From Apostichopus japonicus (Eukaryota; Echinodermata; Holothuroidea; Aspidochirotida; Stichopodidae), in the NCBI RefSeq assembly GCF_037975245.1, contig NC_092576.1, positions 76,501-140,500 on the forward strand: a DNA stretch of 64,000 nucleotides. The letters are read 5' to 3'. The notes beneath the pieces are model-generated. The model worked only from the letters and a program-made list of their open reading frames with translations. It made no database searches and had not been told where the DNA came from. Below, in pieces: positions 1 through 64,000 of the stretch. The position numbers and the translations under genes were made by a program. Every line of letters begins with the position of its first letter. The stretch's first letter is position 1.

Positions 1-610
1 CATGTTTGACCTCAAATAAAATGTTTGCATTATATTACATATTTAACTTAGTCCAGTTGAACAGCTGAAATCGCATTCATATATTCTCGTCAATAAGTTA
101 CAGACTGTTCGAGCTGACTCAATCGGTTTGGGCAACAAAGGACAAATGGTTGGTTGTTGATTTCTTCTGTAGGGGCTTGGGTAATTGTTGACATGAAATT
201 AGGAAAAGATCGTTTTTTGGGGGGAGGGTGGGGGGAACTATACTAATTAGTAACCTGATAATTTGTGCAGAATCATTTTTTCTTTTCTAGAAAAGGTTGC
301 CTTTTTCCCCATCTTTTTAAAAATTTGATTTTGGAATGATGGACAAAACAGGTTACAAATGGAGCAGATATTTGTCCATGTACGGTTTACTGTCATACAT
401 GTAACATATCTCTGTTTAAATGCTTTGAGCTTTAGTAAAATTGTATCCAAGTCATGGAATATAATGAACTACTACTTGCTATTCTTCTATATATTGGAAC
501 AATGTTTTTCACAACTAGCAAACAGACTGTTAGAAAAATGGTTAAAGGAGACCAGTTTTTTCTTTTTTTTATATAAAATGTGGCATAAATGTGGCATGTG
601 GTATAAATTT

Positions 611-1240
611 AAATAACATCCTGAAATATCAAAACAAATTTGGATTGAAAGGTTTTCTGATGTTTTCCATCATTTTTGAAGCTGATATTTGTTTCAACAT
701 GGAGTAGACAAAGCTGTTATGATTAAACAATGAAGTATATTAGACAAAGAGACCAATAGATAAATAGTGAAAGTTTGCTCTATGAGTATAAATTAAGTAA
801 TATCCTCAAATATTAAAACAAATTTGGATTTGAAAGGTTTTCCGTCGTTTTTGAAGCTGATATTTGTTTCAACATGGAGTAGACAAAGCTGTTATGATTA
901 AACAATGAAGTATATTAGACAAAGAGACCAATAGATAAATAGTGAAAGTTTGCTCTATGAGTATAAATTAAGTAATATCCTCAAATATTAAATCAAATTT
1001 GGATTTGAAAGGTTTTCTGATGTTTTCCATCGTTTTTGAAGCTGATCATTGTGTCAACATCGAGCAGACAAAGCTGTTATGATTAAACAATGAAGTATAT
1101 TAGACAAAGAGACAGATAGATAAATAGTGAAAGTTTGCTCTATGACTATGAATTAAGTAATATCCTCAAATATTAAAACAAATATGGATTGAAAGGTTTT
1201 GTGATGTTTTCCGTCGTTTTTGAAGCTGATATTTGTGTCA
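611..1240. repeat. tandem repeat, units of 175-185 bp, about 3.5 copies
   Basis: gaagctgat recurs at 678, 853, 1038 and 1222, with the rest of each unit (gacaaagctgttatgattaaacaa, gatagataaatagtgaaag) conserved. The second unit lacks about 10 bp. Confidence 0.9.
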
Positions 1241-1515
1241 ACGTCGAGTAGGGAGTGTTGTTTACTCATGAAATAATGGTGAAAAGAGTTATAATATCCA
1301 TTATGCCAGTCTTTGAGAGTGTCATTATTGAATCCAACTTTTATGGAAATGTTTGCAATGGGCGGTATATCAGACAGGCTGATTGTTAAATTGTGTAGAG
1401 AGCTGTATGGAGTGTTGAATTTGTCACAAGTTGATGGTGTTACAATATAGTCTAAATCGCATGTGATCAGAAATGATGATAGGCCGACTTTAAGCACCAG
1501 TTTAAAGTGCTAATG
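1153..1515 (-). other. unassigned open frame, possible exon
   Basis: About 120 codons open after a TAG at an acceptor-like ccattag: HFKLVLKVGLSSFLITCDLDY...IANISIKVGFNNDTLKDWHNGYYN, running into the tandem repeat. It has Cys and several N-x-S/T sites, as in an extracellular domain. LKDWHN also occurs in a frame at 2978-3217. I do not recognise the family, and no ATG start is present. Confidence 0.22.
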
Positions 1516-3839
1516 GTCGTCCGAGACGACCAAAATGTCTGACCAGAAAGCCCACCTCAGCTTGGGAATTCCTTCTGTTACAATAAATAAATGAATAAAT
1601 ACAGTTGGACACAACGATTAATTGGTAAATAAAGCCAAATTAGTGAGAGTTCTACTGCCCCGAAGCTATCTTGGCTCAATTCACAAAATCCAGACTTTCT
1701 CTTCTCCGTTATACATATCGATCATTCTTTAGGATATTTTTACGTTTTCTCGGACGGTCAGATTGCTAGTCGGACAACGAAAACTAGATAAGTCCTTTTG
1801 TCGGAGATCGAGCGAACGAAAAATTCAACGGAAACAAGGTATCCCTCGAAAGAGATCCCATCGAAACATTACTCGCATGCACGCACTCACAGGGTGAAGG
1901 TAGTGACTTGTTCTGCTCATAACTATATAAGGCTATATGTGCTGGGTTACATTATTCTACTACATCACTTTGCCTAGCATCATCAACTATCGTCCGAGGA
2001 GCAGTCGAAGGACCACATTTGTTGTGTCATGTTACATTATCTACCAAACAGTACAAATGTATATCTTGTCTTTGTTATATAATTTCAACTTTTTTTATAT
2101 CTATGGCAGGAGTCAGTTCCCAACTTTTTGAACGGTGGAGTTGATCACATTGACATCTATGTACCATCAGTGCATCAACTCTTTGGGAGGTTTTACCTTA
2201 CAGTTAACAACTTCTGTATGCTCATGTTGACAAATCACTTATTTGGAAATGGGTGTCAATTGATCAACTCTAGTGGATTTGCAGGCATTTAATTGTATCA
2301 ATTTTTCATTTTTTGGGGGGTTGTTATTTTCTATATATATTTACAATTTGTTGTTTGTAGTGCAGTGTCAATAAAAAATAGAGGCTTGTCAGGTGTTTTT
2401 GTGCAATATTTATGTATTTATTTTATCCTATTTTTATGTCAGTGTCTTGGTTGCAATAGTAGAAATTAGTGAATTGTTGCTTTTTCTCTTGCAGTTTGCT
2501 GTGTTCTCTTGGATAATATTAGTATTCATGTGTGTGTGGGAGAGGGGTGGGGGGGGGGAACACTTGATTACAAATATTTGTTAAAAGTTAATCCACTTCA
2601 ATGTTAATTAACTCATTTATTGTACTACAAGTGCTAATTTAGTCGATATGTCAGTCTGCTCACTATTAATCAAATCTTTTCTTTTGTAATAAAATATCAT
2701 AACCAAGCAGACATTTCACTTGTTTTGAAAAGAATGAACTGTTGGAACCAAATAATAATGATATAAATGGTGAAGATTGTATTGGCATGGTTGTCTCTCT
2801 TTATTATTGATTGTGACTTGTGTGTTTTGCTGGTAGGTGTTTAATCAGTGTGTCAAGCTGGGCATTAAGTACTACTACTATACTACATATCATATATACT
2901 TTCCATTGATGTATTCCATTGTTATATTGCTGTATTCTATTGAACACTAAACAACATTGTCTAGCCACAATTTCAAGTCACAGGTCAATATTGTATGGAA
3001 TGATTGTTGGAACACAACATCTATAAAGCAGAATAAAATATGTCACCATTTTTTTTCCATAATTTTCACCATCGTACATTGCGACATGATCAAAGTCATT
3101 ATTAATTTGTTCATAGATTTCAGTCGCTATATTATGGAACACCTTTTTACAGAAACAAAAATGTAAAGGTTTTTTAAGCGCAGTACAGCATTGTGAAGAG
3201 TTGTGCCAATCTTTCAATACTGTTGTTTAAAGGTTGGGTTTAAATAACATCTCAAAATGATTGGGTATCAACGTGAAACTATTTTGACTTTAAAACTACC
3301 ATACCCTGATGCCAGCCTGCAGCAAGGAATCACAACAACTTAAAAGAGGGCAACCATTAATTTAAGGAGGGGAACATTACCCATGTCCTGCAAATTGTAA
3401 AGGTTTTTGACCTGTGACCATGGTGGCACAGATCGGGGGAGGGGTTGGTTTACTGTAGTCTGCATGCAAGGGGGAGAGGGAGGGGTAATGGCTTGGGGAT
3501 TGACTCCTACCTGACAGTGGGCCAGCGTAGTGAAGTATCAACAGGCAATGGCCAGTGTGACTACAGAGTAGCATATCCCACCAATATTTGTTTGTCTCAG
3601 GCGGTGTAAAATTTCACAGGCTTAAATATTAAAGTCCATCATGTGCATTTAAATATCCGTTGATACGACGCAATCACATACAGTTGAACTTTTGACACAA
3701 ACCGTATAAATCGATGTACATTACAGTAGAGGGGGGAGGGGAAAAAAATGTAAAATTCATCGTGTTGTAACAGAAAACTGCCTTTATGTAATCTTCAAAT
3801 ATGGTTAATACAAACCAATGTTACAAAACGGTTGTTGTA
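1516..3839. other. intergenic, no supported gene
   Basis: AT-rich DNA apart from the uncertain frame at 2978-3217. A G-rich stretch at 3430-3490 and short homopolymers only. Confidence 0.5.
2978..3217 (-). other. unassigned open frame with LKDWHN, possible exon
   Basis: About 79 codons: LKDWHNSSQCCTALKK, then FHNIATEIYEQINNDFDHV and YDGENYGKK. Balanced composition, no low complexity, family unknown; it shares only LKDWHN with 1153-1515. Confidence 0.17.
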
Positions 3840-3847
3840 CAAAGTTT

Positions 3848-5079
3848 CATAGGCGCAGATCGTGGTGGGGACAGCGGGACGCGGCCCCACCAACTTTTCA
3901 GTGGTGGGGACATGAAATACCAAGTCCCTACCAAGTTGTCTTTTCCAAACGCTGCATTTCAAATTCCCCTATATTGAACTTTGGCGCAGTTTGATCCAGC
4001 ATTGTGCAAATGACACGCTATCAAAGACGAGAATTATTACTATTGACACTGTTAGGCATGACTTCTCCGCTGAAGTATTAACACATTCAATCATGTGATT
4101 CATCATAACGTCGTATAGACTCCAATGGAAAGAAACCATATACATTTTCTTTGAGGTAAAAATATTGCACCTGCACCTTTAACACGTTGCCACTATGTTT
4201 ACTTCAAATCTTTCATCGCCTTGTTTTGTTCCTAGTGGAATGGTCAACTAGTGTGGATATCAATACATCTACTTTGATGCAAATCTGTTTTGCTACCCTT
4301 TTCCAAGGTCGATATTGTGTTAACTTTATAGACATCTCAGGAATATGACTATGTAAGGAGAAATGTTTTTTCTCGGTTACAAAAATATGAGACCATATAC
4401 TTCCTGCACGTCATACAACAATGAACATCATTTGACCTTATCGGTAAAATCAGGGAGGGTCTAAATAACACCTCCCTGGTAATACAAGGCTGCACTGGAG
4501 TAAATACAGCTGCATGTTCTTTAGGTACCTGGATAACCGTCGAGCATTTGTACACTGCCCTAGTAAATTTTTGCTGGCACAGTCTGAAACAATAAACTGA
4601 CATGACTTTTCTGTCCACAATGTTCCACTTCCATCTTAAAATTTGCATGTAAAGCAATGGTTTTACATGAAACATTTGAACAGATAATAACCAACTAACT
4701 TATTAATAGCTAAACAAATAGCAATCAACACTTTCGGAGATAAAAGAGAAGAAGGAAAGAAGGAATTCGGCTACTTACGAGAGAAGAACCAGTAGCCTCA
4801 GGTTTTATGTTCCGTACTGTATCAACTATTCAACTCTATGTTTATGGCTGTTTCTTAAATCATTTCTCTGCAGACGCCCATGTTTTTCCCCAAACTAAAT
4901 TTCTAAGCCATGAGATCTAAAACTTAAGGAGGTTTGGGAGCATCAGTGGGTCTGGGAAGTGTTATTTCCGGCGATCTGGGAGGTATATTTGCCAAAAAGT
5001 GTATTGTACGCTACGCTTAGATACTATCAGAGAACAGACACCCGTCCCCACCATTATCCAAGACTGATCTGTGCCAATG
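3848..5079. mobile_element. hAT-type non-autonomous element, CATGGGCGCAGATC family, long copy
   Basis: Termini are CATAGGCGCAGATC and GATCTGTGCCAATG, flanked by 8-bp duplications caaagttt (3840-3847) and caaagtct (5080-5087). Both end segments match, in inverted orientation, the ends of 27491-28044, which is a shorter version. No transposase frame is seen. Confidence 0.77.
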
Positions 5080-5413
5080 CAAAGTCTAACCAAAGGATTA
5101 ATAAAGAAACAAAAATTGAGATCAAAGATGAGACATAGATAATGCATTGACATGATCATTAACCCTCTCAAAAATATAATGCTCTTGTTTGGATTGTTTA
5201 AAGTTAGCCTTAAAGTCGTGCAAAAGTTTCTACCCATAAAAATGTTGCTCAAATTATATATTAATAATGAAACATATTGCTTCAGTGGATATTGCTGTAA
5301 ATATCACAAACAGTGGGAAAGAATACAGGCCTACTGTTCAAGCGTGGGGGAGGGTGGTAGGTAAGGGAGGGGGTGTGGGAGGTAAGGGGGGTTGGGGAAT
5401 ATCAAAAATTAAT

Positions 5414-5866
5414 TTACTTTAATGCAATTAAAAGTAAAATGATCAATATATAAAAACTGCTTATGATCAAATCGACCTGTGTCGACAGTTCGACTTTTAA
5501 CTTTTTTGTCCAATAATGTATTCTCATCTCCACGAGAGATATATAAAGCAGCTGCGATACCACTAATATACTACTGACTGTTTTGGTCTTCCGATCCGAG
5601 GCAAGCAGAAGACCGCAAACCATGAATGTACCGGCTAGGATGATCTTTGTAAACTCTCCTATGTAATATGGGAAATTGAGGGCTCCCTGCTCTTGGGGAC
5701 TTCTGTTCAGCTGGAAGGCAGTGATACAAAAGAAAGCAGTGAGTAGTGCACATCCGTACTGATACATCCACGCCAGACGGTATCGCCTCTCCAACCTCTC
5801 TACGCCGCGACTAGCGATGATGATGTACATCCCGACCGTGGCAGCATCTCTGACGACCATACGAAC
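5414..5866 (-). CDS. TMEM101: TMEM101-like terminal exon
   Basis: 150 codons plus TAA, opening VRMVVRD after a ttccag acceptor. It carries four or five hydrophobic helices and the HYW motif, and ends LLIALK. No clear AATAAA-type signal was found close downstream on the minus strand. Confidence 0.87.
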   Translation of the reverse strand, partial: VRMVVRDAATVGMYIIIASRGVERLERRYRLAWMYQYGCALLTAFFCITAFQLNRSPQEQGALNFPYYIGEFTKIILAGTFMVCGLLLASDRKTKTVSSILVVSQLLYISLVEMRIHYWTKKLKVELSTQVDLIISSFYILIILLLIALK

Positions 5867-8800
5867 CTGGAATGAAAAGAAATTGAAGAAAAGTGTTACT
5901 TTTGCATATTTATTTTGTTTGGCTTATAGTACTGTAATTAAATCTATAAAAAAAAATCAGATAATAACAGAATTCATAACTTTCAAAAGGATACGTTGTT
6001 AACCGTCCATGTTCCCCATCATCAGTGACACTTCTCTGACCATTGGGCATGACAATGATTGTATCCTCAGAGAACAATTGAGGACGTTAAATTTTTAGCC
6101 AAACACTTATGGACATCAGACTCATATGTATATTATACAAGCGTATTGTAATGGACCCAATAGTCTACTGTACATGGCAAAACCCCAATGCATGGTGTAC
6201 AGTAAAAGTGTTAACAAGCAAGCTACCGTTGGCCATAAAGTGATCAATGAACTAATGGACAATGGTTACACACAGTATATTCCACTGTCTTCAGCCACAG
6301 GTGGGTGAGGTAAATGGATTCTACTGTAAAACATTCAATACAGTTCAAACCAGGAGAGCAATTCATCCTCAACTATTAAAAGAAAAAGGGGGAAAGCAGG
6401 TACTGTAGGAGGGAGGAGGAGAGGGAGGAGATTGAGTAGGGATAGGAGAGGGAGATGGGACACCTAAACATGGCCAACTTGTCTGAAAGGTACAGGTCAT
6501 ACTGATGTTATCACAGAGTTAGCAAATAAAAACACCACACAGGAGTTTTGGTTATATAAATATTTTGATGGACAGTGGAGACATGATGGAATGAAGTACT
6601 GCATATATATATATGGGCGCAAAAACAAACCAAGTGAAGTAAACTTCAAAACTACATCGCTGGAGTGAATGACAGACTCAGACACAAACGTAACCGATGG
6701 GTCTACCCATGATTTAGAGAAAGCTGTCATAAAAACATTTACCCAAACAGGTAAGAGATGGTTTAAATTGGTTCTATAATTTAGGAGATATCTATACATT
6801 CCTTCACACTCATGGCTGATGGCTTCATGAGCAAGTCTTAATATGATGACCTCCAGCCCCCTTATACTTCAGTTATATATGTTGTTCTGTATTAAATGGA
6901 GATGGATATTTTTGCCCATCTTGAATTTAACAAATTGTTCAAAGCTATCAACATGTCATTATGATGGCACTGGTGGCAGAGTCCACAGTTAACATTCCAA
7001 GTATTTCCAACTTTGAACAAAACGAAAGGAAAAGGACGTTACTGTAAATGGGTTCAGACTCTATTGGCGCTATGACATCCAAGATGTACAGAGTGAACGC
7101 CTCCAAACATGTGACTGTAAACTACAGTATCTCCCAAACAGAGTGACATGTTTTTTTTTTTCTAGCTGATTGAGGGAGTTTTGTATCACACAGATCACAA
7201 GGTACAGTATATAGAGATGGATTTTTGGGGTTGTGCCTCGGACTGTTAAACACTCCTTATTTAAAGTTCAATCCAGTCCCACAATAGATTGGTCAATATA
7301 CTGTACCAAATAACTAGTTCCAATAAGTTCCAATAACTCACCTTCAACCACGGATCGACCGGAGCCATAATTGAATGAGAAATGACGGAAAATGAGGCTG
7401 AGAAACCAGCGGCCAATAGAGCGAATAGAGATTTCTGGTCGCCGAATGACAACATTGTCCCAGCGAAAAACATAGCGAATATGTACACGTAGACATATAG
7501 TCCAGGCAGTAGCTCTGATCTGTTAGAAAGGGGCAAAAAAAGGATGAAACTTAATGTTTAAAAAATTAATAAAAAAACAACAAACTATATTAAACAAGTA
7601 CAGGCACACTGACATTAGATCATTTACAGTTTACTGTACAAATCCAATGGCCGGGTCTGCAAATTTAAGGGATGTAGTACTACAGTATAGTAGTACTATA
7701 AAATATATACACAATTTCTGGGATATTCTCCAGCAACAGCAATTTATGAGAATTTTTCAAACTTTATGAAAGATAACATATAATTTTCGTAGCAAGACGT
7801 AGACAATCCCTATGAATCAAGACAAACATGATACCCATACACTGTATGTATGGGAATCTTACAGATTAGATTTGCACAACCTCAATCCAGGAATTCATCT
7901 CATGATTTATTGCCAAGCTGTTTAATACTACCATATCTAATCATATATTTTGGATACTTTGCAGGTATTTTGGTATATTTGCTTATCCCCAAGCAAAGAA
8001 ACAATGAGAGATGAGAGTTACAAACCATCTCTTAATTGCTTACAGAACTTCTAAGGCACGGTAGACCAATAGACAATTTTGACAAATTTTTGGTAACAAA
8101 TATAACTAAATTTGATAGGTTCTATATGTATGCATTTACCCAAATCAAGCTGTACCAAGAGTTATTCAAAGTTTTATACCTCAAAAACTGCCAGCCACCT
8201 AGATATGTTCCTAATTTATGATGGTTAATCAGTTCCAGCAAAGGATTCCAGTCCATGTGAGGTTACAGGAAACTGTTTGAGGCTACTGCATCTGTCATAT
8301 TTTAAAACATAGACATAACCTGTCCTTACTCAAATTCCTCATTGCTGTGTATGCACAGGGGTTTGTCACCGGTCTGCATGCAATTGACAGACCTGGAAAG
8401 TGCCCTACTGTATATACAGCACAGATTACATGTACAAATTAATATCCACACAGCTTGGTAAAGCCATCTCACACTCCCTCCTCACACCTCATTTTCATAT
8501 ATTACTTATACCAAACACAGCTTGGTAAAGCCATCTCACACTCCCTCCTCACACCCAGGGGCGTAGCGAAGGGGTTTTTGTTGGGGGGTGTGGAGAATTT
8601 GATTTGCTGACGGATCTGGAAGTGGTGACTGAAATGGGGGAGGGGTCTAAGGGGAGGGGGTGTCCCCCTCCCCTTTGGCAACTTTTTAGTTTTGAAACGT
8701 CCTTAGATGCAATCTGGTGCATATTTTAAGTCAAATTTGATTTGCCGACGGATCTGGAAGTGTTGACTGAAATGGGGGAGGGGTCTAATTTTTAGTTTTG

Positions 8801-10929
8801 AAACGTCCTTAGATGCAATCTGATGTATATTTTAAGTCAAATTTGATTTGCCGACAGATCTGGAAGTGGTGACTGAAATGGGGGAGGGGTCTAAGGGGAG
8901 GGAATGTCCCCCCCCCTTTGGAAATTTTTTTAGTTTTGAAACGTCCTTAGATGCAATCTGGTGCATATTTTAAGTCAAATTTGGCACGGAAGAAGCTCCC
9001 GTTCTCCTTTTTCTATTCAGCTTTCCTTCTTTCTTCCCCTTCCCCTTCCGCTCTCTTCACCTTTTCTCCTTTTGCCGACAGACCCAAAATTTGCCGACAG
9101 CGACCAAATTATTGGGGGGGTGTGACACCCCCCACACCCCCCCGCTCGCTACGCCCCTGCTCACACCTCATTTTCATATATTACTTATACCAAACACAGC
9201 TTGGTAAAGCCATCTCACACTCCCTCCTCACACCTCATTTGCATATATTACTTATACCAAACACAGCTTGGTAAAGCCATCTCACACTCCCTCCTCACAC
9301 CTCATTTTCATATATTACCTATACCAAACACAGCTTGGTAAAGCCATCTCACACTCCCTCCTCACACCTCATTTTCATATATTACTTATACCAAACACAG
9401 CTTGGTAAAGCCATCTCACACTCCCTCCTCACACCTCATTTGCATATATTACTTATACCAAACACAGCTTGATAAAGACATCTCCCACTCCCTCCTCACA
9501 TCTCATTTGCATATTACTTACACCCTAAGTGCGACAGTATAGAGCACTACCCAGCGTAACTTGCTTTGAGCAATGTGTCTACATACTGCTGCAGTGTTGA
9601 CAGCTCTTACGGTATGACAGGTGTTCAGTGCAAATACCAACCCTAGGTTGAGTAGCACTTTTCATAGTGAGAGATATATATCATTGTTAGTCACTGACAT
9701 CATGTTTCAAATGCACCTAGGAACCTGTTCTATAAAATCTACATTGCTATATAAATTTCAGTTGCAAAATGCTAAATTCCCTGTTTTTCCTCGAATCTCC
9801 TGTTTTTGAAATAAAACATGTTAAATCTCCCTATTTTTATGACAAACAGGTTGGCAAACAGGTCTGAATTGTGCTTTAATCATATTGCAAATGGGTCTGA
9901 CTTTCTAGCTAAGACAGCCTGTGGTTTCAGAACCCATTAAGAAGTACTGTAGGCTACAAATACTCTCTGCCAACTGCTGGGCATAGAAAAACTAGTGTAC
10001 AGTCAGTACATACAGCTGCAGTCAGTACACACAGCAAAGTGTATAAACGATACAGCGATGGACATCTCAGGTCCAGCTAAAGATAACAAGGTATCACTAC
10101 ATTAAACATAGTGCATTCTTTCCAGAGTCATGACTTAATGCAAATGTTACATCGAATCACAAGTGTGGCCGACAGAATTTAAGGGTGTGAAGACTCGCGC
10201 AAAAAGGAAAGTGATATGCCGGTAATCTGACCTAGTTTTGAATGAGGTGTAACAGAAGTGTAAGGCACCACCATTGATCCCAGAAAATACACACACAGCT
10301 TGCTAACGTCGGTAATTAGACACTAGTGTACAGTCAGTACATACAGCTGCAGCCAATACCCGCAGCAAAGTGTATAAACGATACAGCGATGGACATCTCA
10401 GGTCCAGCTAAAGATAACAAGGTATCACGTTTCATTACTATCTGCATTTTGTAGCTACACAAACAAAATGTCACTTGCAAGCAACAGAAAGTTAACCTTT
10501 CCAGATGGCCGCATGCGCTTTGGTGAGAGTCTTCTACGCCTTTAACTAGCCTTATTTGGTACCTTCACCATTACGAGGCACTATACTTCTGTAATTAGCT
10601 ACTCCTAATATTACTACTAGCACTTAGTAGTGATATTACATGCTTGTTCCCGTGCCTAACTTTAGAACATACAGTAATCGTACGATAAACCTTGCTGACA
10701 CCAAAGTGTCTGTAATGTGCATTGAGATTGCCTAAATCTGCCAGTATATCGCGTAACTGGTACATATACATTTTGAAACGCGACTGCTTTCATTGGAAGA
10801 AGATTGAGGTTACCTCGATTGAGCCTCACGTTCTGCCATTATCATGCACAAGCTAAGTGCGTCAACAAATGGCTTTCTTAGAATTAAAAACGAACATAGT
10901 GATCGTATCCTCTCTCCGGCACTAGTCAT
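5414..10929 (-). CDS. TMEM101: TMEM101-like multi-pass membrane protein, complete in three exons
   Basis: Coding exons on the minus strand are 10929-10814, 7519-7342 and 5866-5414 (stop TAA). They give 248 codons, against about 257 residues in vertebrate TMEM101. Exon 1 ends in AG before gtaacc and exon 2 starts with A, rebuilding an Arg codon; exon 2 ends DPWLK before gtgagt and exon 3 starts VRM after a ttccag acceptor. All phases fit with no internal stop. Recalled family similarity runs along the whole length: an N-terminal patch with AER, then a YVYVYIF...MLSFG segment, WLKVRM, and a late HYW motif before a C-terminal hydrophobic helix. Several hydrophobic segments (LLAAGFSASFSVIS, SILVVSQLLYISLVEM, IISSFYILIILLLIAL) indicate a polytopic membrane protein. 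The molecular function of TMEM101 is poorly defined; overexpression has been linked to NF-kB signalling. Introns (1.5 and 3.3 kb) hold repeats. Confidence 0.87.
5867..7341 (-). other. intron 2 of the TMEM101-like gene
   Basis: Bounded by gtgagt (7341 side) and ttccag (5867 side); a purine-rich GGAGGGAGGAG run at 6405-6460 and no other feature. Confidence 0.8.
7342..7519 (-). CDS. TMEM101: TMEM101-like exon 2
   Basis: 178 bp: one base plus 59 codons. The acceptor has a strong pyrimidine tract ending ctttctaacag, and the donor is AAG/gtgagt. It encodes two hydrophobic segments around LSFGDQKSLFALLAAGF and ends DPWLK. Confidence 0.87.
8449..9508. repeat. 67-bp tandem repeat array interrupted by a MITE
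   Basis: Units starting cacagcttggtaaagcc occur at 8449, 8516, 9195, 9262, 9329, 9396 and 9463, i.e. every 67 bp on each side of the insertion at 8556-9159. Confidence 0.9.
8556..9159. mobile_element. hAT-type MITE, CAGGGGCGTAGCGA family, inside a tandem array
   Basis: Termini CAGGGGCGTAGCGA and TCGCTACGCCCCTG, with an exact 8-bp duplication ctcacacc on both sides (8548-8555, 9160-9167). It contains three imperfect units of about 180 bp (gatttgc.gacggatctggaagt...). It splits the 67-bp satellite array at 8449-9508. Confidence 0.9.
9991..10438. repeat. direct duplication (9991-10097 and 10322-10438)
   Basis: actagtgtacagtcagtaca...cgatacagcgatggacatct...gataacaaggtatcac occurs twice, about 105 bp each, inside intron 1 of the TMEM101-like gene. 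Confidence 0.87.
10814..10929 (-). CDS. TMEM101: TMEM101-like exon 1 (start codon exon)
   Basis: ATG at 10929-10927, 38 codons plus two bases. The peptide begins MTSAGERIRSL and ends AEREAQS. It was found by looking for the missing N-terminus with the phase demanded by exon 2. The donor is TCGAG/gtaacc. The similarity to the vertebrate AERAEA stretch supports the assignment. Confidence 0.78.
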
Positions 10930-11303
10930 TACTGATGTTGTCAAACGTTCAATGCGCTGTGAAAACACTAAACAGAAACGCCTTTTCCAGCGGGCACTGA
11001 AAGTCTAGTCAAGGCTGACATGACGTTCCTATTTTGAATTCATGTGTCTATTTTCACCAAATGCAGCAAAAGCAACAGGCATGGTTTTGTTTGCAAATGA
11101 GCGTAGAAACACCGAGAACGGGTTGTTTTCTTCCTAATCAGTTTGTTCTATCACTTTTTACGTATAAGGGTGTAAGAACCACGTTGAATTCGGCACAGAC
11201 TGTGAGGAAGACTTGGTTAATGATTTTGGCCAACTTTTGATTTTACTCCCGCACCCACTTTTCCACAAACAGCACACGCTTGGCGGCACGTCCCAGTGTA
11301 GAC

Positions 11304-11704
11304 CAGGGTTGTCCAACCTTTTGCACAGGAGGGCCACATGGAATGATTATGATGAAGGAGGGGGCCGCATGAACCCTACGCTCGATTTTTCGATTTTTTG
11401 CCCGAAGCACAAGGCAACAAAATGTGAGCAATGCGCGGAGCGCACTGATTTATTTTCCTTCCTGATAAAACAGATGCATAGGCCTAAAGTTCAGCCCCCC
11501 CCCCCCTCCGCTGAGAGTGTCACAAACTGACCTGTATGCAGTTTTTTGGACCCAGAAGGTTCGAATGATTGATTATGTAGCTTCAAATGGTTATCAATAA
11601 ATCTGCTCACTAAAATTTCGCACCGTAGAGCATCTCTGGCGGGCCGGACGCAACCCTGCGGCGGGCCGGACTGTGGCCCGCGGGCCGTAGGTTGGACAAC
11701 CCTG
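11304..11704. mobile_element. hAT MITE with CAGGGTTGTCCAACCT termini
   Basis: Ends CAGGGTTGTCCAACCT and AGGTTGGACAACCCTG, GGCCCGC-rich subterminal parts, and near-identical 8-bp duplications gtgtagac and ctgtagac. It is typical of hAT ends; no coding frame. Confidence 0.9.
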
Positions 11705-11760
11705 CTGTAGACAGTTCTCCTGTATAGGCCAAATCAGCATTACAACTTGTCTTAATATCG

Positions 11761-11789
11761 CTCGCTTCTAGGCCTTTTGGATAAGATCA
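11761..11789 (+). ncRNA. U2 snRNA 5'-end-like fragment (pseudogene or SINE head)
   Basis: cttctaggccttttggataa matches the invariant 5' end of U2 (CTTCTCGGCCTTTTGGCTAA) with about three differences over 29 nt. The branch-site-pairing part that follows in U2 is missing, so this is not a functional gene. Confidence 0.4.
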
Positions 11790-12173
<384 letters not shown>

Positions 12174-12439
12174 GTTGTTGAATGCTCCATATTAGTTTTA
12201 GAACGATTCTATTCAAATTATACTTGAACGTGCCGCACCAAAATCAATTGCTCCAGTTGACTAACACACTAAACTCACCACTTTCCATGGCCGCTAGAGC
12301 ATAGCTAGAAGTTTTCAACTGACATACCCTACCCACCATATGATAGCTGACAGCTTGGAATATCACAGCACGTTCATGAACTAGTTTTGGCCACTTATTT
12401 CTTGTTTGAACGACATAACCTGCTTACATATACAGTTAT

Positions 12440-12960
12440 TCCACGATATGCAGATAAAGATTTATTTGGCAGTATAGAGCCAGATATAACTGGATTATCT
12501 GGATTTTGTATATATTAAACCGATAAAGTTGTATCTGGCCCAGATATGGATGGCAAAAAATTTAGCCAGATAAAAAATTTAATGGGCCATATAAAAGTTT
12601 ATCTGGATTTCTTTATATCAACCAGATAAAGTTTTATCTGGCCCAGATATATGGAAGCCATAAACTTCAACCATATCAAATTTGATATGGGCCATATAAA
12701 AGTGTATCTGGATTTTCTTTATATCAACCAAATAAATTTTTATCTGGCCCAGATATGGATGCAATAAAATTTAACCAGATCAAATGTTATATGGGCCGTA
12801 AAAAACTTTATTTTATATCAAGTTATATCTGCTCAATTTTTTATCTGGCCAGATATAAATTCCAGATCTGGAGCAGATCTGGCCCAGATTGAAATTCCAG
12901 ATCTGGGCCAGATCTGGGCCAGATCTGGGACCGGAATCTTCTCGTTTCATATAAGATTTT
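12440..12960. repeat. diverged tandem repeats of TATCTGG...CCAGATAT type
   Basis: Irregular units contain tatctggcccagatatggat and ccagataaa.tt; the last part (12860-12930) is ccagatctgggccagatctgg. The same kind of repeat covers 52640-53860. Confidence 0.8.
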
Positions 12961-13051
12961 CAAAAAATCACCTTCAATCCTCCATATTTTTAGACCATCA
13001 GTAGATTTTGCAACAAAAAACGAAAACAATTGTTTTTGTTTCTTGTTGCAA

Positions 13052-13115
13052 AATAAAGTTACCTATTGTATTGTATCGATTTTAAAATCGATACAATACT
13101 ATAGATAACTTTATT
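13052..13115. repeat. long near-perfect palindrome
   Basis: 32-nt arms meeting at TTTT/AAAA (…GTATCGATTTT AAAATCGATAC…) with only two mismatches and no spacer. Confidence 0.92.
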
Positions 13116-13897
13116 ACTATTTTCTGACAATGGTTAACCTCTAAGGCGTATACGTGCACTAATTGTGGTGTGATACATGAGACAAGCTCATCTTTCACCG
13201 TTTTCGTCGGAAGGCTACAATATATCCAATGTGTATTGACAAGTGCAATGCATGACATGTGGTACTGTGAGGGGTAAGAGGGGTAACGGGAAGTGCAGGG
13301 AAAGGAGTGGGGTGGGGGTCAGCTCAATTTATTTTACTCTTTAAATGGATAAGGTATCTTATATATTCATGTGGTTTTCTTTCTTCAAATGCATGACCAG
13401 ATAATGTACAGCTTTCTTTGTGTCATCATAAGCTTTTTTTTTCATTGATAAGATCTCTAGCGGTGTCTATTTGTGGAATTTATGATTCGTTGAGGATGTT
13501 AAATACCTCATTTATTGATATTCATATACACATTGTATGTTAATTATTAAAAGGCATAGAGTACAAAGTTTGTGGTATGATGCATAGTGGGGAATTAGTT
13601 TGTGCCAGTACCTAAAGCCATTTCTGGTAAATAATTAATAAATAAGTATGTAATAAGTCTGGATGCGTCTGTAGACATTATTGTGTACAGCTAGGTGTAC
13701 AATATTAAACTAAAAAGCAAGACAATATCATCATAGAATGAGTCGTTTTCCTTTCGTTGATAAAATTACTGTACACATGCCGATTGTACCTTGCACTTAA
13801 AACTTTAGATAAGAAACATATCTTCGAACTTGAAACTTGAATTTGTTTGCTCTTTTCGGTATTTGAGAAGAAACAGACATAACCGACGATCTGTGAC

Positions 13898-13959
<62 letters not shown>

Positions 13960-15333
13960 CATATATATAGAACATATATATATATAGAACATATATATAT
14001 ATAGAACATATATATAGAACATATATATAGAACATATATATAGAACATATATATATATATATATAGAACATATATATATATATAGAACATATATATAGAA
14101 CATATATATAGAACATATATATAGAACATATATATAGAACATATATATATAGAACATATATATAAATATTTATATATATATATATTTTATAGCTAAATGT
14201 ATACTTTGATCGACATTCCATGGTAACAGTTGTGCCATTTCGTGGACTTCTACATATCGACAATTTGGTGTCCACGTATTGTTTGAGCAATATTTTGCGA
14301 CCGCTCATAGGTACCTATCACACAATGGAATACTTTTGCGGTGAGCGCCATCAATTTTGTGTCTGAGTCCCGTCTGTGGTCTTCAACCATTAAACACGTG
14401 TTGAAGTTGAATGACGTATAAGTTAGTGATTTCAAATTGGGTCATTAAAAGGACTTCATGTTTTACGGAAAATATTGATAGGTATATCTTCATTTCAAAG
14501 CTATCAATAATTGTATTTTAAGACTAGTCTTATCATACGCTAGTGAAACAATTGACACAAACACTAATAAAACTTAATGCAACACAGATATGTTAGTGTA
14601 GTCCTTACTCTTGACATGAGTGAGGCATTATTTCTACTGGGGGTTATCTCCACAACCATATAAAAGACAGGCTGTAATATATAACTTCCAATGCACATTT
14701 TAATGTAAAGTGATCACATACATCCCCAAATGTGTTATCAAGTTTCTAACTCACTATATATGTCCATTTATAAATTTGCAACATTCCGTTTGACGAATGC
14801 CGATGTTGTCTTTCTAACAAATTTGAAACTATTAAATGCACTTTCAGCACATCATTTGTGGTGAGGTGATTTAATTTCGTGTAGTCCAACAGAATGTATT
14901 CAATCAAAGGATTAACCTTAATGTCAAGATCTTGGTACTTTGAATAATCCTAAGTCAAATCTCTTTACAACCACAACTTTTCCATTAGTTTTATAAAGAT
15001 AAAACTTTTCCCACTCAAAATGAGGGTTTTAAGTAGACTAATTATACTGTCCCTTAGAAATGACTGAATGTAGACATATACAAAGACTCCCTATCACACA
15101 CAATTTATATAAAAACGCTAAGTGGACACCAATCAAGGCCCAAAAAGTGTATATCTCTAACCGACTATGTATGTAGTAAAAAAGACAGATGAAGGAGTTC
15201 CGTAGAAGTGTGCCTCGGCATTTATTAACTCAATTACACGTGTTTTCACAGATATATATATATAAATCGATATACAACTTTTGTCCACCAAATGTTAACT
15301 TTTAACAAATGTCGCCCAAAGGTAGGATTTATT

Positions 15334-15338
<5 letters not shown>
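13116..15338. other. intergenic, nothing recognised outside the microsatellite
   Basis: AT-rich; no coding frame except microsatellite by-products at 13900-14200. Confidence 0.5.
13902..14190. repeat. (TA)n followed by a TATATATAGAACA minisatellite
   Basis: Pure TA to about 13957, then about 15 units of (ta)4-7 gaaca up to 14160. Long open frames here (Ile-Tyr repeats) are by-products. Confidence 0.95.
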
Positions 15339-15394
<56 letters not shown>

Positions 15395-15452
15395 GGTTGG
15401 CGTCTATCTTGGCGCAGAGTGCTCTATGTCCATTGGACAGAGCGGAATATAT

Positions 15453-15487
15453 GATCGCTATAACGCGTGAAACTCCGAGTTACAACT
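15453..15487 (+). ncRNA. truncated hammerhead copy (core box lost)
   Basis: Keeps ATCGCTATAACGCG, GAAACTCCGAGTTACAACT but lacks the 5' stem I strand and CTGA, so it cannot fold as a hammerhead. Confidence 0.6.
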
Positions 15488-15516
15488 ACTAGTGATCCAC
15501 TAGTCTCATCTAGTAT

Positions 15517-15605
<89 letters not shown>

Positions 15606-15660
15606 ATATATATATAAATATATATATGTTGATACTAGATGAGACTAGTGGAACACTAGT

Positions 15661-15706
15661 AGTTGTAACTCGGAGTTTCACGCTTTATAGCGATCTTCAG
15701 ACAACT
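15661..15706 (-). ncRNA. hammerhead ribozyme motif, minus copy in the palindrome
   Basis: Identical in all 46 positions to 62528-62573 and to the inverted copy 15712-15757: AGTTGT, CTGAAGA, CGCT/AGCG, GAA, ACT/AGT, T, ACAACT. Confidence 0.72.
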
Positions 15707-15711
15707 CAGGC

Positions 15712-15757
15712 AGTTGTCTGAAGATCGCTATAAAGCGTGAAACTCCGAGTTACAACT
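15712..15757 (+). ncRNA. hammerhead ribozyme motif, plus copy in the palindrome
   Basis: Same 46-nt hammerhead as 15661-15706, opposite strand, starting five bases after it. The pair could also fold into one long perfect hairpin, which would compete with ribozyme folding. Confidence 0.72.
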
Positions 15758-15853
15758 ACTAGTGTTCCACTAGTCTCATCTAGTATCAACATATATTCCG
15801 CTCTGTCCAATGGACATAGAGCACTCTGCGCCAAGATAGACGCCAACCTACTC

Positions 15854-15885
<32 letters not shown>

Positions 15886-15933
15886 ATTGAAAACATAATG
15901 ATAAGAAAAATCCAGAACAGTGAAAAACTTCCA

Positions 15934-16004
15934 GCCTCCACCGGGATTCGAACCCGGGCCTCCCACTTTGTACGCGGACACCCTAACCACTAGGCTATGG
16001 ACGC
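15934..16004 (-). tRNA. tRNA-like sequence, anticodon ACA (Cys-type), probably a pseudogene or SINE head
   Basis: Minus strand: acceptor GCGTCCA/TGGAGGC (one G-G mismatch), D arm CCT-AGTGGTT-AGG, anticodon arm TCCGC-GTACAAA-GTGGG, T arm CCGGG-TTCGAAT-CCCGG. A and B boxes are good. An ACA anticodon is unusual, and the flank plus T half is repeated at 16132-16186, so a repeat-derived copy is more likely than a working gene. Confidence 0.5.
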
Positions 16005-16131
16005 TGATTGTATGTCCAGAGGTTCGAAACCTGTGTCGAACAATACTGGTTCTGTTTTTGGTGACATATTTGCCTTACTCTAGAGATCAAACATGGTGCT
16101 AACCAACTCGATGATCTCGAAAGTTGGGCAA

Positions 16132-16186
16132 CCCAGAACAGTGAAAAAAGTCCAGCCTCCACCGGGATTCGAACCCGGGCCTCCCA
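16132..16186 (-). repeat. direct repeat of 15912-15965 including the tRNA T-arm half
   Basis: ccagaacagtgaaaaa...ccagcctccaccgggattcg aacccgggcctccca occurs at both places 220 bp apart; here it ends after the T arm (ctccca). Confidence 0.8.
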
Positions 16187-17103
16187 TTTTAAGTTTTAGC
16201 GGATAGTTTCAAGTTGAAGTAGTGTAATAAACTGTAAATTTGTGCAAAATCTTATTCTTGGAATTATTTAAACAATTATAACAAGAATTAAAAACAATTG
16301 TTTTAAGTAAACTGTAAGTTGTTCACAAGTAAATGTCTTTCATAATTAAAGATTATTTTAGATAAATGTCACACCTAGTTGTCAGATATTTCCACGTGAA
16401 TAACCAATTTAAGGAGAAAAACCCAGTACTTTTTTCTGAGTATTTTTTTCCTCTTCTAAAATACCAGCGAAGTTAAACACCCTATGTCAATTCTCCTCGC
16501 TGAGGGTTACTATCCAAAGCAAGTGGCCACAAAGTTTCATTTATATTTTTTGGCAAAATTTGGAATTTTCAGTAAAATTCGTACACTGTATATAGCAGAG
16601 TAACATAATTAATATTATATCTGCTGTGGCTTCTTTGTGTACGAGAGTGACCTTTATGTTAACAATCCATAATGTCTGATCGTCTTCTACAACACATACA
16701 ATTATACTTTGAAGAAGTTTGTTTATTATTTGCTGGGAAATTCTGAGAACGTTTCGTGCCTAAGTGTTGTTACTGTAAGGACAATTATTTCGAGCACTTC
16801 CGTTGTCGATGACAATTCCATGGAATGAACCTGTTATCTACCGGTTTAACTGTGGGTTAGTCCATATATATATTTCTGATATATCTGATATATTATATCA
16901 ATACACACGATTTTTGTGTACTTTTATATTATCATCCTAAACTTGTATTCCTTTCTGGCGTTCCATAGACTTCTGCTCAACATCGATCTGCAGCCCAATC
17001 TCCAATATTTAAATCATCTGTCATATTCTGACAGATTCAGTTTAAACAATAATCGTTGAATCGTTGTCCTCGTTCGTGTATACACCTCGACTAAATTCTG
17101 GAC
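16187..17103. other. 3' flank of the sialyltransferase gene
   Basis: Would hold its 3' UTR on the minus strand; an AATAAA on that strand at about 16725 is the only possible poly(A) signal seen. Confidence 0.35.
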
Positions 17104-17386
17104 TCATCCAGTGACATTTGCAGCGGCTGTCACACAAGGATCATACACAAGCCGAAGTAGACCTCTTTTGTGCATATCTTTCAGCATTTTATGTTCCCTG
17201 TCAAAATTATGTGCCCTGGTGTGGAAATTAGTCAGGTTTGGCTGGTAGTAATGATGCAGTACCGGCCTGCCATGCGGGTCTTTCTCGTAGGGATAGAAAC
17301 CGTAGAGAGTAATGTTCACACAGAGTGACTCAGCGACAGCTAAGATGTCTATACCAGAGGATGGGTAACCTCGAAATTTCCATTCC
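17104..17386 (-). CDS. ST8Sia-like terminal exon with sialyl motifs S, III and VS
   Basis: Opens EWKFRGYPSSG, continues to HHYYQPNL and HNFDREHKML, and ends VYDPCVTAAANVTG before TGA. All catalytic-domain landmarks after motif L are on this one exon. Confidence 0.87.
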
Positions 17387-19066
17387 CTATAATGAAGTGC
17401 AATAAAATATAAAATAAATAAAAAAGGTATAGTATGAAAGAAAGAAAACGAACTTGGTTGTAATACTTCACTTTGCAATTAAGCTTGGATATATATTAAA
17501 AGTACGTACCTTCATTGGAAAGTAATACATGACAAAGAGGTCAGGGCGCGTATATCCAACCATCCTACCACCCCCCCCCCCACTCACTCGCCCACCACCA
17601 CCCCTCTATCGCCGGAGCTCACACAAAACTCCACAAGTATTTATTTTCACGACTTTGATTTAAACCTGATTAAGATTCTAATAATGCCGCAGAATGCACA
17701 ATTTGACCTCAAAAGTATTCATTTTTGTACGGGGTACCCCATCACGCTATGCGTGGGGGTCGCCTTCATTGACACAGGGCCTTCCTTTATCAACTCCTGG
17801 GTAAACCCTGCAAGTGGAATCAATTAAGTGCCATTTAAGAGAGGAAAAAAACATGATATCGATTAGTAGGCCGCGTATAAACGTGTAGCCTTAGAATAAC
17901 GGACGGACCCAGCCGACGTGAAAATATTTCGTATATCTTTTAGTCTAAAAACGGAGCACGACAGACGACAAGCTATTCGCTATCTCAACAAATGAATAAA
18001 TGCCAAACGAAAAAACGTGAAAATACTATGCCAAATAAAGCATCAATAATCATAACTTAAAACGGACTGCACACACACGTACACGCGCATAGGCATAAAG
18101 GGCAAAAGTGTTTTGTTCTCACATAAATACACCGATGTATATAGAAGAACAGATAGATGTTACACTTATTTTAGCACAGTGGTCCTTGCGCGCAAGGATT
18201 TTACACGACCAAGGAGCTTCCGAGAGGACTAAACCAATAACACCAGACCCCATCCCTCAGAATCAATGCTCGGAATGCATGTTAGCTTGCTTAAAGACTA
18301 GTTAAGTCAGTAAGCTCCGAAAGCCGTATATAAATAGTTGTTTCGATTTCTGGAAAATTCTCACTTATCCTCAATTCTTTTTCGCCACCCATTTTGTTTT
18401 CAGTTTTTTAGAAAACACCATATGCATATATATATATATGTTTATACTGACTTGGATTTAACGGCTTCAGTAACGTGCATCATACTGTAAGCAAGTTTCG
18501 GACGTAACTCATTCTCGGCAAAGAAGGTTGCAATCTTTTGTAGCCTGGTTGCGGAGTTATGTGCTTCGGTACTCTTAGCAAACCAGATAGTACTGTCGTT
18601 TAAGTGTCTCGTGATATATTTCATCATCGCATTGAGGCCATCGACGCCCGATTTCTTATCGACGAGGGTATTATACATGTTCGTCAATGTCTCATCATTG
18701 ATCATCATAACCGAAGTCTTGTTGCCGACATCTTGTTCGTAACTTTCCAATCCGGCAAAGTTCGCTCTAATCACCAAATCGTTGGCGTCTATCTCTTGCC
18801 CGCATCGGCTCTGGAGGATAATGCCTCCGTTCCCAATAATTGCACATTTTCTAACTTTTCTCAAGGTCCGATAAACCGGATCAATTTCATCTAAGGAACA
18901 GAAAGGTCGTCTCTGAAATTTCCCATTTGTGGCATCGCTTACAAGAGAAGATAAGTTCATTTGACGGATCATCGGAGAAAACTGTTGTCTAAATTTCATT
19001 AGGTCCGGCGAAACATTTTGATAAACTAAAATCACGGAATTCGGCTCAAAGCAAGACTCTTGATTT
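17104..19066 (-). CDS. ST8Sia-like sialyltransferase (GT29), 3' two coding exons; N-terminus not proven
   Basis: Exons are 19066-18452 (one base, 204 codons, two bases) and 17386-17104 (one base, 93 codons, TGA). The junction codon AA/G gives Lys, and the donor AA/gtcagt and acceptor attatag are canonical. GT29 enzymes transfer sialic acid from CMP-Neu5Ac onto glycans in the Golgi lumen. Sialyl motif L is plain (CAIIGNGG, SRCGQEID, DVGNKTS), as are motif S (PSSG, then Cys eleven residues after the Gly, then LYGFYPY), motif III (HHYY), motif VS (H-N-F-D-R-E) and the near-terminal DPC Cys. One deviation is RAN where ST8Sia proteins usually have RCN in motif L. The cytosolic tail and membrane anchor must lie in an upstream exon ending in phase 2. 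Acceptor linkage cannot be told from sequence; ST8Sia is favoured by the HHYY and VS forms. Confidence 0.85.
17387..18451 (-). other. intron of the ST8Sia-like gene
   Basis: gtcagt ... attatag; contains a C run at 17570-17582 and CCACC repeats. Confidence 0.85.
18452..19066 (-). CDS. ST8Sia-like exon with stem region and sialyl motif L
   Basis: The acceptor is tccttttcttcacag followed by AAATCAAG; only phase 2 upstream gives an open frame. The peptide starts NQESCFEPNS and contains motif L. The donor is AA/gtcagt. Confidence 0.87.
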
Positions 19067-20635
19067 CTGTGAAGAAAAGGAAAGGATGACAATTTACAAC
19101 CATTATTACCAAACATTGTCAATCATGTCGTGTACGAATCCACAGTGTTTCAAATTTTACTATTTACTGACCAACGTTTTGCAGATCCCTGGGTGGCATT
19201 CAAACTGGTTTCCTAAGTGATCCCAAATTTCACCTTCATCACCTTGACGACTCTCCAATGGTCAAATTGTCTACAAGGAAGAGGTATGCCTCTTTCACAA
19301 ATGAATGTGCGTGCTTAATTACAAAATGGTGTTACACTTTGCAACTTACTAAAGCACAAAAACACACACAAATATCGGCAGTAGTGTTTTATTTTCTCTC
19401 GAATTTTAAGCGATCCCTTAAATCTTTTTACGACCATTAAAGGGGTCACGAGGGTCAAAGGTTTTAAGCGATGCTTTGTAAAGACCTGTAAACAGCCTAC
19501 GATGAAACGCAGAACATGGCAAGATATGTTTTACATGTGTGCAGATCTGTATATTTATTATTTTTAAGTACGTTCATATATAGAATTGAACAAGTATCTG
19601 ATATGATCGTACATATATAATATTAAGCAAGTTGTTGTGTGTTGAGTCACTATAAGAGTGACTCCATTGTTTCTATATATTGCAGTCTGATTATCGGATA
19701 TCATCATAAATAATTGAGTATGTTGTAGTATGATGGCAACGTGACATCATGTTCGTCAATATTCGGGCGCACAATTTTAGAGAAAGATGACTATTAAGAT
19801 AAATGTTGTAAAAAAGTTGCGAGAATGGAGTCTCGAGAAGTTTATTGAAACTTTTGAAGGTAAAATATAGTGAGTTCAAATAAACTGCACCACTTATGAT
19901 CCATGTTTTAATCGTGTTGCTTATATTCTCATGCCTAATTCAGCAACGCTATCACGTTTTGTGTCCAGTTGTCAGACGAATATAGTCTAGGCCTACCCAC
20001 AGGCTTTCAAAATGATAGTTAGCCTATAGGTAGGCCTATATACTATAGGCTCGTGTAAGATTTCAAAATGAATGACAACTTACAAGTAATGTCTTGCAGA
20101 CTTTCACACATATACTTATATTTTTATGTTATATCCTGAGTTTACCAACAACCAGGCCCGTAGCCAGCGTGGATCACGGGGGGGGGGCGTGCCCCCGTGC
20201 AAGGGTCCGTGCCCCCCCTTGTAAAATATTGGTAAGAAAAAAGATTGCATGAAATTAAACGAATAAAATTGTAAAATGTTGTTGTTTACATGAATTGCAA
20301 TTTGTTTTTTAGTTTGAAAATTTAATTTCGAAGAGTATAGTTTGCAGCCTCCCTTTCCATCCGCCCTGATCTCCACCTGCCCCTTCCCACCCACTATAGT
20401 ATTTCTATGCTAAAACTGCAAACTCTCAATAGAAGTCCTGTATAGGCTACTGTAATTTTCACCAGGTTCTTCATACATGTAATGTATACAAATAATACGC
20501 GTGTTTCTACACCCCTTCACACGCGCGTTTCTACACCCCTTCACAATACAATGGAAAAGTTGCACAGTGATCATACACTCGGGGCACATTGTTGTAAAGT
20601 TGTTTTAGTTGGAGCTTTGCCTAACTACCTACAAT
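19067..20635. other. upstream of the sialyltransferase exon, probably intron
   Basis: A possible small minus-strand exon at 19150-19255 (ECHPGICKT) was not accepted because its best donor has the wrong phase. Otherwise only the MITE end at 20152. Confidence 0.35.
20152..20230. mobile_element. MITE left end (caggcccgtagccagcg)
   Basis: A terminus of the same general type followed by long G and C runs; no matching right end identified nearby. A possible isolated right end, ggctactggcctg, is at 35825-35837. Confidence 0.4.
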
Positions 20636-20800
20636 ATGGATCGCTTCCTTGTCAGGGGAAAGTCTTCAGCCCCTACTTCTTCCTCTGTATGCCCATCAGA
20701 TCTGGGCAAAGATTTGCCAGAGAGACCAATTTTAGCGTCATATCAGCCTAACAAATTTGGGGCAAGGCACAGATCATTCAATAAGGGGTGGTATGATCAA
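20636..20800 (+). pseudogene. hAT (ZMYM-type) transposase, N-terminal piece
   Basis: ATG at 20636 starts MDRFLVRGKSSAP, then DLGKDLPERPILASY, FGARHRSFNKGWYD and Q, the usual N-terminus of TTF-zinc-finger/ZMYM-like hAT transposases. The frame is broken at 20801 by a MITE terminus (CAGGGGCGTATCC). The continuation is found 11.8 kb away at 32631. It would have carried out cut-and-paste transposition; it is now inactive. Confidence 0.72.
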
Positions 20801-21073
20801 CAGGGGCGTATCCATGATTTTCTAACCCGGGGGCGCAAAGTAGGCCTACTATCTTAGCGGAGCGCCACCATCTTGGCGATGTCTTGGCGTTTTCTTCTGC
20901 CCTTCCTTTTCTCCCTTTCTAGTTTTTCTCTCTTTTTCTTTTGCCTTCCTTTCTCTCCTTCCTACTCTTTTTTCCCCTCTTTTTCCGCTTTCTTCTCTTT
21001 TCTTTCTCTCTCCTCCTTTGCATACCCGGGGGGGGGGCGCACGCCCCAACGCCTCTCCCTGGATACGCGCCTG
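20801..21073. mobile_element. MITE, CAGGGGCGTATCC family
   Basis: Both termini are present (CAGGGGCGTATCCA and TGGATACGCGCCTG). The inside has a GCGGAGCGCCACC box and a long pyrimidine stretch on the plus strand (about 20890-21020). The right flank (agagtgtatg) does not match the left ATCAA, so it is not a simple insertion with this right end. Confidence 0.72.
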
Positions 21074-21479
21074 AGAGTGTATGTTCAGCTGGCTTTCACC
21101 AGCCAGCCATGTAGATGATGAAGGGGGCTAGTAGTCCCAATGTTGTGATATTGAGCCTTAAGTTGTGGGCGGAGGTCATATATTCGTTTGAGATCACCAG
21201 GGGTCAAATTGTGGAAACCATTGTTTATCACAATATTTTAACAAGGACAGATGTCATATTTAGTACTTTGATGTATCACATTTAGTACAAGAAGCCAGTT
21301 GTTGAGGTCAATGGTCATTTCAGGACAGCCTGTGTCATTGTGAATTATTGTTTGTCACATCACCACACTGCTTTTCACTGTATTACTAAGATCAAAATGA
21401 CATCTAATGATCACCGTTTTATCTTTGTAACCATAACTTTGAAACAGCTTTGAACAATGAAAGGGAGGGGGGGGGGGGG

Positions 21480-21740
21480 GAAATTCCGCGAGACCGAAAT
21501 TAAAAAAAGGTCCGCGAGACCGAAATTGAAAAAAAGGTCCGCGAGACCGAAATTACAAAAAGGTCCGCAAGACCGAAACTACAAAAAGGTCAGCGAGAAC
21601 GAAATTTAAAAAAGGTCCGCGAGACCGAACTTAAAAAAAGGTCCGCAAGACCGAAACTACAAAAAGGTCAGCGAGACCGAAATTAAAAAAAGGTCCGCAA
21701 GACCGAAATTACAAAAAGGTCCGCGAGACCGAAACTATTA
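21480..21740 (+). repeat. minisatellite of GGTCCGCGAGACCGAA units (left arm)
   Basis: About nine units of 26-30 bp, each GGTCCGCGAGACCGAA plus an A-rich spacer. The core GGTC-cgcga-GACC is self-complementary. Confidence 0.92.
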
Positions 21741-22024
21741 CTAGGCCCCACGACATCGACGTAGCCAGAAATTTAAAGCGGGCACATTTTGAGATTGATA
21801 TGGGGGGGGGGGGGGTTCTGTTGAGATTTTTTGGAACAATGGAAGGTCCTTAGATGTGATCACGTGCAATGTTTTGCCAATTTCTTGAAGAAAAAAAATA
21901 CCTGTCACATTGCCGAAAACCAGAAGCATTTTTGTGTGTTTGTGCTATAAAATGAACAAATGTTAGGAAGTTAAATTATTTTAAAATTTATTGAGGAAAT
22001 TGTGACAACTGTTACGGGCTAGAG

Positions 22025-22840
22025 CCGTGGTTTTCAACCTTGGGCTCGCGGGCCCATTTGGGCCCGCGAAGCCGATTTTGTGGGCTCGCGAACATTGCCC
22101 CAGTAATGATTAAAAATTGTGGCATTTTGAGGGGCTGGTGGCGAAGGCACATGATGATGTTTCTTAGGAAGCCTCTTCGATGAAACCTTGTACAACGGGT
22201 AAAATTTACTCAACCCTAACCCTATAAGACTAGTATAAGAGAATTCGGTGACTCCCACCAACCACTGCACACTACGTATTACGTATTTACCAAGGGTATG
22301 ATGTGTGGAAGCCTAATTGGAATAACTTATACAGCGTGATATCTATACAGTCCGACACTTCTATCAGTTCTCCCGTTCTATTGTCAATACACAAAGTATT
22401 ATTACGTTTTCTTTATTTCTTAATTTGTTTTCAATAAATAGAAATTACCTCACCGATTCGAAATATATCTCCTTTAATACTACTGGGCCTCATATGCACA
22501 CGTCAAACGGTTTTGCTGCTTTTTTATTGCATTGTTCATCTCCATTTTTCTGCATTATTCTGATAGTGATAACGGTCACACATTTCTTATGAAACCAGTG
22601 TACCATTGAGGGTTGCAAGAAATCTTTGAGGCTCTAATTGGACAGTACCTGTCATCTGATCACGGAGGAACATACATAGCTCTGATTGAGTCCCCGGGTC
22701 ACTTGTGTCAAGAATACACTAATAAACGCTGTGAAATTGATTTTATGAAGTTGATAACTTTGCAGGGTAGGGTATGGGCTCGCGAGGACGGCTCGGAAGA
22801 CGAATTGGGCTCGTGATCGAAAAAAGGTTGAAAACCAAGG
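22025..22840. mobile_element. hAT (Charlie-like) non-autonomous element
   Basis: Ends CCGTGGTTTTCAACC and GGTTGAAAACCAAGG, close to the known CAGTGGTT.TCAACC hAT terminus, with 8-bp duplications ggctagag and ggctagaa. Subterminal GGGCTCGCGGGCCC. No intact coding frame. It sits between two oppositely oriented minisatellite arms. Confidence 0.85.
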
Positions 22841-22871
22841 GGCTAGAAGTTAAAAGTTGACCCCTAATTAC

Positions 22872-23310
22872 CTTCGGTCTCTCGGAACTTCGGTCTCGCG
22901 GACCTTTCTTTAATTTCGGTCTCGCGGACCTTTTTGTAATTTCGGTCTTGCGGACCTTCGGTCTCGCGGACCTTTTTAATTTCGGTCTAGCGGACCTTTT
23001 TAATTTCGGTCGCGCGGACCATTTTTTCATTTCGGTCTCGCGGACCTTTCTTTAATTTCGGTCTCGCGGACCTTTTTGTAATTTCGGTCTCGCGGACCTT
23101 CGGTCTCGCGGACCTTTTTTTTTATTTCGGTCTCGCGGACCTTCGGTCTCGCGGACCTTTTTAATTTCGGTCTAGCGGACCTTCGGTCTCGCGGACCTTT
23201 TTGTAATTTCGGTCTTGCGGACCTTCGGTCTCGCGGACCTTTTTAATTTCGGTCGCGCGGACCTTTTTGTAATTTCGGTCTCGCGGACCTTCAGTCTCGT
23301 GGACTGTATG
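22872..23310 (-). repeat. same minisatellite in inverted orientation (right arm)
   Basis: About sixteen TTCGGTCTCGCGGACC units, the reverse complement of the array at 21480-21740. Some units lack the T-rich spacer and stand head to tail (CGGACCTTCGGTCTCGCGGACC spacing). Confidence 0.92.
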
Positions 23311-26056
23311 GCTAAATGTGTAAGACTGCATTGACTCCTTACATAAGTGCTCACTCTGGACACTCAGAGTAAACTTCAGAAATAAGAGATCTGCCAAGCA
23401 AGATGATATACCAAATTGGAATTGGTCTAAAGTCCGAGTGCAGAAAACTGGACTCGAGTACTATAAACGTGTATATTACCCATTTCTTTGTGGGTATATA
23501 CTGTACGGGTGGGATCTACATTAAATACGTGTTTGTTGCCACATTGTTCAGTTCAGTGGTGTTGTTATTGTTTGTTGTGTAGGGCAATCAATCTTGTAAA
23601 GCAAAGACACATCCCTACCTGCAGTGATTCATTGATTAACGGTAAACTGTAACCGTAGGTGCTTTTTTGTTTTTTAAATTATGTGATGCAACTTACCAGG
23701 TAGAAACAATTATAACACAAGAAAACTGCGATTCAAAAAATTTGAACACATTGTTAGTAACAGATGATGAAGCTACAAATGAAAGTATGAATTCATGTAT
23801 AAGAATTCAAAATAATAACAATTTTGGAAGCTAGGAAAGTTTTAAAGAAAATGGTTACACATCTCTAAAAGAGTAATGGCGTTCCGTTATAACAATTCCT
23901 CTTTCACATAAACACTTAAAAGACATGCCGTTTTACCTGCAACTTTAAACCAGGGAGTTGAAAACAAATAAATGATAACAATTAACCGCAAAGTAGAAGG
24001 TTAAAAACACTCCCCGGCGTTACAAAGAAGTTTCATGCTGAAAGCAGTCAATGATGCGTTTCCAAATTTCCTGTGATTTTTTTGGCTAATAGTCCCTACC
24101 ATTGTCTGCAAGAATTTTTGCATTTATCGTGCTCAATAAGCACAACGTATTTTGTTTAAATAACTTATTTATATAGCTCATTATACCGACGGTCTCAATA
24201 CAACTAATTGTAACGTTGCCGTCCCGTGTAGAGATAGCAAAGTTTGAAGTATAGGCTCTCATATGTGTGCACTCTCAAATATCACGTGTATGGTAGGCCA
24301 CAGTGGGCAAAATTCAGAAATTATGACGACATATCAGGAGGCAGGACTTTTTTATGTCTACATAAAATTGATTTGATGTGGACATAAATTCAAATTAATG
24401 CTGGCATATATTAAAATAATGCTGGCACCGTACCGTACCGTACCAGCTGCGTACTGACAATGCAGTTGGCACCTTCCTCTTTCAATCTGTGTGAATATTA
24501 ATGTACATTTAAAGAGTTGTGTCTGTATTGCATGTATGGGCTACCACATTATGTCAAAATATTCTTGCTATGAGTTGCACTTCTCTTTATACAGTAAGTA
24601 CACCTTGTAATGGGTTTCAGTGCAAACACATGAATTTATTTGTAATCTAAGATAATACATATAATACTAATGTCCCCACGCTTCCATAGGCATGAGTTGT
24701 ATAATTTGCATTTATGATTTTCAATATGCACATTATAAACCTATCACTATAGGATATCCGTTGCGCACAAGCCAATGTTTTTGTCATGGGTCATTATAAC
24801 TAAGTATTGTGCGTTCCTGTAGAGGTAATTTAAAGTGCATGTTTTCATGGAGGAACGTGGGGACGCAAATTTTTTCTGAGCGGACGCAAACAATTTTTAA
24901 GATGTTGTATCCCGGCGCTGGCGCAACTCTTAAAATCCCGGTAAAAATACTGAGAATAATACTTGGTAGTGATATAAGATTTTTCTATTTGTACAGCTTT
25001 CTGCTGATTTCTCAAGTCTTGCTAATGTAAACCTGTGAAACTACATTCTTTTCATTCCTTGATCAACTTTTGGACAGAATGTTAGACAAGTTTACTAAGA
25101 AAAAGCTAAGGTTTCAATGCACACAAAATGCAAGCAAGCTGCAGAATGTTCAGGTTGGTTGTGCATGATAAATTAATGGTAGTTTATCATTTCAATTTGT
25201 ATATGGTGGCATCCAATAAATATATGTTTGAACAAGAGTGGATAGAGGGTGTGGGTCGAACCTCTTTTTCATAGCACACATAAATTCAAAAGAAACATGT
25301 CCTAGCTGTTAGATCTAGTTATAGTTTCAGTTTCCGTTCCTTCATTCCAGTATAAATAGCATAAAATACAATTAAGTTTAATAAGAGAGAATAAAACGTA
25401 TGATAGATAAATTCCATAAAAGCGATTAAAGGCAAATTAAGAGTTAGTAAAAAAAGCAACAGTTTTCAAAGTGTTAGTCAACTGAAAATAATAAGGAAAT
25501 ATCAATAAACATATAATAAATCAAATCATTTAAGATACCATTTTGAATAAAAAAAGATGCTCTGCATAGAAATGAATTTGTGATAATTTTAACCCAATAT
25601 TATGTTGGTGCTATTGCACGATGTCATAGAAGTATGATGCTTTCATCGGTTTGAGTGCATGTCTATGTATGTATGTGTGCGTTTAAGAATAATCCTTCTT
25701 TCGGGGTTTCTGCAATCCCTCTTGCGTTCTTGATAAATGTAATGTGAACGGTCGCGGACTTATGGTGACCTGAGATTTCCGACTAAGTTATGATATCCGC
25801 TCTATCCGGTTATAATTTTGCGGGTTTTTTTTTTTTAACGTGCAGTAGACGTGAGGTATACCTACGTTATGTTTGTTCAAATGTCAGGCCGGGCCTTCCT
25901 TAACAGAAAGACTACCTAACGACGCTATACGTAAACACATTTCTTCGCACCGGATTCGACCAACACTGCATAAAGTGAGACTAGAACAAACTGAATGACA
26001 GTCCACTTAAATCTAATAAACAAAATATGAATCGTTTTGAGTGCAATATTTCATGA
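23311..26056. other. AT-rich, no supported gene
   Basis: A short ACCGT repeat at 24427-24443 and T/A runs; nothing else recognised. Confidence 0.5.
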
Positions 26057-26125
26057 GTTGAAAGATGCAATGTTCCTTTCAACGAGGCGCAGCCGAGTTG
26101 AATGGAACAAATTACATCTTTCAAC
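26057..26125. repeat. foldback inverted repeat (GTTGAAAGATG arms)
   Basis: Arms gttgaaagatg...ttcctttcaac and gttgaatggaac...catctttcaac pair over most of 69 bp; a small foldback, function unknown. Confidence 0.65.
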
Positions 26126-26677
26126 GAAACTATTCATCATTTGTTTTACACAACATATATATTAAGATGGGTAAAATGCACTCATGCAACAGATTGTTTT
26201 GAACAGACAGGTTTCTCTGCCCTCTTACTATTGAAAAAAGTGCTACCAAAAAAAGTATAACCCATGGTACTATTTCATAGAGTGTAATAGAGTGGATTTT
26301 GCATGCAATCAACGAGCAATTGACCAATCAAATGACCAGAATACAATTAGGTGTTGCTCTCTTAAAATGATAGACTGAAGAATTCAGTCTTCTTTGAGAC
26401 TGAAATTTTTTTCAGTGTTATACACTGAGTTTAGACTGAGAAACACCTACTTAGACTATATTATCAGTTACACCGTTCAGTCGCTGTTTGGACTGACTGT
26501 ATTAACCAATCAGCTAATCACATGTGGCATGGCATCTTACCATTTTCAGTCTCTGTATTCCACTGAAAAATGTATCCAATCAGAGAACAGAAATGCGCCT
26601 ACGTCATCCGAAAACTTGCAAATACGCCGCACAAAAATAAGTAACAACGAGCGCTACAACTTGTGTACATATATACA

Positions 26678-28608
26678 CAGTGGCGGAGATTTCTTGTCAG
26701 AAGTGGGGGGGGGGGGGGGTTGCAGGCCATTGATGAAATAAAAAGTCATAACTGCTGGCTCACTATCTAAGTGGAGCGCCACCATAAGTTGGCGCGAAGT
26801 GCACAAGAATTTTTTGGCAAATATTGCCTCCCAGATTGCAGTAAATGGCACTGCACAGGCCTTGAAAAGCTGCATTTAACCAGGCGTATGCAGGATTTTC
26901 TAACCCGGGGGGCGCGTATTACTATCTAAGCGGAGCGCCACCTTTGGTTGGCGCGTAGCGTACAAGAAAATTTCTGGTTTTGGTACCCCCAGATCACCGG
27001 AAATGGCACTTCTCGGGCTTGAAACTGACCAACCATATGTACACTTTTGCCTGGGAACCAAATATTTTTCCAAATACTTTTTTTCTCATCTATAAACTTT
27101 TTGAAGATTGTCACCAGTCACACATCATGTTCGACTTCATCACATATCCTGTGGGTCATTGCTTTTGTAGGTGATCCTTCATCGCGGCCCACAATATCCG
27201 TCAGCCCCACTGTTCAGAATTTGAAAATTCACAATTCTCGTGAATAAATTCACTTCAAAACATACCCATAATGTTGCACAAAATATCATCTATGGACAAC
27301 CGATATAGAAAAACCTCCTTCAAACCCTAACAGACGGGTCAAAATTGCACGAGTATGATGAAGTATGATGAAGAATGTTGGTTAGGGAATTTTCGAAAAT
27401 TCAGACGGCTACTAAAAAATTTCGTTGAAGGAAATAAAAATATACCAGATATTTCCGAAACCGAACACTACACACATCGACAGTTTTGAGCATGGGCGCA
27501 GATCAGTCTTGGATAATGGTGGGGACGCGTGTCTGTTCTATGACACAAAGCGAAGCGCGACCATGGGTTCGCGCGTAGCGTACGATTTTTGGGGGCAAAT
27601 ATACCTCCCAGATCGCCGGAAATAACACTTCCCAGACCTAATGATGCTCCTAAACCTCCTTAAGTTTTAGATCTCATGGCTTAGAAATTTAGTTTGGAGA
27701 AATACACGGGCGTCTGCAGAAAGAAAATCAGGGGACAAATAATCCAAGTAGACTTTTCTATATACGATGGGTCTGGGGTCCTCTCCCAGAAAACAAATAT
27801 AGACTGCCGCAAATGCGATTTCCGTCCTATATTTAACAACTGTGGATAAAATACAATAAAATGAGAACTGCTGCATGTCATTTGCACAATGCTGGATCAA
27901 ACTGCGCCAACGTTCAATACAGGGGAACTTGAAATGCAGCTGTTGGTCAAGACAAATTGGTGGGGCCACGGTATATCATGTCCCCACTACTGAAAAAGTT
28001 GGTGGGGACGCGTCCCGCTGTCCTCGCCAGGATCTGCGCCCATGGTTTGGAGGCTGTTTATCGTGGAACGCCATTTTCATGCTCACTGATATGATGTGAT
28101 ATCTGCTGTTTGCTTTACAAATTCGAATAATTTTGTCACTGTTCCTTTTTCTCTTTCCGTTTTCTTGCCGTATTTTCTACCCCATCCTTTTCTCTCTTTC
28201 TTCTTTTTCTTTTCCTTCCTTCACCTCGTTGAAGTTGGCAAGTGTGTACAGTTCCAAAGCTATTCAACAGCAACAAACCATCATTTTGTGTATGTCTGTT
28301 GCGCTATGAGCTACAAGTTCCAATGCGCAAGGTGGGGAAAGGGCTAGAAATAATGTGTGGGTCAATTCTAACTCGGTTTTCGGTCGTTAATTGTTGATGT
28401 AGCCTACCAGGTAAAAGGTTGAAATGACTTTAACAATTTCAAATTTAATAATTTGATTTATTATGCCATTTGGAGCACATAACATAGGCTATAACAGAAC
28501 ATTACTGGCAAAAATTAGGGGGGGGGGGTTGATTGTGTGGGCCAACCCCCCTCTTCAAAAAGTGGGGGGGTTAAAACCCCCCCAACCCCCCCTGTTTCTC
28601 CGCCACTG
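26678..28608. mobile_element. CAGTGGCGGAGA element carrying nested insertions
   Basis: Ends CAGTGGCGGAGA and TCTCCGCCACTG, exact 8-bp duplication tatataca on each side (26670-26677, 28609-28616). Inside are related MITE pieces (26881-27030) and the complete element 27491-28044. Confidence 0.87.
27491..28044. mobile_element. nested element, CATGGGCGCAGATC family, short copy
   Basis: Perfect 14-bp inverted ends CATGGGCGCAGATC and GATCTGCGCCCATG; duplications gttttgag and gtttggag (7 of 8). It is a deletion derivative of the form at 3848-5079. Confidence 0.87.
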
Positions 28609-28960
28609 TATATACACTATATTCTTCGCTTAGCCAGGTACTCGCTATACTGTACGTACGCACGCCGTACACACAGCTAGGCATGAACGAGACAGACGAC
28701 CGTATGTCTAAGCTAGAGTAAAGGTTATAAATTAGTAATGGCTGAGTCTTTAAGAACTTTTCTTACAAATAATAAACTATTATAATTCATTATACGCCAA
28801 ACTCACAGGTTTTTGAAGACTCCAAAAAAAAAAACGGTAATTTACGATTACTTCGAAACGGATGATTTTGGACTCGGTTGCTACGGCAGTTACTAAAAGG
28901 CTAGAACCCTTACGTATGGCCTAGCATATAATGACGTAACATTAGCCTACGTGTGTTAAC

Positions 28961-29028
28961 CTTTGTGTTAACCTCAAATACGACATCAGCATTAAAACAG
29001 TGACTAGCAAGATCGTTCGCTCATCCAT
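28961..29028 (-). CDS. candidate signal-anchor first exon for the 17-19 kb sialyltransferase (speculative)
   Basis: ATG at 29028-29026 opens MDERTILLVTVLMLMSYL, a short charged tail plus a hydrophobic helix as expected for a type-II Golgi anchor. Two donors (28973 side TTGAG/gttaac and 28961 side CAAAG/gttaac) both leave two bases, the phase needed by the exon at 19066. It lies 9.9 kb upstream across repeat-rich DNA, and short hydrophobic ORFs are common by chance. Confidence 0.2.
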
Positions 29029-29204
29029 TTGAAATGTTTGTAAGAAATTTGAATCTAGGTTAACGTGTAATGAATATAGTAAAACGGATTGGTTTGAAAT
29101 TTGAGTATACTGTTTACGTTTATGCGCAGTGGTGTATGCAGTAGAACCTACCAAAATAGTACAGCACTATGGCGGGCAATCAGTCTCAAATTGTGGGGAA
29201 TCGA

Positions 29205-29565
29205 CTTATACCGATTTAAATCGACATATACCAATTTCCTTCGACTTATAGCCTACTTGTTTCCAGCAGCTTAAATTGGCTTCTACCGATTTAAATCGAC
29301 ATATTCTAGTTTAATTCTACATATAATCGAACTAAATGGACATATACCAGTTTAATTCGACATATCACCGATTTAAAACGACATATACAACTTAAATCGA
29401 TGATAAGTAAAATAAATCGGTATATGTCAATTTAAATCGACATCTACTAGTTAAAATCGATGATATGTCGAATTAAATCGGTAGAAGTCAATTGCCTTGG
29501 ACTTATACCAGTGTCTAGCAACTCAAATTGACATATACATATTTAAATCGACATATCATCGATAT
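29205..29565. repeat. array built from ATTTAAATCGACATAT motifs in both orientations
   Basis: Motifs such as taccgatttaaatcgacata and its inverse tatgtcgaattaaatcggta recur every 20-45 bp for 360 bp; the core ATTTAAAT is itself palindromic. Confidence 0.82.
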
Positions 29566-29720
29566 AGCTCATTAACAAATTCCATATTCAGATTTTGGTG
29601 ATGATTGACATGTGGAAATGCATCACGTGCAGTTATCTGACTAGGCGGGCGAATAATTTAAATAGTTCCAAATTTACCAAGCTAGCAATGGTGTGTCATC
29701 ATGATTATGTCAATGGTAAT

Positions 29721-29880
29721 CAGGGGCGTATCCAGGATTTTTTAACCCTGGGGGGGGGGGCGAATTACTATCTAAGCGGAGCGCCACCATCGGTTGGCGC
29801 GGAGCGCACGACGATTGCCAAAAATACTCCTATATCGTTGGAAAAGACACTTCCCGTTCAAGTTGCATTAACACATCGGT
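29721..29880. mobile_element. MITE left end, CAGGGGCGTATCCAGG family
   Basis: Begins CAGGGGCGTATCCAGGATTTTT, then a G run and the box gcggagcgccacc.tcggttggcgc. I could not find its right end. Confidence 0.6.
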
Positions 29881-31374
29881 TATTTTGAGATCTCATGTCT
29901 TAGGATTTTGACTTTCAATAATTTCAGTAATGCATTATGGGTCCGTATGCAATGAACATAACTAGAGAACTGTCGGTTGGGGGAAATCATTGAAATGTCA
30001 AATGCTTAACTTTTGTTTTTAATTTGTGATTTTCCAGGGGGAGTGGGCAAGCGCCACCCTATACTGTATGGAGTATAATGGAGACTATACTGTACAAATA
30101 CAGTAATCAAACCTTAGCATAAACCTTATTCCGGCTGAAACTTTGTCTCCATCTAAGCCTAATTTCCCGTGCTTTTTTACTTACCAGATACACCGAAGGC
30201 ATCTTTATTCTTACCTTTTATATTATATTTATATGAAAGCCCTGCCTTCTTTTTCAAATGAACGCAGTTTCAAGTCTGTTGGGTGGTGGGTTGTTTTAGA
30301 ATTTTCAAAAAATCATGTCCCGATGTTGTACTCAGTACAACATTGGCTGGAATTGGGTTTTAAATAATATACTTCGTTTTCGATTATAATAATAAATAAC
30401 ATAACTAGCTCGACACAGACATTAATACCCAATGAGCCCATGATCATGATGTCCGTATTCCGTATCACGTGAAAATATGTATATTGTCTTGTTCAGTCTT
30501 TACATGAGTTTTTCTTTCCCAGTGAAACGGGCCTCCCTATCCAAAGAGGTATACCCTTTTTCTGTGCATCAGTATAGCGGGGCCCCATTTTGGTCGGGGC
30601 CACCTGGTTAGCACGGTCTGAGCCCATAGGAGTTACGCTACTTTGCCCCACATTCTTTTCATTTCGAAAGACGCAGTTTCAAGTTCATTACACACTGAAG
30701 GCTTCGATTCTCTATCTGCCTTCAGTTAAGGGAAGATCTTGGGATTTTCATCCCTATCGCTAGATATTGCTAGATATCCATACAGTACAGTGCCATTGGG
30801 ATTTCTTGGATTTTTCGGGGCCTGATCTTGGGAAATTGCAAAGTCGGAAGCGGTCACACTCCATGTATAGGTCAGTGCACGACCTAGACGTCACTAATAT
30901 ACCCGATCACTTGTTATCGATGAAGTGGTGTGTTGCCGGACTTTGTCAATGTCTTGGTACTACGGGCGAAGGTCATTAATTAAGTTTCGTAACTCATCGG
31001 GAAGCGATTAGAGGGGTGGGCGTATGTTTGTGGGCGCGCGTTTTTATACAGATGGGAACAATCTCAAGAAGTGATGGGTTCGTCATGTTCCCCGACGACT
31101 CGGTCGAGTTCGAGACCAGCCACAGTTGGTTTCATAGCACAATTGTACAATTTAAGGCGTCCATACACACACACTCGTTATCATATATAAGTCATTATTT
31201 GATACTGGGTTACTAAAGTGTGACATGCATGTTCAAAAATGAATTACACAAAGGTATCTATTTGAGTGCTGATTCTGGTTCTCCGGTGAATGTCGAACAC
31301 AATTAGTCATGTTAAAAGATAATACAGTATTAAGAAAGGTGGATTTGAGGCAAATAAAAAAGGACAAGTGATGA
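29881..31374. other. no supported gene
   Basis: Short open frames at 30767-30979 and 31016-31216 have no recognisable domain. Confidence 0.45.
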
Positions 31375-31564
31375 TGTTAACGTATGTGACTCGGTGTCCT
31401 ACAGTTGTCTATAACCATAGCCCCTTCTCCATTAAAGTGAAGGGGAATATACATGAGCAATGTCAAATGATATCTTATGACACAAAAAAAAATTGAAGTT
31501 CTTATCACATTCCATTGTAAGTTAATGAGGCTGATCATTTAGGACACCATAACATACGTTAACA
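31375..31564. mobile_element. MITE with TGTTAACGTATGT ends, copy 1
   Basis: TGTTAACGTATGTG...GGTGTCCT at the left and AGGACACCATAACATACGTTAACA at the right form long inverted ends, 190 bp in all. Confidence 0.7.
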
Positions 31565-31720
31565 ACACAACAGGAATTTGGAGTTATAGAACTTAGCCAC
31601 TGGCTCAATGACAAAGTTCATCAACTAGTTAGATAGAGTACCTTAGAACTACATGGAATGAAGTGTTTCCTAGCATGGAAGTTCTCAGTCTTCTCAATAA
31701 TTTACATTCAAAGTGCATAT

Positions 31721-31859
31721 TGTTAACGTATGTTGAGTTTCTGGGACTTGCAATCCCTAGTACACTACTGTGCAGTGTGTGGTTAGGTTATAATCATGAA
31801 AAGTTGCCACCAGTTAACGTATGTGATGCAGGAGGACACCAACAATATGTACGTTAACA
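31721..31859. mobile_element. MITE with TGTTAACGTATGT ends, copy 2
   Basis: Same termini as 31375-31564 (TGTTAACGTATGT and GTACGTTAACA), shorter, with an internal GTTAACGTATGTGATG repeat. Confidence 0.6.
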
Positions 31860-32396
31860 AAGATGAAGATCTTTATTTTTCAGCAGTTGATGAGCATGGG
31901 TGACTGAAATTTGCAAGTGTAATTGAAGCTCTGCTAGAAAATGCAAAGTCAAGGCATAATAACATGGGAAAAACTAAGAAAAGTGCATCTCAATTACAGC
32001 CATTTTCATAATGTCACATTTTGGTGTCCAAAATTAGGCCAATTTTTGCAGTAAAACCCAATTTCGCATCCACCCAATGTATGGTTGAATAACTATCAAT
32101 GATATCTGATGGTTATTGACACAACCATTGAAAAGGGAAATACAAGCAAAGGGGTATGATGAATGGAAATTTCAGCAAAATAAAAAAAGGGACATAAAAT
32201 CTCTCCAGTATCAAATATATGCTTATATAGTACCGGTATATATATATAGATATCTACATTAGTGAGAGAGGAAAAATGGAAACGTCAAAAATGGAGTTGT
32301 CGGTGTAAGGGGTAGGGTGAGGCGCACACCCCTCCGTAATCCTCGATCCGTCACTGGCTACCCTGTGTATATAATAGTGATCAGCGCTGTAATTAT

Positions 32397-32625
32397 GACT
32401 GTTCCTCTTCTCTTCCCGGTGTCTTGGCGTTTATCTTCTACTCCCCCCTTTTCTCCTTTTTCTCCTTTTTCTCTCTTTCTTCTTTTTCTTTTCCCTTCCT
32501 TCCTCTCCTTCCTCCTCTTTTCTTCTCCCTCTTATTTCCTTTTTTTCTTCTCTTTTTTTTCTCTCCTCTTTTTCTTACCCGGGGGGCGCGCGCCCCCAAC
32601 GCCCCCCCCCCTGGATACGCGCCTG
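32397..32625. mobile_element. MITE right part, same family as 20801-21073
   Basis: Shares the gtcttggcgttt box, the pyrimidine run and the terminal ACCCGGGGGG...CTGGATACGCGCCTG. The left terminus is not clear. Another related pyrimidine-rich segment is at 28140-28225. Confidence 0.55.
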
Positions 32626-32630
32626 ATCAA

Positions 32631-33116
32631 TACCCATGGATAGAGTATTCAATCTCAACGGACCGAGTTTTTTGTCATGCCTGTAGAAACTTTGCACCAA
32701 TTAGATCATTAAAAGACAGAACATTCACCATACAAGGATTTAATCAGTGGAAATCTGCAATGGAGAAGGGGGAGGGTTTCGTTAAGTACAATGGGTCAGA
32801 GACTCACACTCAGGCTATGAACTTGTGGAGAGAAAGAGATATCCGAAGTCATCAGGGAAGTGGGGTTAATCAGCAACTGTGTGAAGGACAACTGGAGAAA
32901 AATAGGTACCATCTTTGCAGTATCTTTGATGTAATTAAATTTCTTGCCATGAATGAAATGGCATTTCGGGGAAATAACGAAACTGTGGGGAAATTGCAAA
33001 AGCCGGACGATTTCTTACTCGGGGGAAAGTTTAAGCAACTTTTGTTGTTCACAGCAGAAAAGGATCAAAAGCTAAAAGCGGCAATGATGACAATTCCAGA
33101 AAATGCTAAATATACT
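32631..33116 (+). pseudogene. hAT (ZMYM-type) transposase, TTF zinc finger and middle piece
   Basis: Starts YPWIEYSISTDRVFCHACRNF (the CxxC zinc-finger box), then FNQWKSAMEKGEGF, H.QAMNLW, QLEKNRYHL and MAFRGNNET, ending near IPENAKYT. These blocks follow the order of the TTF-type/DUF4371 hAT transposases. The reading frame is exactly in phase with 20636-20800 once one ATCAA copy is removed. At about 33117 homology ends abruptly in sequence that runs to a MITE-like end (ctacgccactg) at 33361. Confidence 0.77.
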
Positions 33117-33466
33117 TTCCCGGGTATCCCCGGATCTCCTGCGGGCGAAATCCTCAAAATTTCTGACTTTTCACCGCGATCTTCCGAATTTTCTTCGAAT
33201 TTTTTTCCAGAGGGGTCAAGACATCCAGATTTTCCAATTTTTCTTCGAATTTTGAAAAAAAATGGGACAAATTGGTAACTGTTACCCCCGATTTTCCGAT
33301 TTGAAAAAAAAATCGCCAGGGGGGGGGAATTTCCCCCTGCCCCCCCTTTCCTACGCCACTGCTTACATCATAATTTATATCGAAAAAAACTAAGTATGCA
33401 TCGGACCTCTTAAACTTGTGTATTACTCTTATTTAAATATAAAATCGTAGGTCCTACAGAAACGTT

Positions 33467-33766
33467 TCATGAGGCAGTCTCACTATAGAAAGGGTCCGTA
33501 GGGTCAAGTTCTACGAGGCTTGTATTGTCCCTTAAAGCCTTTATGCCAAAATCATCACTTTTTTTTGGATTTTCCATCTTTGCAACCTCTTGTAAAATTG
33601 ATGCCTGGCTGCCCTGACGAAAATCAGCTGCAAAATGAATTGCAAGTTGCGAAGCCCTACATTCTTGGTAGGTATACAAGGAAGTGAAGACACCTTTGAA
33701 TTCTGCGGTTACATCAGCACTGAAAATATTACGTCCCGTAAAAGATGCTTTCCCTCTTGTGTACAA
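33467..33766 (-). other. unassigned open frame between transposase pieces
   Basis: An open minus-strand frame of about 99 codons, FTGRNIFSADVTAEFKG...DPTDPFYSETAS, with balanced composition and no low complexity. I do not recognise it. It lies where the middle of the hAT transposase should be on the other strand and may be a chance frame or a piece of another element. Confidence 0.2.
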
Positions 33767-33770
33767 GGTC

Positions 33771-33993
33771 TACTGATGTGGGCAAACGATTGGGGCTTTA
33801 TCTGCTATGTGCGAGAACAACTTCTCGTGCCTAAATGCTGTCTTCCAGCCGTCGCCCAATGCTCCACCAACGCCTGAAAAACTTAGTTCTTCTCTCATTC
33901 GAGAAGGACATTACCAACAACCTTAGGCCAGAACAGTTCTTGGAGAAATTTAAACTGAGGCAAGACGGTTGGCAGTGTGAATCTGATAACTGA
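33771..33993 (+). pseudogene. hAT transposase C-terminal dimerisation region, frameshifted
   Basis: Reads ALSAMCENNFSCLNAVF in one frame and then RPMLHQRLKNLVLLSFEKDI in another, ending DGWQCESDN and TGA at 33991. This is the hAT C-terminal dimerisation signature, probably the same element as 32631-33116, with the middle lost. Confidence 0.62.
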
Positions 33994-34396
33994 GACCAAT
34001 AGTTTGAGTGTTTTTCATTTTATATAGACTGTAATACATAATAATCTTCATCCAAGATCCCACCGTGTCTGAGAGTTTGATAACATTAACAAGTCATTTT
34101 ACACCCAAGTAATTGTTTAACTGAATCATGGATATTCTGAATGCATCTCATGTGCATACATTGCATGTCTTTTTTTCTACTATACGCACTTTTTTCCGAG
34201 ATAAAAATTTACTTTAGGAAGTGTCAACGATTAATTTTTGGCCAGGCTTGTGACAGTACAATAAAAAAGTACAGTAGTACAATATTGTCAACCATTTTTC
34301 CATGCAATGATGTTTGGTGATATAAATACAAGAGCAATCGTTGCATGTGTAACTGTAACTGCATGATATTATATGCGAATCGTTCTCGAACACAAT

Positions 34397-35736
34397 CAGG
34401 GGCGTATCCAGGGGGGGGCGCAACAGGCGCGCGCCCCCCCTATTGGCCGTCACCAAAAAAAAAAAAAAAGTTTAGCAAAAAAAAAAAAAAAAATGATGAC
34501 GACCTTTATGTGAGATGTCGGTGATCGCTCAACCCCCCCCCCCCCCCCTCCCGTATGCTTTATTTTTTGTTTGCCAAAAAAAGGTTCTGACGAAGTTCAG
34601 CGGCATAATAGTTTTAGAAACATAGATGGTAATTGTGTTTGTATTATCACTATAAACACTAAATGACATGCCAGCCATACTAAATTGTGCATTTTGTGTC
34701 CATATTTACTGGAAATGTTGCTTATTATTAAGGTCGAAAAATGGATCACATATGGCCATGGGCGGCGATCCTGGGTGGAGGGGGGATATATCCCCCCATG
34801 AAAATGGGTGGAGGGGATGTAATGCACCATATTCCCCCCCCCACCAAATGCCAGGGATAAGAATATTTTCATGCCTACATTTATGCATCTTCGTTAATGT
34901 ACGGCTCTTTTTTAGCTTCATTTCTCGCCTACCATAAACGCAGTGCGATCTTTTCAAATAAAGCGTCTTTATAAAGCAAAAATAGTTGACTGTAGGCTTC
35001 ATTGGCCCTATAACAACAAAATGTATTATTGCGCCCACGGTATTGATATAGTACATATATGCACCCTCATAGTATTCATATAGGCCCTATAGTAGGCCTA
35101 CACACGTACATGTTCCCTCGAACAGCTGAGAATCTCATGTAACCAGGGTAATGCTTAATACACGTTTCACCTGGATGCCCTAGCAATCGGTACCTAGGAA
35201 TGTAACTATGCGTAATTGTGTATTGCATGTGTATAGGCCTATAATAGCCTGCATGAGGCCATTTTCTTCATCGAATAATATAACAGAGCTCTCGAACATT
35301 CTAACGTTGCGCCTGAAACAAGATTGACAGGGGCAATTTTCCCAAAATAACACCCGAAATTAAAAAAAAAAGTATTTTGGATCCTGATCATGAGATATTT
35401 CGGACATGACATCCCTATTTTAAAGTTGGGTATATGCCGCTTGGAAACCTCGGGAAGTGCCGTTTCCGGCCATCTAGAGGGTTTGTTAATCCCCAAATTT
35501 TCTTGTACGCTTCGCGCCAACTCATGGTGGCGCTACGCTTAGATAGTCAACAAGGTCATATCCCTCCCCCCCCCCCTCGGAAGTACGGATCGCCGCCCAT
35601 GCATATGACACCAGTTTGCATTTCAGCCCTTCTTTGAAAGCAAAAATTGTACACCCCTCCGCTTAGACCCATACCCCAGGACGGCGATCATTCATGCCTG
35701 GCGCCCCCCTATTGGAAAATCCTGGATACGCCCCTG
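34397..35736. mobile_element. CAGGGGCGTATCCAGG element with a nested insertion
   Basis: Perfect 16-bp inverted ends CAGGGGCGTATCCAGG and CCTGGATACGCCCCTG. The directly repeated flank is 5 bp (acaat), as for the 20801 family, not 8 bp. It contains two A runs and the complete element 34757-35601. Confidence 0.8.
34757..35601. mobile_element. nested element with CATGGGCGGCGATCC ends
   Basis: Perfect 15-bp inverted ends and 8-bp duplications catatggc and catatgac (7 of 8). It contains the shared box ggcgctacgcttagatag. Confidence 0.85.
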
Positions 35737-35909
35737 ACAATAATGCGTTATATTTATTTTCTCATAAAATTATTTGTTCCCCCCCCCCTTGATACTATGG
35801 TGCCCCTCCGTGTACAAAATCCTGGCTACTGGCCTGCCAACAACAAGGTTCTTAGATGGTTAGTCAACAAAATAAGTACTACCATGATAATTTTATGTAT
35901 AAAAGTGAG

Positions 35910-35949
35910 TCTGACGTTTCGATTCTAGCAGGATCTTTTTTCAGAGGCC
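35910..35949 (-). ncRNA. decayed copy of the same hammerhead motif
   Basis: Minus strand: GGCCT, CTGAAAA (core G changed to A), GATCC-TGCTA-GAATC, GAAACGTC, then AGAC, so stem I no longer pairs. The flank (AATGACAAG) matches the 58.3-kb copy; it is a solo remnant of that element. Confidence 0.6.
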
Positions 35950-36743
35950 GAATGACAAGTATTATGCATCAATATTTCATTTGACAATAGTTTTAATTGA
36001 ATAGCAGACAGTTTATGAAGAACCAACAGCTAATACCTAAAACCCATATCTCAGTTGCAAATAGGCCTGTTGTTAACTTTTATGAGCTTTACCATGAAAA
36101 ATGGACTGGTATTTGCTCATCATTCTCAATCCGGATTTTTGAGCCACATTTTCACTAGTAAATTTAATGCAGCTAATTAGGCTAGTTTTTGAACTTGGTT
36201 GATGTACTTACTATTTTCAGCATTTATGCTTCACTCTTCCTATATGCTGTCATTTTACCAATGCTAGACAAGTTGTAACAGTAATGATGGTTTTGTGGGC
36301 ATGCAGGACACGCAATTCCTGTACCATGATCGTGATAATGTGTGTATGTTGGGTATGTTACATTTATTGGAACTGTGTAAATCGTATACATGCCTGTAAC
36401 CTGGTGTAAAATTATGGTTTTCTTTCTCATTCTTACCCAGTGGCAAGTTCTACTGCAGCCAACAATTTAACATTGTCATGTGAATGTGTGTTACTATGGC
36501 AAGATATGTAAATTGTTTCTTATCAGAAAATAAATTTCTTCAAATTCGATATCGATTTTCTAATGTAGGTTCTTATACTATAAACTAGTATCTTCTATAT
36601 ATTGTCCTTATTTTGTTAAAGTGTTTAGTTTAGAGACTCAAGGATCAGCAAGCCTTATAGTAGCTTATTTGAGACCCTATCCGTGTTAGATCTTGGATGA
36701 ACACCGGCTTATTTCAAGAATTTTCTTGATGATAAGTGTTCAG

Positions 36744-36845
36744 AGGATAACGAGGCAGGGGTGTGGATTCGCTCCCATTCCTGCTCCCGGGACCGCCATT
36801 TAACGTCCCCATTACGAGAGTGTGTACCCCAGAATCTGACCACTT
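36744..36845 (-). mobile_element. SINE body fragment related to 62586-62954
   Basis: Shares taacgaggcaggggtgtg and cctgctcccgggaccgc.atttaacgtcccc with the SINE at 62.6-63.0 kb; the tRNA head is not present. Confidence 0.65.
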
Positions 36846-38344
36846 TCTCCAAAACTGAGGTAGGCAAAAGGCACTTCCATTCGACTGACATCACTGCAGT
36901 GCAGCCATGACCAACGAACTTGTTTCGAAACAAGAATAGAAAGAAACCCCCTTTCCGAAAATACCAAATCCACGGAAGTCTCCGCACATCATGCCACTGA
37001 TGTTTTTGAATTAGTCAAGATAAAACATTGTTGGAAGTGGTGTGGTTGATCTCCCAAATAATCATGGCTCCTTTATTCCCTTATTTAACATTGCTCTCAT
37101 ATTTGATAATAAACTTAAAAGATAATAATCTTTTTGGTTGCAACAATGTTCAAAGATTTTCCATTGGAAGCTTAAGCTTGTTTTACAGTGCACGTAGGCT
37201 AACACATTCATATAGCATATAGTTTCATTTTAATTGTTCAGTACAGATACATATATTCAATACATTAATATCCATATCTAGGATGTTGTATGTGACTACA
37301 CAGAGCTCTATAATTAATTATAACGCACTTCTGTCTTCAAGTGTTTGCATAGTGTAGACTAATAATTAATATTTTAACGTCATGTGTCAATGTTAATCAT
37401 CACTTTGCAGACCTGTATCATATACTGTAAGTCGATTTTTTTGACGACGAACTTTGTTTTTGGAGGAAATGTATATAAAAAATATTTACCTATGTGAAAA
37501 AAAGTGTTTTCAATAAGGCTATAATAAAGAAAACTCCCGTAAAAGAATCAGCTGAATTGCAATAAATGTATCATTACCTCATGTTGTTGGAAAAGTAACA
37601 CCAATTTTACAAAAAAATATATCCCATGGAACTTAATGAGAAATAATTATACATTATTTATTAGAATATGTTACTTAGACTATGATTAAACTGTCAGTTG
37701 AATAGCTTGCTCCATTGTTGAGATTTATTGAGTGTATTATCATTATATACGGTGGTTAGGTGGGTAGGTGAAACAAATACGATTCATTCACTGACCCCCT
37801 ATGCCAGGAATTGATTTTGATTATCTTTAATCCTATGGTGTTTAAAAAGTTTACATATAAATTTATTAAATAATCCCCCCCCCCAAAAAAAATATATATT
37901 AATAATAATAGTTAAATCAAAATAACGCTGGTAAGGTGGAAATGGATTTTCGCCAAATATAAACAGGAACTAAAATAGTAGATTTGGTCCAAATTATACA
38001 CTGACTGTGGAACAACAAAACACGTCCATCTATAAAATAAAGACAATTTCGATGTCGATGTGTAGTTTGTTCATGGCACGATAAGTTATAATACAATGTA
38101 ATTACTATCTAAATAAATTAAACTGAACAAATGCTACAATTTTTTTATTTTATTTTCATTTTATTTTATTAAAGCAAGAGGCTGTCAAGATGGGAGCAAG
38201 TTGGGAGGTATAGCTATTTTTTCCCCTGCTCTGTGCAGGAGATAAACTAGACTGCACGGGATTCAATACTTAAACCAAAAGATGGACAATTGCCACACAA
38301 ATGCAAACATGTATAGAAGTTTCTATTGTTACAGTGGTGTGTTT

Positions 38345-38414
38345 TGCGCGCGCGTGTGTGCATGCGCGGGCGCGCATGCGCGCGCGGATACATGTATGTG
38401 TGTGTACAGGACAA
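38345..38414. repeat. alternating purine-pyrimidine tract (CG/TG/CA)
   Basis: gcgcgcgcgtgtgtgcatgc, cgggcgcgcatgcgcgcgcg and tacatgtatgtgtgtgta give about 70 bp of nearly alternating purine-pyrimidine with CpG density far above the surroundings. Confidence 0.85.
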
Positions 38415-39939
38415 TATCATCTCTCTTTTTTATGGGAAGCAAATTTCATCAACCTCAAAATTGCTATAACAAATCTGAACCGTTAATTTATTCCCTGCTT
38501 AAATTTTGCATTTGTTATCTCTTTTTCAGGGCAGCCAAGCTCATCCGCGCGAGAATCTCGCGGAACAATACAGGGCATCGTGCGTTTAGCGAGAGCTCCC
38601 AAAACGTTTATCTGGAGTCTGGCTAGCTAGCACCTGTGCATTGTCTGCTAAGCCCCCAATCAATGTTGCGAGTGCTCGTGAGGGTTCAACCATCAAATGA
38701 TAGGAAATATTTTGGATAATACTATTTTAACATAAAATACACCAAAAACTACTATTGGTAGTATGTATTTAAAGATAAGCTATTTGGGGACCTAATTTGC
38801 ATATTTGCATACAAAATTAGCCCAAAATTAGTAAAGCTAAATCAGATATGAAATCAACAATTGTTACCCTTCCCGCTGGTTCATATACAAATGATTCCTC
38901 AATGTAAATTGAGTCCAAGGAAACTCACTTTCTGCTGAAATAAACCAGGTCACACTGCAAGGCTGAAGAGCTAACCATTTTGAAAAACTCTTTGATATAT
39001 TATCACTGTGAATCAAAACTTATGAAATTCAACCCAATAAATGTGCAATCTTGACATATACCCGGCGGTATTAAAGAATAAGGAATGCTTTCTTTCGAAA
39101 TCAATCCATATCATTTAATCTGCATATTTTACATGTTATTATTTAGATCTGAATGTTCTCCCCTGGTAGACAACTGCATGGTTTATTGAAAGAATTTTAA
39201 CGGGGAGGGGAGAAAGTATAAAAACAAAATTGATCGGAGTATCGTAGATGTATGACGGGAAGGTACCGACAAAGGGGACGAATGTTTTGGTAGGGACGAC
39301 CCAGGAGGCAGCAGTTTCAGATATTTGTTGATCCTCCTACGGATTTTATTTCCAGCACAAATTTAAACAAGCCAGATAGAGGAATTACTCTTAAATGATT
39401 TGTAACGTAGGTATCACTGAGATGTGTTATGAGTAATATGAGCCAACTGGTGGAAGTTGAAGAACTTGCTGATGGCCCTATAATTACTTAAGTTCTTAGA
39501 AATTTGCAAGCCCAAAACTTGCAGTTGAAAAAAAAAGAGGAAGGTAGGATTGGGGTAGTTCAGTACCCGTGGCTCTAGTATAAATTATAATCCAAAGTGT
39601 GTGTGAATATGTGGTTGGGGAGAGGGTATTCAAAATTTTACCCCGACTGACTTAGGAAGGGCCTGAAGCCTTTGGAAGGAACAGAGATGAATGAAGGTTT
39701 TTTTCTATGTATATATATAAAGGAGGGGTGCTACCCTGGGCTTATTGGAGCCAAATCTCATGTAGGGGATATGGTGGCGAAAGTTTGCTTTATTTTCTGA
39801 AGTACCAGCTAGGTATACGACATGGGAGGGGGAGGGATGTATGTGAGGAGCAAAAAAAAAAAAACCGAAATTGGTGGAAAATAAAGCACCCCATGAACCC
39901 CATTGCACGTGGCTACTTGTAAAGAATTTTCCAATTCCA

Positions 39940-40110
39940 CTAACAGACAGGTTCATTAATATGGACAATCCTGAAACCAGATGTAGGTGCCAAGGTTTCT
40001 GGTTTATCAAAGTATAGTCCAGTAAAGTAAAGTAGACCCATAGATATTGCAAAAACGTTTGACATATCTTGCCGCCCATCGATACATTCACAATGGGAGA
40101 GCGTTTTCAT
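39940..40110 (-). pseudogene. fragment resembling sialyl motif S, decayed
   Basis: Minus-strand reading gives DGRQDMSNVFAISMG, then KPETLAPTSGFRIV and EPVC before a stop. The spacing Gly to Cys (11) and from the ASM-like to the PTSG-like site equals that in the sialyltransferase at 17-19 kb (AYSM to PSSG) with no gap. The same peptide recurs at 54541-54735 on the other strand. No YGF follows the Cys, so if this was a sialyltransferase it is broken here. It could also be an unrelated repeated gene fragment. Confidence 0.35.
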
Positions 40111-40860
40111 GGCCCTCAAGGACATATCTAGAATGTATTACATTCTGTGGAAGAGAGGGGACATTCCGTGCCAAATCACAGGTGGCTGATGCTGCTGGCC
40201 CCTCTCCAAATATTACCACCTTCATTGCATGATTAGACTACTGTAAATTAAACATATTCTGCAAACTTCAGTTGCATTGTTTCAAAATTGGCCGAATTAT
40301 CATGTTTTAAAATTCCGCAATTTTGTCGCCACCGTGGCATTTTCTTGAATTTTTGAGGTAAGATATTTCAGCAATTGAACATCATTCTGCCTATAGACTC
40401 TATAATAACAAATTATAAAAAAATAAAAAAAATAGAACAGAATTGTCTTGTGGAGTTATGTAAATGAGGCTAAAATATGCAAGTTTGGTATTTGTGTATA
40501 CTATTCATAGTGATAACTTCCTCCTAATCCATTGCTTCAGTGTACATGATTGATTTTTATAGGTTACTATATATTATGTCCAGTTTAAACAATACAAAAT
40601 ACTGATTACAATGCTCTCCTGTGGTATCTGAAACTGAAAGTTGTGCAGCTGTAGTCTAAAGTTGCTATTTGAGTCTGTATATGTATCTTGACTGACATTC
40701 ATTTTTAGTGAAATCTTTGAATTTAAGGGAATTAAACAAGAAGCAGTCAGTACATTTCAAATATAAATATTTATTTATAATAACTCAAACGCGTCACGTT
40801 GAAAAAAATCTGATTATTTCTCTAGAAGAGATTTGGTAGTGTTTTTAGTACAGCCCTGAT

Positions 40861-41941
40861 CAGTGGCGGCGGAACCGGGGGGGCTTGGGGGGGCTCAGCC
40901 CCCCCAATAAAAAAGTTGAGGGGGCAAATGCATGATAAGCCCCCCCAATATTTACCAAGGCTCCGAAACGTGCATCTGCCCATTTTTCAATGCATACTTG
41001 TCGATCTGTCCGATGCACACGTATACTATACAGGTGTAATAATTTTAGTAAATGCTGGGGGACCCTCGGCCCGTCCCCTGGCTATAGACCACATTGTCAC
41101 CCCAACCGCTTCTTCACGCCCCGTGAAAAGTGGTAGCAGTGAGTGTGAGTACCGGTAAGCTCAACACAACTTCGTCTTAGGCCAATGACTTGCCTCATTT
41201 CAGCCAGTTCTCCAACATCTCCTTACTCAGTGGCGAAGCGTCCATACAGTCAGGGGCGGATGCCCCCACCCCCTGACGGACTCAAATAGACTGCTGGTGC
41301 CCTTTTCAGCTTTTCACTACTTTTAACTTATTCGCGATTATTGACTATTTTATTGCGCTCTCATCTATCTATTGACATTTGTCATATTCTGTTGGTGTAA
41401 TTTTCCGACAAAATGGCGACGACACCTATTTATTCTCCGTTTATCTGCAAATTAGCAAGGCCCGGAGAGGGTCATTTCCTGCAATCTAGGGAGTATCTTT
41501 ACTCAAAAAATTTCTGTACGCTCCGCGCCAACCTGGGGTGGCGCTCCGCTTAGATAGTGTCGAAAGTGCCCCTACAGACCATTCTTGCCCCCCCCCCGAC
41601 CAATACCCCTAGCTCCGCCACTGCCCTTACTACACTCAAAAAACGTCTTTGCGAGAACACTACGAGTAATAGCTACTCTCTTAAAACACCATCGGATATA
41701 CAAATAACAATGTTTTTACAGACTTTTACGTGTAATCTGAGAAATTGCAGGCTTGAGACCCATATTTTAGGGCTAGGTATTCGAAGCATAAAACACTCGG
41801 GAAGTGCCGTTTCCGGCCATCTGGGGGTTTGAAAAAACCCAAAATTTTCTTGTACGCTCCGCGCCAACCAATGGTGGCGCTCCGCTTAGATAGTCTCCAC
41901 ACATTAGCCCCCCCAATAATTTTTCCGTTCCGCCGCGCCTG
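40861..41941. mobile_element. CAGTGGCGGCGGAA element with a nested MITE
   Basis: Ends CAGTGGCGGCGGAACC and GTTCCGCCGCGCCTG with an exact 8-bp duplication gccctgat (40853-40860, 41942-41949). The MITE 41228-41623 sits inside. Confidence 0.88.
41228..41623. mobile_element. nested MITE with CAGTGGCG ends
   Basis: Ends CAGTGGCGAAGC and AGCTCCGCCACTG; duplications tccttact and cccttact (7 of 8). Confidence 0.8.
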
Positions 41942-41949
41942 GCCCTGAT

Positions 41950-44079
41950 TGTATCACAAAATTCAGGGGGTATTTTGTCTTATTTGTAAATGATAAATCC
42001 TCAATAGGCCTACTTGAAATGTTTTCCCCCAAAACAAAAGGAAACTGTTTTGCTATGGCAAGAAGGCTTTGAACCTGAGTATTGTACGTCAGGGTCAATC
42101 GAGTCAATTCAGTGCGGATTGCATTGTCATAGACGCCTATTCACGGAATTATGTTACAGTGTAAGCTAAACATACACTACAGACTACAGTATCTAATTTA
42201 GCCTGGGCCAAGACCTAGGCTAGTTTATATCATGTCTCTTGATCTCACTTGATTCATTATCTTACGACTATAATCTAACGTAGGTAAAATCTAACTGAGC
42301 AGGCTTAGGCCAGGCTATAGTCTAAATTTACGACAATACAGTAACGTAGCCTTGTATTTTACAGATTAGCCTATATGTTATTCAACGTGACCCTGCATAA
42401 ACATAGGATAGGCTACCCATATTGCCTTATTGTAGACTTTAGCTACCGTTTGCAGCACTGAGCACACTCCTAAACTAACGTTGAACTTCAACGACCAATT
42501 GGGCCTAGCGTTAAGTTTGGATGACTTACCGGTCACAAATTTTCTCGCATAATTTCTCAACATCGTAGGCTACGGAAATTTGCACATCTTTTATGTACTT
42601 TCCACTTGATCTTGTCTCCAAGTAAGCTAGTGATATAAAGACAAGTGATATAAAGCAAAGCGTAATGAACACCCTTACAAACTTAGACATTCTATAGCAA
42701 CGTAATTCATTTAAAAATCGTGTAGACTACGGTATCACGCTCACTAGCTAAAACCTAGAGATAGTGCGATAGAGTTGTTACTAAGTTCGATCTCGCTGCA
42801 CATGACATACACAATGATGCGTGAATCTTCTACTATACTGCAACGATGACCACACTGGAGTTATGTATTATACATGTTAGTGTTATTTCCATAGAGCTAG
42901 CTGGATACATACTGCAAACATCGTAACTTTAAATTTTCTTTGTGTAAATTAGATGGCGCTCGTCATTTTATTTAATTTTTTGAGCAATCTGTGAGCAATT
43001 GTCACTTCGCGGAAATTTATCTTGTGTACTAAAATTGTACCTAGGCTACAAGGCCTTCGTTCAAGTTGATCATTCTGTAGAACTTATAAATTTATTTACG
43101 CTAGTAAATTATCATTCGGCTGGGGTAGGGCTAGAAAGATCCATACTCACAATTTTTTCTTTCATTCATATTTCTTTCAAGGTGAGGCCCTTGCACTAGC
43201 AAAAACTAAAAAAAAAAAAAAAAAAAATGAGTACAATTAGCATTGTCGTAGTTAGGGCTTGGTGACACTGAGGGGGTTAGAATGGTCGTTAGGACGTAAG
43301 TATGGTGTATTCATTTAGTGTGCTAGTATATTTTGATCGCCTGGCAAGATACGTTAAGATGGGATGCGGAGTATACGCATTGTTTGTTTCAGAATGTTTG
43401 ATCTAGAGTTGGCGCGAATGATTAACAGGTAAGTGATTTTTTTTTATTGATTTAAGTTTGATTATATTGTTCACATATCTCTGATTTTTCAGATTTCGAA
43501 CAACACTTAATTTTTGTGTGATCATATTACAGCAATGACGTTTCAGATCCATAGCCACAACCAAGTGAGGGCGCATTTCGTCAGTTGTCGCCTTACATTC
43601 GAAATATCTGACATTTGGAACACCAAGACCTAGAGTCCTATACCAAGGTTAAGCTGTTCCTAGTGTTAACTTAAACACACCTTAGTATTAAGCTTAAAGG
43701 GAAGGAATCCCAAACCAACATAATGAACTTATATAACGGAGAACCTTCTGATGAATTTATCCCTAAAATATCAAAGACCATTATATCTTGCAGTGTATAG
43801 GAGTAAATTGGTTTCTTAAAAGTAGTGGAATGAAGCTACCTATTTACCATTGTGGGATGTACAAGTGCCACTTGTGACGGTTGGCGGAGAGGTTAATATC
43901 ATTTACTTCTCTTTTTTATGGTCACCAATACCGGAACCAATATTGTAGGGCCTATATATTTATGTGTGTATATGTGTGTATGTGAAACTTTCTTGTAAAC
44001 ACGTCACCTCAATAATTGAAACTTGGATTAAACTCATACTTTACATGTGGGTAACTCATATTGGGTAGAATATCCTTAT
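41950..44079. other. no supported gene
   Basis: An A run at 43207-43227 could be the tail of an old retrotransposed sequence; the DNA before it is not recognised. Confidence 0.4.
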
Positions 44080-45600
44080 TGTTTTTGGTGGAGGTCAAAG
44101 GTCATGTGAGGTTACCAGAGGTCACACTATGAAAACCATGTAAACTGCTTGTAACTAAGCACGATATTTAGGAAGAGTAACTTGTATGGATTTCATTGGC
44201 AGGTATAAATGGCCCATATTGTGTTAAAGATCCATTTTATTTTGAAACCATGTCAAAGGCCAGCAGAGGTGAAAGTCTGAAAATCTTGTTAAAGAAATAT
44301 CTCCAAAAGTGACATTTTGTTGATGCATAAAGTTAGCATGTAGATTGCCCACGTATGGGGAAAACAAAATCGTTGTGGAATTTCATACGTGTCAAATTTA
44401 ATTTGAAGTCAAGAGAGGTAGTTTTCTGAATCACATTATACAGTACCTAAGATAGACCATATACTCTCATGACATACATTAAGATCATTGATGCACAAAC
44501 CTATCATATCATCGTCCGAAGTAGGCATCCGTACAGAACAGTATAGCGACGAAACTGTAAGGTTGATAACGCATCTATTTTCACTCGAACTTATGTGGAG
44601 TAAACATCTTTGCAAGGCAGTGATGACAGCAAACTTGTCTCAAAACTCCTTAAATAAAACTGTGTTACATTTTAGTTATAACCGATAGCATGTAGGGAAG
44701 GTCTCAAGATATAATGTAGCAGATATATATATGGCACCTTAAATGTATTTGCATTCCGACACGAAACATTGTTTCTTCACTTTTTGGAGGGTTAACGAAT
44801 CTAGTATTATCCTACCGTTGTTATTGTATAGCACAGTGAAGCCTAACCAACTCGACAGTTCCAAATTTTCTCGTCGAAAATGTTTACAAAAATGACAGGT
44901 AATCGTGTATTGTGGCTATAGCTTTCTGCATATCAACTCTAAAGGGGTCTTGTGTCATTAACTTATGAAATTTAATATCGCAAAACTCGGAACATAAGTG
45001 TTTACAACCTATTAAAGTTGCTTTTTATATAAATGTAATGCTCTTATATCTAAACTTCAGATAAGGATATCCACATGTTTTTTTTTAACAGTCTATACTT
45101 GGGCCGCTATTACTATACTCAACTGTGTATGGGTGGCCTGTGCATGGTCAAGCCGCCATGATATCGATGTTCAATAAACTTCTAAGTTTGGTTGAGACAT
45201 TAATATTTGAACACAATATATGTTTGGGTACCTTTAAAACACATTACGTACTTCGTAAGTTCAACCCGTTCCCTGTAATAAATTACAAAAATTATATTTT
45301 AAATGATGTTTTCGATGTATGTTTATGAATGGCGAGTTGGCGACCGTATTTGTCGAGGCCTAGTACGCGCTGCATTAATGTTGCTGAGTTCTTCCAGCTT
45401 TTTCTGTCCAGTGTATTTATTATACGCACGAAGATTTTGAAATGTCCGGTGCGGTCTAACTGAAACCTGCGCTGAACACACCCGGTACAAACACAGCAGC
45501 CAGAAGAGAATTTTCCTATTGTTTTTGGTGAAGGTCAAAGCTCATTTAGGGTCAATACAGCTCAAACTGTGAACACCATACAAACATGATGTATCCAAAA
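44080..45600. repeat. two copies of a ggtcaaaggtcatgtgaggtt repeat
   Basis: tattgtttttggtggaggtcaaaggtcatgtgaggt at about 44080 and attgtttttggtgaaggtcaaagctcatttagggt at 45517; the intervening DNA shows no gene. Confidence 0.55.
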
Positions 45601-45775
45601 CTCTCAATCTGAAATCAAAGCACTTACACAATATCTCCAATGGGCAAGGAATCATTAAGTCTTTTGGCTTTCTGGTTAAAATGTTATGTTAGGCCAACAA
45701 TTTTCCACATTATTATACTTATTCTCTCCCACATAAATCAAGTATGACATCAATCCACAGCTTCATTCTTGAAAT

Positions 45776-46406
45776 CAAGGGCGGCGGAACCGGGGGGGCA
45801 CAGGGGGCACGTGCCCCCCACTTTTCCTCAGGTTAAAAATGTGCCCTTTTTCTACATAAAAATTGAGGTGTCTCAAGTTAGCAATTAGAGGCCAGGGAAC
45901 CAGAATGAACACACGGGAAGGGCCGTTTCCGGCCATCTGAGGGGTTTGTAAAACCAACAATTTTCTTCTACGCTCCGCGCCAACCGATGGTGGCGCTCCG
46001 CTCAGATAGTCGTGCATACAACTTTGCAAATCCTGGCTACGCCCCTGACTTTAAATGAATTTCTGTCGGTCAAACTCAAAGCTATTTCGAATGGAAAAAA
46101 TTTGTTAAGATATTAACAAGAAATAAACTCTACATTAGCAACTAGCATGATTTCACCTCATTTTGTCTCAAAAGAAAACTTGTTCCTTGTTTCCCAATTT
46201 GTTCATTGGATATTGCAGTGCTAGTATGCATATTTTCCTTGAGGGGGAGGGGGGGCTTGATGGAGTGATGTGTATACGCAAATAAGATAATACAATAAGA
46301 GTTATAAAGGGTACTAAATATAAGGCTGCATCAGTCCAATCGAATTTCTGCAATGTGCCCTTTGATGTCGGTGCCCCCCAGATTAAAAGTGCTTCCGCCG
46401 CCCTTG
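45776..46406. mobile_element. MITE with CAAGGGCGGCGGAA ends
   Basis: Ends CAAGGGCGGCGGAA and TTCCGCCGCCCTTG, exact 8-bp duplication cttgaaat (45768-45775, 46407-46414). A second MITE end (ggctacgcccctg, 46046) lies inside. Confidence 0.9.
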
Positions 46407-46472
46407 CTTGAAATATGTTTCAAAGCCCAGCTGTCACACACCTTCCGGATCAGACCTAAGCAGAATGCAAAT

Positions 46473-46549
46473 TTGTACATGATATAGTTTAAATACCATA
46501 TATACTAATTTGTACATGATATAGTTTCAATACCATATATACTAATATT
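46473..46549. repeat. 39-bp tandem duplication
   Basis: atttgtacatgatatagttt.aataccatatatacta occurs twice in a row. Confidence 0.9.
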
Positions 46550-47355
46550 CTTTTTAGATATGCATAATGCATGGCATTCATCATAACCATCTACTCTGTT
46601 TTGAAACAAGTGAACTTTATCCTTCATGTATCAACTAAATGTGATATTATCACTGTTGCAATAATATTCACATTTCTATGTGAAAATTAATATGAAAGGG
46701 GTGACGTATAGTTGTAGCAATGGCATGTATTTATCGAAGAGGATTTCAAAGGTAATTCTCAGTGAATTACTGCAATAGCACACCACTACTAGCTATGCCC
46801 ATTCGATGAACAATAACGAAACTGTTTGGTAAGTTTGAAATATCTTGACATATCTTTTGTGAGTTTTACACCGGCATTGACATTTTTCGACAAATCTGCA
46901 AATTGCGCGAGGAAAATAAGGAAAGATTGACTGGGCTTTCAGGCAAGTAATATACTGAAATGACCAAACTATATGTCAAAATGACATCAAAGATTGTGTC
47001 TGAAATATTATTAGGGTGATAGACTGATTGGCCGGTAGTTCTCAGCATAGTGTTGTCTCCTTTCTTGAAATTTGGTATTTAGCGGTTTTATGAGCATCAG
47101 GGTACGTCCCAGAAGTGAAAACCAAATTGAAAATGTAACAGAGTATCGAGGCAATGACGCGAGCAATGATGTGAGAAACCTGTATGTTGTCAGCATTTTT
47201 TACCTTTTAACATCTTCTTTGGCATTCCAGTACCAGGAGAACACCTTTCTGCAAGGGTATAGTATGTATGTTTAGCTTGTTTGATCCAGGGAGTTTGATC
47301 AGTAAATGCGCACTGGTTACACTATCCTGATTGGCTGTTTGTATTAGTATTTATT

Positions 47356-47626
47356 CAGGCGCGTAGCGAGGAATTTGCCGAGGGAGGGGCAAACCTATAG
47401 GCAAATTATCAGAGCTGTAAATTCGGCACTGGAAACTACTGAAAATTTTGCCCGAAAATGCCTCCCAGTTTGCTGGAAATGGCACTTCCCAGGGCTTGCA
47501 AGTTGCATCTAAGCATTTTCTATTTTGAAATGACTAGCGATATTATAAAAAGGTACAACAAAATATGCTTGGGAGGGAGGAGGCGGTCGCCCTCTGCCCC
47601 CCCCCCCTCCCTTGGCTACGCGCCTG
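47356..47626. mobile_element. short MITE with CAGGCGCGTAGCGAGG ends
   Basis: Ends CAGGCGCGTAGCGAGG and CCTTGGCTACGCGCCTG, exact 8-bp duplication tatttatt. It contains cctcccagtttgctggaaatggcactt, shared with several of the other elements. Confidence 0.9.
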
Positions 47627-47634
47627 TATTTATT

Positions 47635-50569
47635 AGAGCAGGAATTATATAATTCGACGGTCGTTAACATGCGTTTTCAGTACAGTACGACTACTGTAGA
47701 TGTCTTCTCGGCCTATGCGCTATGTCACTTCAGGTTTTTCCAGCAACTATAGCCTACTGCCGGTCCGCGGTCGAAGGGTCATTCATGAGTAGTTATCGTG
47801 GAGTTTCGAGACCATTCAGACCAATGATATATTTTTCGCACATGTAATTTTCACGGGGGGGGGGGGGGTTATCGCCCCCACGCCCCCGTGGCTCGTTTAA
47901 CTTGATTCCCGACATTCACTGCATATCGCACACAACGTTTAAGGAGTTCAATTAAATCTATCGACATGCGCTGAATACATTTCTATTGCTCGTTGCTTTT
48001 TTGAACTCGGCTATATTGCTGTGAAGTACTGTTATCAAGTCGTGTGACTACACGTTGAGAGAACAAAATGATGTAGGCTTAGCAATGTCGGTCCGTTAAG
48101 CAATACATTAGGCGGTTGTTGTCCATGCAGATATTCAAGAGTATGTTCTTTATAAAGCTAGTAACTCCGTGATGATAGTCAATTCGCGAGTTTGAGAAGA
48201 AGTAGATCACAGTTTACTAGTGTAGAGCATTACACATGTTTGCTTCAATTTTGGTCTATAATAATCCACAAGTTCTTGTAGGATTCAACAGTTTACTAGT
48301 GTAGAGCATTACACATGTTTGCTTCAATTTTGGTCTATAATAATCCACAAGTTCTTGTAGGATTCAACAGTTTACTAGTGTAGAGCATTACACATGTTTG
48401 CTTCAAGTTGGTCTATAGTAATCCACAAGTGCATGCTTGTAGGATTCAGCACGTTGTGTCCTTGTGTGTCCATCATGTTGTGTCCCTTTTCTCTCGTTTA
48501 AGCACAACAAACTTGTCAGATTGACAAAAACGGCTTTGGAATATATTCCAAGCCATGATGGGGGTTCAGCAGCGTTTGAAGATAGTTTCGTTCTCTTGAA
48601 GGGATTTATAATCCACAGAAACACATTTCTATGGAGATGTTAGTTTTATCAGAATGTATAACAGTAAGGCCCCTACCCACTGGAAGCTGCATCTTTTTTA
48701 GCCTAATAGTATCCAACTGTGGGGAATGTAGTTTTGAATGAGAAATAGACAGACTGACTTTGTTTACATTTTCTTAATTTATGTTTCAACTCTTGAATTC
48801 AATGGTGCCAAACCACATTGGACTCGGCTCCCATTTTAAATCAACTTGGCATCGATTTGAGACCAATTGGGGGGGGGGGGGTGGGGGGTGGGGGGTTGGG
48901 GTTTTAGGTGAAACCTCCACCTACACCATGTATGTTTACCCCACCGGTGGAGCTATATATCGGTGTTTGCTCATTATTAATAGTCTTCATAAGGCCTTTT
49001 TCCTCCTTAGCCCATAATATTTCACATGAAGTGACGTTGGTAAGACACTCAAAGCCACTCGTGTTTACTGCATTAAAACTGATTATCGGTCTGTTTCGAT
49101 CCTTTCATTAAAACTTTTAACCTACTTTAATTAGCGAGTTTATTTATGGTTACCTGGTAAGTCGGGCTATCCATGCCTCACAAGAACACCAAGATTGCCC
49201 CCAAGACACAGTGCTGAGTATGCTACAGCACAAGGTCTCCTCCAACAACCCCGCAGTACGCTGATCGGTAGTCTGTTAGGCCGCAAAATATTGATCCCGA
49301 CAGTCCTCTTAAAATGGTACAATGGCACGGCCTAACTCTTATCAGAATTAATCAAATAGCCCAATTCATACCAAAAGCCGTATTCCGTCAGTTTGGTGAC
49401 GAGGTCAGTGAAACTAGGGGCGATGGCGATAAAGATCCAGCTAAAAGTATTCTGGCTGATACCATGGAAGTCATCGGTTACTCTGCTTACGCAGTCACTA
49501 ACAAAGAGAAAACACATTGAAACCATTGCGTGCAATGACTTTAGGAGACAGCATGAATGAAGTGGATCTTCATAAACGCGTTGTACAATTAGATCTCCCC
49601 ATTCAAATTGGCTTCTTCGTTTACCAATACGCAAAGTTGAGATTTATGTCATTATGATTTTATGCTAAATTGTATAGACCCAGTAGACATCGAGCACTGT
49701 GAGATGGGTACCGATTCCTCCTATTTAGTCATTTCTGGAGCATCGTCGGATGCGAGAAAAAAAATATGATTTCCCCTCTTTGATACTCTCGAACACAAAC
49801 AGCACGAAAAAAATCACGCCGGGATATTCAAACTGGAGTGGCATGGATACGGTGTCGGCTCTTTAAACTGTAAATGCTATTACTGCTTCCCCTAAGATAA
49901 AGAAAACGTCATTTGCAAGGAATTATGCTAACATCACGAAAGATAAGTTCTAAGAAGGTTTCCAAAAGATATGCTCGTTACAGGCAACTAACAGGGGTTT
50001 TAGAATAAGGCGCTGTCGAATGCATAACTACGTTCAGGAAAAGACAGCGTTATCGTATATATAAGTAAAACGGAAAGTGTCGAAGGGTAGCGTTTCCACC
50101 ATGCCCTTTTGACTTGTATAGCTGTACTGAATATCTGTAATGTATACATGTATATCATGTATCCGCACATGTACTTCCACCAGTTGTTGGGATTCGTTGG
50201 GATTACACATATCCTAATAATAATCCTAGTAGCACATGCTACCGATTAATCCGAGTTGTCAGCACAACCCAGTTTTTACTGTGGTACAAAGTTTTAAGAT
50301 TTACAGCAGTTACTGTAATATCTGTGTGAGTCGGCTGGTACTTTCATGATCTTACTTGATGTAACATTAATGTCAAAATACACTGCATCAACTTCACTAA
50401 TATGTGTTTTGTTATTAATTCTTGTCATTCAGTCTATGCAGCATTCCGCGAATAAGTACAATCAATAGCAATGTATCCGTGCCGTTATTGTCATTCATCA
50501 ATATCCCCCTCTTCCAGACTATAGGACGTGCAACAATAAATAGTCTACACCCAAACAAAATACCGAATT
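47635..50569. other. no supported gene apart from tandem repeats
   Basis: A G run near 48870-48900; an open frame at 49314-49520 (QFIPKAVFRQFGDEV) has no known domain. Confidence 0.4.
48207..48450. repeat. 79-bp tandem repeat, three copies
   Basis: agtttactagtgtagagcat recurs at 48211, 48290 and 48369; the third copy has small changes. Confidence 0.92.
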
Positions 50570-50754
50570 AATGAACATCGGCTGTACTCACTCCCCCAGT
50601 ACCTTAATTAAACTACTGGCCTAGCTATATATACTAACTATTCCTCAAGCATGACCCTGGTTACAATACATGTCAAAAACCTTCACTGTATACAGGTAGG
50701 CCTAGGCCTATAATGAACATCGGCTGTACTCACTCCCCCCAGTACCTTAATTAA
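50570..50754. repeat. 43-bp direct duplication
   Basis: aatgaacatcggctgtactc...agtaccttaattaa occurs at 50570 and 50712, just upstream of the signal-anchor exon. Confidence 0.87.
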
Positions 50755-50898
50755 GGTCTCAGATTGTTACTAGAAATAAGTATGTCAATGTCAAAACACA
50801 AAAGAATGACCTTGAACTGACCATGACGTCATCCTTAAAACAATATGATGTTTGGTAGTTTTCATCTTATAAATACCTATTCATTGACCTTTACGCTG

Positions 50899-50946
50899 GC
50901 ATACGGATACTCATTTGCAATAATAGCGCAATGTGTATCCGTATGC
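50899..50946. repeat. perfect 12-bp inverted repeat upstream of the signal-anchor exon
   Basis: GCATACGGATAC at 50899-50910 and GTATCCGTATGC at 50935-50946 with a 24-nt spacer, about 100 bp before the ATG at 51043. Confidence 0.8.
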
Positions 50947-51042
50947 TTATACCATTATTGGCATTCGCCTGACTCAGTGTACCGTTATGTATTTCCAGAG
51001 TATGGAATGTGTAAATTAATAACAGTCAGTATATTATTCAAC

Positions 51043-51254
51043 ATGGGCAGACTTTCGAAACTATATTTCGGTCTTTTGACATGTTTATTGGTAAGTGCTG
51101 TTTTCATTTTTGTCACACAGGAATGTAAGAAAACCACGGCAAGGATCGAAACGGCAGAAGAAAGCGGTAATGAACTCCGAGTTTCGAAAAAAAAACAAGA
51201 AAGGAAACAACGTGAATTTGATGTACGAAAGATGTGCGATAAGATATGCGATAG
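51043..51254 (+). CDS. type-II signal-anchor first exon of a second sialyltransferase-like gene
   Basis: ATG at 51043 starts MGRLSKLYFGLL, a six-residue tail and a hydrophobic helix of about 19 residues (to about residue 25), followed by a polar, Lys/Arg/Glu-rich stem and a Cys pair near the end (KMCDKICD). The exon holds 70 codons plus AG and a textbook donor AG/gtaagt. The phase equals that needed by sialyltransferase exon 2 and by the decayed L-motif exon 3.5 kb downstream on the same strand. The reading frame is also open upstream to 50845, but the membrane-anchor layout favours this ATG. Inferred as the anchor exon of that locus; by itself it only shows a short type-II membrane exon. Confidence 0.55.
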
Positions 51255-52639
51255 GTAAGTTAAAATCTGTTTGAATGTTTTCTTTATACACACACAAGAA
51301 CATACGAATTCAGATTTATTTGCACCAATTTCTACCCTGTTGAAGGGTATATGACGCCATACATTGAAGCATTGATACATTGAAATGGATCAGCAATTAG
51401 CCACAATCAACAACATCTCATGAAGACAGATGTAACAACATTGTTTCGTATTGAGGGAGGGAAGAATGGATAGGAATGCTAAATCATCAATGTAAGCCTC
51501 ACATGGATGACTTGGCATCTCTATTTTTCATTGAAGTTTGGTAAATGTAGGCTGCTTAGATGCAAATTGGTCCTACTTTTGGAAACAATGGTGACACATT
51601 TTCTACTACCATAGTTGTATCTCATGTACATGGTAATCATGTTTGTACTGTACGCTAGGATTTGTTTTTGCAATGTTCTATAATGCCAGTATGTTATGCC
51701 ACTTCCCTTTCCGCCATCCACAGAAGCTAACCGTGTTTTCGCCCTTGCTTATGCACACATATTTGTCGTTGAAATTGTGACAACGTTGAGGTCTACATGG
51801 ATTGTAGGTTTGGCCTATTTTTATGTCTGTACTACATGACATATCGATAATTAAGTAGGTTAACACCAAAAGTCAGCTTACCTTGCAACATTCTACACAG
51901 AGACGATGAAATCACCCAGTAGATTTAACGGTAGTGTGTATTGATTTATGGCCTTATGTGATTTCTTAATACAAGAAATGGTAATTCCATTGCTTCTAAT
52001 GTGTTATACCTCTAATAGTCTATCATCCACTTATTACCAAAAGTCATCTCTTTTCTATAAATGGCAATTCAAGAGTGATCTTGAGACATTTCTAAAAATT
52101 CATCTTTTTGTGTCATTTTTCATTAAACACCAGCCTTGTTACACTCCATGACACTAGTCAGAACAGACCTGCTCTGTCATTAAGTTAAAAAAGCATTTTA
52201 AATATACAAATATGACGTATTATTGATCATGCATGTTAGCAGTACGTTTACGAAGAAAGACAACAACTATGTCAAACATAATTGTTTTGCGTCTTGTAGA
52301 GAATGAGGATTATATATCTATACATTTGCTGATATTTTGTGGAATTTAACTTGTTACGTTTATATGCATGGAAGTCGCTTTGGACAATCAGCCCCGCAGC
52401 AAGGACAATAGTTAAGTAAAGTAAATCTGATTACATAATGTGAGTCCGAGATATGCATCAATCCAACCCATATTTAAACCTGTTTTCATCTTCATTCAAC
52501 CACTGTAGTCTTGATCTATGAATGTGGCAGTGAAGTGTCTATTTTATGAAACGGCTTAGTACAATTAATACCAAGTTGTGCCATGTTCAGCCATATAAAG
52601 ATGACTTTCTCTTACCCAAAATATATATATGGCTTACAT

Positions 52640-53860
52640 CTGGCAATATCTGCATGGCTGAATATAGATTTTATATGGCCAGATATAAATGCCACATTAA
52701 AAAGACTTGATATATATACAAACCAATGTATACATGTTTAACTTGATATGGCCAGATATAACTTGATGAAAGTGTTATCCAGATATACAAATAAGTTTCA
52801 TATGGCCATATACTCTCAGAGTAGCTTAATGTAAACATATTACAGATATACATTTTAAGTTTCATATGACCATATAAAGCCAGATAAATCCATTCATGGC
52901 TTTATGTCTGGCAACATCTGGTTGAATAAAGAGTTTATATAGCCAGGTGTAAATGTCAGATCAAAAGACTTGATATGGCCATATAAAGCCAGATATAACA
53001 TGATCAAATATCATCCAGACATATAAATCGAGTTTTCTAAAATTGCTGTAAAACCCGTCAAATATAAATATTTGAGTAATGTTCTGTACATTGTTTAATG
53101 GAATGTAACTAGATAATATTAAAATGCCATATGTGTGGCTAGGAATGCTAAGAGATATCATAAGCTACATAAAAAGCGTAATATTTTATGTATATTGTGG
53201 TTGCATCGGGAATTCCATATCAAGTTTCAACTTGATCATGATATTGAAGGTGGACAATGTTAAGGTACTCCATATAAAAGCCATATGAAGGTTTAAATAA
53301 CTTTTATAAGGGTTCTACATCATATAACGTTTATGAAACTTTATATGAGCTAAAACAAACTTAACAGTATATCCGTTAAATGCTATAAATAGTTCTATAT
53401 GAATTTTATATCTGGCTCATATATGGATTATATCACGTTTGATATGGAAGATAAAAAGGGGACCATATAAAGTTTTATAGCTTCTACTTTTTGTGACCTT
53501 TATATAACCTTGTATTGGCAATAACAAACTCCATATTATGTCTGGCTAAAACTGTAATGTTTTTTTTTTAATTCACGAAGTTTGAATCTGGCCCATATAT
53601 GGCTCTGATATGGAATTCATATCGGCCCATCGCTATGTCATATCAAGTTCGGTTTGGAAGATAAAAAGGGAATCCATACAAAAGTCATGTAAAGTTTTAT
53701 ATAATTAATTTAAACTTCTACTTCATATGGCCTTTATATTGGGAATAACAAACTTGATGTTATATCTGGCCAAAACTTTAAATGTTTATATATGGACTTT
53801 GTATCTGGTCAATGTATCGCCCAGATATTTAATTTATAGCTGGGCGCATCTATGGATTTG
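52640..53860. repeat. diverged ATATGGCCAGATATAA repeats
   Basis: tatggccagatataa, catatggccatata and ttatatctggc recur irregularly for 1.2 kb, related to 12440-12960. Confidence 0.77.
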
Positions 53861-53984
53861 GGGTAAGGGTTATGCAGAATATAAGTCTCAATATATTATT
53901 GCCAAAGAAAAACACAACAAGTGAAACGATATTAATGTTTCTGTATATTTTGTCCAATATCACAAGTTATTCAACTTTAAACAT

Positions 53985-54530
53985 TTATGCTTTAAGCACG
54001 GCACGTATAATCACCAGCACTTTGCGTTTCTCTCACATCACACCTATCGAGATCTTCACTGGCTGCCTGTTCACCGTCGTGTCGAGTTCAAACTATTAGT
54101 ACATGCTTATAAATGCATTCATTTTCAAGCACCCCAATACCTAACTGCTATGCTAACTGTGTACAAGCCTAACAGAACATTGAAGTGGGCCAATTCCCTT
54201 ACACTAGTGGTCTTCACAGTAAGTACTGCTACATACGGCGACAGATTCTTTAAATTTGCTGCTGGCAAGCTATAGAGTGAATTGCCAAATAATATCCGCG
54301 ATGCCAAAATATCAGCCACTTTTAAGAAATAAATCACTTTTTCTGTTTAGGAATTTCACTGTAAATCTATTTTTTTTAAATGATTCCTAATGATATATAT
54401 TTTTATATTAACCATTTTATTCTTCATATTCCTATTTCATGGGTTTTGTCATTTTGTTGTCATTGTAAAGCGCTCTTGAACATGCTTAAGCATGAAAGAG
54501 CGCTATATAAATCTGGTAAATAAATACTAA
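53985..54530 (+). mobile_element. LINE 3' fragment (CR1/jockey-like C-terminus and tail)
   Basis: Plus-strand frames read ARIITSTLRFSHITPI, then, after a frameshift, RDLHWLPVHRRVEFK and YKCIHFQAPQYL, then TYGDRFFKFAAGKL with stops. This is the usual C-terminal end of CR1/jockey-type reverse transcriptase ORFs. The 3' tail at about 54465-54520 has inverted AAAGCGCT and GAGCGCTATATAAAT, also typical of such LINE ends. Confidence 0.72.
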
Positions 54531-54540
54531 TGAAAATAGT

Positions 54541-54735
54541 TTCCCATTGGGATACAAAGATGGGCGGCAACACATGTTTGAAGATCGTGCAATACCTATA
54601 GGACTAATTTACTTTATTAAAACTATAATTTGTCATCTAATATTCATTAAGAAACCAGAAACCTTGGTAATGACATCTGGTATCCGAATCGTCTATAATA
54701 TTGAACCTGCCTGTACTAGTGGACTTTTAAACTAA
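54541..54735 (+). pseudogene. second copy of the sialyl-motif-S-like fragment
   Basis: Reads GYKDGRQHM, then IPIGLIYF, KPETLVMTSGIRIV and IEPAC before a stop. It is a diverged relative of 39940-40110 and stands just upstream of the decayed motif-L exon, i.e. in the wrong order for one gene, so it would belong to a separate upstream copy. Confidence 0.35.
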
Positions 54736-54805
54736 TTATCCACGTCTTTAAGAAAAAAAAGAGAAAATTTTCATTCACCTTTTTGGACTGTGGCTTATTC
54801 AGCAG

Positions 54806-55337
54806 GAAGAGTTTGTATGATTTTAGTGTGTCAAACCTAACGACCCTATACCAAAATTTCCGAGAACACGAAGATTGCGTGTGGCTTGCATTCATTGTCT
54901 CAACGTAGAATTTCTCTTTGCCAAGTTATAGTCTTTTACTAGGCAATTACTATTAATACAACACAAATAGTGGAATACTCCTCAAGAGTATGCGGCAAGG
55001 AGATTGACTCGCATGATTACGTCATGATGGCCAATATGGCGGTAACAGTAGGCTTCAGTGATGACGTAGGCAACAAGACTTCGCTGATGATGATCAACGT
55101 TGAGATGACAACTAACATATTCAACGATACCATTTTTCCTGATAACGGTACGGTCTATGACGCATTAATGGATAATCTTCGATCGTTAAATGATAGAATT
55201 TTGGGGTTTGCGAAATGATTGCCACATGGGAGTCCATTTTCGAAACAACTTCATGATATAGCCGGATACGTTCAGAAGAAGAACTTAAATACCACATTTG
55301 CGTGCATCTATAAGAGTGCTGGCAGTTTGGCCGTAAA
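54806..55337 (+). pseudogene. decayed sialyltransferase exon with motif L
   Basis: The acceptor cagcag/G and donor AA/gtaagt match the phases of the intact exon at 19066-18452. Readable pieces are NSGILLKS, CGKEIDSHDYV, DDVGNKTSLMMIN and, after a stop, QLHDIAGYVQKKNL. A frameshift separates NSGILLKS from CGKEID, an in-frame TGA interrupts at 55216-55218 right after GFAK, and the stem part contains further stops. RCN of the family is MAN here. It is therefore a dead paralogue, or a gene with several wrong bases; the decay in three places makes the first more likely. Confidence 0.72.
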
Positions 55338-58315
55338 GTAAGTATGCTTATTCTTTAGCGTTGTTTGTCTGTATGTGGCTATGTGTTGTTGAGTGTTGTA
55401 TATGCAAAGTCATACATATTAGCAGACCTGTGCAGTACTTACACACTGCAAATGTATATGCAGGAAGCAACTTCAGATAGAGTCAAGAAAGATCACATAT
55501 CCTACACCGGGTGTTTATGTTAAATGTTAGGTTTCACAACAGGACGAAGGGAATCTGTGACGTCAAAATTCATCTTCCTTATTTAGGAGCGAGGAATAGG
55601 CCAGAGGAGGGAGCTTGCTATCAAAAACATATTTTTTCTCAATCTGTAAATCGGATCAAAATAAACTTTTGATGCTTCGGGCTAATTTGGTCGATATAGT
55701 TACAGAGAGCACTCTGAAATAATCTTATTTAAGTATAACACTCGTTCATATACCCAGCAAGTGGCAGTTACAGCTTAAGTTAAGCACTCTGTGGATACAA
55801 CTGCCAAACAATTAAACACATGATTTGGCTAATCATTTCAATGTTCAAGACCGTCCATACATTCCGGCACTGATCTTCCACGAATTTCAAACCTGAAAAG
55901 TTAAAACTTTATAATTCAGTTTACCAATGTTAATCGGACTACTACAACGATGCCAACCGTAAGCTTTGGACCATCGTCCTGCACCTTAAATCAAACCCTT
56001 GCGATAATGTTGACGATGGTGGTGAACAAATTCAATCTTTTCGGTATGTCTAATCTCAATATTATTTTTTTTTATTAATTAATCAAATGATCTCTGACTA
56101 TAAGCTACTTTTGATGTCTCAATGGGAACGTATACCAACTTTGCAGTAATTACTGTGCCACCTGTAACACATGTTACCGTGCTACGAACACAGCGCACTA
56201 GTATGCACGGTTGTGGAACATGAACAGTACTTACTGTACTAGCTATGAGTATCGGGTGGTCTATGGCATTATGAAATTAGTAGCATCCTCAGTTGCTATT
56301 GGTACATCAGAGAGCGCAGTTCATATACAGGCTGTTTAAAGCCATTGGTTTTGAAAAGCTTGGAAAGCTGCCTTATAAGATTAAAATGTATAACTTTTTA
56401 ACAACTAGCAAGGGCGTCATTCTTTAAGAGTGCCAGAAGTGGTTAAAAAGTTATACGAAATCGGAAAAGGATGTTTCAGCAAACAACCTACTGGGACGAC
56501 CAAGTCTACATCAACCTGCTCATGCATTTGAGCTATTATTGAATGGCTTCTTTTCATCCAGTGACGTAACCTCGTCTCAGATTTGACTTCTAGGAAGCTC
56601 TTGCGGAGAAGAATTCTTACTGCTGTAATACGTTTTGAAAACTGTTTTACCACTGAGTGGCCGAGAATAATATTCAGTTATGTTTTCACAAATTTGCTTG
56701 CATAGTTTTTCTTCGCAATTGAACAAGTTATATGCGCGAGATCATTCAGGAGTCTTTGTTCATTCATGTTTTATCTGTAAGTTTTGATACGGAGAGTATT
56801 AATATTTTTGGAAAGAAACCTGCATGTCGTAGATAATTGTCATTGGAATCAGATTGTCCCACGCGTAAACACCCTAGTTATTCAATAATTTGATTGATCA
56901 AGAATGCAGACTTGTGTTATGCCTCTTTATTGGTGACAAATGGTCTTATATTTTGACCATTTTTGTAGCCAAGAGAGACATGTGTCTTTTTTGTACATGC
57001 AACAATAGCTATAGCTATAGATAGGGGGTTTGTAAAATGTTCATTCATCTGATCATTTCCTACAGGGTCATAAATGGAAATGAATAGTTCCCTTTGCAAT
57101 ACTAGAATATAAACACAGGAAATATTAAGTACGCGAATGACCTTAGGACCACTTGTTATGATATACCAGCCTGAGTTAACACCAATGGACGAACTAATAT
57201 GTAGTCAATGGTCTACAGTTGCCTCGATAGACCCATTTTTTCGTACCACATGTATATCCACTTATGTACTCTGACATCCAAGCCAAAAAGAAAAAGAAAC
57301 AAAAGTAAACCAGATCTTGATAACACATCGAAAAAGATTTCCTGTTTTTGTTCATTCCTACATGAGATCACTCGAACGGATTGACATTGGACTTTATAAG
57401 GAGTTTTGCCACCCTTATGCTTTAGAAAGAATGTGAGACAAACGACTTCTCCAGAATTTGACCTTATTTGCCTCTAGGCAAGAAGAAGACAGATGTGATG
57501 AGATGCTTGTGATGAAATACATGAAACCTAAATAAAGTCATCACCTGGTAACTTCTCTCTCTGAAAGTGATAATTTTGAATCTTTCCGTTGTTAATTACC
57601 TACTTTCATTGTACATAGGACTCCACGAGAGATGAAGTTTGGAATGAAACATCACGAAGTAGGAATTCACGCTCTGGGAATCGTGCACTAGCTATTTATT
57701 GAGAGCAAAATCTATTAATTTCACATTTCACACCTCATCTTCCCGCTTCTTAAAAAGGCCTTGTCTTATGGACTTTGCAGTTTTAAAGAGATTGTGTCAA
57801 CCAAATCGATCGAAAGATAACAAATCAGTTGAACTATAGGTCGTAATGTATTTGTCCAAAAGGATCGCGTGTTACTTTTAGATTTGATAGAAAATGTATG
57901 ATTGTTTATAATCAGTTATTATCCATTCGCAGGCAATGATAGCTTTTTGTTAACATGCTTTCAAGATAAGCTGGGAGTACTGGACTGAACAAACAATATA
58001 CTCTGGTGAACTGTTGTTTTACATCTAGCATTGGTATAGTCTATACCTCTACAAATATTATGTGACATCCCAATGGGCTACAGAGCTATGACTATGTCAT
58101 TCTCATCAAAGCGGACGGAAATGCAATTCCCTAAGTATCGCCTTCCCTGAAATAGTCACAACATCTTCAACAACGCTTACTTGAGAACCAAAATGAAAAA
58201 TAAGTTAACCAAACTTGTCATTTCTTCTCTCAATTAACTTAAAATAAAATAAAACTAATAGTAAACTACTTATCCACTAGACAGCCTGTGTAATAGAATG
58301 TGTAAAAGTAAGTTG
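55338..58315. other. no supported gene apart from the weak remnant at 57619-57691
   Basis: Would be the 3' side of the decayed sialyltransferase locus. The 3' noncoding end of the Penelope-like element may reach into 58230-58315. Confidence 0.4.
57619..57691 (+). pseudogene. possible remnant of the terminal sialyltransferase exon
   Basis: After a gtacatag acceptor the frame with one leading base (matching phase 2) reads TPREMKFGMKHHEVGIHALGIVH then a stop, with weak similarity to the intact exon start (EWKF...GI..L). Only a few residues agree, and no YGF or HHYY follows. Confidence 0.2.
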
Positions 58316-58354
58316 GCCTGACGTTTCGATCCTAGCAGGATCTTCTTCAGAGGC
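58316..58354 (-). ncRNA. hammerhead ribozyme motif at the 3' end of the Penelope-like element
   Basis: Read on the minus strand: stem I GCCT/AGGC, core CTGAAGA (CUGANGA rule), stem II GATCC-TGCTA-GGATC with one unpaired A, core GAA-A, a minimal stem III AC/GT without loop, and GTC as the cleavage triplet. The order and all invariant bases fit a type-I minimal hammerhead. Such forms, reported from Penelope-like elements, are thought to need a dimer because stem III is too short. Confidence 0.7.
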
Positions 58355-59172
58355 TAAATGACAAGTAACAGTATAACAGAATGGACAAAAACACGCACAG
58401 AATACAGACAGGTTAATGAGCACGGTGAACACAATGGGATAGATGAAAGGGGATTATAAGTAGACAAGGGATGGAGAGAAGAAAGCAACAGGGGAAGAGG
58501 AGAGGTAGGAGATAAACAGTGGAGGGACAAAGAGAGGATTAAAGGAACAGGGTGGGGAATAAACTGGAAAGTGACAAAGACAGAAAGGAGTGGAGAAAAA
58601 AGGAGGGGAAGAGAGCTGTGAGAAGATGAGTAAAGGGGGTGGGGGTGGGGGAGGGAACAGGGGGAGAAGGAGGGGGGATAGAAGAAAAGTTTATCATGTC
58701 CTTCCTGAATGTTCAGCCCATGAGGTTGAATGGTGCGAAGGCGTTGCATCCACAGCCTCTCTCTGCTGATTCGTACTAGGTCAGGACGGCTACCTAAGGA
58801 TTCAATCCCCTGTAGGGACATGTCGTTTATGGTATGGTTGGGAAGGTTAAAATGTTCTCCAACTGGGGTCTCAGTCTTCATGGTGTTGACTGTGGATCTG
58901 TGACCATAAAATCGCTTCTTGAGGGTGGTTTTGGTTTCGCCAACATACTGGATGCCGCAAACTCTACAAGAGATCAGATAGATGACATTGGTGATAGTGC
59001 AAGTGATGTGACCCTTAGTCTTGTGTGTGAGTTGCATGCTGTGGCTGGTGATGGAATTGGATTCAACAATGTGGTGGCTGCAGACGATGCATCTCGAAGT
59101 ACGATCACATTTGAAAGTAACGTGCTGAATGGGTGTAGGGTTAGAAATTAGAAGTGGAACAGCAGCACGCAC
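58354..59172 (-). pseudogene. GIY-YIG endonuclease part of the Penelope-like element
   Basis: Reads IQHVTFKCDRTSRCIVC (CxxC knuckle), then the GIY-YIG box YLISCRVCGIQYVGET, KKRFYGHRS and VGEHFNLPNH. After about HGLNIQEGHDK the frame continues into a polypurine/polypyrimidine tract (58440-58690) that looks like 3' noncoding DNA, and it ends at the hammerhead motif. In the element the domain nicks target DNA. Confidence 0.82.
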
Positions 59173-62100
59173 AAGAAGGTCTCGTAGGTTGCGTGGTCGT
59201 CTGTAGGCGATGATGGGTTTTCAGGGACGGCTCGTTGTAGTCTATCTGAAGTGAGGAGAATGTTGTGGTTGTTAGAGGTGATTTTCTGAAGAGGAGGAAG
59301 ATTTGGGTGGAAAGTAACAACCAGGGGCAGCTTGTGGTCGCAATCTCGTCCCTTTTTGTCCTTCACTGCCAAAGTAGATGATCTCGAAAGGGAGCGGGCT
59401 CTCTGAATGGCTTCACGCACCCTTCTGGCACTATGGCCCCTGGCAGTAAGGTGTTTTTCCAAAGCATCTGTATGGCGAATGAAAGAGGAGTTGTTAGAGC
59501 AAATGCGACAAAGACGAAGTGCTTGACTGTATGCAACTCCAGATTTGCAGTGACGGGGATAGCAGCTTGAAGAATGGAGATACTGGTGTGTGTCTGTGGG
59601 CTTAGTGTATATGTCTGTAGAGAGAGAACCGTGTTCCTTGCGAACAGTCACATCGAGAAAGTTAACCTGTTGGTGAGAGTAATCAGAGGTGAATTTGATG
59701 GTGCTGTGGAAAGAATTGATGTGATTGATGAAGGTGTGTAGGCTATCCTCATCACTGGTCCAAACGAAGAAGATGTCACCAATGTAGCGCCACTAGATAA
59801 TGGGACGGCAGGGAGCTGTACTGAGCATGCGTTCTTCAAGGCTAGACATAAACAGGCATGCATAGGAAGGAGCCATCCTGGTTCCCAGGCAGTCCCGTGT
59901 CTTTGAAGGTAATGCTTGTCCATGAACGTGAAGTTGTGTTTGGTGAAAACCTGTTGCATGAGAACTTTGATGTCAGAGATGGGTGGACAAGGGTGGACCT
60001 TCTTAGACAGGGCTGCACCCGTGGCTGCGATACCTTCAGCATGAGGGATGTTGGTGTAAAGAGAGGTGACGTCGAAAGTACCAATGATGGCTGTACTGGG
60101 GATTTGGTTCTTGATATCTTCAAGTTTTCTGAGGAAATCTGGAGTGTTATGGATATAAGAATTAATCTGAGGAACAAGAGGTTTGATGAAGTGGTCCACA
60201 AACAAGGATATCTTCTCGGTGAGGGACCCATTGCCTGAGATAATAGGCTTACCAGGGTTACCGGGCTTGTGAATTTTGGGCAGGATATAAAACCTGGCTG
60301 CCTTACATTCTGTGGGAGAGAGGAAAGAAACAGCCTTCTTAGAGATCTGGTTCGGCTGGTACATATCAGTGATGGTCTGTTTTATCTGCTGGGAGAAAAT
60401 AACTGTGGGATCAGAATCAAGAAGAGTGTAAATATCACTGTTGGAGAGATGACGCATGGCTTCCTTGATGTAATCCTGTTGATCCTAGATGACAACTGCA
60501 GAACCTTTGTCGGCTGACTTAATGGTAATGTCACTGCGAGACATCAGTGAGGGGAGTGCTGTACGCTCATCTCTAGGAAGGTTGTCGTGTGTTCTGCGGA
60601 GAGGAGAGTTTGACTGGTTAGTCTCAGAGCTGACGACCTGTGTGTAGGCTTCTAAAACAGGGACTCTGTTCTTAGGAGGCATCCAATAACTTTTCTTGCA
60701 GAAAGGTTCCCGTTCAGTTGGAGGATCATCTAGGAAAAACTCACGAAGGCGAATTCTGCGAAAGAAATGAGTATGATCTTGGCTTAGTTCCGCTTGGTCA
60801 AATGATGAAGGAGTAGGACAGAAGTTGAGTCTTTTGGAGAGAAGCCCAAGGTCTGCACTGGTGAGAGTAGGAGAAGATAAGTTAACAAATGACGTTGAGG
60901 GTGGTTGTTCAGACTCAGGTGGAGTCTGGGTCCTTCTAAAACGGTTGCAAGCGGTACGTTTGCGTCTTTTCTGAAGGTCAGTCATTTTCTTATTTCTTCT
61001 TTCTGTGAGTTCAATGTTCTGCTGAGACAAACACAAGTTAATTTTGTTAGTGTACTGAGTCCATTCGTCAACGGTGCAGCATGACTGTAATTCAAGCTTC
61101 AGCCTCAGGATATCATCGTTGAGGCTATCTAAGGACGATTGGCAGTGTTTGGTGAGGATGTTTATGAGACGGATGGAGGTGCTGTGTAAGACTCGGTTGC
61201 ACTCTCTCTGGAGTCCTGGAGGGAGTTCTCCTAGTGCTGGTTGGTGTGTAACCTGTAGACCTGAGGGAATAATGCGGGAGATAGAGCTGAACCTGTAGTT
61301 ACGAAGGTGGAAAGAATAGCGCTGGGATTTCTGCATCAATTTTCTGAGCTTCTGAAACAAAAGAAATTGGTGAGACATGGTGAAAGGAGCGGTAAGAGTA
61401 GATAACAAAAATGAATAAAACACTGAAACACAAGAATACAATACAAGTGCAAATACAAATCAATTAACTAACCAGACTTGTTTTGAAAATAATTCCTCGT
61501 TTACCATAAATTTGTTCTTCAAATTTAGCGTAGGCATAGGAACCAGAGGAGGGGTCCAAGGAGCTGGATAGGTATACGCTTTGAAACTAGGTATGGGTTG
61601 GATTTTAATTAGAGATACACTATATAGGATGTTGTATTAGCAAACAGAACGCCCAATCATATATAAACTACTTTTTCGTTCACATGTGAGTAATCCTTTT
61701 TTTGGTTTGTGATGGAGCAATTCATGTTTGGTGTGTCCGAAACCTCCTGAAATTAAAAGCTTAATCGGGAAGAACGAAAACATGTGGTAGTAATAATCGC
61801 TATACATATTTTGTCCCTGTCGTGATTCACAGAATTTAAAAATGTGATAATGTGTCCAATATCGATTTTTTGGGCCAAAAGTCCGTAACCACGTGCAGTT
61901 ATTAATGACAATCGTATCACAGGATGTGCGAACAGCGGGTTTGTATGTAAACTTTGAAGATTATTATTATTATTATGTTTTAAGAGGTTAAAGGGTTGTG
62001 GCATTTGATGCAATGAGACTTCGCAATTTGGTGGTTTGGGGGATCGATACACGGCCGGATCATAGTAAGGTGGATTTTTTCTTTATCCAAGAGCAATCTA

Positions 62101-62380
62101 CGGTTTTTACCTTCTCATTTGGTAAGATTCAAAATTTTAGTTAAAATATAAGTTGGAAACCACCTAAGTTGAAATCCATAACTCTTTGTGGGATTCTCCC
62201 AAATTAGTGGTCGCTTCTGTGTAGTAAATATCACTGCTTCATTATCTTCCTTCAAAAATGTCACTTGTTCTGTTGTAATAACAAGATATGTATTCTTTTG
62301 TTTTGCTTATTTTGTTTTCCCAGTGGATATTTGTAGTATAGATGTGAGAGGCTTCAAAAGAAATAAACTGTTATGCCTAG

Positions 62381-62382
<2 letters not shown>

Positions 62383-62421
<39 letters not shown>
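62383..62421. repeat. (TA)n microsatellite at the end of the pLTR-like unit
   Basis: Follows the 3' end of the hammerhead unit (minus orientation), as at 15339-15392 and 15858-15886. Confidence 0.95.
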
Positions 62422-62424
<3 letters not shown>

Positions 62425-62573
62425 TAGGTTAGAGTAGGTTGGCGTCTATCTTGGCGCAGAGTGCTCTATGTCCATTGGACAGAGCGGAATATATGTTGAT
62501 ACTAGATGAGACTAGTGGAACACTAGTAGTTGTAACTCGGAGTTTCACGCTTTATAGCGATCTTCAGACAACT
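62425..62573 (-). mobile_element. terminal (pLTR-like) unit: hammerhead plus 100-bp tail, ending in (TA)n
   Basis: From the hammerhead the minus strand continues through CTAGTCTCATCTAGTATCAA and TCCAATGGACATAGAGC to CCAACCTACTC, then (TA)n at 62383-62421. The same 140-bp unit occurs at 15712-15851. A ten-base end (agagtaggtt) is duplicated here. Confidence 0.75.
62528..62573 (-). ncRNA. hammerhead ribozyme motif downstream of the second GIY-YIG element
   Basis: Minus strand, 46 nt: stem I AGTTGT/ACAACT (6 bp), core CTGAAGA, stem II CGCT-ATAA-AGCG flanked by a T-T mismatch, GAA, stem III ACT-CCG-AGT, then T as position 17. All core bases fit. It follows the coding region of the 62961-64000 element once the SINE at 62586-62954 is removed. 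Confidence 0.72.
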
Positions 62574-62585
62574 GGTAGCTTCAAG

Positions 62586-62954
62586 ATATGATATGATATG
62601 ATACACCTCGTATTACGCTTCCACCCGAAGGTGCTTCAGCAGACTAAGGAAATCCTTAGTCGGAAATTATTGAGGTTCCAAGTTTTTGTGCGTGGAAGGA
62701 CACCGGCGAAACTCGCCTTCTCTTTTCGAATAGTGCCCTGAAGTAACGAGGCAGGGGTGTGTAGTCCTGCTCCCGGGACCGCAATTTAACGTCCCCTCCG
62801 AAGGACGTGAGTACCGCTTTCCACGTGTAGCCACTTTCCTACCACGAGAAAGGAGCGGGGTGAAAATTGGTGTCAGTGTCGACACCGAGGTTTGAACCAG
62901 GGACCTCAGGTACTGCAGACGTGCACTCTCCCGTTCTGCCACCTCACCGCTCTT
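62586..62954 (-). mobile_element. tRNA-derived SINE with perfect 11-bp target duplication
   Basis: Flanked by GTAGCTTCAAG at 62575-62585 and 62955-62965. The minus strand starts GAGCGGTGAGGTGGCAGAAC (A-box-like) and has GGTTCAAACCTC (B-box), then a body with GGGGACGTTAAATTGCGGTCC, and ends in an (ATATC)n tail. The insertion separates the second GIY-YIG element from its hammerhead unit. Confidence 0.8.
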
Positions 62955-62960
62955 GTAGCT

Positions 62961-64000
62961 TCAAGTTATGCTCCATGAATATATAGGGTCCTCGTCGGGA
63001 TTACCGGGGATTATGCGGTTGTTGGTGTATTGTTCTGCCGGAGTATTCTCTTTCGCGTCCGTTCTGTTTGTGGGTTTGTAAGACTTTCTTCGGTGTTCAG
63101 CTGTTGGTGTATTCTTTTTTGCGTCCGATCTGTTGTTGGGGTTTTTTGCCTTCCTTCGGTGCTCGCTCCTTAGTTGTGTGTGGTTCTCTTGACGGTGTTT
63201 GGTGGTTGGACTGGAGTTGTTTATGTAGAACTTGTTTTCGTGGCGACACTTCGATATGAGCTCTGGGCGTTTGTTCAGGAGGGTCCGTTTGTCTGTGTTG
63301 CTGATGATGAGTTTTTCAGTGAGACAGAGGTTGCACCGCTTCGACTCGTTGCTGTAGGCTTTGGCTCTGCTGGCGATCGACCAATTGATAGTGAATGGCT
63401 GGTTGTTCTGTTTCAGCTGCCAGATGTGCTTCGAGAGTTCCGTTGCGTTTTGGTGTTTTTCGTGGTTGAGCGACATCTTGTGGTTACCGTATCTGAGCTT
63501 GAAGGGGGGTTCTGTTAGGCCGATGTATGTCTTGCAGTTGTCGATGGTTTTCACTTCGGCCTTGTATATAATGTTAGATGCCTGGCAGTTTCCATTTAGT
63601 GGGCATGTGTCCTTTTTTTCGGCAGTTGCAGGCTTCCTTTTCTTTCGGTGTGCAACTGTATCTGACTTTCACGGTGTTTCTGTTGAAAATCTTGTATAGT
63701 TTCGATGTCTTCGGGAAGTGTTTGTTGATAAGTTTCAGGAATGTGCCTCCAATGTTCGTGGCTACGTTGCTGCTAAAAGGTGGGTTGAACCAGATGATGT
63801 TGCGCTTTCTGTTTCGGTTGTTCTTGGTAGGTTGGTGGGCGATGTATGAGAGACCCTCGGTGTAATTACTTGACTTGAGTGCTTCCTCGTAGGCTGGTGC
63901 GCCTTTCTTAAAGATCACCTCGTCGTGGGAGATGGCGGAGATACGTCTGCTGATTGAGGCTGGCAGGGACCTGATGATGTTTGGTGGGTGGTTGGAATTC
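62961..64000 (-). mobile_element. second GIY-YIG retroelement C-terminal region, cut by the window edge
   Basis: The minus-strand frame is open at 64000 (NHPPNIIRSLPASI), through EVIFKKGAPAYEEAL and WFNPPFSSNVATNIG to NRNTVKVRYSC, a stretch I know as the region between RT and nuclease in some Penelope-like or related elements. A run of seven A near 63620 carries one base too many; in the shifted frame NIIYKAEV, KTYIGLTEPPFKLRYGNH and ELSKHIW form the GIY-YIG domain, ending at 62961. After KFYINN the tail has two related units of about 21 residues (RSDAKKNTPTAEHRRK / RTDAKENTPAEQ). The RT would lie beyond the window. Confidence 0.72.

Follow-up and report, generated by a model that had tools for sequence, protein, structure and literature searches.

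The window analysed here, a 64-kb stretch (64,000 nt) of the Apostichopus japonicus genome on contig NC_092576.1, carries two retroelement-like regions at 58.3 kb and beyond, both on the (-) strand, and each contains a hammerhead motif (HH1 in element 1 and HH2 in element 2; Table 1). Sialyltransferase exons are also present in the window. Element 1 extends over about 58.3-61.4 kb, and its endonuclease region scores just above the Pfam cut-off for GIY-YIG. The nuclease frame stays open to a TAG at 58354-58356, the G of which is the first base of stem I of HH1; the last 110 codons of this frame are pyrimidine-rich and of low complexity, and the true C-terminal end of the protein, as judged from the sequence, is uncertain. 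The region upstream is interrupted by stops at 60485-60487 and 59793-59795 and, by eye, by changes of frame near 59.87 and 59.22 kb. Its frames contain reverse-transcriptase-like motifs recognized by eye (SLYTNIP, YIGDIFF, and LPKIHKP), which we take to be strings of the type found in Penelope-like elements (PLEs). Pfam searches with these upstream pieces gave no match, and a search of the solved structures in the PDB with two pieces, one of them a reverse-transcriptase piece, gave none up to E 1. In viral contigs, five pattern matches were obtained for the nuclease of element 1 and five for one of the reverse-transcriptase pieces, none of which was confirmed. A search for a second HH1 5' of element 1 found none, leaving a single HH1 there.

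In element 2, the nuclease-like frame is preceded by another frame that runs up to the window edge. The Pfam search with the nuclease gave no match, BLASTP against element 1 aligned the IY...YIG...R region weakly (E 1.5), and an AlphaFold model of the nuclease alone was unusable (mean pLDDT 41.6). Motif, position, and hammerhead suggest that element 2 is a PLE, the 5' side and reverse transcriptase of which would be outside the window. A weak Pfam match to MTS (14.7 bits, cut-off 23) in the window's last piece was set aside. Between the nuclease frame and HH2 lies an insert flanked by 11-nt duplications (CTTGAAGCTAC at 62955-62965 and 62575-62585), which we read as a SINE; in the empty site without it, the TGA stop of element 2 ends 7 nt before stem I. 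The terminal repeat that holds HH2 is 95% identical over 183 columns to 15711-15885.

Table 1. Positions, within the window, of the two elements, their hammerhead motifs, and further motif copies
Feature	Position	Strand	Evidence or remark
HH1, minimal type I hammerhead motif	58316..58354	(-)	Descriptor match; stems I and II form the MFE structure of the monomer
HH1 stem I	58351-58354/58316-58319	(-)	4 bp
HH1 core CUGAAGA	58344-58350	(-)	Extra A at 58343
HH1 stem II	58337-58342/58328-58333	(-)	6 bp
HH1 GAA	58325-58327	(-)	
HH1 palindrome ACGU	58321-58324	(-)	
HH1 predicted cut	after C58320	(-)	
Element 1 GIY-YIG endonuclease region	58687..59220	(-)	Pfam GIY-YIG 24.0 bits, cut-off 22.6
Element 1 upstream coding region	59148..61459	(-)	Several broken frames
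Element 2 terminal repeat (pLTR-like)	62392..62574	(-)	Holds HH2, ends in (AT)n
HH2, type I hammerhead motif	62528..62573	(-)	Descriptor match
HH2 stem I	62568-62573/62528-62533	(-)	6 bp
HH2 core CUGAAGA	62561-62567	(-)	
HH2 stem II	62556-62559/62548-62551	(-)	4 bp
HH2 GAA	62544-62546	(-)	
HH2 ACUCCGAGU	62535-62543	(-)	
HH2 predicted cut	after U62534	(-)	
Insert read as tRNA-derived SINE	62586..62954	(-)	Box A/box B like strings; ATATC repeats at 3' end
Element 2 GIY-YIG-like nuclease frame	62961..63668	(-)	IIYKAEV...TYIGLTE...LRYGNHK; stop TGA 62961-62963
Broken HH2 copy	15453..15481	(+)	HH2 model 32.1 bits; the 5' strand of stem I is missing, as is most of CUGAAGA
HH2 exact copy	15661..15706	(-)	Descriptor and HH2 model; inverted partner of 15712..15757
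HH2 exact copy	15712..15757	(+)	Heads full pLTR 15711-15885
Decayed HH1 copy	35909..35948	(-)	HH1 model 43.8 bits; within short repeat 35895-35961

Both motifs contain the conserved core CUGANGA ... GAAA ... UH in type I order, and stems I and II are paired in both (4 and 6 bp in HH1, 6 and 4 bp in HH2). Read from 58354 to 58316, HH1 is GCCU-CUGAAGA-A-GAUCCU-GCU-AGGAUC-GAA-ACGU-C-AGGC; HH2, read from 62573 to 62528, is AGUUGU-CUGAAGA-U-CGCU-AUAA-AGCG-U-GAA-ACUCCGAGU-U-ACAACU. HH1 has one extra base, an A, between the core and stem II, at what we take to be the same place as an extra nucleotide in a published viroid hammerhead core. Between its GAA and the cleavage site there is only ACGU and a C, so that stem III consists of two pairs with no loop and is not closable within one molecule. 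In HH2, U62560 faces U62547 as a U.U at the first position of stem II and the core-adjacent pair is absent; its stem III, with a possible 3 bp and a 3-nt loop, is somewhat longer than that of HH1. A very short stem III that can self-pair between copies is thus common to both motifs (ACGU in HH1, ACUCCGAGU in HH2). Self-cleavage at the marked sites is a prediction. An earlier note on this DNA had placed two hammerheads here, each 3' of a different GIY-YIG-type nuclease frame on the same strand, and this description was borne out: both lie on the (-) strand with the core present and stems I and II paired. Its statement that both satisfy CUGANGA, paired stems I and II, GAA-A, and GUH needs to be restricted, given the extra A and the ACGU-only stem III of HH1 and the U.U of HH2. 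Its placing of the hammerheads right after the nuclease agrees with HH2 once the SINE is removed, but for HH1 the adjacency is weak, because stops are rare by composition in the 110 low-complexity codons.

We then searched the window with a descriptor that asked for a stem I of at least 4 pairs, CTGANGA, a stem II of at least 4 pairs flanked on each side by no more than one unpaired base, GAAA, a stem III of at least 2 bp with any loop, and TH. CTGANGA...GAAA alone matched nine times, and the full descriptor was met by four of these nine, namely HH1, HH2, and two exact copies of HH2. In 1000 dinucleotide shuffles of the window, the descriptor matched once in each of 15, or 0.015 expected per window, a generous figure since the tolerances were set after both motifs were known; moreover, one sequence accounts for three of the four matches. 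Finding two unrelated sequences in a single window nevertheless goes far beyond this chance expectation. That the motifs are chance look-alikes beside retroelements is very improbable: four full matches representing two different sequences stand against 0.015 expected, and both lie 3' of a same-strand nuclease frame, as in PLEs. Such a reading can draw on the Rfam results below and on the fact that look-alikes do occur in large collections, since the HH1-shaped pattern had one match in the prokaryotic genomes with even stem I paired. We judged that match to be chance because its position is antisense within a bacterial frame of 828 aa, presumably BamA-like by eye. In viral contigs, the HH1-shaped and HH2-shaped patterns gave no matches.

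Across the whole window, all Rfam hammerhead models stayed below threshold. For a 91-nt piece with HH2, the best match was Hammerhead_HH9 (RF02275), at 13.9 bits where the gathering score is 52 (E 0.39), the core and nested stems of which align with HH2; the 91-nt piece with HH1 matched no hammerhead model and only two CRISPR repeat models, both below threshold. HH1 and HH2 are therefore assigned to no Rfam hammerhead family, the Rfam threshold being an operational test and not a defining feature of a hammerhead. Two covariance models of our own, the first built from the HH2 copies and the second from a duplicated HH1 entry, each recovered the copies of its own family in the window. Up to E 10, the HH2 model did not list HH1 among its matches nor the HH1 model HH2, a cross-search limited by the short reach expected of single-sequence covariance models. 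Of the 22 matches of the HH2 model, 18 were left out; their E values ranged from 0.4 to 10, and three were HH2 copies read on the opposite strand. Of the 13 matches of the HH1 model, 11 were left out, including one at 12866-12902 (17.2 bits, E 0.0081) in which the core is absent.

The three complete HH2 copies are identical at 46 of 46 nt. The pLTR of element 2 is repeated at 15.3-15.9 kb in alternating orientations, and the two HH2 copies at 15.7 kb are arranged back to back with five bases between them, inverted rather than tandem. In Penelope elements of a bdelloid rotifer, inverted pLTRs with junction palindromes have been described (PMC3846280), and the arrangement at 15.3-15.9 kb resembles these. 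One RNA across the pair at 15.7 kb was computed to form a long hairpin (-92.0 kcal/mol), and ribozyme activity is hardly to be expected of an RNA folded in this way. In the window, a single relative of HH1 lies at 35.9 kb (84.5% identity over 71 columns), with its core mutated to CUGAAAA. In the model alignment, stem I and stem II of this copy each have one broken pair, whereas the BLAST alignment places a 4-nt gap at stem I instead of a broken pair; either way the copy is dead, and it says little about selection on living copies.

The earlier note had named in advance two findings that would count against it, covariance scores below threshold and uncompensated stem changes, and formally both were seen: every Rfam hammerhead model fell below threshold for both motifs, and the decayed HH1 copy at 35.9 kb carries uncompensated changes. 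They do not overturn the identification as hammerheads. We judge them weak refuters because the second HH1 copy is dead and PLE variants without most of helix III have been described. The observations do not, however, establish the note's argument that differing stems around a conserved core are the mark of selection on folding. The difference is one between families and not a set of changes within one lineage; because HH1 and HH2 belong to different families, differing stems are expected anyway.

We also computed the folding of single motifs and of dimers, with a program that ignores tertiary contacts and protein. The HH1 monomer has stems I and II as its MFE structure (-11.5 kcal/mol), whereas the hammerhead fold of the HH2 monomer (-4.5 to -5.3 kcal/mol) is less stable than its best fold (-6.5 kcal/mol). 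The lowest-energy HH2 homodimer is a double hammerhead (-23.4 kcal/mol), with stems I exchanged, stem II formed within each copy, and stem III formed jointly. That of HH1 (-30.8 kcal/mol) is not: the stems II, the sequences of which are nearly palindromic themselves, pair mutually and leave ACGU unpaired. Self-pairing of stem III was computed at -3.1 kcal/mol for HH1 (6 nt; -1.7 kcal/mol for ACGU with ACGU) and -9.6 kcal/mol for HH2 (11 nt), and cross-pairing of HH1 with HH2 at -0.4 kcal/mol. The computation thus favors a dimer in the case of HH2 and argues against one in the case of HH1.

The structure of stem III also bears on whether the motifs could be canonical, monomeric type I hammerheads of the retrozyme kind. 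Non-LTR retrozymes likewise carry type I hammerheads in animal repeats, but they are small and non-autonomous and their hammerheads canonical (PMC7229834). The possible 3-bp stem III with its 3-nt loop and the best match to Hammerhead_HH9 would suit HH2 to such a class; the stem III of HH1 cannot be closed, and both motifs accompany nuclease frames, which sets them apart from the small, non-autonomous retrozymes (PMC7229834). We consider a retrozyme identity very unlikely.

Our preferred reading is that the locus holds two decayed PLEs that belong to different families and that each has the kind of minimal type I hammerhead usual in the terminal repeats of PLEs, a reading to which we give a probability of about 0.88. 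Its basis here is the motifs, their strand and position, the broken frames of both elements, and the self-pairing stem III. The descriptor matches, the computed folds of the HH1 monomer and the HH2 homodimer, the Pfam GIY-YIG match in element 1, and the inverted pLTRs at 15.3-15.9 kb speak for it, as does the fact that the best Rfam match of HH2, though below threshold, is a hammerhead. The Rfam scores below threshold, the departures from the consensus (the extra A and the U.U), the computed folds of the HH1 homodimer and the HH2 monomer, the decayed HH1 copy, the single HH1 in element 1, the lack of a Pfam match for the element 2 nuclease and the element 1 reverse transcriptase, and the mutant and read data on an Anolis PLE given below (PMC11167929) speak against it. 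Minimal PLE hammerheads were reportedly described by Cervera and de la Pena in 2014 and by Lunse, Weinberg and Breaker in 2017. Reviews describe PLE hammerheads as minimal type I motifs without most of helix III that may cut as dimers (PMC6155905, PMC7761336, PMC6466107), report thousands of them in many animal genomes (PMC6155905, PMC7761336, PMC7229834, PMC6466107), and in one case call their role a mystery (PMC7761336). HH1 comes close to the minimal hammerhead of these reviews, and HH2 also agrees with it, except that its stem III is somewhat longer. The likeness lies in the type I order, the conserved core, the short self-pairing stem III, and the place behind a nuclease frame; the extra A before stem II of HH1 and the U.U of HH2 are apparent differences.

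In an active element, tandem-copy transcripts would carry a pair of hammerheads. With a stem III of so few bases that is a palindrome in HH1 (ACGU) and almost one in HH2 (ACUCCGAGU), one copy would pair with another through this stem, and the resulting double hammerhead would cut after GUC in HH1 or GUU in HH2 and release unit-length RNA. Dimeric cutting and a part in processing the element RNA are suggested here by analogy with the literature, and at present the copies in this window are probably inactive. A further parallel is the Poseidon element PAc, a PLE of Anolis, which also has a C-terminal GIY-YIG and, close to the junction of pLTR and ORF, a hammerhead with stems I and II (PMC11167929). 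Unlike here, the PAc ORF begins at hammerhead stem II (PMC11167929); in the window, no same-strand frame of at least 120 codons starts within 1 kb downstream of HH1 or HH2. In the same study, the PAc hammerhead cut only once the protein of the element was added, hammerhead mutants still inserted in vitro, and no reads started or ended at the cut site (PMC11167929).

Another possibility is that the motifs are PLE-derived hammerheads that no longer matter to these elements, their palindromes being kept only as parts of the insertion repeat. It overlaps with our preferred reading, as the origin is identical and only the function is absent. Besides the in vitro insertion of the Anolis mutants (PMC11167929), the broken frames of both elements and the dead HH1 copy at 35.9 kb favor it; the identity of the three complete HH2 copies over 46 nt, though these are perhaps simply young, and the intact CUGAAGA and GAAA of HH1 argue the other way. 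On balance, we regard this reading as less likely than not.

The reading as two decayed PLEs makes this an ordinary instance: PLE hammerheads have already been reported. It adds a pair of PLE-type hammerheads from two families within 5 kb, and the example shows that Rfam hammerhead models can miss PLE-type motifs. A speculative extension, which we think improbable and which draws on the computed pairing energies, is that stem III acts as a family tag, such that a PLE hammerhead would cut only with a copy of its own family and HH1 and HH2 transcripts would spare each other. This idea stands better for HH2 because only the HH2 homodimer folds as a double hammerhead. A literature search on heterodimeric or orthogonal PLE hammerheads, a weak test, gave nothing relevant among the matches listed, and one by sequence listed a paper on bee microsatellites. 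If cutting does need a same-family partner, stem III would be a tag for self-recognition. A genome with two families whose stems III do not match would be suited to asking directly whether dimers cut only with their own kind.

Pieces of the terminal repeat (pLTR) of element 2, alternating in orientation and with (AT)n in between, form a palindromic cluster at 15340–15885. This cluster contains two complete hammerheads, which point in opposite directions, away from each other, with 5 bases between them. The tRNA-like sequence near 16 kb (see table) is probably a tRNA-derived repeat, since a 61-nt stretch that overlaps its 3′ part occurs a second time close by, at 16130–16190 (93%).

HH1, the hammerhead motif behind the GIY-YIG nuclease frame of element 1, has at its flank an imperfect 21-nt inverted repeat (58213–58233 vs 58346–58366, 81%), which is perhaps the trace of an inverted element 1 pLTR. 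The HH1-shaped pattern search also matched a string with a pairing stem I in a Rhodobacteraceae MAG (L001, a prokaryote-genome sequence, 3523–3553, −); this string lies inside an 828-aa bacterial frame, antisense to it, and was judged a chance match.

Within the window, 43 nt at 55063–55105 match the second listed sialyltransferase exon at 86%, and this resemblance suggests a related second gene, or a fragment, at 55.1 kb.

Sialyltransferase exons and tRNA-like sequence in the window
Feature	Position	Strand	Evidence
Sialyltransferase exon, first listed	17104–17478	−	Pfam Glyco_transf_29, 48.8 bits
Sialyltransferase exon, second listed	18442–19122	−	Pfam Glyco_transf_29, 84.5 bits
tRNA-like sequence	15932–16005	−	Rfam tRNA, 52.8 bits; ARAGORN: tRNA-Cys, anticodon aca
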